Of a DNA stretch of 38,825 nucleotides, positions 1-38,825 are shown piece after piece. Below the pieces are notes generated by a model. The model saw nothing but the letters and a program-made list of their open reading frames with translations, was not told the DNA's origin and ran no database searches. How positions within the stretch are numbered: position 1 is the first letter of the stretch; every line of letters begins with the position of its first letter. The DNA comes from Thermoanaerobaculia bacterium. GTDB taxonomy: Bacteria > Acidobacteriota > Thermoanaerobaculia > Multivoradales > JAHZIX01. The position numbers were made by a program, and so were the translations under genes. The stretch lies in contig JALXFE010000510.1 in the NCBI GenBank assembly GCA_027069135.1, positions 1-38,825 of the forward strand, written 5' to 3'.

Positions 1-1
1 G

Positions 2-541
2 CGCAAGTTGTGGATCAAGGCGCAGATGTGGCTCGCGAACCTATCTATCGGAGAAGATTCCGAAGAGGTGTCGGCGGACGGCTCAGCTTCTTCCTCGGAG
101 GGAGCCTCGTCCGAAGCGATCCAACCCGAAGAGGCCCCTTCCACAAATCCCCTGGTGGTGCTGCCTCTTCTCCTGGCTTTGGCCCTGGCCGTGGTGTTTT
201 GGCGGCGGCAGAGCCCTCGTAGCCTGTCGGCAGAGCGGGCCTTTCGAGCTTTGCGCCGGTCGCTGCAGCGAGCTGGGCTCGAGGTCTCCCCGGCCACCCC
301 GCCGGAGGGCTTGGAGCGGCGGGCCGCGGAGAGCTTCCCCCAAGCGCAGGAGCCGACCGGCAAGGTCATCGACTTCTATTTACGGGAGAGTTTCGGGGGG
401 CAAATGCTGACCCGGGATCAGAGAGGTGAGCTCTCTTCGTCGCTCAAGGAAGCCCAGAGACATGTCCGTCGGGGCCGCAAGGCCAAAGCTAGTGGGCGTT
501 ATGCCAGAGACCGCTACGCAGGGTCATCCAGAGGATCTTGA
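2..541 (+). CDS. C-terminal part of a TgpA-like (DUF4129) membrane protein, 5' truncated
   Basis: The reading frame is open from the window edge (first full codon at base 2), so the true start lies upstream; the ATG-like starts inside are not needed. The visible 179 residues hold a low-complexity Ser/Glu/Ala linker, one membrane segment (about residues 49-68, LVVLPLLLALALAVVFW) and a cytosolic helical tail with the pattern AERAFRALRRSLQRAGL then PPEGLERRAAESFP and a late FYLRESFGG. That order (membrane helix followed by a DUF4129 tail) is how transglutaminase-like TgpA proteins end. The catalytic transglutaminase domain would lie outside the window, so enzymatic function cannot be checked here. 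The last 53 bases overlap convergently with the end of the sugar transferase gene on the other strand. Confidence 0.6.
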   Translation, partial: RKLWIKAQMWLANLSIGEDSEEVSADGSASSSEGASSEAIQPEEAPSTNPLVVLPLLLALALAVVFWRRQSPRSLSAERAFRALRRSLQRAGLEVSPATPPEGLERRAAESFPQAQEPTGKVIDFYLRESFGGQMLTRDQRGELSSSLKEAQRHVRRGRKAKASGRYARDRYAGSSRGS

Positions 542-1916
542 CATCGAGCATCAGAGACCAATTCTGGATGTAGTAGAGGTCGTATTGGATCCGCTTTTTG
601 ATCGAGGTATTTCCTCGCCAGCCATGGACCTGGGCCCAGCCGGTGATTCCCGCCTTGACCCGGTGCCGGATCATGTACTGCGGGATCTTGTGCTTGAACT
701 CCTGCACGAAAGCCGGTCGCTCCGGTCGTGGACCGACGATGGACATATCGCCCTTGAGGACGTTCCAGAGTTGGGGCAGCTCATCGATGGAGGTTCGCCG
801 CAGGAACGATCCGAAGGCGGTGCGTCGGGGGTCGTCTTTGACCGCCCAGACGGGGCCCGTCGAAGCCTCGGCGTTGATGCGCATCGAGCGCAGTTTGTGG
901 ATCATGAACCGCTTGCCGTCCAAGCCCATGCGCTCCTGGCTGTAGAAGATGGGGCCTCGGTCTCCGAACCAGATCATCGCGGCGACGATGGGAAAGAAAG
1001 GGAGCAGAGCGATCATCGCAGCGCAGGCGATGGCGATGTCCATCCCCCGCTTGACCATGCTGTGCCAGCCTTCCATCGGGACCTGCGATAGATTGATGAC
1101 CGGCGTTCCGTCAAGATCTTCCAAGGTGGCGTTGAGCGTGGCGTATTGGAGGATATCGGGCACCAGCTTGACCTCGACGCATTCACTGGCGAAGCGCTCC
1201 AAGAGGCGGAGCATCTTGCGATGGGCTTCTAAGGGCAAGGCGACAAACACCTGGTCGAAGTGCTGCTCTTCGAGGAGCTGATCGAGTTTCTTGAGAGGGC
1301 CCAGCACCGGAACACCGTAGAAGCTCTTATCCGCCTTGCCGGGATCATCGTCGAGAAATCCGACGATTTCGAAGCCGAGATCCTGGTGGGAGAGCATTTT
1401 CTGGGTGACTTCCTTGCCGAGGGCTCCAGCGCCGATCACCAACAAGCGTTGGATGCCGTACCCCTTTCGGCGGCGTCTGCGAACAGCTTCCCGGATCAGC
1501 ATGCGGGCTAGGGTCACAGCGGCCAGCGAGGTGAGGGAGAACATGGCCAGAAAGACCCGGCTGTAGGTGAAGTACTCGGTGCTGTCGGGAGCGATCGTAG
1601 GACGGTAGCCGGCGGTAAAAGCGAGGAGCAGGACCGTCGCCAGGACGATGGCCAGCAGAATGGTCAGCGCTTCGTCGACTCGGCTGCGAGCCCGGCGCAT
1701 CTGGTAGAGACCGTGGAAGTAGAAAACGACAGGCCAAGATAGAAGGATGACGGGCAGTAGGGGAAGGTAGGCACTGAATTCTGCCGGATCTTTGATCAGA
1801 GGGATGACCTGGATTTGGAAACGGAGGGCCCAGGCGGCAAAGAAGGCCGCGGTCAGGGCCAGGAGGTCGCCGGCCAGGTAAGCAGCTGCTGTCGGACGGA
1901 ACTTATGTTTCATCAC
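489..1916 (-). CDS. Exopolysaccharide priming enzyme: WcaJ-type undecaprenyl-phosphate sugar-1-phosphate transferase
   Basis: Membrane enzyme that moves a hexose-1-phosphate from a nucleotide sugar to undecaprenyl phosphate, the first membrane step of exopolysaccharide assembly. The 475 residues show four N-terminal membrane segments (about 10-31, 48-70, 83-104, 114-140), a Rossmann-like domain (VIGAGALGKEV, about 160-170), a fifth hydrophobic segment near 290-315 and the catalytic bacterial sugar transferase domain. In the catalytic domain are the Asp-Glu pair D378/E379 (SIDELPQLWNVLKGD), GPRPER at 395-400 and KAGITGWAQVHGWRG at 421-435. Length and order are normal for WcaJ-like proteins. 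The start is GTG at 1916 with GGGGGAGA 7 bases upstream; an ATG directly follows it. It is the last gene of a four-gene minus-strand EPS operon, 23 bases after the preceding glycosyltransferase. The sugar transferred cannot be told from sequence. Confidence 0.95.
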   Translation of the reverse strand: MMKHKFRPTAAAYLAGDLLALTAAFFAAWALRFQIQVIPLIKDPAEFSAYLPLLPVILLSWPVVFYFHGLYQMRRARSRVDEALTILLAIVLATVLLLAFTAGYRPTIAPDSTEYFTYSRVFLAMFSLTSLAAVTLARMLIREAVRRRRRKGYGIQRLLVIGAGALGKEVTQKMLSHQDLGFEIVGFLDDDPGKADKSFYGVPVLGPLKKLDQLLEEQHFDQVFVALPLEAHRKMLRLLERFASECVEVKLVPDILQYATLNATLEDLDGTPVINLSQVPMEGWHSMVKRGMDIAIACAAMIALLPFFPIVAAMIWFGDRGPIFYSQERMGLDGKRFMIHKLRSMRINAEASTGPVWAVKDDPRRTAFGSFLRRTSIDELPQLWNVLKGDMSIVGPRPERPAFVQEFKHKIPQYMIRHRVKAGITGWAQVHGWRGNTSIKKRIQYDLYYIQNWSLMLDVKILWMTLRSGLWHNAH

Positions 1917-1939
1917 GAGATGGTCTCCCCCAAGGCCCC

Positions 1940-3106
1940 TCAGGACCCTTTGGCCAGTATCGCTTCGACCCGTCGGACGAAGCTCGTGGTAGAGAAACTT
2001 TCAGCTTTGGCTCTCAAGTTCAAGATATTGAATCTGATCCGGAGCGCCCTGTCAATCGCCTGAAGAAGTCCGCGGATGCCATCGGCTCCGGAATAGAGGA
2101 CTCCGTGTACTCCATCCTGCACGATATCGACGACTCCGCCGCGCCCGTTGGCGACCACCGGGGTGCCGCAAGCTAAGGCCTCCACCGGGGTGATGCCGAA
2201 GTCTTCGACGCCCGGCTGGAGCAGGAGGCGAGCTCCCCGATAGAGGCGACGAAGCTCCTCAGACCCCACCCTTCCCAGGAATTGAGTCCCCGCCCCGGCC
2301 AATTTCTCGAGCCGAGACGCTTCCGGGCCTTCGCCGACGATTTTCAACGGATATCCGCCTTCCTCGCAGGCCTGGATGGCGATGTCCAGGCGCTTGTAGG
2401 GCGCCAGAGCAGAAACCATGAGCAGGTAGTCGTCGCCGGATGCGCCGCGATGCTCTCCTTTGTCTACGATGGGCTCGGCTGTAGCGTTCGGACCACCCGA
2501 GGTATCCGGTCTAAAGAATTCGACGTCTACCGGAGGCGGGACGACCGTGGCCGACACGCCATAATATCGCCTTAACCGCTCCGCGACAAAATTGGAGTTG
2601 GCCAGGAAGTGGTCGACCCGGTGGCTGGAGACCACGTCCCAGGTCCGCAATCCGGTGAGAATCAGGCCGCGCAGCCGAGCGACGAGGCCTCTCCTGCGGG
2701 GGAAGTAGGCCCTTTCCTGATCCCAGGCGTAGCGCATAGGGGTGTGGCAGTAGCAGAAATGCCTGCTCCCCGGAGCCGGCAGGATGCCCTTGGCGACGCA
2801 ATGGCTCGTGCTGAAGACGATGTCGTAGCCGGAGAGGTCGAGGTCCTCGATGGCAGCTGGAAAGAACGGGAGGTATCGGCGGTAATGACGGCGGATCCCC
2901 GGAGCCCGTTGCAGAAAACTGGTGTGGATCGGATGAGATTCAAGCTCACGACTCACCGAGCCCGGGAAGTGAAAGAGGGTGAAGATGGGGGCTTCCGGAA
3001 AGAGTCCGGCGAGAGTCTCCAAGACCTTTTCCCCGCCGCGCATTCCCGTCAGCCAATCATGGACCAGCGCCACGCGGTGGCCGACCGGTGGTTCCGGCGG
3101 GGTCAT
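1940..3106 (-). CDS. Family-4 glycosyltransferase (WbaZ-like)
   Basis: Retaining GT-B glycosyltransferase expected to add a sugar to the lipid-linked EPS repeat at the inner face of the membrane. N-terminal acceptor domain begins VALVHDWLTGMRGGEKVLE, a signature I associate with WbaZ-like mannosyltransferases. The C-terminal GT4 domain has YKRLD (237-241) and the EX7E pair E301/E309 in EDFGITPVEALACGTPVV. Length 388 is usual. The ATG start overlaps the stop of the upstream glycosyltransferase by four bases (ATGA), indicating translational coupling. A hydrophilic insert around residues 200-226 separates the two GT-B halves. The mannose assignment is by family resemblance only. Confidence 0.9.
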   Translation of the reverse strand: MTPPEPPVGHRVALVHDWLTGMRGGEKVLETLAGLFPEAPIFTLFHFPGSVSRELESHPIHTSFLQRAPGIRRHYRRYLPFFPAAIEDLDLSGYDIVFSTSHCVAKGILPAPGSRHFCYCHTPMRYAWDQERAYFPRRRGLVARLRGLILTGLRTWDVVSSHRVDHFLANSNFVAERLRRYYGVSATVVPPPVDVEFFRPDTSGGPNATAEPIVDKGEHRGASGDDYLLMVSALAPYKRLDIAIQACEEGGYPLKIVGEGPEASRLEKLAGAGTQFLGRVGSEELRRLYRGARLLLQPGVEDFGITPVEALACGTPVVANGRGGVVDIVQDGVHGVLYSGADGIRGLLQAIDRALRIRFNILNLRAKAESFSTTSFVRRVEAILAKGS

Positions 3107-4248
3107 GCCTCGGCTCCGCTGCCGTTGTCCTTGCTTCGAATCGCTGCGAGATAAGCCTCGAGGGTTTTTTCCGCCGTGCGGCGCCAGTCGAAATCTGCGG
3201 CTCGGCGCAGCCCGAGCTTGGCCAAGGCGGTACGGTGCTCGTCATCGGCCACGCAATGGGCGATCGCCCGGGCGAGACCTTCTACATCGAGGGGGTTAAC
3301 CAGATGAGCGTACCCTTCGGCGATTTCTTTGAGGGCGGAGTTGTCGGAGGTAATGACGGCGACGCCGGAGGCCATGGCTTCGATCACCGGGAGGCCAAAC
3401 CCTTCATAGAGAGTGGGGTACAGGAAGAGTGACGCTCCCTGATAGACCGCCGGGAGCGCTTCCTGAGCCACGTGCCCCAACATCAGGACCCGATCACGGA
3501 TCCCCAGGCTTTCGGAGAGGCTGCGCAACCGCGATTCGGCGTTGCCGCGGTCTCCGACGAACACCAAAGGCGCGTCGAAGTCATGGAGCTGGCGGGCTCG
3601 GGCATAGGCTCGCAGGACATTGGCCAGGTTCTTATGAGGCTTGGGGTTCCCCACGAAGAGAAGGTACGGCCTGTTCAGGCTCAACTGGTCGAGCCACCGC
3701 TTGAGGTCTACGGAGCTCATTTCCTGGCGAAAGGCATCCTCCACACCGTTGTAGATCACCTGGACCTTCTTCGTGTCCAGGTCGAAGTAGCGTCCCAGGT
3801 CGGTCCTGGTGTTCCGGGAAACGGTGATGATTCGATCGCTTCGGGCGAGGCTCCTGCGGATCATCCGGTGGGCGTAGAAGAAAGCCAGGCGATTCGGCAG
3901 GTACTCGGGATAGAGCAGATGGATGATGTCGTGGATGGTCACCACAACGCGGCAGGGGTTGACGGCGGGCAATACGTAATGAGTGGCGTGGTAGAGGTCT
4001 AACTTCAGGCGGAAGAGTTTCCAGGATAAGGCCAGGAGCTCACGAACGGAGTAGACCGGGGAGTTTTCGGCGACGATGCGGAAGTTCTCCGGGAGATCCC
4101 GCAGGGCATCTTTTCGTTGTGGACCGGTGAACAGGATGTATTGGTTCTCGGTATCAATGTCTGCAAGGTGATTCACCAGGTTGCGGACATAAGTGCCGAT
4201 GCCGAAGTCCTGTAGCTTCCGGGCGTCGATTCCGATGGTGTAGGCCAA
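3103..4248 (-). CDS. Family-4 glycosyltransferase
   Basis: GT-B glycosyltransferase of 381 residues in the EPS operon. The N-terminal half begins YTIGIDARKLQDFGIGTY, the usual glycine-rich acceptor-domain strand. The nucleotide-sugar half has KPHKN (203-207), a glycine-rich GHV turn, and the EX7E pair E282/E290 in YEGFGLPVIEAMASG. The start codon is TTG at 4248: there is no in-frame ATG or GTG upstream before a stop, and the conserved N-terminal strand begins three residues later. The frame remains open and hydrophobic a little upstream, so the start is less certain than the gene. It follows the first EPS glycosyltransferase by 77 bases and overlaps the next by four. Donor and acceptor sugars cannot be assigned. 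Confidence 0.9.
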   Translation of the reverse strand: MAYTIGIDARKLQDFGIGTYVRNLVNHLADIDTENQYILFTGPQRKDALRDLPENFRIVAENSPVYSVRELLALSWKLFRLKLDLYHATHYVLPAVNPCRVVVTIHDIIHLLYPEYLPNRLAFFYAHRMIRRSLARSDRIITVSRNTRTDLGRYFDLDTKKVQVIYNGVEDAFRQEMSSVDLKRWLDQLSLNRPYLLFVGNPKPHKNLANVLRAYARARQLHDFDAPLVFVGDRGNAESRLRSLSESLGIRDRVLMLGHVAQEALPAVYQGASLFLYPTLYEGFGLPVIEAMASGVAVITSDNSALKEIAEGYAHLVNPLDVEGLARAIAHCVADDEHRTALAKLGLRRAADFDWRRTAEKTLEAYLAAIRSKDNGSGAEA

Positions 4249-4325
4249 GATGAGGAGTTTCCCTAGCTCGTAGAGTCCATTGTAGCCTGCAAGGAGGATG
4301 AAACCATAGATCCAGGAGCCAGACC

Positions 4326-5453
4326 TCAGCGACGTCCGAGAATCTCGAAGAACACGGCCTCCATCTCCCGGGCGCTACGATCCCAGGAGAATCGGCGAGC
4401 TCGCCGCAGACCGTCGGCGGCCAACCGGGCTGCCAGCGGTGCCTCATCGAGGAGGGCAGCGATGGCCCCGGCCAGGGCTTCCGGGTCTTGCGGAGAAACC
4501 TGCAACCCCGCCTCCCCAACCACCTCCGGTAGGCTCGACACGTTCGAGACGATCACGGGGATTCCGCAGGCCATGGCTTCGAGCGGAGGCAAGCCGAAGC
4601 CCTCGTAGAGGGATGGGTATAGAAAGATCCGGGCTCCTTGGTACAGTCGAATAAGTTCGGATCTCCCCAGATGCCCAAGAACTTCTACCCCTTGTCCGGC
4701 GAGATTCTCGAGTCGCTGACGCAGGGCAGAGTTGCGCCACCCGGGCGCTCCGGCAATGACCAGCGGGGGAAACTCCAGGCGTTGGGCTCGCAGACTCTCC
4801 CAGGCGTCGAGAATCCGATCGACATTTTTTCTCGGCTCGAGGGTGCCTACGTAGAGAAGGTAGCCCTCGGGAGCTCCCCGTTGATGGCGAATTTCCTGGA
4901 TCTCTTCCGGCAGCCCCGGCGAGAAGTCCGGGGCCACGCCGTTATAAACGACGTGGGTACGATGTTCGTTGCCCGGGAAGAACCGCCGTAAGTCTCCGGC
5001 GGTAGCTTGGGATATGGCGACGATGGCGGTGGCCCGCTCAATGGATCTGCGGAGGAAGGGAAGCAGGCTGGCCCGGACCTTGAGGCGGTGGGTTTCGGGG
5101 TGTGTGAGCACCGTGAGATCGTGGACCGTGACCACGGTGGGAACCGAAGTCCGCCACATGGGGAGGGTCATGAGGGGAGACCAGAAGAGGTCGATACCGT
5201 CCTTGCGCAACCGAGGGGGGAGTCGAAGCTGTTGCCAGAGGAGGCCCAGAGGGGATTGTTGCGTCGCCAATTCGACCCCCAGTCGCTCCAACTCTTCCGG
5301 CTGGCGGATCGGCCGGTGGGCCCAGCCTCGATAGTCGGCCGATTCGAGGCGGGCGAGAGCGGTCAGCAGGCTACGGGTGTAGACGCCTATGCCCGTCGGC
5401 GGGGGAACGAGAGCACGTAGATCGACGGCGATCCTGGGAAGCTTTCGGGGCAT
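4326..5453 (-). CDS. Family-4 glycosyltransferase, first gene of the EPS operon
   Basis: GT-B glycosyltransferase of 375 residues. N-terminal strand RIAVDLRALVPPPTGIGVYT, then EPRKN at 206-210 and the EX7E pair E284/E292 within LYEGFGLPPLEAMACG. It is similar in plan to the next gene, so the two may be old paralogues with different donors. The ATG at 5453 has no clear Shine-Dalgarno sequence. The 269 bases upstream (5454-5722) should hold the operon promoter but I could not pick a convincing -35/-10 pair there. No Wzx flippase, Wzy polymerase or chain-length regulator is encoded beside this operon in the window. Confidence 0.92.
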   Translation of the reverse strand: MPRKLPRIAVDLRALVPPPTGIGVYTRSLLTALARLESADYRGWAHRPIRQPEELERLGVELATQQSPLGLLWQQLRLPPRLRKDGIDLFWSPLMTLPMWRTSVPTVVTVHDLTVLTHPETHRLKVRASLLPFLRRSIERATAIVAISQATAGDLRRFFPGNEHRTHVVYNGVAPDFSPGLPEEIQEIRHQRGAPEGYLLYVGTLEPRKNVDRILDAWESLRAQRLEFPPLVIAGAPGWRNSALRQRLENLAGQGVEVLGHLGRSELIRLYQGARIFLYPSLYEGFGLPPLEAMACGIPVIVSNVSSLPEVVGEAGLQVSPQDPEALAGAIAALLDEAPLAARLAADGLRRARRFSWDRSAREMEAVFFEILGRR

Positions 5454-5722
5454 CGGGAGTGAGTCTACTCTGATCGAAGGGAGAAGAAACGGAGGGATAC
5501 CCCAGCCGAACCGTTCTCGAAGCGTGTGAAGACATCAGGCATAAGGCTATCTTCGCCACTTTCTCGGCCTCGATGAGCCTTTTCCAGACTTGGATCGAGT
5601 CGTCGAGAGTTACTCAAGGTGCCTGAACAGGCGAGAAGATACACCTTTCCCGAACCAAGCCGGGATTTCCAGTCTTGATGTCCTGGGCTGGTGGGAATTC
5701 TACCCTTGTTCGTGAGCTCAAC

Positions 5723-6658
5723 TTAGGGCGATACCGGCTCGTAGGGTAAGGGGGGTGGAAAACAGCCGTTGGGGAAACAAGCCCAGCGATCTCCCTCGCG
5801 GAGTTTCTGCGCGGCCGCGCGGTAGGCCCGCACGAATTCCCGTTTTGCCTGCAGGATCTCGTTTCTGACGGTCAATGTTGCAGCGATGACTCCCCGGTGA
5901 GGAGTCTTTTTCGTCTTCGAGGGCTGAAAGTGCGGGTCTTTTCGCAGCACTGCTTGACGTCCGAGAGGGCGTGATTTTTCGTTCAGGTGCCGCAAGCGCG
6001 TCTCTTCTTCGATTTCTTGGAGCAGCGAGCGTACGCGGTCTAGGTATTGGGCTTCGGACAAGTGATTCCAGCAGGGGAGGCGGAGAAGCTCTATTTCGAG
6101 CTGCTCTCGGAAGTCTACGGGGCGCACGGTAGCTTTGCTCTTTGAGCGTCGAGCATTGTACAGGCCTGTCCGATTGACCCAATGCCCGCGGAGGTTCCTT
6201 CCCGACAGAATGGCCCGAGCTGGGTTGATTCCTGGCCAATCGATCGGTCGGGAAACGAGGTTTTCTTTGCAGCCGTGGGCCAGAAGGTACTTGAAGATTT
6301 GGATTTCCCCACCTTCTTCGGGAGGCACGAGATCGAGCTTGTAGCGACCGTCCCAGAATTTCCCGGCCCATTTGACCTGGCGTCCGATCTCTCGGGCGAT
6401 GTTGGAGTTGACGAAGTTCTGGAAGCGGGCCAGTTGCTCGCTATCCTGTACCCACAACAAGAGGTGGATATGGTTGGAGGCGACTGCGGGGAGGCAGATG
6501 CCAACTCCGTATTTCTCCTGAGCCTTGGCCAGAACTCCGGTTACGAGGCTGTTGATTTTCTTCGATGGCGTTAGCAGATACCTTGACTGGAAACAGCGCG
6601 TTGTCGTCAAGACGAGGTAACCATCGTGGGGCGGAATGTAGCGTGGTGGATTTGCCAT
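5723..6658 (-). CDS. REP-associated tyrosine transposase (RAYT) / IS200-like HUH endonuclease
   Basis: Single-strand DNA nuclease of the Y1 HUH superfamily. From the ATG at 6658 (311 residues) it starts MANPPRYIPPHDGYLVLTTT, as Y1 transposases do, then shows the metal-binding HUH motif H63-I-H65 in ASNHIHLLLWV. FWDGRYKLDLV and a candidate nucleophile Tyr124 (IFKYLLAHGCKENLV) sit where the family places them, followed by RPIDWPG and a long basic C-terminal extension (about residues 180-311) that may bind DNA. An earlier in-frame ATG at 6778 would add 40 residues unlike the family, so I prefer 6658. No paired terminal repeats of a mobile IS are visible, which suits a resident RAYT rather than an active insertion sequence. 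It sits between the EPS operon and a divergent ferredoxin gene. Confidence 0.82.
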   Translation of the reverse strand: MANPPRYIPPHDGYLVLTTTRCFQSRYLLTPSKKINSLVTGVLAKAQEKYGVGICLPAVASNHIHLLLWVQDSEQLARFQNFVNSNIAREIGRQVKWAGKFWDGRYKLDLVPPEEGGEIQIFKYLLAHGCKENLVSRPIDWPGINPARAILSGRNLRGHWVNRTGLYNARRSKSKATVRPVDFREQLEIELLRLPCWNHLSEAQYLDRVRSLLQEIEEETRLRHLNEKSRPLGRQAVLRKDPHFQPSKTKKTPHRGVIAATLTVRNEILQAKREFVRAYRAAAQKLREGDRWACFPNGCFPPPLPYEPVSP

Positions 6659-6820
6659 AGCACTTACTAATGACGCAACCCAGTCGGCAATCTTGCAAGG
6701 AAGTTGCTTTTTTTCGACACAGACACGGCTTCGAGGCTGGTTTCTATGGGGAGGCTTGGGGAAAGAGCGAGACGCCACGATTCGGCTGGGGAGTCCTCAG
6801 GGAGGTATCGGCGGTTCGCT

Positions 6821-6837
6821 CAACGAATCGGGTGGGG
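6821..6837. repeat. Left copy of a 17-bp exact direct repeat
   Basis: The sequence caacgaatcgggtgggg is repeated exactly at 10337-10353. A degenerate version (cgattcggctggggag) lies about 45 bases upstream at 6778. Together the two exact copies bracket the ferredoxin-TPR gene and the secreted-protein gene. Confidence 0.7.
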
Positions 6838-6885
6838 AGGCGAGGGATTGTCGAGGACGGGGCTTCGCGCTAGGCTTGTCGGGCT

Positions 6886-8856
6886 GTGCCTCGAAAGAAA
6901 TCTTCCCCGTTGAGAGTCTGGACCAAGGCTCCGCGGATCAAGAAATCCAAGGCTTCCCGGTGGCGGGTGGCTGTTCTCGTGGCTGTGCATCTGGTGGCCG
7001 CGGCGCATATTGCTCATTGGCTCAGTACGGGGCGGACGGTGACGCCGGTAGAACCTTCCGAAGCGATGGCTTTCACGCGCGGGGGTGTCATCAATGCCGG
7101 ATTGGTTTTCTTTGCAGCTTCGATTCTCCTTACGGCTATTTTCGGGCGGTTTTTCTGCGGTTGGGCCTGCCACTTAGTGGCGCTACAGGATATGGCGCGC
7201 TGGCTGCTAGGCAAAGTGGGGATTCGCCCGGTGCCGCTGCGGTCTCGGTGGCTTCTGTGGGTTCCCGGTCTGGCTTTCGTCTATATGTTCCTGTGGCCAG
7301 CGATCTACCGTCTGTGGATCCGTGACTCGTTCGGCCACGTCGAGAGAGAGCTGACCACGACGGAGTTCTGGGCCACCTTTCCTGGGTGGGTGATCGGCGG
7401 CTTGACTTTCCTGATCTGCGGTTTTGTAGCCGTGTACTTCCTCGGAGCCAAAGGGTTCTGTACGTATTCCTGTCCCTATGGTGCGGCTTTTGGGGTGGCA
7501 GACCGGCTGGCCCCATTTCGCATCCGAGTGACGGACGCCTGCGAAGGGTGTGGCCATTGCACGGCGGTTTGTTCCTCGAATGTGCGAGTGCACGAGGAAG
7601 TGCGAAGCTTCCGGATGGTGGTCGATAGCGGCTGCCTGAAATGTTTGGATTGTGTGAGTGTCTGCCCCAAAGACGCTCTCTACTACGGCGTCGGTCCGTT
7701 GCCATTTGGGTTCTCCAAGAAGGCGCGTTCGACGGCCGCTGCCCGGCGTCTCTGGTCCCTGGATCGTTGGCAGGAAGCCTTGCTCGCAGTTTCCTTTCTC
7801 GCTTCCTTCCTTACTTTCCGGGGCCTTTACGGCCAGGTGCCCTTTCTCATGAGCCTTGGCCTATCTGCGGTCTTGGCCTATGGGGTCCTCCAGTTGGCGG
7901 CCCTTTGGACCCGCCCCAATGTCACCTTCCGACGCATTGCCCTCAAGAGAAACGGCAAGTTGAAAAGAGGTGGATTCGGGTTCTTGGCGGTCGCGACGCT
8001 GCTTCTGGTCTTCTGGGGGCATAGCGCCCTGATCCGATCCCATCAAGCTTTGGGCAACCGAGCCTTTGACGAAACGGTTGTTCAGCGCTACCAGGCCCTG
8101 GATCTCTCAAGATCTCTTGATTTCGAGGCGATCCCGGCAGTGGAGCGGGGTTGGGCGCATCTGGATTTCGTTGAGAGATTTGGTCTCTTCAACACTCTGG
8201 GTAATGCCCATCGGCTAGCCTGGCTCCTCTTCCTCAAGGGGGACCTCTCCGGGGCTGAGGAGAAGGCCCGGTTGGCGATCGGTCGGGATGAGAATCCCGG
8301 TTCTATGTACCAGCTCTTGGCGAGAAAGGCGGTCCACTACCGGGATTCCCTGAGCGCCGAGGATGCGCTCCGACGAGCTGTCGCAGCCGACCCCTATGGG
8401 ATCCCCCCCAGATTGGCTCTTGGAATGGTACTAGGAGAAAAAGGGGACCTCCGAGGAGCTGCGGAGGCGTTTCTTGCGGGCCTACGCCTGGAAGAAAATC
8501 CGCGTCTGGTTTACAATCTTGGCCTGGTTCGAGCGCTTCAAGGCAATTCCGAGGCTGCAATAGCCCTTTTCGAACGGGTTCTGGTACTGGATCCGGAAGA
8601 TCTGCCTGCACAGGAGAACCTGGCTGGTGTGCTCGCTTCGGCGGGTCGATTCGAGGAGAGTATCGGCCATTATCGTTCTGCTTTGAGGCAACGTCCGGAA
8701 GATCTGGCCACCCGGCAACTTCTGGCCCGTGCCTTGGTGGCCTCCGGGAAGCGCGAAGAGGCCATCCTTGAGTTGCGGGAGATTCTCAGACTCGATCCGA
8801 CGGACGCAGGTGCGCGTCGGATGCTCACAGAGCTCGGTTTTCCGGTTGGCGGTTGA
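6886..8856 (+). CDS. NapH/CcoG-like membrane polyferredoxin fused to TPR repeats
   Basis: Integral membrane iron-sulfur protein, probably passing electrons between the quinone pool or a redox partner and the periplasm; the partner is unknown. The 656 residues comprise a basic N-terminus, a NapH-like membrane part with two CX3C(P) motifs next to helices (FCGWAC at C91/C95; FCTYSCP at C192/C196), and two 4Fe-4S ferredoxin motifs (C219/C222/C225/C229 and C250/C253/C256/C260, the last followed by Pro). Further membrane helices lie about 296-345 and 362-380. After residue 400 comes a C-terminal domain of at least five TPR-like helical pairs (AEEKARLAI, AEDALRRAV, AAEAFLAGLRL, AIALFERVLVLDP, AILELREILRLDP). 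Start is GTG at 6886 without a strong Shine-Dalgarno site; a stop lies just upstream in frame. The fusion resembles proteins I have seen in Acidobacteriota. No nap, ccoP or nos gene is nearby to fix its role. Confidence 0.85.
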   Translation: MPRKKSSPLRVWTKAPRIKKSKASRWRVAVLVAVHLVAAAHIAHWLSTGRTVTPVEPSEAMAFTRGGVINAGLVFFAASILLTAIFGRFFCGWACHLVALQDMARWLLGKVGIRPVPLRSRWLLWVPGLAFVYMFLWPAIYRLWIRDSFGHVERELTTTEFWATFPGWVIGGLTFLICGFVAVYFLGAKGFCTYSCPYGAAFGVADRLAPFRIRVTDACEGCGHCTAVCSSNVRVHEEVRSFRMVVDSGCLKCLDCVSVCPKDALYYGVGPLPFGFSKKARSTAAARRLWSLDRWQEALLAVSFLASFLTFRGLYGQVPFLMSLGLSAVLAYGVLQLAALWTRPNVTFRRIALKRNGKLKRGGFGFLAVATLLLVFWGHSALIRSHQALGNRAFDETVVQRYQALDLSRSLDFEAIPAVERGWAHLDFVERFGLFNTLGNAHRLAWLLFLKGDLSGAEEKARLAIGRDENPGSMYQLLARKAVHYRDSLSAEDALRRAVAADPYGIPPRLALGMVLGEKGDLRGAAEAFLAGLRLEENPRLVYNLGLVRALQGNSEAAIALFERVLVLDPEDLPAQENLAGVLASAGRFEESIGHYRSALRQRPEDLATRQLLARALVASGKREEAILELREILRLDPTDAGARRMLTELGFPVGG

Positions 8857-8933
8857 GTCTCGATCGGTGAGCAAGTTTCGCGTCTTTGGAATGAGACCCA
8901 TCGAGCTGCGTTGGGCATTATGGAGGAAGGAAA

Positions 8934-10247
8934 ATGTCAGGTACCCATAGAAAACTAGGTACACGTGTCGCTCTGGGACTCAGCTGCGCTGGCGCTTTGG
9001 TCATCGTTGCGGCAATGACTCTGATTTGGCCCGGGATGGTTTCCGGTGGTTCGAATCCAGGGCCGGATGTCACGGTCTTCAATCTTCAAAGTACGTCGAA
9101 TTATGGTTCCAGCGGCGGCTTTCGGGGGTATTCCATCGGAACGACTTCCTGCAACATCGGCGATACGCCGCTGTGGTGGTGCAACGATGCGGGAGATACC
9201 TTCTGCGAAACCAACCAGCATCCCGTGATCGCTCAAAACATCTACCGCCTCAAGAATAACCGTTTCGAGCAACTCGGAATGAGCTGGCTCAAGCACGGCT
9301 TTTTTTCCGTCAATAGCTCGAGCTCCCAATGCGGCGACGGTAGCTGCGCTCAGCCACCCCATGGTGGGGACCAATTGGGCGTCGGTTGCACAGATCCTTA
9401 CGGCTCGGGCCTCAATGGCTCGCGGCCTTTGGGGATGCGTTCCGAGGTCAACGCCACGACGGGAGAGTTTCCCTATCCGTACACCCAGGTCGGGAGCTCC
9501 GTGGGGTTCGAGCAGCGGGTCAAGGTTCTCGAGGATGAAGTCGATCCGGCGCTCAATGCGGGCGCCCGTTATTTCATCGAAGGGCATTACATCGCAGCGG
9601 ACGATGCCGCGTCGGGGAATGATCTTAACAACGCTTCCTATCGGGAGGTTACGATCAACGCTGGGACGTTCAACCTCTCCTTCGCGGGCAGTACTGTGCG
9701 AGAAAAAGCTGCCATCTTCGCGTGGCAGGCCGTCGATCCGACGGTGGAGATCCTCAATCTGGATTTGAGAGGAGAATCGCCTGAGCGCTTTCATGCAGCT
9801 CGGAAGGTCATTTCCATGGGAGACGGCACCTACCGTTACGAGTACGCCATCCACAACATGAATTCGGATCGCAGCGCTCGCAGCCTCACGACGACGTTCC
9901 CAGGAGCGACGACGTTCACCGAAATGGGCTTCCGGGATGTGGACCACCACTCTGGCGAGCCCTATGAGACGGATGATTGGATCCTCGCCGTCGATGGTCC
10001 GAATGGGACGATCACCTGGAGCACGGACAATTTCAGCATCGACCCGAACGCCAATGCTCTGCGCTGGGGCACCATGTTCAGTTTCTGGTTTCGAGCGGAT
10101 CGGCCTCCCGCGGATGTCACCAATTCGCTGGGTCTTTTCAAGACCGGGGTGGTCTCCGATAGCGTGGACTTCGAATTCTTTGGCGGATTTTTTGCCGATG
10201 ATTTTGAAACCGGAAACACCGGTGCTTGGTCGGGTCTATCTCCCTAA
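8934..10247 (+). CDS. Secreted cysteine-containing protein with FETGNTGAWS-type C-terminal tail
   Basis: Exported protein of unknown function, 437 residues. The ATG at 8934 follows a strong GGAGGAAGG. An N-terminal hydrophobic helix (about 13-38) forms a signal peptide or anchor. The mature part has paired cysteines (SCN, WWCND, FCE, QCGDGSCAQ, GVGCTDPYG), typical of extracytoplasmic disulfides, and beta-rich sequence such as YFIEGHYIAADDAASGNDLN. I recall similar sequences among uncharacterised secreted proteins of Planctomycetes and Acidobacteria, but could not check. The last 19 residues include DDFETGNTGAWS, a short tail I associate with many otherwise unrelated secreted proteins of Acidobacteriota, so it may be a sorting or attachment signal. 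It lies 77 bases after the ferredoxin-TPR gene and probably shares its transcript. Confidence 0.7.
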   Translation: MSGTHRKLGTRVALGLSCAGALVIVAAMTLIWPGMVSGGSNPGPDVTVFNLQSTSNYGSSGGFRGYSIGTTSCNIGDTPLWWCNDAGDTFCETNQHPVIAQNIYRLKNNRFEQLGMSWLKHGFFSVNSSSSQCGDGSCAQPPHGGDQLGVGCTDPYGSGLNGSRPLGMRSEVNATTGEFPYPYTQVGSSVGFEQRVKVLEDEVDPALNAGARYFIEGHYIAADDAASGNDLNNASYREVTINAGTFNLSFAGSTVREKAAIFAWQAVDPTVEILNLDLRGESPERFHAARKVISMGDGTYRYEYAIHNMNSDRSARSLTTTFPGATTFTEMGFRDVDHHSGEPYETDDWILAVDGPNGTITWSTDNFSIDPNANALRWGTMFSFWFRADRPPADVTNSLGLFKTGVVSDSVDFEFFGGFFADDFETGNTGAWSGLSP

Positions 10248-10265
10248 AGCCCCGGACGATGTAGG

Positions 10266-10318
10266 GGGCGCGAGCCCTGAAGGAGCGCCCGTCGCCTGCC
10301 TTGCAGGGGCGGGCGTTT
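10266..10318 (+). terminator. Terminator-like hairpin with a competing upstream arm
   Basis: Stem CGCCCG...CCTGC (10286-10299) pairs with GCAGG...CGGGCG (10303-10315), loop of three bases and a small internal bulge, followed by TTT: a plausible intrinsic terminator for the secreted-protein gene. An upstream arm GGGCGC (10266-10271) is perfectly complementary to GCGCCC (10285-10290), which overlaps the left side of the terminator stem, so the two pairings exclude each other. The short U-tract makes termination efficiency doubtful. Confidence 0.5.
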
Positions 10319-10336
10319 CGGCGTTATGGGGGGAGA

Positions 10337-10353
10337 CAACGAATCGGGTGGGG
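10337..10353. repeat. Right copy of the 17-bp exact direct repeat
   Basis: Exact copy of 6821-6837 (caacgaatcgggtgggg). It lies just upstream of the structured leader of hisF. Flanking bases differ on both sides between the two copies. Confidence 0.7.
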
Positions 10354-10356
10354 TAA

Positions 10357-10433
10357 CCGTAGCCGGGGACTCTTCCGCGATATGCTCTGCGGTCCCGGAG
10401 GCTGGCTGAGAGTCCTTCGGGCCGCGGCTACGG
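10357..10433 (+). promoter_or_regulatory. Highly structured leader element upstream of hisF
   Basis: Nested perfect inverted repeats: P1 CCGTAGCCG (10357-10365) with CGGCTACGG (10425-10433), nine pairs; P2 GGACTCT (10367-10373) with AGAGTCC (10409-10415), seven pairs; and P3 CCGC (10375-10378) with GCGG (10389-10392). A CC-TTCG-GG tetraloop hairpin lies in the 3' joining region. It ends 22 bases before the hisF ATG and heads the his-trp operon, so it may be a cis-regulatory RNA. I do not recognise it as a named riboswitch. A 27-codon open frame at 10326-10409 contains no His or Trp codons, arguing against a classical attenuator peptide. Confidence 0.5.
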
Positions 10434-10455
10434 ATGCTTTTGAATGAGATGAGCT

Positions 10456-11244
10456 ATGAATTTTGAGTTTTCAGGCCCCACCGGACTGACGCGCCGTGTC
10501 ATCCCCTGCCTCGATGTCGCCGGTGGTCGGGTGGTCAAGGGCGTTCGATTTAAGAATCTCCAGGATCAGGGAGAACCTTCGCAATGCGCTTTGCGGTATG
10601 ACCGTCAGGGTGCGGACGAGATCGTCTTCCTCGATATCACCGCGGCACCGGAGCGACGGGGAGCGGACCTCGAGTGGGTGCGTCGGACGGCGGGGCAGGT
10701 GTTCATCCCGCTGACCGTTGGCGGGGGCGTGCGCGAAGTCGAGGACGCTCGCAAGCTGCTCCTGGCGGGAGCTGATAAGACGGCGGTCAATACCGCGGCA
10801 GTTGCAAGGCCTAAGCTTCTCTCGGAGTTAGCGGAGCGTTTCGGCAGTCAGTGTGTGGTTCTCTCGGTCGATGCTCGGCGCACGGCAGGGGGTTGGGAGG
10901 TCGTGACCCACGGCGGTCGCAAGGCCGTCGGCGGGGATGCCTTGGAGTGGGTCCGGCGGGGTGTGGCCCTCGGAGCCGGGGAGATCCTCCTGACCAGCAT
11001 TGATAGCGACGGGACCCGGGAGGGGTACGATCTGGAGCTTTTGGAGAGGGTTGCTCGTTCCGTCTCGGTTCCGGTGATCGCCTCCGGCGGGGCCGGCACG
11101 ATCGATCACATGGCGGCGGCCCTCGGGGCCGGTGCTGCGGCGGTTCTGGCGGCTTCTATTTTTCATCAGGGAATCTACACCGTGGCGCAAGTCAAGGAAG
11201 AGCTCGAGACCCATGGGTTTCCCATGCGAAGGGAGGCGGCATGA
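10456..11244 (+). CDS. hisF: Imidazole glycerol phosphate synthase, cyclase subunit
   Basis: Cyclase half of the HisFH synthase: uses ammonia delivered by HisH and PRFAR to give imidazole glycerol phosphate and AICAR, in the cytoplasm. A complete (beta/alpha)8 barrel of 262 residues with [17 protein letters not shown] (catalytic Asp20), [27 protein letters not shown] (catalytic Asp139) and [12 protein letters not shown]. The ATG at 10456 has only a weak GATGAG upstream. It is the first gene of the his-trp operon and shares ATGA with hisIE. Its required partner hisH, and hisA, are not in the window and must be elsewhere. Confidence 0.97.
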
Positions 11245-11888
11245 CCGGCGAGCCATTGGATCTGGAGTCCCTACGCTTCGATGATCGTGGGCTGATTCCG
11301 GTCGTGGTTCAGGACGCCGTCGGTGGGGCGGTCCTGATGGTGGCGTGGGCGAACCACACTGCCCTGGAGAGGACCCTTGCGACCGGCGAAGCGCACTTTC
11401 TTAGTCGTTCCCGGCAGGAGTTATGGCATAAGGGTGAGACTTCCGGCAATGTCCTGGAGGTGGTGGAGCTCGTAGCCGATTGCGACCGCGACACTTTGTT
11501 GCTGCGAGCCCACCCGGCCGGGCCCACCTGCCACACTGGATCCCGCTCCTGTTTCGAGCCAAATCCCGCCGGCCTGGAATTGGGGTGGTTGTGGGAGGTT
11601 CTCAAAGAGCGAGGCTCGGCGTCACCGGAGGAGAGCTACACTGCGCGCTTGCGCCAAAAAGGCTTGGCTCGAATTGCCCAGAAAGTGGGCGAAGAGGCTA
11701 CCGAGACCGTCATCGCCGCCTTGACGACCCTCGACGCGGACCGAGAGGACTTGGTAGGCGAGGCCTGCGACCTGCTCTACCACCTGACCTTGCTCCTCGA
11801 GGTACGGGGGGTTCGCCCGCAGGATGTCGCGAAAGAGCTACGACGGCGGCATCGAGACAAGACATCCTCCGGTGGGAAGGCGCCATGA
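11241..11888 (+). CDS. hisIE: Bifunctional phosphoribosyl-AMP cyclohydrolase / phosphoribosyl-ATP pyrophosphatase
   Basis: Catalyses the second and third steps of histidine synthesis. Residues 1 to about 110 are the HisI cyclohydrolase: [28 protein letters not shown], then the metal-binding DCDRD and CHTGSRSCF segments. From about residue 115 the HisE pyrophosphatase follows, with [18 protein letters not shown] and [14 protein letters not shown] carrying the usual Glu/Asp metal ligands. A length of 215 is normal for the fused protein. It is translationally coupled to hisF upstream and to trpE downstream by ATGA overlaps. Confidence 0.97.
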
Positions 11889-13339
11889 GTGGGGCCAAAC
11901 CGCGGAAGGCCACGGCTCATTTCCGTGAATTTCTGGCAGACAGCCTGACGCCCTTAGGGGTCTACCGACGTTTGCAGGAGGTTTCGCCTAGCCGGTTTCT
12001 CTTCGAGAGTGTCACCGGCGGAGAGCAAGTGTCTCGTTTCAGCTTCCTCGGCGCCGGACCTCGCGAGATCTACCGCCTTTTTCCCGAGCGGTTGGAAGTG
12101 GAACGGGACGGCCGCCGTGAGGATCTGCCCGGGGAGCCCCTAGAGGCTCTGCGGAAGGTCCTAGCTTCGGTACGGGCAGATCCTGGGCCGGTGCCTTTTA
12201 CCGGCGGTTTCGTCAGTACTTTCGGGTACGATTTGGCACGGATGGTCGAGCACCTTCCGAACCGCCCACCGGATCCCCATGGTCTCCCCGTAGCGCTTCT
12301 GGCCCGGTTCGATACCCTGGCCGTTTTCGACCACGCTCGACAGCGGGTTCTGGCGGTGAGCAACGAGGTCGAGGGCGAAGTCTCCCGTCAGGAAGCCGAA
12401 GCCGAGCTCGATCGCTTCTCGGCCTTGCTGACCAAGAGCGGAGGGAGCGGCGGCGTGCCCCTGCCGACAGAGGCCCCGAGGCCGGTTGAGGGAGCCGTTT
12501 CGAGCCTCAGCGGCGAGGCCTATCAGGAAGCGGTACAGCGGGCGCGGCGCTACATTACTGAAGGCGATATTTTTCAGGTTGTCTTGGCCCGGCGTTTCCG
12601 GATCCCGCGGGCCGTGGAGCCCTTAGCCCTCTATCGGGCCCTAAGAATGGTCAATCCGAGCCCGTATATGGTGCTTCTGGAGACTCCCGATGCAGCTTTG
12701 GTGGGAGCTTCGCCGGAGATGTTGGTCCGCAAGACAGGGCGGCGTCTCGAAACGCGGCCCATCGCTGGGACACGGCCTCGCAGTGCGGATGCAGAAGAGG
12801 ATCGGCGGTTGGCCGCGGAGCTTTTGGCAGATCCCAAGGAGCGGGCGGAGCATGTGATGTTGGTGGATCTCGGGCGTAACGATATCGGACGGGTGGCGGA
12901 AGCCGGTTCCGTGGCCGTCGAGAGTTTCATGGAGGTCGAGCGCTACAGCCATGTCATGCATATCGTTTCGAGCGTCGAAGGGGACTTGGAGGAAGACTTG
13001 AGCGGCCTCGATGCGTTATTGGCTTGCTTTCCTGCGGGGACCGTTTCCGGCGCGCCGAAGATCCGCGCTATGGAGATCATCGACGAGTTGGAGCCGGAGG
13101 CGCGGGGGCCCTACGCCGGGGCCGTCGGGTATTTTTCCTATACGGGGGACGTCGATACCTGCATCACGATCCGGACGATCGTGGTTCAAGGGGACGTGAC
13201 TTCCGTCACCGCGGGGGCTGGCATCGTCGCGGATTCGGATCCGCGACGGGAGCAGGAGGAAACGGAGAGCAAGGCTGCCGGCCAGCTCGCGGCGGTGGCC
13301 CTTGCGGAACATCTGGCTACCGCGGAGAAGGCCCCATGA
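11885..13339 (+). CDS. trpE: Anthranilate synthase component I
   Basis: Chorismate-converting subunit of anthranilate synthase, 484 residues, working with TrpG. The ATG at 11885 overlaps the hisIE stop; the frame is open further upstream but that part is not TrpE-like. N-terminal regulatory domain has FLFESV in place of the usual LLES-type tryptophan-feedback motif. The catalytic domain has [68 protein letters not shown] and [20 protein letters not shown], all in the usual order. It ends in an ATGA overlap with trpG. Confidence 0.97.
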
Positions 13340-13920
13340 TTCTGGTCATCGACAACTACGACTCCTTCACCTACAACCTGGTTCAGCTCCTGCGGATGGA
13401 TCCGGTGGGAGCTCGGCTGGGCATCGAGGTTGTGCGCAACGACGCCGAGTCCGCGGAGGCCATGCTGGCCCGGGAGCCCGCGGGGATCGTGCTGTCGCCG
13501 GGGCCGGGGCGCCCGCCGGGGGCCGGGGTTTGTCTGGAATTGCTGAGACTCCGGCCCGCGGTGCCGATCCTCGGGGTCTGCCTGGGCCATCAGGCCCTGG
13601 GAGAGGCTTTTGGGGCCGATGTCGTGCCTGCCCGGAAGTTGATGCATGGCAAGACCTCGCAGGTGCATCATCATTTCGCGGGCCCTTTTTCTGGCCTGCC
13701 GGATCCCTTCGAAGCGACGCGCTACCATAGCCTCGTGGTGAGTGAGGAGAGCCTGACACCGGAGCTCGAGGCTCTCGCCTGGAGCGAGGATGGAACCCTG
13801 ATGGGCATGCGCCATCGGCAGCTCCCCTATTGGGGCGTTCAATTCCACCCGGAGTCGATCCTCACCGCTTCAGGACCCGACCTTCTCGCCAATTTTATCG
13901 GGGAGTGCCGCCTTGGATAA
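13336..13920 (+). CDS. trpG: Anthranilate synthase glutamine amidotransferase subunit
   Basis: Class I glutamine amidotransferase supplying ammonia to TrpE. It has 194 residues starting [17 protein letters not shown], with the oxyanion loop LSPGPGRPPGAG, nucleophile Cys82 in GVCLGHQALG, and the His171/Glu173 dyad in QFHPESIL. MHGKTSQVHH matches the family. A single-domain TrpG, not fused to TrpE or TrpD. It could also serve p-aminobenzoate synthesis if no pabA exists elsewhere. Its end overlaps the start of trpD if trpD uses the TTG start. Confidence 0.97.
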   Translation: MILVIDNYDSFTYNLVQLLRMDPVGARLGIEVVRNDAESAEAMLAREPAGIVLSPGPGRPPGAGVCLELLRLRPAVPILGVCLGHQALGEAFGADVVPARKLMHGKTSQVHHHFAGPFSGLPDPFEATRYHSLVVSEESLTPELEALAWSEDGTLMGMRHRQLPYWGVQFHPESILTASGPDLLANFIGECRLG

Positions 13921-14944
13921 GGGAAGAGCGGAATCGATGGACGGAGCGCGAGCGCTGGACCTGCTGCTCACCGGGGAATCTCTGAGTCGCGACCAGACCG
14001 AGGATCTCTTCGGCCGCCTCATGGACGGCGAGCTCTCCGAGGTCCATAAGTCAGCTCTCCTGGTGGCTCTGAGGATGAAAGGAGAGACCTCCGCAGAGAT
14101 CGCGGGAGCCGCGACAGCGATGCGCCGAAGGGTCGTGAAGATCCCCCATCGAGGGAGGGCGGTTGTCGATACCTGCGGCACCGGTGGCGATGGTCGGGGG
14201 ACCTTCAACATCTCCACGGCGGCTGCTTTCGTCGCCGCCGGCGCCGGGGTTCCCATCGCCAAGCACGGAAATCGCTCCGTCTCCAGCGAATGTGGCAGCG
14301 CCGACGTCCTGGAGGCCTTGGGCGTGAGTCTTGAGAGCTCGCCGGAACGGGCCGGCCGGTCCTTGGATGAGCTGGGAATGGCGTTTCTCTTCGCGCCGAA
14401 GCTGCATCCCGCCATGCGGGAGGTGATGCCCGTGCGGCGGGCCCTCGGCGTGCGCACGATTTTCAACGTCCTCGGCCCCCTGACGAATCCGGCGGGGGCC
14501 CGGCGACAGGTGGTAGGGGTCTACTCGATAGATTTGGTGGAGCGGATCGCCCAGGTGTTGCACCAATTGGGGAGCGAGCACGCGATGGTGGTCCATGGGG
14601 AGGGCCTCGACGAGATTACCTCTACCGGGGTGACGCGGATCGCTGAGGTCAAGAGAGCAGGCGTTTCCGTTTTCGAAATCACGCCGGAGGAGATGGGCAT
14701 CCCACGGGCAGCGGTGGAGGATTTGGCCGGTGGCGACGCGGCCCACAATGCTCGATTGCTCCGGGAGGTTCTGGCCGGTCACGAGGGCCCGCTTTCTGAC
14801 ATCACCGCCCTCAACGCCGGAGCCGCCATCTATGTCGGCGGGGGAGCTTCGAGCCTGATGGCCGGGGTAGGAGCGGCGCGTCGGGTCTTGGCCGACGGCT
14901 CTGCCCTGGTCAAGCTCGAGGACTTAAAGTCCTTCGAGGCCTAG
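13913..14944 (+). CDS. trpD: Anthranilate phosphoribosyltransferase
   Basis: Joins anthranilate and PRPP. The 343-residue form starts at TTG 13913, which has GGGGAG seven bases upstream; an ATG at 13937 would also give a normal N-terminus (MDGARALDLLLTGESLS), so the start is open. Motifs: DTCGTGGDGRGTFNIST (PRPP-binding glycine loop), KHGNRSVSSECGSADVLE, APKLHPAMREVMPVRRALGVR, FNVLGPLTNPA and VVHGEGLDEI. All expected blocks are intact. It lies between trpG (8-base overlap from the TTG) and trpC (35-base gap). Confidence 0.95.
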   Translation: MDKGRAESMDGARALDLLLTGESLSRDQTEDLFGRLMDGELSEVHKSALLVALRMKGETSAEIAGAATAMRRRVVKIPHRGRAVVDTCGTGGDGRGTFNISTAAAFVAAGAGVPIAKHGNRSVSSECGSADVLEALGVSLESSPERAGRSLDELGMAFLFAPKLHPAMREVMPVRRALGVRTIFNVLGPLTNPAGARRQVVGVYSIDLVERIAQVLHQLGSEHAMVVHGEGLDEITSTGVTRIAEVKRAGVSVFEITPEEMGIPRAAVEDLAGGDAAHNARLLREVLAGHEGPLSDITALNAGAAIYVGGGASSLMAGVGAARRVLADGSALVKLEDLKSFEA

Positions 14945-14979
14945 TCGGAGCCGGAAGTTTTTTCGCAGGAGAGCAAGCG

Positions 14980-15795
14980 TTGGACGAGAGCATGGAAGCC
15001 TTGAAGGGTCGGGTTGCCGACATCCTCCTCAAGATCGTCGAGCAGCGAACTATTCGGGTGGGGAGTCGTGAGCCGGCTTGTGGAGGGGCCCGGGGGGACC
15101 TGCAGACCGCTGAGGGGAATCCCTTCCTTCGGGCTCTAGGGGAGGGTGCGGCGCCGGCCATCATCGCCGAGGTCAAGCTCGGTTCGCCGCGCCTCGGTTC
15201 TTTGGTGGGTAGGATCGATCCGGAGCTCCAGGCCCGGAGGTATCGGGAGCACGGTGCGGCGGCGCTTTCTGTCGTTGTCGAGCCGGATTTCTTTCATGGC
15301 AGCTACGATCTGCTCCGCCGTTGTCGGCAGGCCTCCGGGCTTGCGACCCTCGCCAAGGATTTCATCGTCGATCCGGTACAGATCCGATGGGCTCGGGAAG
15401 CGGGAGCCGACGCGGTGCTGCTGATCGCTGCACTCTATGATCGAGATCGTCTCCGGGAGCTCGCCGACTCGGCCCGGGAGCAGGGCCTGGTTCCGCTCAT
15501 CGAAACCCACGATCGCGAGGATCTCGAGAAACTGGCCGGTAGCGAGTGGGAGCTCGTGGGGGTCAACAATCGCGATCTGCGCACCTTCGAGGTCAGCATC
15601 TCGAGCTCGGAGGAGATGGCTCCGAGGCTGCCGTCGGGGGCTTTGAAGGTGGCCGAGAGCGGTCTTCGCAGTGCGGCGGAGATCCAACGTCTGGAAGCTG
15701 CCGGATTTCGGGCCTTCCTCATCGGGGAGGCTCTTTTATTGGCCCCGGATCCGGGGGCCAAGCTCGAAGCGCTCCGGCAGCGCGGAGACGGTTGA
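14980..15795 (+). CDS. trpC: Indole-3-glycerol phosphate synthase
   Basis: Ring-closing (beta/alpha)8 enzyme, 271 residues. Start TTG at 14980 has AGGAG eight bases upstream; the ATG at 14992 is poorly spaced. Catalytic residues are present: Glu64 and Lys66 (AEVK), Lys126 (LAKDF), Glu175 (LIETHD), Asn196/197 (GVNNRDL) and Glu226 (VAESG). The usual SPS after the first catalytic lysine reads SPR (KLGSPRLG, 66-73), a variation in the phosphate-binding loop. TrpF is a separate gene, so this is not the enterobacterial TrpCF fusion. Four bases separate it from trpF. Confidence 0.95.
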   Translation: MDESMEALKGRVADILLKIVEQRTIRVGSREPACGGARGDLQTAEGNPFLRALGEGAAPAIIAEVKLGSPRLGSLVGRIDPELQARRYREHGAAALSVVVEPDFFHGSYDLLRRCRQASGLATLAKDFIVDPVQIRWAREAGADAVLLIAALYDRDRLRELADSAREQGLVPLIETHDREDLEKLAGSEWELVGVNNRDLRTFEVSISSSEEMAPRLPSGALKVAESGLRSAAEIQRLEAAGFRAFLIGEALLLAPDPGAKLEALRQRGDG

Positions 15796-15799
15796 TTTT

Positions 15800-16435
15800 A
15801 TGGGCTTGGTGAAGATTTGTGGGATTACACGGGTCGAAGACGCTCAGTTGGCCATCGATTTGGGCGCGGATCTTCTCGGGCTCAATTTTTGGCCCCGGAG
15901 TTCGCGGTGTATTTCCGTAGACCAGGCCCGACGAGTTTCCGAGGTGGTGGATGGACGAGTCCCGCTGGTGGGCGTTTTCGTCAATTCGCCGCCGCCGGAC
16001 GTCCGGCGGATCGAGGCGGCGGTGGGGTTGAATCTCTTGCAATTCCACGGCGATGAAGATCCGCAGGAGGTCCTCGCCTGGGGAGGTCGGGGGATTCGGG
16101 TGCTGCGCCTGGAGGCGCCACCCGGGCGGGAGCTCCTGGCAGAGGCCGCCGATTGCTGGGGAATTCTCTTTGAGATCCGTCATGCAGAGTACGGCGGTAC
16201 GGGGAGGAGCTGGGATTACTCGCTCTTGGCCGGCGTCGAGCGAGCCCGCAGCGACCAGCCCTGGTTGGTCGCGGGGGGCATCGGTCCAGAGAATGCTCGC
16301 CGAGCCCTGGCGAGGAGCGGCGCCGACGGAGTGGATGTATGTTCCGGTGTGGAATCCGCGCCGGGGATCAAGGATCCTCGGCTCATGGAACGCTTGATCA
16401 TGGAGGTCCGAAATGGCGAAAGCCTCATTGCTTAA
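15800..16435 (+). CDS. trpF: Phosphoribosylanthranilate isomerase
   Basis: Amadori isomerase of tryptophan synthesis, 211 residues. Begins [15 protein letters not shown] with the catalytic cysteine in KICGIT, continues [27 protein letters not shown] and ends with AGGIGPENA and [14 protein letters not shown], the phosphate-binding end of the barrel. The frame stays open upstream but overlaps trpC; the ATG at 15800 gives the standard N-terminus. Its last 23 bases overlap trpB, whose ribosome-binding site (GGAGG) lies inside trpF. Confidence 0.95.
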
Positions 16436-17687
16436 GGAACGGGCCGAGGCCGATCGGCTCGGTCGTTTCGGTCCCTACGGGGGCCGCTACGTCCCCGAGA
16501 CCCTGATGGCTCCTCTGGACGAATTGGCCAAGGCCTACGATCGCCATCGTCGGCGCCGTGCTTTTCGGTGCCGCCTGGCGGGTCTGCATCGGGATTATTC
16601 CGGCCGCCCGACGCCGCTCTACCTGGCCGAGAGACTTTCCGAGCAGCTGGGTGGAGCGCGGGTGTATTTCAAGCGGGAAGATCTTCTCCACACCGGGGCT
16701 CATAAGATCAACAACGCCATCGGTCAAGCCCTATTGACTCGGGAAATGGGCAAGGAGCGGGTGATCGCCGAGACCGGCGCCGGCCAGCATGGGGTAGCAA
16801 CAGCGACCGCTGCCGCCCTGCTGGGGTTGGAATGTCGAGTCTATATGGGCACCGAGGATATGCGCCGCCAACGGCTCAACGTGTACCGGATGCAGCTTTT
16901 GGGGGCGGAGGTGGCAGCGGTAGATTCCGGGAGCCGAACCCTGAAGGACGCCATCAACGAGGCCCTTCGAGACTGGGTCACCAATGTCCGCACCACGCAT
17001 TATATTTTGGGGTCCGTGCTGGGCCCGGATCCCTTTCCCCGCATGGTGCGGGATTTCCATAGCGTCATCGGGGAGGAAGCGGCGAAGCAGCTCAAGCGTC
17101 AGGCCAAGCGAGCTTATCCGGACGCCGCCATCGCTTGCGTGGGGGGCGGCAGCAACGCCATCGGATTGTTCTCTGCGTTTCTCGACGAGCCTCGAACCCG
17201 TCTCATCGGCGTAGAAGCCGGGGGTCGGGGGCCCGGTCCGGGAGACCATGCCGCCCGCTTCGACGGCGGACGCCTGGGAGTTCTTCACGGCACCCGCACT
17301 TTCCTGCTTCAGGACGAAGACGGCCAGGTTCAGGGCACCCATTCCATTTCCGCCGGGTTGGATTACCCCGCGGTCGGTCCGGAGCACGCCTTTCTGCGGG
17401 ATAAGGGGCGGATCGAGTACACCCGGGTCGGCGACGACGAAGCTCTCGAGGCCTTTCATCTTTTCTCCGAGACGGAAGGGATCCTACCGGCTCTGGAGAC
17501 GGCCCACGCCATCGCCGAGGCGGTGCGCCGGGCCCCCCGTTTGCCCAAGGAGAAGATTCTTCTGGTGAATCTCTCGGGGAGAGGCGACAAGGATGTCGAG
17601 ACGGTCTTGGCGGAGGATGAACGCCGCCGGGAAGCCGACCCCGATCCAGCCCCGGCGGGCCCCCGCCTCCATGGAGATCCCTCATGA
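16413..17687 (+). CDS. trpB: Tryptophan synthase beta chain
   Basis: PLP enzyme condensing indole with serine, partner of TrpA. The 424 residues show [35 protein letters not shown] with the PLP lysine Lys98, [19 protein letters not shown], the PLP phosphate loop GGGSNAIG and LSGRGDKD. The extra C-terminal tail of about 20 residues is Pro/Asp/Ala rich and probably disordered. It is a TrpB1-type chain by its motifs. GGAGG six bases before the ATG supports the start. ATGA overlap with trpA. Confidence 0.97.
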
Positions 17688-18484
17688 GCGCCATCACAGA
17701 TGTATTTGCCCGTTGCCGGCGGGAGAAGCGGGCGGCCTTCATCCCGTACATCACCGCGGGTGATCCCAACTTGGAGACCACGGCGGCGCTGCTGCCGGCC
17801 CTGGACCGGGGAGGAGCGGACTTGATCGAGCTGGGGATTCCTTTCAGCGACCCCATCGCCGACGGTCCCGCCAATCAACGGGCAGCCACTCGCGCCCTCG
17901 ACGCCGGGACGAAGCTTTCGGGAATTTTCGAGGTGATTTCCCGATGCCGGGCGGAGGTCGAGGCGCCGATCCTCCTCTTCACGTACTTCAATCCTATCCA
18001 TGCGCGGGGGGTGGAGCGGTTCGCAGAGCAGGCGGCAGCCTCCGGCGTCGATGGCGTCCTATGCCTCGATTTGCCCCCGGAAGAGGCTCGGGAATCCTAT
18101 CTGCCGGCCCTCCGGAACCACGGCCTCGACACGGTTTTCCTGCTGGCCCCTACCAGCACGAAGCCCCGCATCAAGGCCGTCGCGGAGGTCTCCTCCGGCT
18201 TTATTTATTATGTGTCTCGCACCGGCGTCACGGGATCCCACGAGCCCCTTCCCAAGGAGCTTGCCAAGGAAGTGAAGGCGCTGCGTCGGCGGGTCAAGTT
18301 GCCGGTGGCGGTGGGTTTCGGCATTTCATCGCCGGAGCAGGTCGCCGCCGTCGCCAAGGTCGCGGACGCCGTCGTGGTCGGGAGCGCCCTCGTTCGGCTC
18401 GTGGAGGACGGGGGGATGAGCGAAGATTTGCCGCAGACCTTGGAAGACCGGGTGCGGGAGCTTACGGCTCCCCTGCGGAGGTAA
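17684..18484 (+). CDS. trpA: Tryptophan synthase alpha chain
   Basis: Cleaves indole-3-glycerol phosphate and channels indole to TrpB. The 266 residues include [29 protein letters not shown] with catalytic Glu49 and Asp60 (same numbers as the well-studied enterobacterial enzyme), [24 protein letters not shown] and the phosphate loop GFGISSPEQ. Last biosynthetic gene of the operon; only four bases separate it from the esterase gene. Confidence 0.97.
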
Positions 18485-18488
18485 TCTC

Positions 18489-19163
18489 ATGGCGAAGGCA
18501 CATACGATCGCCGTGACGACTCACGGTCATTATTTGGAAGAGCCTGCCGAGGGAGGATCCCCTCCGGCGGGTCTTTTGATGGGGTTCCACGGCTATGGAG
18601 AAAACGCTGCGACCCACCTGGCGGTCCTCGGGAGGATCCCCGGAGCGAAGCGCTGGACCCGGTGTGCCCTTCAGGGGCTTCATCTTTTCTACCGGCAGAG
18701 CACCGGCGAAGTGGTGAGCAGCTGGATGACCCGTTTTGAGAGGGAACAGACCATTCGGGACAACGTCGCCTACGCCGGGGCGGTGCTCTCGCAGCTCAAG
18801 AGCCAACAAGCGGCGCCCACGCCGCGGGTTCTGGCGGGATTCTCCCAAGGGGTCGCCATGGTTTACCGAACGGCTGCCTTTGCCGGCCATAGCGTGGATG
18901 GACTCATCGTTCTCGCCGGGGATGTACCCCCGGATTTGGAGGACGCCGACCTAGCCCGCTTACCTCCCATCCTCCTGGGGCAGGGGGAGGGCGACAAGTG
19001 GTACAACACCGCTAAGTTGGATGCCGATCTCGCTCGCCTGAAGGCCGCCGGTGTCTCGGTAGAGGTCTGCCGCTTCGCCGGCGGGCACGAATGGGCGGAT
19101 CCTTTCCTGGAAGTGGTCGGTGAGTTTCTCGGCAAGCTGGCCACCCCCGGTCCCCTCCCTTGA
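18489..19163 (+). CDS. Phospholipase/carboxylesterase-family serine hydrolase
   Basis: Small cytosolic alpha/beta hydrolase, 224 residues. Likely triad: Ser119 in the nucleophile elbow AGFSQGVAM, Asp169 (GQGEGDKWY) and His200 (FAGGHEW). The oxyanion region is LMGFHGYGENA (30-40). This is the pattern of the phospholipase/carboxylesterase (YpfH/acyl-protein thioesterase) family; substrate unknown. It follows trpA by four bases and so is probably cotranscribed with the tryptophan genes, although no link to tryptophan synthesis is known. Confidence 0.85.
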   Translation: MAKAHTIAVTTHGHYLEEPAEGGSPPAGLLMGFHGYGENAATHLAVLGRIPGAKRWTRCALQGLHLFYRQSTGEVVSSWMTRFEREQTIRDNVAYAGAVLSQLKSQQAAPTPRVLAGFSQGVAMVYRTAAFAGHSVDGLIVLAGDVPPDLEDADLARLPPILLGQGEGDKWYNTAKLDADLARLKAAGVSVEVCRFAGGHEWADPFLEVVGEFLGKLATPGPLP

Positions 19164-19182
19164 CGCGAAAAGGCTCAACGCG

Positions 19183-19213
19183 AAAAGGCCACGAGGCATC
19201 ATGCCCGCGGCCT
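19183..19213 (-). terminator. Intrinsic terminator after the LEA-like lipoprotein
   Basis: Read on the minus strand: AGGCC, a small bulge, inner GGCAT-g-ATGCC, a bulge, then GGCCT followed at once by a T-run. The T-rich part is duplicated as two direct copies of an 11-bp unit (plus strand cgcgaaaaggc at 19164-19174 and 19179-19189). On the plus strand the same hairpin lacks a T-run but may slow transcripts arriving from the esterase gene. Confidence 0.6.
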
Positions 19214-19242
19214 CTTCAAGTTGAGCGAATCGACCGCTCGAA

Positions 19243-19614
19243 TCAGTGGTCGGATTCTTCGCTGTGGGCCATGTCGTCGACCTTGTCTGCGGCGTCGTCA
19301 GCCATGTTGTCCACCGCGTCCGCGGCGTCGTCGACCATGTCACCGGCGGCGCTGGCGGCATCGTCCGCCATGTCACCGGCGGCATCCACCGCACCGTCGA
19401 TGGCTTCCCCGGCGTCGTCAACGGCCTCTTCGGCAGCATCCATGACATTTTCGGCGGTCTCTTGGGTGGCATCCACCGCACCGTCAACAGCGTCGCCGAG
19501 TTTTTCTCCAGCAGCTTTGACGCTGTCACCGGTGGAATGGCCTCCGCCGCCGCAAGCCACCATCGGCAGGAGCATCAGCGAGAGCAGGAGGACCAGAAAA
19601 ATGTGTTTGTTCAT
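19243..19614 (-). CDS. Acidic LEA-like repeat lipoprotein
   Basis: Predicted lipoprotein of 123 residues: hydrophobic signal (IFLVLLLSLMLLPMVAC) with a lipobox-like MVAC, Cys21 followed by a Gly-rich linker. The rest is an Ala/Asp-rich array of 11-residue repeats, clearest as AAGDMADDAAS / AAGDMVDDAAD / AVDNMADDAAD near the C-terminus. Eleven-residue amphipathic repeats are the hallmark of group 3 LEA (desiccation) proteins, but here the charge is overwhelmingly negative. The DNA repeats too: ccatgtcaccggcggc occurs at 19335 and 19368, 33 bases apart. A Shine-Dalgarno GGGAGA lies nine bases before the ATG; a good promoter and terminator frame it as its own unit. Function unknown; a coiled or disordered envelope protein is likely. 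Confidence 0.8.
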   Translation of the reverse strand: MNKHIFLVLLLSLMLLPMVACGGGGHSTGDSVKAAGEKLGDAVDGAVDATQETAENVMDAAEEAVDDAGEAIDGAVDAAGDMADDAASAAGDMVDDAADAVDNMADDAADKVDDMAHSEESDH

Positions 19615-19790
19615 GTTGAAGAATCTCCCTCTTTGATTTGGACATTCGGATGCAGCGATTTCATGTCGCTTTCTTGAGACGGATCGATCTCTTGAAGAAA
19701 AGGCCTTGTTTTTCTTAGGCTCCCGGGAACGAACTCGAGAGAATCTGGCGTGAGCCGCCCTTACACCATCCTGTCTTCCCGGATCGAACG

Positions 19791-19819
19791 AGTATAGAGC
19801 ACGGGCGATGAAGGCTCAA
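19791..19819 (-). promoter_or_regulatory. Sigma70-type promoter for the lipoprotein gene
   Basis: On the minus strand: -35 TTGAGC (19814-19819), 17-base spacer, -10 TATACT (19791-19796). The predicted transcript would have a 5' untranslated region of about 170 bases before the ATG at 19614. It lies between ligA (ending at 19907) and the lipoprotein gene. Confidence 0.55.
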
Positions 19820-19906
19820 GGGCGCCCTGTCCGTCTCGGGCCCTCGGCACCGGCCGGCCGTGAGCCCCGGGGGCCGGATGGGGCAAGAAGCCGGTGGAAG
19901 ATATTC

Positions 19907-21976
19907 TCAAGATCGAAGGGAATGCTCGTCCAGAAGGCGCAAGAAGGCCTCTTCATCGAGGATCTCGATCCCCAGGTTTACCGCCTTTTCGTATTTGGAT
20001 CCCGGGTCCTTCCCCGCAACTACGTGGCTCGTGGCCTTGCTGACGGAAGAGACCACCTTCGCTCCGGCCGCTTCGACGATTCTCTTGGCCTGGGGCCTCG
20101 ACAGCCGGTCCATGGCACCGGTGAATACCATCTTGAGACCCTTAAGGGGTTGTTTCTCGGGGTCCTTCGGCGGCGGGGGCGCTCGAAGGTGAATCCTGCC
20201 GTCCAACAATCGTTCGAGGAGCCTTCGATGATTCTCCTGGTCGAAAAAGGCGCGGATATGTTCCGTCATGCGGGGGCCGACGCCGGGGACGGCAGTCAGA
20301 GCCTCGACATCCGCCTGGCGCAGATTCTCGAGAGTGCCAAAGTGTTGGGCCAGGTCTCGAGCCACCGCCACGCCGACCTCCGGGATTCCCAGGCCGAAGA
20401 GGAACCGGTGGAGTTCGGCATGGGAAGCTTCTTCGATGGCCTCCACCAGGGCGGTGGCGGATTTCTGTGCGAAGCCCTCCAAGGGGATCAGCTGTTCCGC
20501 CTTGAGGTCGAAGAGCTCCGGGAGGTGGCGAACCAGCCCCAAGTCCACCAGAAGCTTCGCGGTCTCCTCTCCCAATCCCTCGATGTCTAGGGCCTGGCGG
20601 GAACCGAAGTGCGTCAATCGGCCGGCGAGCTGAGCCTTGCAATCCAGGCTGTTGGGGCAGACCGAGAAGGGACCTCTCTCGATCAGGGGTGTGCCACAGG
20701 AGGGGCAGGTTTCCGGCATGGTGAAGGGTTCGCTACGCTGGTGGTCGGGCTCATCGATGCGCTCCACGACTTGGGGGATGACGTCTCCAGCCCGCTGGAC
20801 CCGGACGAGGTCGCCTTCGCGGACATCCTTGCGCGCCACTTCCTCACGGTTGTGGAGGGTCGCTCGGGCCACCGTCACGCCACCGATCTCCACCGGTCGG
20901 AGCACCGCTACCGGAGTCACCACGCCGGTCCGGCCGACGCTGGGGATGATCTCGAGAATTCGGGTCTCCTCTTTTCGAGGCGGAAATTTGAAAGCGAAGG
21001 CCCATCGGGGATGGCGGCGGGTGGTGCCCAGAGCCTGACGGCCCTCTAGGTCGTCGAGCTTGATGACGATGCCGTCGATTTCGTAATCCAACTCGTTCCG
21101 CTGTTCTTCGATCGACCGGTGGAAGGCGAGGATGTCGTCGACGGTCTCGGCCTTTCGGGCCAGCCGATTGACCCGAAAGCCCCAATCCCGGAGCGCCTCC
21201 AGAATTCCCCATTGGCTGTCGATACCGATGGGAATGGCCGGTCCCTCGGCCGGGGCGACCGCCAGCACATCGTAGACGTAGACCTCGAGGGGACGAGACG
21301 CCGTGATGGTCGGATCCAGCTGGCGCACCGAGCCGGCGGCGGCGTTACGGGGGTTGGCGAAGGGGTCCTTGCCTTGGGCGATGAGGCTTAAGTTGAGCTT
21401 GGCGAAGCCCTCGACCTCAAGGACGATCTCTCCCCGGAGGGCGAGAAGATCCGGCGCCGGCCGAGATTCTTCCCGCAACCGCAGGGGCACCGATCCGATG
21501 GTTTTGACGTTTTCAGTGATGCCCTCTCCCCGTGCACCGTCGCCGCGGGTGGCGGCTCGGGTCAGGACGCCTCCCTCGTAGACCAATTCCACCGAGAGGC
21601 CGTCGAGCTTGGGATCGACCACCCAACCGAGGCGGCTGGCAAATCCTCCGGCAGCTTCCGTCGTCAAACCTTTGCGGACCCGCTCACAGAAACGCCGCAG
21701 CGCGGCCTCGTCCTGGGACGACTCGAGGCTCAACATCGGTGCCGTGTGCTCGACGGAGGTAAAGGCGTCCAGAGGCTCTCCCGCTACCCGCTGGGTTGGC
21801 GAATCCGCCGTGATCAGCTTTGGGAAGCGCTCTTCCAATGCGGCCAGCTCCTCAAAGAGCCGGTCGTAGTCGGCGTCTTCGATCTCCGGTGCATCCCGAA
21901 CGTAGTAGAGAAAGTCGTGGTGGCGAATGGCTTTGCGCAGCTCCTCGATGCGCTCGGTCGCCTTTCCCGGACTCAT
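19907..21976 (-). CDS. ligA: NAD-dependent DNA ligase
   Basis: Essential replicative ligase, 689 residues. N-terminal Ia domain (HHDFLYYVRDAPEIEDADYDR), adenylation domain with the AMP-accepting Lys123 in DPKLDG, RGDGARGEGITENVKTI, an OB fold (RVQRAGDVIPQV), a four-cysteine zinc finger (CPSCGTPL ... VCPNSLDC), helix-hairpin-helix repeats (LPELFDL, VPGVGPRM) and a C-terminal BRCT domain (about 610-689, LKGLKMVFTGAMDRLSRPQA). All catalytic elements are intact. The acyltransferase gene ends three bases upstream, so the two are one transcript. Confidence 0.97.
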   Translation of the reverse strand: MSPGKATERIEELRKAIRHHDFLYYVRDAPEIEDADYDRLFEELAALEERFPKLITADSPTQRVAGEPLDAFTSVEHTAPMLSLESSQDEAALRRFCERVRKGLTTEAAGGFASRLGWVVDPKLDGLSVELVYEGGVLTRAATRGDGARGEGITENVKTIGSVPLRLREESRPAPDLLALRGEIVLEVEGFAKLNLSLIAQGKDPFANPRNAAAGSVRQLDPTITASRPLEVYVYDVLAVAPAEGPAIPIGIDSQWGILEALRDWGFRVNRLARKAETVDDILAFHRSIEEQRNELDYEIDGIVIKLDDLEGRQALGTTRRHPRWAFAFKFPPRKEETRILEIIPSVGRTGVVTPVAVLRPVEIGGVTVARATLHNREEVARKDVREGDLVRVQRAGDVIPQVVERIDEPDHQRSEPFTMPETCPSCGTPLIERGPFSVCPNSLDCKAQLAGRLTHFGSRQALDIEGLGEETAKLLVDLGLVRHLPELFDLKAEQLIPLEGFAQKSATALVEAIEEASHAELHRFLFGLGIPEVGVAVARDLAQHFGTLENLRQADVEALTAVPGVGPRMTEHIRAFFDQENHRRLLERLLDGRIHLRAPPPPKDPEKQPLKGLKMVFTGAMDRLSRPQAKRIVEAAGAKVVSSVSKATSHVVAGKDPGSKYEKAVNLGIEILDEEAFLRLLDEHSLRS

Positions 21977-21979
21977 ACC

Positions 21980-22720
21980 TCAGGGCTCATCGACGGGGTC
22001 TTCCGTGGAGAGCTCGAGGTCCCGGTCCCAGGGCTGCTCCGGCGGACAATGACGATCTCGGCGCGCTTCGAGGTCCCGGCGTACGGCGGTGCGGAATCCC
22101 TCTTCGCCGTGCTCTTGGAGCAGGTGGTTGCGGTAGGTCTCGAGGTCCAGGTTCTCGAAGTTGAGTCGAAGCGTTTTGAACAAGCGGGGGAAGGTCTCTC
22201 CCGGATGCTGGACGTGATGGAGGCCGCCGCTGTAGGCGAGGAGCATGCGGCCGGACGGGATGGCCTCTATGACGTCCGCGATGCCGCCGCGGATGTCCAT
22301 GGGCTTGCCTCGAAGATCGAGACCGTTGGCCCGTTTCATGCGGCCTTCGGGCAACATGAGGACGACCGCGGTCTTCTCGACGCGCTTCAGGACCTCTGAC
22401 CAGGTGTCGTCTCGCTTGCGGGTGATGGAGACGACGTGGCGAGCCAGCATCTTGTAGAACAGACCGACGAAGGGGCGCTTGACGGTTTTTTCGGCGACGG
22501 GAATGACTCCATGCCAGGCGAGTTGACGAATGAAGCGATCCGGCACCGTACTCGCGTAGAGCCATTCATACAAGCTCGTGTGGTTGAGAATACAGACCAA
22601 CCGCAGGTCTTCCCATGTATCTTCCGGGGGATCACCGACCCAGCCGATCTGCGAGCGATAGAAGATTCGGCTCAGCAGCTTGAGAAAGTGAACCAGGAGG
22701 TAAGTGAGGATCGGCTGCAT
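21980..22720 (-). CDS. PlsC-type 1-acyl-glycerol-3-phosphate acyltransferase family protein
   Basis: Membrane-associated acyltransferase, probably acting on a phospholipid or lipid intermediate. With the ATG at 22720 it has 246 residues: hydrophobic N-terminus (MQPILTYLLVHFLKLLSRIFY), a motif-I region CILNHTSLYEW with His47 but Glu52 in place of Asp (HX4E, not HX4D), and the substrate-binding motif LPEGRMKR near 123-130. Earlier in-frame ATGs (22798, 22831) are possible; starts beyond 22934 would run into the divergent glycosyltransferase gene. Cotranscribed with ligA. The HX4E change makes the exact reaction uncertain. Confidence 0.75.
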   Translation of the reverse strand: MQPILTYLLVHFLKLLSRIFYRSQIGWVGDPPEDTWEDLRLVCILNHTSLYEWLYASTVPDRFIRQLAWHGVIPVAEKTVKRPFVGLFYKMLARHVVSITRKRDDTWSEVLKRVEKTAVVLMLPEGRMKRANGLDLRGKPMDIRGGIADVIEAIPSGRMLLAYSGGLHHVQHPGETFPRLFKTLRLNFENLDLETYRNHLLQEHGEEGFRTAVRRDLEARRDRHCPPEQPWDRDLELSTEDPVDEP

Positions 22721-22934
22721 AGGTCGTTGGGTCTCTCGTCTCCAGGCTAGCGCGGCAGGTCCGGCGTCTCGCCGAAGTTCCTTCCGGACTCGTTTCATGT
22801 GGATTCGGAACCGGTGTGCTATTCCTACCATATTTGTCCGTCCCCGAACGAGGGAGAGGGGTGGCCGAGACGATTTTTCCAAGGTGGGAGCCAGACCGCG
22901 AGCGAGGCTGCTAGGATTGACCTCTGGAGGAATC

Positions 22935-23837
22935 ATGACCGAATCGTCCAACTCGAGCACAGGCCTTGTTTCGACCCCCGGGGGGCTCGAGAGGCCACCC
23001 GTTTCCGCGATCGTCACGACTTTCAACGAGGAACGCCATATCGCTGCCTGCTTGGAGTCTCTCCTGTGGTGCGACGAGATTCTGGTGGTCGATTCGTTTT
23101 CCACGGACAAGACTCCGGAGATCGTTCAAAGCTTCGACAAGGCGACGTTCGCCCAGCGGACCTATTTCGGGTCCGCCTCCCAGAAGAATTGGGCCATGGA
23201 TCAGGTGAAGCATGATTGGATCCTGATTTTCGACGCCGACGAGCGCTGCACGCCCCAGCTACAAGAGGAGCTCGAGACTCTCCTGGCCCGGGGACCTCGC
23301 CACGAGGCGTATACGATTCGCCGCAAGGTCTACTTCATGGATCATCTGATCCGCTACTCCGGATGGCAGCATGATCAGGTCGTGCGCCTTCTCAAGAAGG
23401 GAACCGGCCGCTATCCGAACCGCCGGGTTCATGCCGATATGACCACCCGGGGACCGGCACCGCTCCTGCGCAACAGCATGCTCCACTACATGGCAGATTC
23501 TTTTGACGAATACTTCCCCCGCATCCAGAAATACAGCGGCTGGGGGGCTGCCCAGGCCTATAGGGAGGGGAAGAAGTCGGGTTTTGCCGAGATTTTCGGA
23601 CGCCCGGTCTGGAGGTTCCTGCGCACCTACGTCTTCCAGGGTGGTTTTCTCGATGGGAAGTACGGTCTCGTTTTTTGCATGCTCCAGGCCTACGGCACGT
23701 ATTTGAAGTGGGCGATCCTGTGGGGATGGCGGGTCAATGAATCTCGAGGGCGTACCGCCGATCTGCCCATTTTCGATGACGACGAGAATACCTGGCGAGA
23801 GATCGACGAGTCGGACGGCGAGCTGCAGGCGAGCTGA
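22935..23837 (+). CDS. Family-2 glycosyltransferase (WaaE/KdtX-like)
   Basis: Inverting GT-A glycosyltransferase of 300 residues. VSAIVTTFNEERHIAACLESL, the metal-binding DXD (Asp100-Ala-Asp102 in IFDADER) and the late W-rich region (YSGWQHDQVVRLLKKGTGRY) are the plan of LPS-core enzymes such as WaaE. Its C-terminal half has a hydrophobic stretch (FLDGKYGLVFCMLQAYGTYLKW). GGAGG five bases before the ATG fixes the start at 22935. It is divergent from the acyltransferase; the 214-base gap serves both. Confidence 0.9.
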   Translation: MTESSNSSTGLVSTPGGLERPPVSAIVTTFNEERHIAACLESLLWCDEILVVDSFSTDKTPEIVQSFDKATFAQRTYFGSASQKNWAMDQVKHDWILIFDADERCTPQLQEELETLLARGPRHEAYTIRRKVYFMDHLIRYSGWQHDQVVRLLKKGTGRYPNRRVHADMTTRGPAPLLRNSMLHYMADSFDEYFPRIQKYSGWGAAQAYREGKKSGFAEIFGRPVWRFLRTYVFQGGFLDGKYGLVFCMLQAYGTYLKWAILWGWRVNESRGRTADLPIFDDDENTWREIDESDGELQAS

Positions 23838-23841
23838 TCCG

Positions 23842-23890
23842 GTAGGGCTTCCCAGTGGGGCTTCCCAGTGGGACTTCTTCAGTGGGGCTC
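23842..23890. repeat. Degenerate 13-14 bp tandem repeat
   Basis: Four imperfect units: GTAGGGCTTCCCA, GTGGGGCTTCCCA, GTGGGACTTCTTCA and GTGGGGCTC, lying between the glycosyltransferase stop and the GNAT start. No hairpin potential or known motif seen. Confidence 0.65.
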
Positions 23891-23936
23891 GCTCTACCGA
23901 TCTCCAAGCTGTTTGCCCGGGGTACCTTGGAGCATC

Positions 23937-24563
23937 ATGGCGAAGACTACGAAAGCCGATGTCCGAGGCTCTTTAAGCCCCGAGGAATCTCCTCTCCTGC
24001 CCCGGACTTCCCCTCGATTGTTGCTGCGAGATTTCGTTCCGGAAGATTTCTGGGATGTGCATGCCTACACTTCGGATCCGGAGGTGACCCGCTGGCTCCC
24101 CTGGGGGCCTTGCACCGAGGTCGAAACCCAGGAGCTCTTGGACCGTGCTGCCGGATACCGCGTGCCGGATCCCCGGACGGATTACAGCTTGGCGATCGTC
24201 GAGCGCTCGTCCGGGAGGGTGATCGGCAGCGGGAGTCTCTTCACCCGTCAAGCCAAGGCCGGGGAGCTCGAGATCGGCTATTGCCTGGCTCGGCAGGCCT
24301 GGGGCAAAGGTCTGGCGAAGGCGGCGGCGGCGGGACTCTTGGGATTGGCCTTTCAAGGCTTAGGGATGCATCGGGTCTTCGGCCTGGTAGATCCGGAAAA
24401 TCCAGCTTCGGTAGGAGTCCTCGAGGGCCTGGGGTTCCGTCAGGAAGGGCGTTTGAAGAAACATACGAATCTCAAAGGTCAGTGGCGGGACTCGCTGCTT
24501 TTCGCCATCCTGGAGGAAGAGTGGTTGGCCAGCCCTCACAGCGAGGGTTGGGGCCAGGAATGA
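23937..24563 (+). CDS. GNAT acetyltransferase (RimJ/RimL type)
   Basis: Acetyl-CoA-dependent N-acetyltransferase of 208 residues. Typical order: RLLLRDFVPEDFWDVHAYTSDPEVTRWL, IGSGSLF, LEIGYCLARQAWGKGLAKAA (the acetyl-CoA loop, Q/RxxGxG-like), then HRVFGLVDPENPASVGVLEGLGF, the RimJ/RimL signature. The ATG at 23937 is preceded by TTGGAG; a longer frame begins upstream but covers only the tandem repeat region. The substrate cannot be named. It converges with the pyruvyl transferase gene, 16 bases between stops. Confidence 0.88.
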   Translation: MAKTTKADVRGSLSPEESPLLPRTSPRLLLRDFVPEDFWDVHAYTSDPEVTRWLPWGPCTEVETQELLDRAAGYRVPDPRTDYSLAIVERSSGRVIGSGSLFTRQAKAGELEIGYCLARQAWGKGLAKAAAAGLLGLAFQGLGMHRVFGLVDPENPASVGVLEGLGFRQEGRLKKHTNLKGQWRDSLLFAILEEEWLASPHSEGWGQE

Positions 24564-24579
24564 AGGCCTGCTAGGCGTC

Positions 24580-25797
24580 TCAAGGTGGTGCGGCGGTTGT
24601 TTCGAGTAGCCTGTTTAAATTTTCCCAGCCCGCCTCGACGACTCGCCGCCGGGCGGAGTCGAGATCCGATTCTGAGAGGTTGAGGGCTGCCAGAGCCCGG
24701 GTGGAGAGCTCGGAGAAAGGGGCGCAGCCGTGGGGCTGGCTCGGATCCCAAGTACGTAGGAAGAGATCGAGCTTGCGGATCCCAGGGCCGAGGCCAACCC
24801 GAGGAACGCCGTAGGTGAGGGCGGTGAGGTTGCCGTGCAGGGAGGTCCCGGCAAATAGCCGCGCGGAGGCGATGAGGGCCAGGATATCCGTCACCGAAAG
24901 TGGCTGGGAAGGATTCACCGCCGAGAGGATGCGAGGGCCGGAGGAGCCGCCGAAGTAGCGCTCGACGCCGGCTAGAGCCGTGTCGTCTTCGTGGGCCGGG
25001 GCCAGTCCCAGCGGCAGCAGAAGGATCGGTAGGGCGCGCGCCGCCCGGAGTTTTTTCAGCTGCCCAGCGACCTCCTCGAGGTGCCCACGGGAAGGGTAGC
25101 GCCCCAATTGAAGGCAGAGATAGGAACCAGCCCCGAGCTCCTTGAGGAGCCGTGTCGCCGGTGCTGATAGGTCCCGGAGGAGCTCCTCCCGGGGAAAGAC
25201 CTCGGAGGCGAGGACGGCACCGTCCGGCGCCAGGCGGGCCTTCAGGCCCCAGGACCGCAGAACTGCGAGCGTGCGGGGATCCCGAACGGAGAGATCCGCA
25301 GCGTCGGCCAAAATGCCGCGAATCCTCGCCTGACGTCTCGTCGGCAGGCGGGCGAGCCCGGAACCGCCGACCGCCCAATACGCGGCTCGCAGGCCCCCGG
25401 TTTCTGCCGCCGACGTAACCCAGGGCAGAGCTCGTCGGCTGCCCACGAGGTAGCGGGCCAGCGGCTCGGCTCCGAGAGTACGATCCAAGGCCTTGATGGC
25501 AAAGGCGCGTCGCGGGGTCGAAAGAGCTGCATAGGTTCCCGTCCAGCCGGCGTCGAGGATCTCTCCACCGGCAAAGACCAGCAGGTCATCGGCAGCAGAC
25601 TTTGGTGCCCGCAGCGAGTCCAAGGAGTGGGTCTCGACCCCGCCGACCCCGGAGAGGTCTTTTTCCTGGGTCGAGAAGTAGCGACAGCTGCCAACCTCCC
25701 CCCGGCGCTGCAGGGCTCGCTGCCATACCCGAGGAAAGAGCAGATCCCCGAAGTTGAAGCGGTCGAAGGCTCCGGCTACCAAGAAGCGGCGGCTCAT
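24580..25797 (-). CDS. Polysaccharide pyruvyl transferase family protein
   Basis: CsaB-like GT-B-fold protein of 405 residues that would add a pyruvate ketal to a cell-surface polysaccharide or glycan. Markers: N-terminal VAGAFDRFNFGDLLFPRVW, LVFAGGEILDAG, LSVRDPRTLAVLRSWG, LCLQLGRYPSRGHLEEV and the late GTSLHGNLTALTYGVPRVGLG, the family's most constant block. Members also include sugar-binding proteins of unknown activity. With the nearby GT2 gene it suggests surface-glycan modification. Confidence 0.85.
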   Translation of the reverse strand: MSRRFLVAGAFDRFNFGDLLFPRVWQRALQRRGEVGSCRYFSTQEKDLSGVGGVETHSLDSLRAPKSAADDLLVFAGGEILDAGWTGTYAALSTPRRAFAIKALDRTLGAEPLARYLVGSRRALPWVTSAAETGGLRAAYWAVGGSGLARLPTRRQARIRGILADAADLSVRDPRTLAVLRSWGLKARLAPDGAVLASEVFPREELLRDLSAPATRLLKELGAGSYLCLQLGRYPSRGHLEEVAGQLKKLRAARALPILLLPLGLAPAHEDDTALAGVERYFGGSSGPRILSAVNPSQPLSVTDILALIASARLFAGTSLHGNLTALTYGVPRVGLGPGIRKLDLFLRTWDPSQPHGCAPFSELSTRALAALNLSESDLDSARRRVVEAGWENLNRLLETTAAPP

Positions 25798-25862
25798 GAG
25801 CGCTCTCGCCCGAGGCGCGGATTACAGATCCGGGGTGGTCGAAGAAGTAGAGTTGCGGCAGC

Positions 25863-25881
25863 CATAGACATCGATTCTATG
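25863..25881. repeat. Perfect inverted repeat between pspC-like and pyruvyl transferase genes
   Basis: CATAGA (25863-25868) pairs with TCTATG (25876-25881) around a 7-base loop containing the palindrome ATCGAT; flanking GGC and GCC could lengthen it after an internal loop. It may be a factor-independent pause or an operator. No T-run follows on either strand. Confidence 0.4.
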
Positions 25882-25911
25882 CCCGCCGCTTCGTGACCCT
25901 CATTTTTCGGA

Positions 25912-26094
25912 TCATGTTTTGGGCATGAGCACCCATAGGCAGAGGTAGACGAGAAGGCCGGGGAAAGCAGCCGAGAGAATGGAGCCGACGATGTAGACCA
26001 GGCGGACCAGGGTCGGATCCCAGCCCAACCATCTGGCGATTCCACCGCAAACTCCGGCGATCATCTTGTCGCTGCGGGATCTTTGGAGGGGCAT
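25912..26094 (-). CDS. PspC-domain small membrane protein
   Basis: A 60-residue protein consisting of a single PspC domain: basic start (PLQRSRSDKMIAGVCGGIA), RWLGWDPTLVRLVYIVGSI and a second hydrophobic helix (AAFPGLLVYLCLWVLMP). Such proteins sit in the inner membrane and are tied to phage-shock or envelope-stress response. AAGGA nine bases before the ATG supports the start. No pspA or regulator lies nearby. Confidence 0.88.
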   Translation of the reverse strand: MPLQRSRSDKMIAGVCGGIARWLGWDPTLVRLVYIVGSILSAAFPGLLVYLCLWVLMPKT

Positions 26095-26189
26095 ATCAGT
26101 ATTTCCTTTCCGGGGCTCGGTATCGGTATCAGGGCGGGGGCAAGGGGCCCCCTGGGGAGCACTACGACGAGCGGCTCGCCAGTGTTCCA

Positions 26190-26239
26190 GGCTTTACGGC
26201 GTCCCCGGCTTTACGGTGTCCTCGGTTTTCGGTGTCCCC
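26190..26239. repeat. 17-bp tandem repeat upstream of the M50B peptidase gene
   Basis: Three imperfect units: GGCTTTACGGCGTCCCC, GGCTTTACGGTGTCCTC and GGTTTTCGGTGTCCCC. They lie 30 bases before the peptidase ATG. Function unknown; may be slippage-prone spacer DNA. Confidence 0.7.
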
Positions 26240-26269
26240 GCCTCGATGCGGGCTACAATAAGGGTACCG

Positions 26270-27019
26270 ATGATTCAAAGACCTGTAGGCCCCTCGGCCC
26301 AAGCCGGTGCCGCCTCTCCTCGAGCCTTGATCCCGCTGGCATTCCTGGTGGCGGCGCTTTTGACCTGGTTGCCCTGGATCTCGTGGCTGGCCTACCCATT
26401 TCGGCTCTTGGTGACCCTGGTCCATGAGCTCTCCCATGGATTGGCGGCGCTGGCCACCGGAGGGTATTTCCGAAATTTCGTCGTCTTTGGTGACGGCTCG
26501 GGTCTCGCCTACACGGCTGGCGGCTGGCGTTGGCTGGTCATTCCTTCCGGGTACCTCGGAGCCGCGGCCTTCGGTTCAATTTTGATTCTGCTCGGAGCCT
26601 CCCACCGAGCCAGCCGGTGGGCTTTGGGAATCGTGGGAGGCCTGATGGGCCTGCTCTCCTTACGGTACGGTTTGCCGAGTCTGGCCTCCGAGCATGCCCT
26701 GGCGGGATTGTTGGCGGCGGCCAGCGGAGCCGTTCTCGCGGGAAGCTTCGTCGCGGTCGCGTTGCGGGCCTCGAATGCCTGGATTCTCTTTACCATCCAT
26801 CTTCTCGCCTTGATGACGGGATTGAACGCCTTTTCCGATTTGAGAACCCTGATCGGGTTGTCCGCATCGCCGACGGCTCTAGCGACCGACGCCCGCTCGA
26901 TGGCCGACCTGACCCATATATCCGCGACCTTCTGGGCTCTCTTCTGGGCCTTCGCCGCCGGCTTGCTCCTGGGGAGCGCCGCCTGGACGGTCTGGCGCCC
27001 GTCCCGCCGAAGGTCCTAA
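26270..27019 (+). CDS. M50B-like membrane zinc metallopeptidase
   Basis: Integral membrane protein of 249 residues with about six hydrophobic segments. The zinc motif HELSH (His52, Glu53, His56) lies at the end of the second helix (LLVTLVHELSHGLAALATGG), as in peptidase M50B-like proteins. The second ligand region seems to be the Asp in LATDARSMADLTHISATFWA, although the classical NxxPxxxxDG is absent. The ATG at 26270 (MIQRPVGPSA) is chosen because the upstream frame runs through a tandem repeat; ATG 26246 is an alternative. Real proteolysis is unproven for this family. clpS follows after 113 bases. Confidence 0.8.
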   Translation: MIQRPVGPSAQAGAASPRALIPLAFLVAALLTWLPWISWLAYPFRLLVTLVHELSHGLAALATGGYFRNFVVFGDGSGLAYTAGGWRWLVIPSGYLGAAAFGSILILLGASHRASRWALGIVGGLMGLLSLRYGLPSLASEHALAGLLAAASGAVLAGSFVAVALRASNAWILFTIHLLALMTGLNAFSDLRTLIGLSASPTALATDARSMADLTHISATFWALFWAFAAGLLLGSAAWTVWRPSRRRS

Positions 27020-27132
27020 GACCCCCCGTAAAGTGTCCCGGAGAGCGGGGCGGGGACCACGGGAACGTCGAGAGGCGTAGTAGAATGAGAGGTCCCCCCG
27101 GGCTGAATGGGGTCGTAAGGGAGGATTGGGAT

Positions 27133-27456
27133 TTGAGTAGGTTTCGTGACGCCGAAACAGATCTCGGTGAGCAACTGGCGGTTCGGGAGCGGACCGCCGT
27201 ACGCCGGCCGAAGCGATACAAGGTCGTTCTCCACAACGACGATTACACGAGCATGGACTTCGTCGTCCATGTCCTCAAGGCCTATTTTCATCGATCCGAT
27301 ACGGAGGCCAACCAGATCATGTTGGAAGTCCACCACAAGGGGCTCGGGATCGCGGGCATCTACACCCGGGATATCGCCGAGTCCAAGATCGCTCAGGTGA
27401 CGAGTGAGGCTCGCGAGACCGGGATGCCACTACGGCTGAGCTTGGAGGCGGAGTGA
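27133..27456 (+). CDS. clpS: ATP-dependent Clp protease adaptor ClpS
   Basis: Adaptor that delivers N-degron substrates to ClpA. The core reads RYKVVLHNDDYTSMDFVVHVLKAYFH ... IMLEVHHKGLGIAGIYTRDIAE, containing the N-end residue-binding pocket (HNDDYT, and the HHKG strand). I place the start at TTG 27133: AAGGGAGG lies eight bases upstream and the product is 107 residues, the family's usual size. An ATG at 27085 would add 16 residues with no ribosome-binding site. The stop overlaps the clpA start (GTGA). Confidence 0.93.
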   Translation: MSRFRDAETDLGEQLAVRERTAVRRPKRYKVVLHNDDYTSMDFVVHVLKAYFHRSDTEANQIMLEVHHKGLGIAGIYTRDIAESKIAQVTSEARETGMPLRLSLEAE

Positions 27457-29702
27457 AGATCAGTCCGGACCTTCAGGTGTCCCTCTCCCTCGCCTTGACG
27501 GAGGCGAGCCGGCGAAGGCATGAGTTTGCAGGCCTTGAGCACCTTCTCTTCGCCCTGTCTCTGGAAAAGGAGACGGGGAGGATTCTCCAGCATGCGGGAG
27601 CCGATGTAGGTCGCCTCACCAAAACCCTGGAGAGTTTTTTGGACGAAGAAGTCGAGGTTCTTCCCGGGGAGCAGCTGGTGGAACCCAAGGCCAGCTTGGG
27701 GTTTCAGCGGGTCATCGCCCGGGCGGCGGCGCATATGGACGGAGCCGGCAAGGAGCAGGTACACGGCTACAACGTACTGGTGTCGCTCTTTGATGAGCCG
27801 GAGTGCTTCGCGGTGTATTTTCTCGAAGAACAGGGCGTGCACCGTCTGGACATCGTCAGCTACATCGCCCACGGCGTTTCGAAGGTCGATCCTCTCGCCC
27901 CGGGGCTACCCGCTGGGGAGGGGGTAGAAGAAGACGCCGAAGAAAACGAGGATGCCGCGTCGAATCCGCTCACGGCCTTCGCCCAGGATCTGGTGGCTCT
28001 GGCCCGGAGCGGTGATATCGATCCTCTCATCGGCCGGCAGCGGGAGCTCAAACGGACGCAGCACATCCTGGTTCGGCGGCGCAAGAGCAACCCGATTTTC
28101 GTCGGCGACCCGGGGGTCGGTAAGACCGCTCTGGCCGAAGGCCTGGCGCTCGAGATCGCTGGGGGGCGAGTGCCGGAGGCTCTCAAAGAGGCCACCGTCT
28201 TTCGATTGGACCTCGGCTCGTTGCTGGCCGGAACCCGGTATCGGGGCGACTTCGAGAACCGGTTCAAGGCCGTCCTCAAAGCCCTAGAGAGCCAGAGCAA
28301 GCCGATTCTCTTCATCGATGAGATCCACACCGTGATCGGCGCCGGCGCCGCCGGGAATAGCACGTTGGACGCCTCGAACCTCCTCAAGCCAGCGCTCGAG
28401 GCCGGGAATTTGAGAGTGATCGGCGCGACGACCTGGAAGGAGTTTCGACAGGTTTTCGAACGGGATCATGCCCTAGCGAGGCGTTTTCAAAAAGTCGAGG
28501 TGGAGGAACCCAGCACCGCGGAGACGCGGCGAATCCTGCTTGGATTGAAGAGCCGCTACGAGGAGCACCACGGGGTGCGCTACACCCGAACCGCCATCCC
28601 CGCCGCCGCAGATTTGGCGAGTCGATTCCTTCGTGATCGGCGGAACCCGGACAAGGCCATCGATCTATTGGACGAGGCGGGGGCGGCGGCCCAACTCGCC
28701 GGCAGGACGCGGGTGTCCGCAGCGGCCATCGAGAACGTTTTGGCGAGTATGGCGAGAATCCCGGCCCAGCGGGTCAAGGGCGGAGACCGGGAGCGGCTGC
28801 GGTACCTCGAGGGGGAGATCAAGGAGGTGGTCTTCGGCCAAGACGAAGCCATCGAGCGGCTGGTCTCGAGTATCAAGGTAGCGCGGGCGGGTCTGCGGGA
28901 GCCGGAGCGCCCGGTGGGCGCTTTCCTGTTGACCGGGCCGACCGGTGTCGGCAAGACGGAAGTGGCTCGCCAGCTGGCGGCGAAGCTGGACATCGGCTTT
29001 CTCCGCTTCGACATGAGTGAGTACATGGAAAGGCATAGCGTCTCCCGGCTCGTCGGAGCGCCCCCGGGTTATGTGGGCTTCGACCAGGGCGGGCTGCTCA
29101 CCGAGGCAGTGAGCAAGACGCCTCACGCGGTGCTTCTCTTGGACGAGATCGAGAAAGCTCATCCGGATGTTTTCAACATGTTGCTTCAGGTCATGGATCA
29201 CGGGACTCTCACCGACACCAACGGCAAGAAGGCAGATTTCCGCCACGTCATCCTCTTGATGACCAGCAACGTCGGGGCCCGGGAGATGGCCGCTCGGCAG
29301 GTCGGTTTCAGCGAAGGCGCCCCGACCGGTGCAGAAAAGCAGGCCGTCGAACGGCTCTTTAGCCCGGAGTTTCGCAACCGGCTGGATGCCCGGATCCCCT
29401 TCGGCCCCCTCACGGCGGAGGTGATGGAACGCATCGTCGACAAATTCATCGGCGAGCTTCGCGATCTGCTCAAGCCTAAGAGGGTCACGCTGAGATTGAC
29501 CGCCGGAGCGCGCCGCTGGCTGGCGGACAGGGGCCACGACCCGGCCTTCGGTGCGCGGCCCCTGCGACGTCTCATCGACGAGACTCTCAAACGCCCCTTG
29601 ACGGACGAGCTCTTGTTCGGCCCGTTGGTCAGCGGAGGGACCGTCGAGGTGAGGCTGGCGAGGGGTTCTCTCGAGCTACGAACCAAGGGTCGGCGAGAGT
29701 AA
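27453..29702 (+). CDS. clpA: ATP-dependent Clp protease ATP-binding subunit ClpA
   Basis: AAA+ unfoldase that feeds substrates to ClpP. The 749 residues: ClpS-binding N-domain (1-145), acidic linker (155-170), first AAA+ module with Walker A GDPGVGKT (218-225) and Walker B ILFIDEIH, second module with Walker A GPTGVGKT (495-502) and VLLLDEIEKAHPDVF. The ClpP-docking loop region reads ARQVGFSEG, with VGF where E. coli ClpA has IGL, still a hydrophobic docking tripeptide. GTG start at 27453 with GGAGG upstream inside clpS. No clpP lies in the window. Confidence 0.96.
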   Translation: MKISPDLQVSLSLALTEASRRRHEFAGLEHLLFALSLEKETGRILQHAGADVGRLTKTLESFLDEEVEVLPGEQLVEPKASLGFQRVIARAAAHMDGAGKEQVHGYNVLVSLFDEPECFAVYFLEEQGVHRLDIVSYIAHGVSKVDPLAPGLPAGEGVEEDAEENEDAASNPLTAFAQDLVALARSGDIDPLIGRQRELKRTQHILVRRRKSNPIFVGDPGVGKTALAEGLALEIAGGRVPEALKEATVFRLDLGSLLAGTRYRGDFENRFKAVLKALESQSKPILFIDEIHTVIGAGAAGNSTLDASNLLKPALEAGNLRVIGATTWKEFRQVFERDHALARRFQKVEVEEPSTAETRRILLGLKSRYEEHHGVRYTRTAIPAAADLASRFLRDRRNPDKAIDLLDEAGAAAQLAGRTRVSAAAIENVLASMARIPAQRVKGGDRERLRYLEGEIKEVVFGQDEAIERLVSSIKVARAGLREPERPVGAFLLTGPTGVGKTEVARQLAAKLDIGFLRFDMSEYMERHSVSRLVGAPPGYVGFDQGGLLTEAVSKTPHAVLLLDEIEKAHPDVFNMLLQVMDHGTLTDTNGKKADFRHVILLMTSNVGAREMAARQVGFSEGAPTGAEKQAVERLFSPEFRNRLDARIPFGPLTAEVMERIVDKFIGELRDLLKPKRVTLRLTAGARRWLADRGHDPAFGARPLRRLIDETLKRPLTDELLFGPLVSGGTVEVRLARGSLELRTKGRRE

Positions 29703-29708
29703 GCTTTG

Positions 29709-29739
29709 AGGGATCCGGAGGGTCCTCAAAGGGATCCCT
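29709..29739. repeat. Inverted repeat after clpA (possible terminator)
   Basis: AGGGATCC (29709-29716) and GGATCCCT (29732-29739) form a perfect eight-pair stem with a 15-base loop, starting six bases after the clpA stop. No T-run follows, so it may protect the 3' end or need Rho. Confidence 0.4.
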
Positions 29740-29961
29740 ATGAGGTATGATCGAGCCTCGGAGGGACAAGTCGCGAAAGGGTCAGATCCGGGAACCAAGG
29801 GCCGTGAGCTTTCTTCTCTTCCTGCATGCAACCAAGACCTCGAATGCCCCTCAAGAGTCAATCCCAGGAACGCTCCGGACGCCGGGCCGTCGCTGTTGCG
29901 TCCAGGGTGGTTGTCCGGTAGAGATGGGCTCCTCATCTTTGAAGGAGCCAGCCTCGACCGG

Positions 29962-31170
29962 ATGGACGGAACGGACCCAGCGGAGACCCATCGGAGCATG
30001 ATCGCCGTCGAGATCGAAGAAGATCGCCAGCTGGATAGGGTTCTAGGCCAGCGTCTCGGTTCTCTCGAGGGCCCGACGCTGATCTGTGTCGGCAGCCTCC
30101 ACGGGAACGAACCGGCGGGAACGCTCGCCTTTCAGAAAGTTCTCCGCAAGCTCGAAGAACAGAATTTAGCGATCCGAGGAGAATTTCTCGGTCTCTTGGG
30201 GAACCGGGCCGCCTACAAGGCTCATCAGCGGTTCATGATTCATGACCTCAATCGCTATTGGCTGCCGCATCGGATCCAAGCCAGCCTCGCGGGAGAGCTG
30301 GACAACAGCTCTTCTCCGGAAGACATCGAGCTCCACGAGCTTCGACTGGAGCTGGCGGAGATCTTTGACCGGCGCCGGGGAAGGATCTTTTTTCTCGACC
30401 TTCACACGACCTCCGGTGGTGGACAACCCTTCGCCGTGATGTCGGACACGTTGCGCAACCGTAGTTTCGCGATGGAATTCCCCGTACCGGTCATCGTCGG
30501 CTTGGAGGAAGAGCTCGAGGGAACCCTCTCGGAGTACCTCGGGCGCCTCGGCGCCGTGACGATGGGTTTCGAGGGGGGGCAGCACGAGGAGCTATCGTCG
30601 GTAGATCTTTGCGAGGCAGCTATCTGGATCGCCCTCGAGACCTCCGGCATCCTCGCCGCCGACAGTGCTCCGGAACCGGAGATCGGTCGCAAGATATTGG
30701 CGAGGCTCTGCCAGGACTTACCGAGGGTCTTCGAGATCCGTTTGCGTCATCCGATTCGAGAAGGCGACGGTTTCAAGATGGAACCGGGCTTCAAGAGCTT
30801 CGAAAAAATCCACAAGGGGCAGCTCCTGGCGCGGGATCGCTCGGGTGACTGCCATGCGAAGGAAAACGGCCGAATTCTGATGCCTCTCTACCAGGAGCAG
30901 GGGGAGGACGGATACTTCGAGATCCGCCGCTTTAGCCCCTTCTGGCTGGGCGTTTCCCGGGCGCTACGAGAGGCCCATATCGATAGGGTGGTGCATTGGC
31001 TCCCGGGTGTCCGACGCCATCCGGATTCCAAGGACGCCCTGGTCATCAACCGGCATGTCGCCCGGTTCTACTCCCTTCAGCTTTTTCATCTGCTCGGCTT
31101 TAGACGGCATCGTTCTGTCGGCGATCGTCTGCTGATGATTCGCCAACAACGAGACCTCCCCGAGGAGTAG
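29962..31170 (+). CDS. Aspartoacylase/succinylglutamate desuccinylase-family zinc hydrolase
   Basis: M14-like zinc deacylase fold, 402 residues from ATG 29962. Zinc and catalytic motifs: VGSLHGNEPAG (His47, Glu50), IHDLNRYW (Arg98) and FFLDLHTTSGGG (His148). A second domain with IHKGQLLARD and ILMPLYQEQGEDGYFEI matches the beta lid of aspartoacylases; the last 80 residues (HWLPGVRRHPDS ... FHLLGFRRHR) form an extra C-terminal region. The frame is open back to 29740, but that part does not look protein-like. ATG 29998 is an alternative start. Its natural substrate, an N-acyl amino acid or dipeptide, is unknown. Confidence 0.8.
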   Translation: MDGTDPAETHRSMIAVEIEEDRQLDRVLGQRLGSLEGPTLICVGSLHGNEPAGTLAFQKVLRKLEEQNLAIRGEFLGLLGNRAAYKAHQRFMIHDLNRYWLPHRIQASLAGELDNSSSPEDIELHELRLELAEIFDRRRGRIFFLDLHTTSGGGQPFAVMSDTLRNRSFAMEFPVPVIVGLEEELEGTLSEYLGRLGAVTMGFEGGQHEELSSVDLCEAAIWIALETSGILAADSAPEPEIGRKILARLCQDLPRVFEIRLRHPIREGDGFKMEPGFKSFEKIHKGQLLARDRSGDCHAKENGRILMPLYQEQGEDGYFEIRRFSPFWLGVSRALREAHIDRVVHWLPGVRRHPDSKDALVINRHVARFYSLQLFHLLGFRRHRSVGDRLLMIRQQRDLPEE

Positions 31171-31241
31171 GCCCTCAAGAAAAACGTTTCGGTTGGCGAG
31201 ACGCGAGACGCAAGCGAGCCTGGCAAACAATTCCCTTTTTT

Positions 31242-32054
31242 CTAGGATCCCGTCGGGCCTTGGTCGAGGTGCCGGTAGACCTCCGGGCGACGATCCGAGA
31301 GGAAGGAAAAACGTTCCCGGGCTTCCCGGACCTGGTCGCTGTCGACGCTGCCCTGGAGAGCGATCTCCTGACCGCGGTTGGACGCGAGGGTTCGCCCCAT
31401 GGGATCGATCAGAGCGGAGCAGCCGCCATGAGAGAGGTCGTCGACGTCGCCGACGCGGTTGACTCCGAGGACATAGGCTTGATTCTCGATAGCCCGAGCG
31501 GCGAGGAGGGTCGTCCAGGCGTCGATCCGCGGATCCGGCCAATTTGCGATGACGACGAAGAGATCCGTGTCGAGGGCGGCGGCGCGGAAGGGTTCCGGAA
31601 ACCTGAGGTCGTAACAGATCAGAGCCGTCACCCGTACCCCTTCGATCTCCGCTGAGGGGAGCTCTTGGCCACCTTCGAAGTGGAGGTGTTCCCCAGCGAG
31701 GGTGAAAGGATGAATCTTGTGGTAGCGCAGCTCCTCCCGACCCGATGGGTCGAAGAGAGAACATGCATTACGGGGCCGAGATTCGCGAGCCGCCGCATTA
31801 TCAACGTACCCTCCCAGGGTCCAGATTCCGAGCTCGCAGGCCAGACTCTCCAGGAAAGCTCGGGTCTCTTCCGCGTAAAGGCTGGTTCCTTCGGCGTCCA
31901 TGGAGAATCCCGTCGCGAACATTTCCGGTAGGACGATGAGCCGCGCTCCGGCTTCTGCGGCTTCCCTGGCCAGCGTCGCGGCTCTGCGAAAGTTCTCCAG
32001 CGGGTCTTCCCAGGCGATATCGAATTGCAATCCAGCCACCTGAATGCTGCTCAT
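31242..32054 (-). CDS. Nitrilase-superfamily amidase (omega-amidase/YafV-like)
   Basis: Carbon-nitrogen hydrolase of 270 residues with the Glu-Lys-Cys triad: Glu44 (VLPEMFATGFS), Lys113 (YHKIHPF), Cys147 (ALICYDLRFPE). The short length and the ATGFSM context resemble omega-amidase/YafV proteins that hydrolyse alpha-keto acid amides such as 2-oxoglutaramate; this is a family inference. ATG at 32054 has GGGAGGA eight bases upstream. It converges with the aspartoacylase-family gene, 71 bases apart, with runs of five A and six T between them. Confidence 0.88.
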   Translation of the reverse strand: MSSIQVAGLQFDIAWEDPLENFRRAATLAREAAEAGARLIVLPEMFATGFSMDAEGTSLYAEETRAFLESLACELGIWTLGGYVDNAAARESRPRNACSLFDPSGREELRYHKIHPFTLAGEHLHFEGGQELPSAEIEGVRVTALICYDLRFPEPFRAAALDTDLFVVIANWPDPRIDAWTTLLAARAIENQAYVLGVNRVGDVDDLSHGGCSALIDPMGRTLASNRGQEIALQGSVDSDQVREARERFSFLSDRRPEVYRHLDQGPTGS

Positions 32055-32102
32055 GGGACTGATCCTCCCGTCTACTGCGATCTCGTAACCGTGATCGATT
32101 CC

Positions 32103-32108
32103 ATTATA
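32103..32108 (-). promoter_or_regulatory. Perfect -10 box for the nitrilase gene
   Basis: On the minus strand TATAAT occurs 48 bases before the ATG, in an AT-rich patch. The -35 region is poor (TTCAAG at a long spacing), so an activator may be needed or the match may be chance. Confidence 0.4.
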
Positions 32109-32314
32109 AAGACGTATAGCTATTTTACTTGAAGTGAAGGTTTCTGGTTCTAGGCTGATAGATCATCCCGTACCGCGGTGTAATCGATGTCCTACTTCAT
32201 TTCGACCCCATTGTCTTCTAACTGGCGATAGAAGTCTTTCATAGGCTACACATAACACCCGGCCCCTGTCTCGGTTCGTCTCGTGTTGAACACTATGCAG
32301 TAGAGGGGATGAGC

Positions 32315-32346
32315 TTGTTGGGTCCGGGAATGATTCGAAATATAGA
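32315..32346 (+). promoter_or_regulatory. Candidate promoter of a near-leaderless transcript
   Basis: TTGTTG (32315-32320) and overlapping AT-rich -10 candidates AAATAT (32338) or TATAGA (32341-32346) lie only 9-12 bases before the ATG at 32356, which lacks a Shine-Dalgarno sequence. Confidence 0.3.
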
Positions 32347-32355
32347 TCTTGATGT

Positions 32356-33348
32356 ATGAGTGAGGACTGCCAAATCTACCTTCCAACGGAGTTTCAAGGT
32401 CCGCTACCTTCTGAGGTCGAAGACGAAACGCTTGGAGAGATGGACTACTCCAAGGCTATGGCTCGGGTACGTGCTTGCGTAGAGCATCGGGTCCAGAGGG
32501 TCCAAGAAGAGGCCCGGGAAGCGAGTGCGAGGCTCCGAGAGTTATTGCGGCAACCTCATGCCCGACGCCGGTGGATGGTTCGAAACAGCGCCCGGTACCG
32601 TAGTTGGTTCGTTTGTGACCGACTCTTGGAACATTGCTCTCGAATCCCTTGGGATAGTCCGAGAGAGGCCTTGGAGTTGACGCAGCTCGCCTTGAAGATG
32701 ACCGAGAAGCTGGATCCGGAGCAGCACGGCGGTGGCCCGATCGGTGACCTAAAGAGCTCCGCCGTCGCCCAGGCCGGCAATTGTTTCCGCCTGATGGGCC
32801 GAAAAAAGGAAGCTTGGAATTGTCTCGACCTCGCCCGGAGGAATGCCGAGGCGGGATCTGGGGATCAACTCCTTGCGGCCCGCATTCTCTGTTTGGAGTC
32901 CCTGCTCCTGGTGGACGAAGGGCGGGTTGGCGAGGCTCTGCGCAGGTTCGATCAGGCCCAGAAGATGTTCTCCCAGGCCGGCGACGAGGCGGGGGTAGGG
33001 AAGATCCTGGCCCTTCGTGGCAGTCTGTTCCTGCGTTGCGGAGATCCTGCCGGGGCCGCCTGGGCGCTACGCCGAGCGGAACGTCATATCGACGCGGCAC
33101 AGCATCCCCACCTCGACCTTCGGATTCGGCAGGATCTGGTGGCCTGCTCCCTCGCTTCCCAGGATTTCTTGCGGGCGGATCGGCAGATCTTCGCGGCGAA
33201 GGCTCGCTTCGGTCGGCTTTCTGAAGTTGAGCGGGGGCGGTATGCCTCGTGGTTTCGTTCGACTCTCGAGAAGGGGCTGGGAGCGCAGGAGGCAGAGGCG
33301 TTGAGGACCCGGGAGCTCGCGGCGGGAACCCCACCTTTCTGGAGCTAA
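32356..33348 (+). CDS. TPR-like helical protein of unknown function
   Basis: Cytosolic all-helical protein of 330 residues, no signal or membrane segment. An N-terminal charged helix (about 30-70) is followed by RNSARYRSWFVCDRLLEHC, then helix pairs of TPR character: DSPREALELTQLALKMTEKL, QAGNCFRLMGRKKEAWNCLDLA, EGRVGEALRRFDQAQKMF and GDPAGAAWALRRAERHI. I have the impression that this N-terminal block recurs in Acidobacteriota proteins, some beside helix-turn-helix regulators, but this is unchecked. No DNA-binding domain is visible. It lies 95 bases upstream of lhr and may share its transcript. Confidence 0.75.
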   Translation: MSEDCQIYLPTEFQGPLPSEVEDETLGEMDYSKAMARVRACVEHRVQRVQEEAREASARLRELLRQPHARRRWMVRNSARYRSWFVCDRLLEHCSRIPWDSPREALELTQLALKMTEKLDPEQHGGGPIGDLKSSAVAQAGNCFRLMGRKKEAWNCLDLARRNAEAGSGDQLLAARILCLESLLLVDEGRVGEALRRFDQAQKMFSQAGDEAGVGKILALRGSLFLRCGDPAGAAWALRRAERHIDAAQHPHLDLRIRQDLVACSLASQDFLRADRQIFAAKARFGRLSEVERGRYASWFRSTLEKGLGAQEAEALRTRELAAGTPPFWS

Positions 33349-33443
33349 TCTCTCGGATTCCGCCCTCGATCGTTCGTCTCGTTCTCGATCCTCCGGTGGC
33401 GGTTTGGTGCTCCTGGTAGGATGCGGCAGCATCTCCAATCACG

Positions 33444-36400
33444 ATGAATCCCTCTGCCGATCCCCTCTCCGTCTTTGATCCTCTGGTCCAAACGTGGTTC
33501 CGGCAGCGCTTTGAGAATGCCACCGAGATTCAGCAGCGCTCCTGGCCTTCCATCGCCGCGTCCAAGAACGTCCTTCTGACGGCTCCCACCGGCAGCGGCA
33601 AGACGCTGACGGCCTTCCTCTGGGCGCTGAATCAATTACTCGTCGGCGCCTGGCCCGGAGGTAGCGTACGGGTTCTCTACATTTCTCCCTTGAAAGCTCT
33701 GAACTACGATATCGAGCGTAATCTCGCGGGCCCCCTGCGAGAGCTCCAGGCGGTCTTCGAGAAGGCCGGCCGACCGGCGCCGGAGGTGCGGGTGCTGACC
33801 CGGAGCGGCGATACTCCGAGCCGGGACCGGCAACGCATGCTGCGGCGACCGCCGGAGATCCTGATCACGACGCCGGAAAGCCTCAATATTCTGCTGACTT
33901 CTCGGGGTGGGCGAAGACTGTTGGGAGAGCTTCAAACCGTGATTCTCGACGAGATCCACGCGGTGGCCGCGGGGAAACGGGGAGCGCACCTGATGAGCGC
34001 CGTCGACCGTCTCGTTCCCCTATCCGGCGAATTTCAACGCATCGCGATCTCCGCCACCATTCGGCCTCTCGAGCGGATCGCCGAGATGGTCGGGGGATAT
34101 ATCGCCGAACATTCCGGGGAGAGCGTCCACTACCGCCGCCGACCGATGGAGATTTTTCGGGCCCGGGGCCGAAAGAAGTATCGGATCAAGGTCGCAGCGA
34201 TCCCGGCGCCGGCCGAGCCCGCGGTCCCGGGGGACGATCGGGACGTCTCGGCCTCTCCGGCGGACACCCTGTGGTCCGCCTTCGCAGATCGCTTTAGGCG
34301 CATCATCCGAGCGAACCGTTCCACCCTCTTATTTGCCAATAGCCGACGAACGACCGAGAAAGTAACTCGGTTGATCAACGAGGGGTTGCCTCGGGAGCTG
34401 GCCTACTCGCACCACGGCTCACTCTCGAGAGAGATCCGTTCGGTGGTCGAAGAGAGATTGAAGAAGGGGGAGCTGGCAGCGATCGTGGCGACGAATTCCC
34501 TGGAGCTGGGAATCGATATCGGAAACCTGGATGAAGTGGTGTTGATCCAGACGCCGCCGACGGTTTCCTCTGCCGTTCAGCGCATCGGCCGGTCCGGACA
34601 CGGGGTGGGCGAAACCAGCCGGTCTCAGATTTTCCCGACCCACGGCCGGGACATTCTGGACGCAGCGGTCGTCGCCAAATGTGTTCTCGATGAAGATATC
34701 GAGGAGGTTCAGCCGGTCGAGTGTCCCCTCGACGTTCTTGCTCAGGTCGTGGTGTCCATGGTGGCAGCGGAGCCCTGGCCTATAGAGGAGCTCTATGAGT
34801 TCCTTAGAACGAGCTATCCCTTTCGGCAGCTCAAGCGGCGCCAACTGGACCTTGTGCTCGAAATGCTGGCCGGTCGGTACGCAGATAGCCGAGTGCGGGA
34901 GTTGCGTCCAAGGATTTCCATCGATCGGGTAGAGGGCATCCTTCGGCCCCGAGACGGCATCGCCCGCTTGATCTACTCGAGCGGCGGCACCATACCGGAT
35001 CGGGGCTATTACGCCCTCCGCCTCGAGGGGACCAAGGCGAAGCTTGGAGAGCTCGACGAAGAGTTCGTGTGGGAACGCTCCGTCTCCGATACGTTCACTT
35101 TGGGAGCCCAAAGTTGGCGCATCCAACGGATCACCCACAATGACGTGCTGGTGACCCCGGCACGCAGCTCGGCGAATCTGGCCCCGTTTTGGAAAGGGGA
35201 CGAGAGGGATCGGGATTTCCATCTCAGCTCGAAGCTTGGGGCTTTTCTACGTTGGTCGGATCCCCGTCTCGACGATCCGGCCCTCAAGGAAGAGCTTCAG
35301 CGGAGCCATTGTCTGGAGAAGGCTGCGGCGGAGGAGCTCATGAGCTTCCTCCGTTTGCAGAGGGAGGTCACCGGCTGTCCCTTACCCCACGACCGGCATC
35401 TGGTCGTGGAGCATTACAGCGATCCCTTTGGGGGAGGTCGTCGACCGCAGATTCTGATCCACACGTTATGGGGAGGGAGGGTCAACCGGCCCCTGAGTAT
35501 CGCACTGGCGCAAGCTATTGAAGAGACGGTGGGCGGCTCGGCGGAGGTTCTCCACAACAACGACTCCATCAATATCGTGCTCCCGGAGGAGGGAATGCCG
35601 GGGGTTGATTTCCTGAGTCTGGTCGACGGTGGGAATCTGGAAAAATGGCTGCGAAGGCGCCTCGAGAGCACCGGCTTTTTCGGGGCCCGGTTCCGTCAGA
35701 ACGCCGCCCGCGCCCTGTTGCTCCCGCGAACGTCCTTCAAGCGAAGAATGCCGCTTTGGCTCAACCGGCTGCGTTCCAAAAAGCTCCTTCAGGCGGTCAG
35801 CCGCTATGAGGATTTCCCCCTCCTGGCGGAGACCTGGAGGACTTGCCTCAAGGACGATTTCGATCTGGAGAACCTCTTTCGCCGATTGGCGGCGCTGCAA
35901 GCGGGGGAGCTGCGGGTCAGCGAGGTTCATACGACGGTCCCTTCTCCCTTTGCTGCGGATCTGATCTTTAAGCAAACCAACCGCTACATGTACGAGGACG
36001 ACACGCCTCAGTCCGGGCGAGAGTCCAAGCTAAGGGGAGATCTACTCCGAGAGTTGGTGTTTTCGAGCCAGCTGCGCCCGCGGTTGCCCTCGAAATTGGT
36101 TCGAACCCTGGAGGGCAAGCTTCAGCGTCTCGCGCCGGGATACGCGCCTCGCCCCGGGTTGGATCTCGAAGAATGGGTCCGGGAACGCCTCCTCTTGAGC
36201 CCCTCCGAGTGGGGTGGGCTCTTGTCCGCGGTGGCTCGAGATCACAGCGTCGAAGAGAGCGAGGCCATGGCGTCGGTGGCCGCGAAACTCCTTTGGGTCT
36301 CTCTGCCCCGAGGCCGCGAGGTCGTGACCCACGTCGAAGAGGTGCTCCGGCTTCGGGCCGCCTTCGGAGGGTCCGGGGAGACCCTCGACCCCCGTCCCCT

Positions 36401-37985
36401 GGATGCCTCGAAGGACCAGGTGTTGGCGGATCTTCGAGGATGGCTCGAGGAGTCCCCGCAAGAGGGTGCCGGGAACTTCTCGAAGACCACCGCAGAAGAG
36501 CCCTCGACGGCCTTCGATCCCTTGGCCGAGGCGCTGGCTCAGTGGCTCAGTTTCTACGGTCCCCTACCTCGCCGCCGCCTCGGGGAGGTCTTGGGACTAG
36601 GGGATGAGGCTTTGGATCGCACCTTGGCGGCCCTGAGCGAGGACCGGCGCATCGTCGTCGACGAGCTGACGGAGGGTTCCGCCGCGGGGGAACTCGAGAT
36701 TTGCGACAGTGAGAATCTGGAGCGCCTCCTGCGGATGGCCCGCGCCGAGGCTCGTCCCAATTTCGAGGCCCTGCCACTCCCGCAGTTGCCGCTCTTTCTC
36801 GCGGCCCACCAGGGATTGGGCTCAGCGGGTACCGGCGTCGAGGGCCTGCAAGCTAACTTGGAGAGATTGCTTCTGCTGCCCCTCCCCGCCGAGGCCTGGG
36901 AGGCAGAGATCCTACCGGCTCGTCTGGCTCCTTATTATCCTGCCTGGTTGGACGAAGTCCTCCGAGCTTCCGAGCTCCGGTGGATGGGGAGCGGACGCCA
37001 GAAGCTCACCTTCTACTTCCCGTCGGATCCGGTGGATTGGAAAGCCCCGGACGCGACCTCCGAGCTCTCTCCGGATCGTGTCTTCCCGGACGATCGCGGC
37101 CGCTACTCCTTCGAAGATCTTGTGGAAGAGGCCGGCGTGGGGGCGCAGAAGCTCAACGAGGAGCTGTGGCGATGGGTTTGGGAGGGGCGGGTCAGCAGCG
37201 ATTCGTTTCAGGTCCTTCGGCAGGGGCTCGCCTCGAAGTTCTCCCGGGTCCGGTGGCCAACCTCAGCGGGTGGAGGAGCTCGCGGTGTGCGGCGAAATCG
37301 CTGGCAATCCCCCAAGAAGCTCGCTGGCCGTTGGTATCGTCGGTCGGAGGGAGGCAACGGCGAGCTCGACGCCTTGGAACTCGAAGAGTTGAACAAGGCA
37401 CGCGCCAGACTTCTTTTGGATCGCTACGGCGTCCTTTTTCGAGAACTGACCTCGAGGGAGCTTCCGGCCTTCCAATGGCGGAGCGTCTTTCGGGCCCTGC
37501 GGCTGATGGAGCTCTCCGGGGAAGTGCTCTCCGGGCAGTTCTTTGAAGGCCTCTCGGGTTTGCAATTCGCCACTCACGAGGCCTTCCGGCAGCTTAGGAA
37601 AGGAGTCCCCGCCGATCGAATTTTTTGGCTCTCCGCCCGGGATCCGGCGTCGGTCTGCGGTCTTGGGCTCGAGGGCTTGAGCGAAGGTCTGCCGGCCCGC
37701 CGGTCCGGGAACTTTCTTGTCTATCATGGGCAGCGTCTGGTGGTCGTGGCCCAGGCCAAAGGTCGCCATCTGGAGATCCGAGTGCCCCCGGACCATCCGG
37801 AGCTGGCCACGTATTTCGAGTTCTTGAGGGTTCTGGTCAGCCGCGAGGCTCAGCCTTTGAAGTACGTCGAAATTCGGCAGGTTAACGGCGAATCGGTGTT
37901 CGACAGTCCCTACTATGATGCGCTGCATCATCTCGCGAGCGGAACTCGGGAAGCGCGAGGTCTGCGAATTCGGAAGCGCTATTGA
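33444..37985 (+). CDS. lhr: Large ATP-dependent DNA repair helicase Lhr
   Basis: Superfamily 2, 3'-5' DNA/RNA-DNA helicase of 1513 residues, the full-length Lhr size. Motif Q region FENATEIQQRSWPSIAA, Walker A TAPTGSGKT (Lys53), DEIH at 169-172, SATIRPLERIAEMVGG, motif IV-VI blocks (LLFANSRRTTEKVTRLIN, ATNSLELGIDIGNLDEV, QRIGRSGHG). After the RecA pair come the winged-helix and Lhr-core beta domain (to about 860) and a long C-terminal region with further winged-helix repeats. Lhr helicases are linked to repair of crosslinks and alkylation, and the C-terminal region of E. coli Lhr is reported to have uracil glycosylase activity. No clear Shine-Dalgarno site precedes the ATG, but the N-terminus is canonical. 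Confidence 0.95.
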   Translation: MNPSADPLSVFDPLVQTWFRQRFENATEIQQRSWPSIAASKNVLLTAPTGSGKTLTAFLWALNQLLVGAWPGGSVRVLYISPLKALNYDIERNLAGPLRELQAVFEKAGRPAPEVRVLTRSGDTPSRDRQRMLRRPPEILITTPESLNILLTSRGGRRLLGELQTVILDEIHAVAAGKRGAHLMSAVDRLVPLSGEFQRIAISATIRPLERIAEMVGGYIAEHSGESVHYRRRPMEIFRARGRKKYRIKVAAIPAPAEPAVPGDDRDVSASPADTLWSAFADRFRRIIRANRSTLLFANSRRTTEKVTRLINEGLPRELAYSHHGSLSREIRSVVEERLKKGELAAIVATNSLELGIDIGNLDEVVLIQTPPTVSSAVQRIGRSGHGVGETSRSQIFPTHGRDILDAAVVAKCVLDEDIEEVQPVECPLDVLAQVVVSMVAAEPWPIEELYEFLRTSYPFRQLKRRQLDLVLEMLAGRYADSRVRELRPRISIDRVEGILRPRDGIARLIYSSGGTIPDRGYYALRLEGTKAKLGELDEEFVWERSVSDTFTLGAQSWRIQRITHNDVLVTPARSSANLAPFWKGDERDRDFHLSSKLGAFLRWSDPRLDDPALKEELQRSHCLEKAAAEELMSFLRLQREVTGCPLPHDRHLVVEHYSDPFGGGRRPQILIHTLWGGRVNRPLSIALAQAIEETVGGSAEVLHNNDSINIVLPEEGMPGVDFLSLVDGGNLEKWLRRRLESTGFFGARFRQNAARALLLPRTSFKRRMPLWLNRLRSKKLLQAVSRYEDFPLLAETWRTCLKDDFDLENLFRRLAALQAGELRVSEVHTTVPSPFAADLIFKQTNRYMYEDDTPQSGRESKLRGDLLRELVFSSQLRPRLPSKLVRTLEGKLQRLAPGYAPRPGLDLEEWVRERLLLSPSEWGGLLSAVARDHSVEESEAMASVAAKLLWVSLPRGREVVTHVEEVLRLRAAFGGSGETLDPRPLDASKDQVLADLRGWLEESPQEGAGNFSKTTAEEPSTAFDPLAEALAQWLSFYGPLPRRRLGEVLGLGDEALDRTLAALSEDRRIVVDELTEGSAAGELEICDSENLERLLRMARAEARPNFEALPLPQLPLFLAAHQGLGSAGTGVEGLQANLERLLLLPLPAEAWEAEILPARLAPYYPAWLDEVLRASELRWMGSGRQKLTFYFPSDPVDWKAPDATSELSPDRVFPDDRGRYSFEDLVEEAGVGAQKLNEELWRWVWEGRVSSDSFQVLRQGLASKFSRVRWPTSAGGGARGVRRNRWQSPKKLAGRWYRRSEGGNGELDALELEELNKARARLLLDRYGVLFRELTSRELPAFQWRSVFRALRLMELSGEVLSGQFFEGLSGLQFATHEAFRQLRKGVPADRIFWLSARDPASVCGLGLEGLSEGLPARRSGNFLVYHGQRLVVVAQAKGRHLEIRVPPDHPELATYFEFLRVLVSREAQPLKYVEIRQVNGESVFDSPYYDALHHLASGTREARGLRIRKRY

Positions 37986-37996
37986 AGGAATACGAT

Positions 37997-38707
37997 ATGA
38001 GTCTTTGGCAGATCCATCAGGACCTCTCTCTGGAGCTGAGCTCCCTTTCTTTTGAACAGCCCGTCGCCCTTGTGTACAACCCTTTGGAATATGCAGCGGA
38101 GCCTGCCCGCAGGTATTTTGACCGCTTCGGTCGAGGGCCGAAGGAAGTCGTGCTTTTGGGAATGAACCCGGGACCCTGGGGGATGGTGCAAACCGGTGTG
38201 CCCTTTGGTGAGGTCGGTTTTGCTCGGGATTGGTTGGGCATTGAAGGGGTGGTGGAGAAACCACCCCACGAGCACCCAAAACGTCCCATCGAGGGATTCG
38301 ATTGCCAACGCAGTGAAGTGAGCGGTCGGCGTTTGTGGGGGTGGGCGCGGGACACCTTTGGAGATCCGGAAAGCTTTTTCTCGCGCTTTTTCGTCGGGAA
38401 CTATTGTCCCCTGGCGTTTCTCGAGGCCAGCGGGCGAAATCGGACTCCGGACAAGCTACCGGCGGCGGAGCGCGAAAGCCTTTTCCGGCTCTGCGACCAT
38501 GCCTTGCGCCGTTGGATAGAAGTTCTCGATCCCCGATGGGTGGTGGGTATCGGGAAGTTCGCAGAAACGCGCGCCCGGAGCGCCTTGGGCGATCTTCCGA
38601 TCTCCATCGGCACGATTCTCCATCCCAGTCCGGCCAGCCCGGCGGCAAATCGCGGATGGGTCGAGGCCGTCGAGCGGCAATTTTTCGGCCTGGGGATTGA
38701 TCTGTAG
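37997..38707 (+). CDS. smug1: SMUG1-type uracil-DNA glycosylase
   Basis: Base-excision enzyme removing uracil (and in animals 5-hydroxymethyluracil) from DNA. The 236 residues follow animal SMUG1 closely: GMNPGPWGMVQTGVPFGEV with the catalytic-site Asn57, DWLGIEG, HEHPKRPIEGFDCQRSEVSG, NYCPLAFLEASGRNRTP and the DNA-intercalating region with the catalytic His209 in LHPSPASPAANRGW. ATG 37997 is chosen because AAGGA lies seven bases upstream; a TTG at 37982 would overlap lhr. The ribosome-binding site overlaps the lhr stop, implying coupled expression. The 118 bases after the stop hold no gene and no clear terminator. Confidence 0.95.
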   Translation: MSLWQIHQDLSLELSSLSFEQPVALVYNPLEYAAEPARRYFDRFGRGPKEVVLLGMNPGPWGMVQTGVPFGEVGFARDWLGIEGVVEKPPHEHPKRPIEGFDCQRSEVSGRRLWGWARDTFGDPESFFSRFFVGNYCPLAFLEASGRNRTPDKLPAAERESLFRLCDHALRRWIEVLDPRWVVGIGKFAETRARSALGDLPISIGTILHPSPASPAANRGWVEAVERQFFGLGIDL

Positions 38708-38825
38708 ACTCGACGCACTGCTTTCTTTTGCAATTTCAGAAAAACTTCTTGTTGTGACAAATTCTTGTCTCGAAACACCTATTCCAGGGCACTGGAGTTG
38801 TTGAAATCGCCTTTAGCTAGAGGGG

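What the first reader, a model, noticed from the sequence alone, without database searches (positions are those of the whole stretch)
33444..38707. Lhr helicase translationally coupled to a SMUG1 uracil-DNA glycosylase
The Shine-Dalgarno site of the SMUG1 gene spans the lhr stop codon, and the spacing is 11 bases. In E. coli, Lhr's own C-terminal region is reported to be a uracil glycosylase, so a separate glycosylase encoded as the partner gene suggests a helicase-glycosylase repair unit with the two activities split over two proteins. SMUG1 is best known from animals; a bacterial copy tied to Lhr is a testable system.
Basis: partly seen in the sequence, partly recalled or inferred. Interest (0 to 1): 0.72.

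Follow-up and report, generated by a model that had tools for sequence, protein, structure and literature searches.

The report
Lineage-restricted lhr–SMUG1 repair gene pair
Two ordinary bacterial DNA-repair genes, a large helicase (Lhr) and a uracil-removing enzyme (SMUG1), sit back to back and are probably made from one message, but only in one small bacterial family; elsewhere the same two genes live apart, so a dedicated helicase-glycosylase machine is possible but not indicated.

Summary
A full-length lhr (33444-37985) is followed after 11 bases by a SMUG1 gene (37997-38707), and the AAGGA Shine-Dalgarno starts on the last base of the lhr stop. Both proteins are intact, canonical members of their families. 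The pair occurs in all four genomes held from this family (two genera; Lhr 55-60%, SMUG1 62-67% identical), with junctions of +11, +49, +40 and an ATGA overlap. It is absent from 45 order relatives that have both genes, from all other SMUG1-bearing genomes sampled in the phylum, and from 80 SMUG1 loci of other GTDB genomes. In the same-genus relative the pair lies in a 28-kb collinear block of unrelated genes, so its conservation there proves little. The idea that Lhr's glycosylase was split off onto SMUG1 is not supported: E. coli's catalytic Asp1536 is Arg here, but is also absent in order relatives whose SMUG1 lies elsewhere, and the genome has a second UDG. Bacterial SMUG1 is widespread and structurally solved. 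The nearest precedent is the mycobacterial lhr-nei2 operon. Best reading: a co-transcribed repair pair formed once in this family; cooperation possible but unproven.

The parts
33444..37985 (+). lhr: full-length Lhr helicase (core plus C-terminal winged-helix domains), 1513 aa; Walker A TAPTGSGKT, DEIH box, SAT and QRIGRSGH motifs intact; Arg at the position of E. coli Asp1536
37985..37989 (+). AAGGA Shine-Dalgarno sequence whose first base is the last base of the lhr stop codon; 7 bases to the ATG
37997..38707 (+). SMUG1-type uracil-DNA glycosylase, 236 aa; motifs GMNPGPWGM and HPSPASP intact
32356..33348 (+). TPR-like protein, 95 bases upstream of lhr; homologues upstream of lhr in G297 and G298; possibly on the same transcript
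   Evidence: weak TPR matches in the G297 homologue, none in the window copy

Best explanation
lhr and SMUG1 form a short co-transcribed pair that arose once in this family (class Thermoanaerobaculia, inferred). Shown: adjacency, intact motifs, and family-wide retention with different junctions. Inferred: one mRNA, with SMUG1 translation helped by ribosomes finishing lhr in the genomes with the +11 and ATGA junctions. Inferred from the families: Lhr moves 3'-5' on single-stranded or forked DNA, while SMUG1, as an independent base-excision enzyme, removes uracil and oxidised pyrimidines such as 5-hydroxymethyluracil; co-expression supplies both under the same conditions. No dedicated complex is needed.
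For: Same-strand 11-base junction with the SD over the stop. The pair is kept in 4/4 family genomes although the proteins have diverged to 55-67% identity and the junctions are rebuilt: +11, +49, +40, ATGA overlap. SMUG1 copies of the family fall in one clade (support 0.86, which also holds L060), nested among order sequences, consistent with one origin of the pairing. Both genes exist unlinked in 45 order relatives, so each works without linkage.
Against: No transcript data. The conserved surroundings (28 kb collinear with G297; nitrilase, TPR, lhr, SMUG1, TPR also in G298) could keep the pair together without any selection on it. Junctions of 40 and 49 bases in two genomes weaken obligatory translational coupling.
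Confidence: 0.6

Rival explanations
1. Dedicated helicase-glycosylase repair unit: SMUG1 is recruited or stimulated by Lhr at forks, as a counterpart of the mycobacterial Lhr-Nei2 pair.
For: Precedent: the lhr-nei2 operon, where Nei2 is a 5-hydroxyuracil glycosylase and both genes protect from psoralen-UVA (PMC11323726). E. coli Lhr glycosylase is more active with its helicase domains (PMC10953399). Close junctions kept in the family.
Against: 0 of 45 order relatives with both genes and 0 of 80 SMUG1 loci elsewhere are linked. SMUG1's active-site motifs show no family-specific change.
Confidence: 0.17
2. Hitchhiking: the adjacency is a neutral by-product of a stable gene order in this family and means nothing for function.
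For: 28-kb collinear block with G297 including clpA, aspartoacylase-like, nitrilase-like genes and lhr; the same local order in G298; SMUG1 neighbours elsewhere are a changing mix with no widespread partner.
Against: The tight same-strand junction is retained although the intergenic sequence differs in every genome, including an ATGA overlap.
Confidence: 0.2
3. Division of labour: this Lhr lost a uracil glycosylase activity and the adjacent SMUG1 replaced it.
For: E. coli Asp1536 aligns with Arg.
Against: The Asp is also absent in order relatives whose SMUG1 lies elsewhere, so its absence is independent of the pairing, or the Asp is peculiar to E. coli-like Lhr. The genome has a further UDG at C464:9349.
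Confidence: 0.03

Closest known systems
Mycobacterial lhr-nei2 operon (Warren and Shuman 2024, PMC11323726)
   Same: Lhr gene followed by a small DNA glycosylase gene, presumably expressed together; Nei2 acts on 5-hydroxyuracil, an oxidised pyrimidine (SMUG1s also act on oxidised uracils, general knowledge)
   Different: The glycosylase is Nei-family with AP lyase activity, not SMUG1; lhr-nei2 is damage-induced with tested phenotypes; the present pair is untested and limited to one family
E. coli Lhr with C-terminal uracil glycosylase (Buckley 2023, PMC10953399)
   Same: Full-length Lhr architecture
   Different: The essential Asp1536 is Arg here; E. coli lhr has no glycosylase gene beside it
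Geobacter metallireducens SMUG1 (5H93, 5H98, 5H99)
   Same: Same UDG family, motifs and length alike; E 1e-90
   Different: Its gene neighbourhood was not compared here; the biochemistry of the present copy is unknown

Membership tests
SMUG1 (UDG family 3) | Motif 1 GMNPGP(W/F)GM with catalytic Asn | tested here: met
   GMNPGPWGM at residues 55-63; the Asn is invariant in 126 sequences
SMUG1 (UDG family 3) | Motif 2 with catalytic His (HPSP) | tested here: met
   HPSPASP at 209-215
SMUG1 (UDG family 3) | Full-length similarity to characterised SMUG1 | tested here: met
   5H93 1.3e-90 over 230 residues; also 1OE4 and other SMUG1 entries
SMUG1 (UDG family 3) | Uracil / 5-hydroxymethyluracil excision | not testable with these tools
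   needs an assay
Lhr (full-length bacterial) | Helicase core plus C-terminal winged-helix array | tested here: met
   WH_Lhr, DEAD_assoc, WH3_Lhr, WH4_Lhr over the Pfam cut-offs; 7LHL alignment of core and C-terminus
E. coli-type Lhr uracil glycosylase | Catalytic Asp1536 | tested here: not met
   aligns with Arg in GL-R-IRKRY
lhr-nei2 type helicase-glycosylase operon | Glycosylase gene directly downstream of lhr, same strand | tested here: met
   4 of 4 family genomes
lhr-nei2 type helicase-glycosylase operon | Nei-family glycosylase | tested here: not met
   PF03167 / SMUG1 instead
lhr-nei2 type helicase-glycosylase operon | Joint damage-induced expression and repair phenotype | not testable with these tools
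   needs expression data and mutants

The most novel reading that the evidence does not exclude
In this family Lhr and SMUG1 work as a dedicated pair in which the translocating helicase feeds single-stranded or forked DNA to SMUG1 for removal of uracil or oxidised pyrimidines: an independent evolution of the 'Lhr plus separate glycosylase' arrangement seen in mycobacteria with Nei2.
Probability: 0.15. Interest if true: 0.55.

Novelty: new variant of a known kind. Interest (0 to 1): 0.3.

Why it matters
Lhr-glycosylase operons may have formed more than once (Nei2 in mycobacteria, SMUG1 here). If the two proteins do cooperate, that would suggest Lhr's general role is to present lesions to base-excision enzymes, a testable answer to what Lhr is for. 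On the present evidence it is a lineage-limited operon of two known enzymes.

Tried and rejected
Searched for the pair elsewhere: a phylum sample of about 297 genomes with both queries, 59 close relatives, and 80 SMUG1 loci from GTDB genomes with up to 8 kb flanks (65 of them with at least 1 kb on both sides). Only this family has it. Sensitivity of the loci scan was checked: all 15 Lhr queries hit L001 and nothing else. Looked for a recurrent SMUG1 neighbour: the largest cluster among 99 neighbour ORFs had 4 members. Tested the activity-split idea with the Asp1536 column and rejected it. The promoter/terminator scan found nothing above shuffles. In the literature held, no paper pairs 'Lhr helicase' with SMUG1. 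A scan of genes downstream of lhr in the phylum was of little use, because the loci of more distant Lhr hits were cut inside lhr. Structure prediction was not used: close solved relatives exist and no tool here predicts complexes.

Full report
Observation. Window 33444-37985 encodes a 1513-aa full-length Lhr, and 37997-38707 encodes a 236-aa SMUG1. The junction is 11 bases, with AAGGA beginning on the last base of the lhr stop and 7 bases before the ATG. The helicase motifs and both glycosylase motifs are intact. The finding is correct as described.

Identity of the organism. So the window is most likely from Acidobacteriota, class Thermoanaerobaculia (inference).

Conservation. All four genomes of the window's family have lhr followed by SMUG1 on the same strand: G000 (+11), G297 (+49), G298 (+40) and G299 (ATGA overlap). 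Compared with the window, their Lhr proteins are about 54-60% and their SMUG1 proteins about 62-67% identical, so the pair has been kept over substantial divergence while the junction was rebuilt. In 45 other genomes of the order both genes are present, but on different contigs or hundreds of kilobases apart. None of the other SMUG1-bearing genomes in a phylum sample of 297 is linked. None of 80 SMUG1 loci from GTDB genomes of Planctomycetota, deltaproteobacterial, Acidobacteriota and other groups contains lhr in the fetched flanks, about 1.03 Mb in all. Some contigs are short, so single misses are possible, but not a general pattern.

Meaning of the conservation. Window genes from about 10.4 kb to the end are nearly collinear with one contig of the same-genus genome G297, and the order nitrilase, TPR gene, lhr, SMUG1, TPR gene recurs in G298. 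Unrelated neighbours are therefore conserved too, and the linkage within the genus is weak evidence for function. The members of the other genus, G298 and G299, carry more weight. A SMUG1 tree puts the four family members in one clade, together with L060, which has no lhr in its flank; the clade is nested among order sequences (support 0.86). This is consistent with one origin of the linkage by relocation, not with import of an exotic gene.

The split-activity idea. E. coli Lhr needs Asp1536 for uracil excision (PMC10953399). In the alignment the E. coli end GLDWG meets GLRIRKRY here; Arg, Lys or another non-Asp residue stands there in the order relatives that could be aligned (G246 gave a wrong-frame sequence and is disregarded), including those with an unlinked SMUG1. 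Thus this Lhr probably lacks that activity, but the lack has no connection with the pairing. The genome has one more PF03167 enzyme (C464:9349), whose sequence looks like a family-4 UDG (family assignment by eye). SMUG1 in bacteria is common and the G. metallireducens enzyme is solved (Zhang 2016 and Mi 2009 as cited in PMC12699328).

Closest system. The mycobacterial lhr-nei2 operon joins Lhr with a glycosylase/AP lyase; it is damage-induced, both genes protect from psoralen-UVA, and Nei2 excises 5-hydroxyuracil (PMC11323726). The present pair works, at most, like that one with another glycosylase. It is not a member: the glycosylase family differs, and expression and phenotype are untested.

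Mechanism. Shown: two intact genes in a tight same-strand arrangement retained in one family. Inferred: one transcript; independent base excision by SMUG1; single-strand translocation by Lhr. Not shown: any contact or stimulation. I give 0.6 to a simple co-transcribed pair, 0.2 to neutral linkage, 0.17 to a dedicated unit, 0.03 to replacement of a lost Lhr activity.

Noticed in passing
window 32356-33348; L147:9002-10126 and 16278-17753; L148:9728-10942 and 1736-3061 (minus strand): Homologous TPR-like genes flank the lhr-SMUG1 pair on both sides in the family; not seen within 1.5 kb of lhr or SMUG1 in other families of the order.
   Followed up: partly
L154 about 1330-1800 (G000:C464): A second UDG, family-4-like by eye (GEGPGAQEDRRG), lies directly after a coaBC-like gene.
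   Followed up: partly
L042, L068, L083, L106: In four loci (Desulfobacterales and a related 'proteobacterium Delta 1') homologous genes of about 200 aa follow SMUG1 on the same strand, 4-34 bases downstream; identity not examined.
   Followed up: no
L060:8001-8708: SMUG1 of a metagenome 'Acidobacteria bacterium' groups inside the family clade but has no lhr in 8 kb upstream.
   Followed up: no
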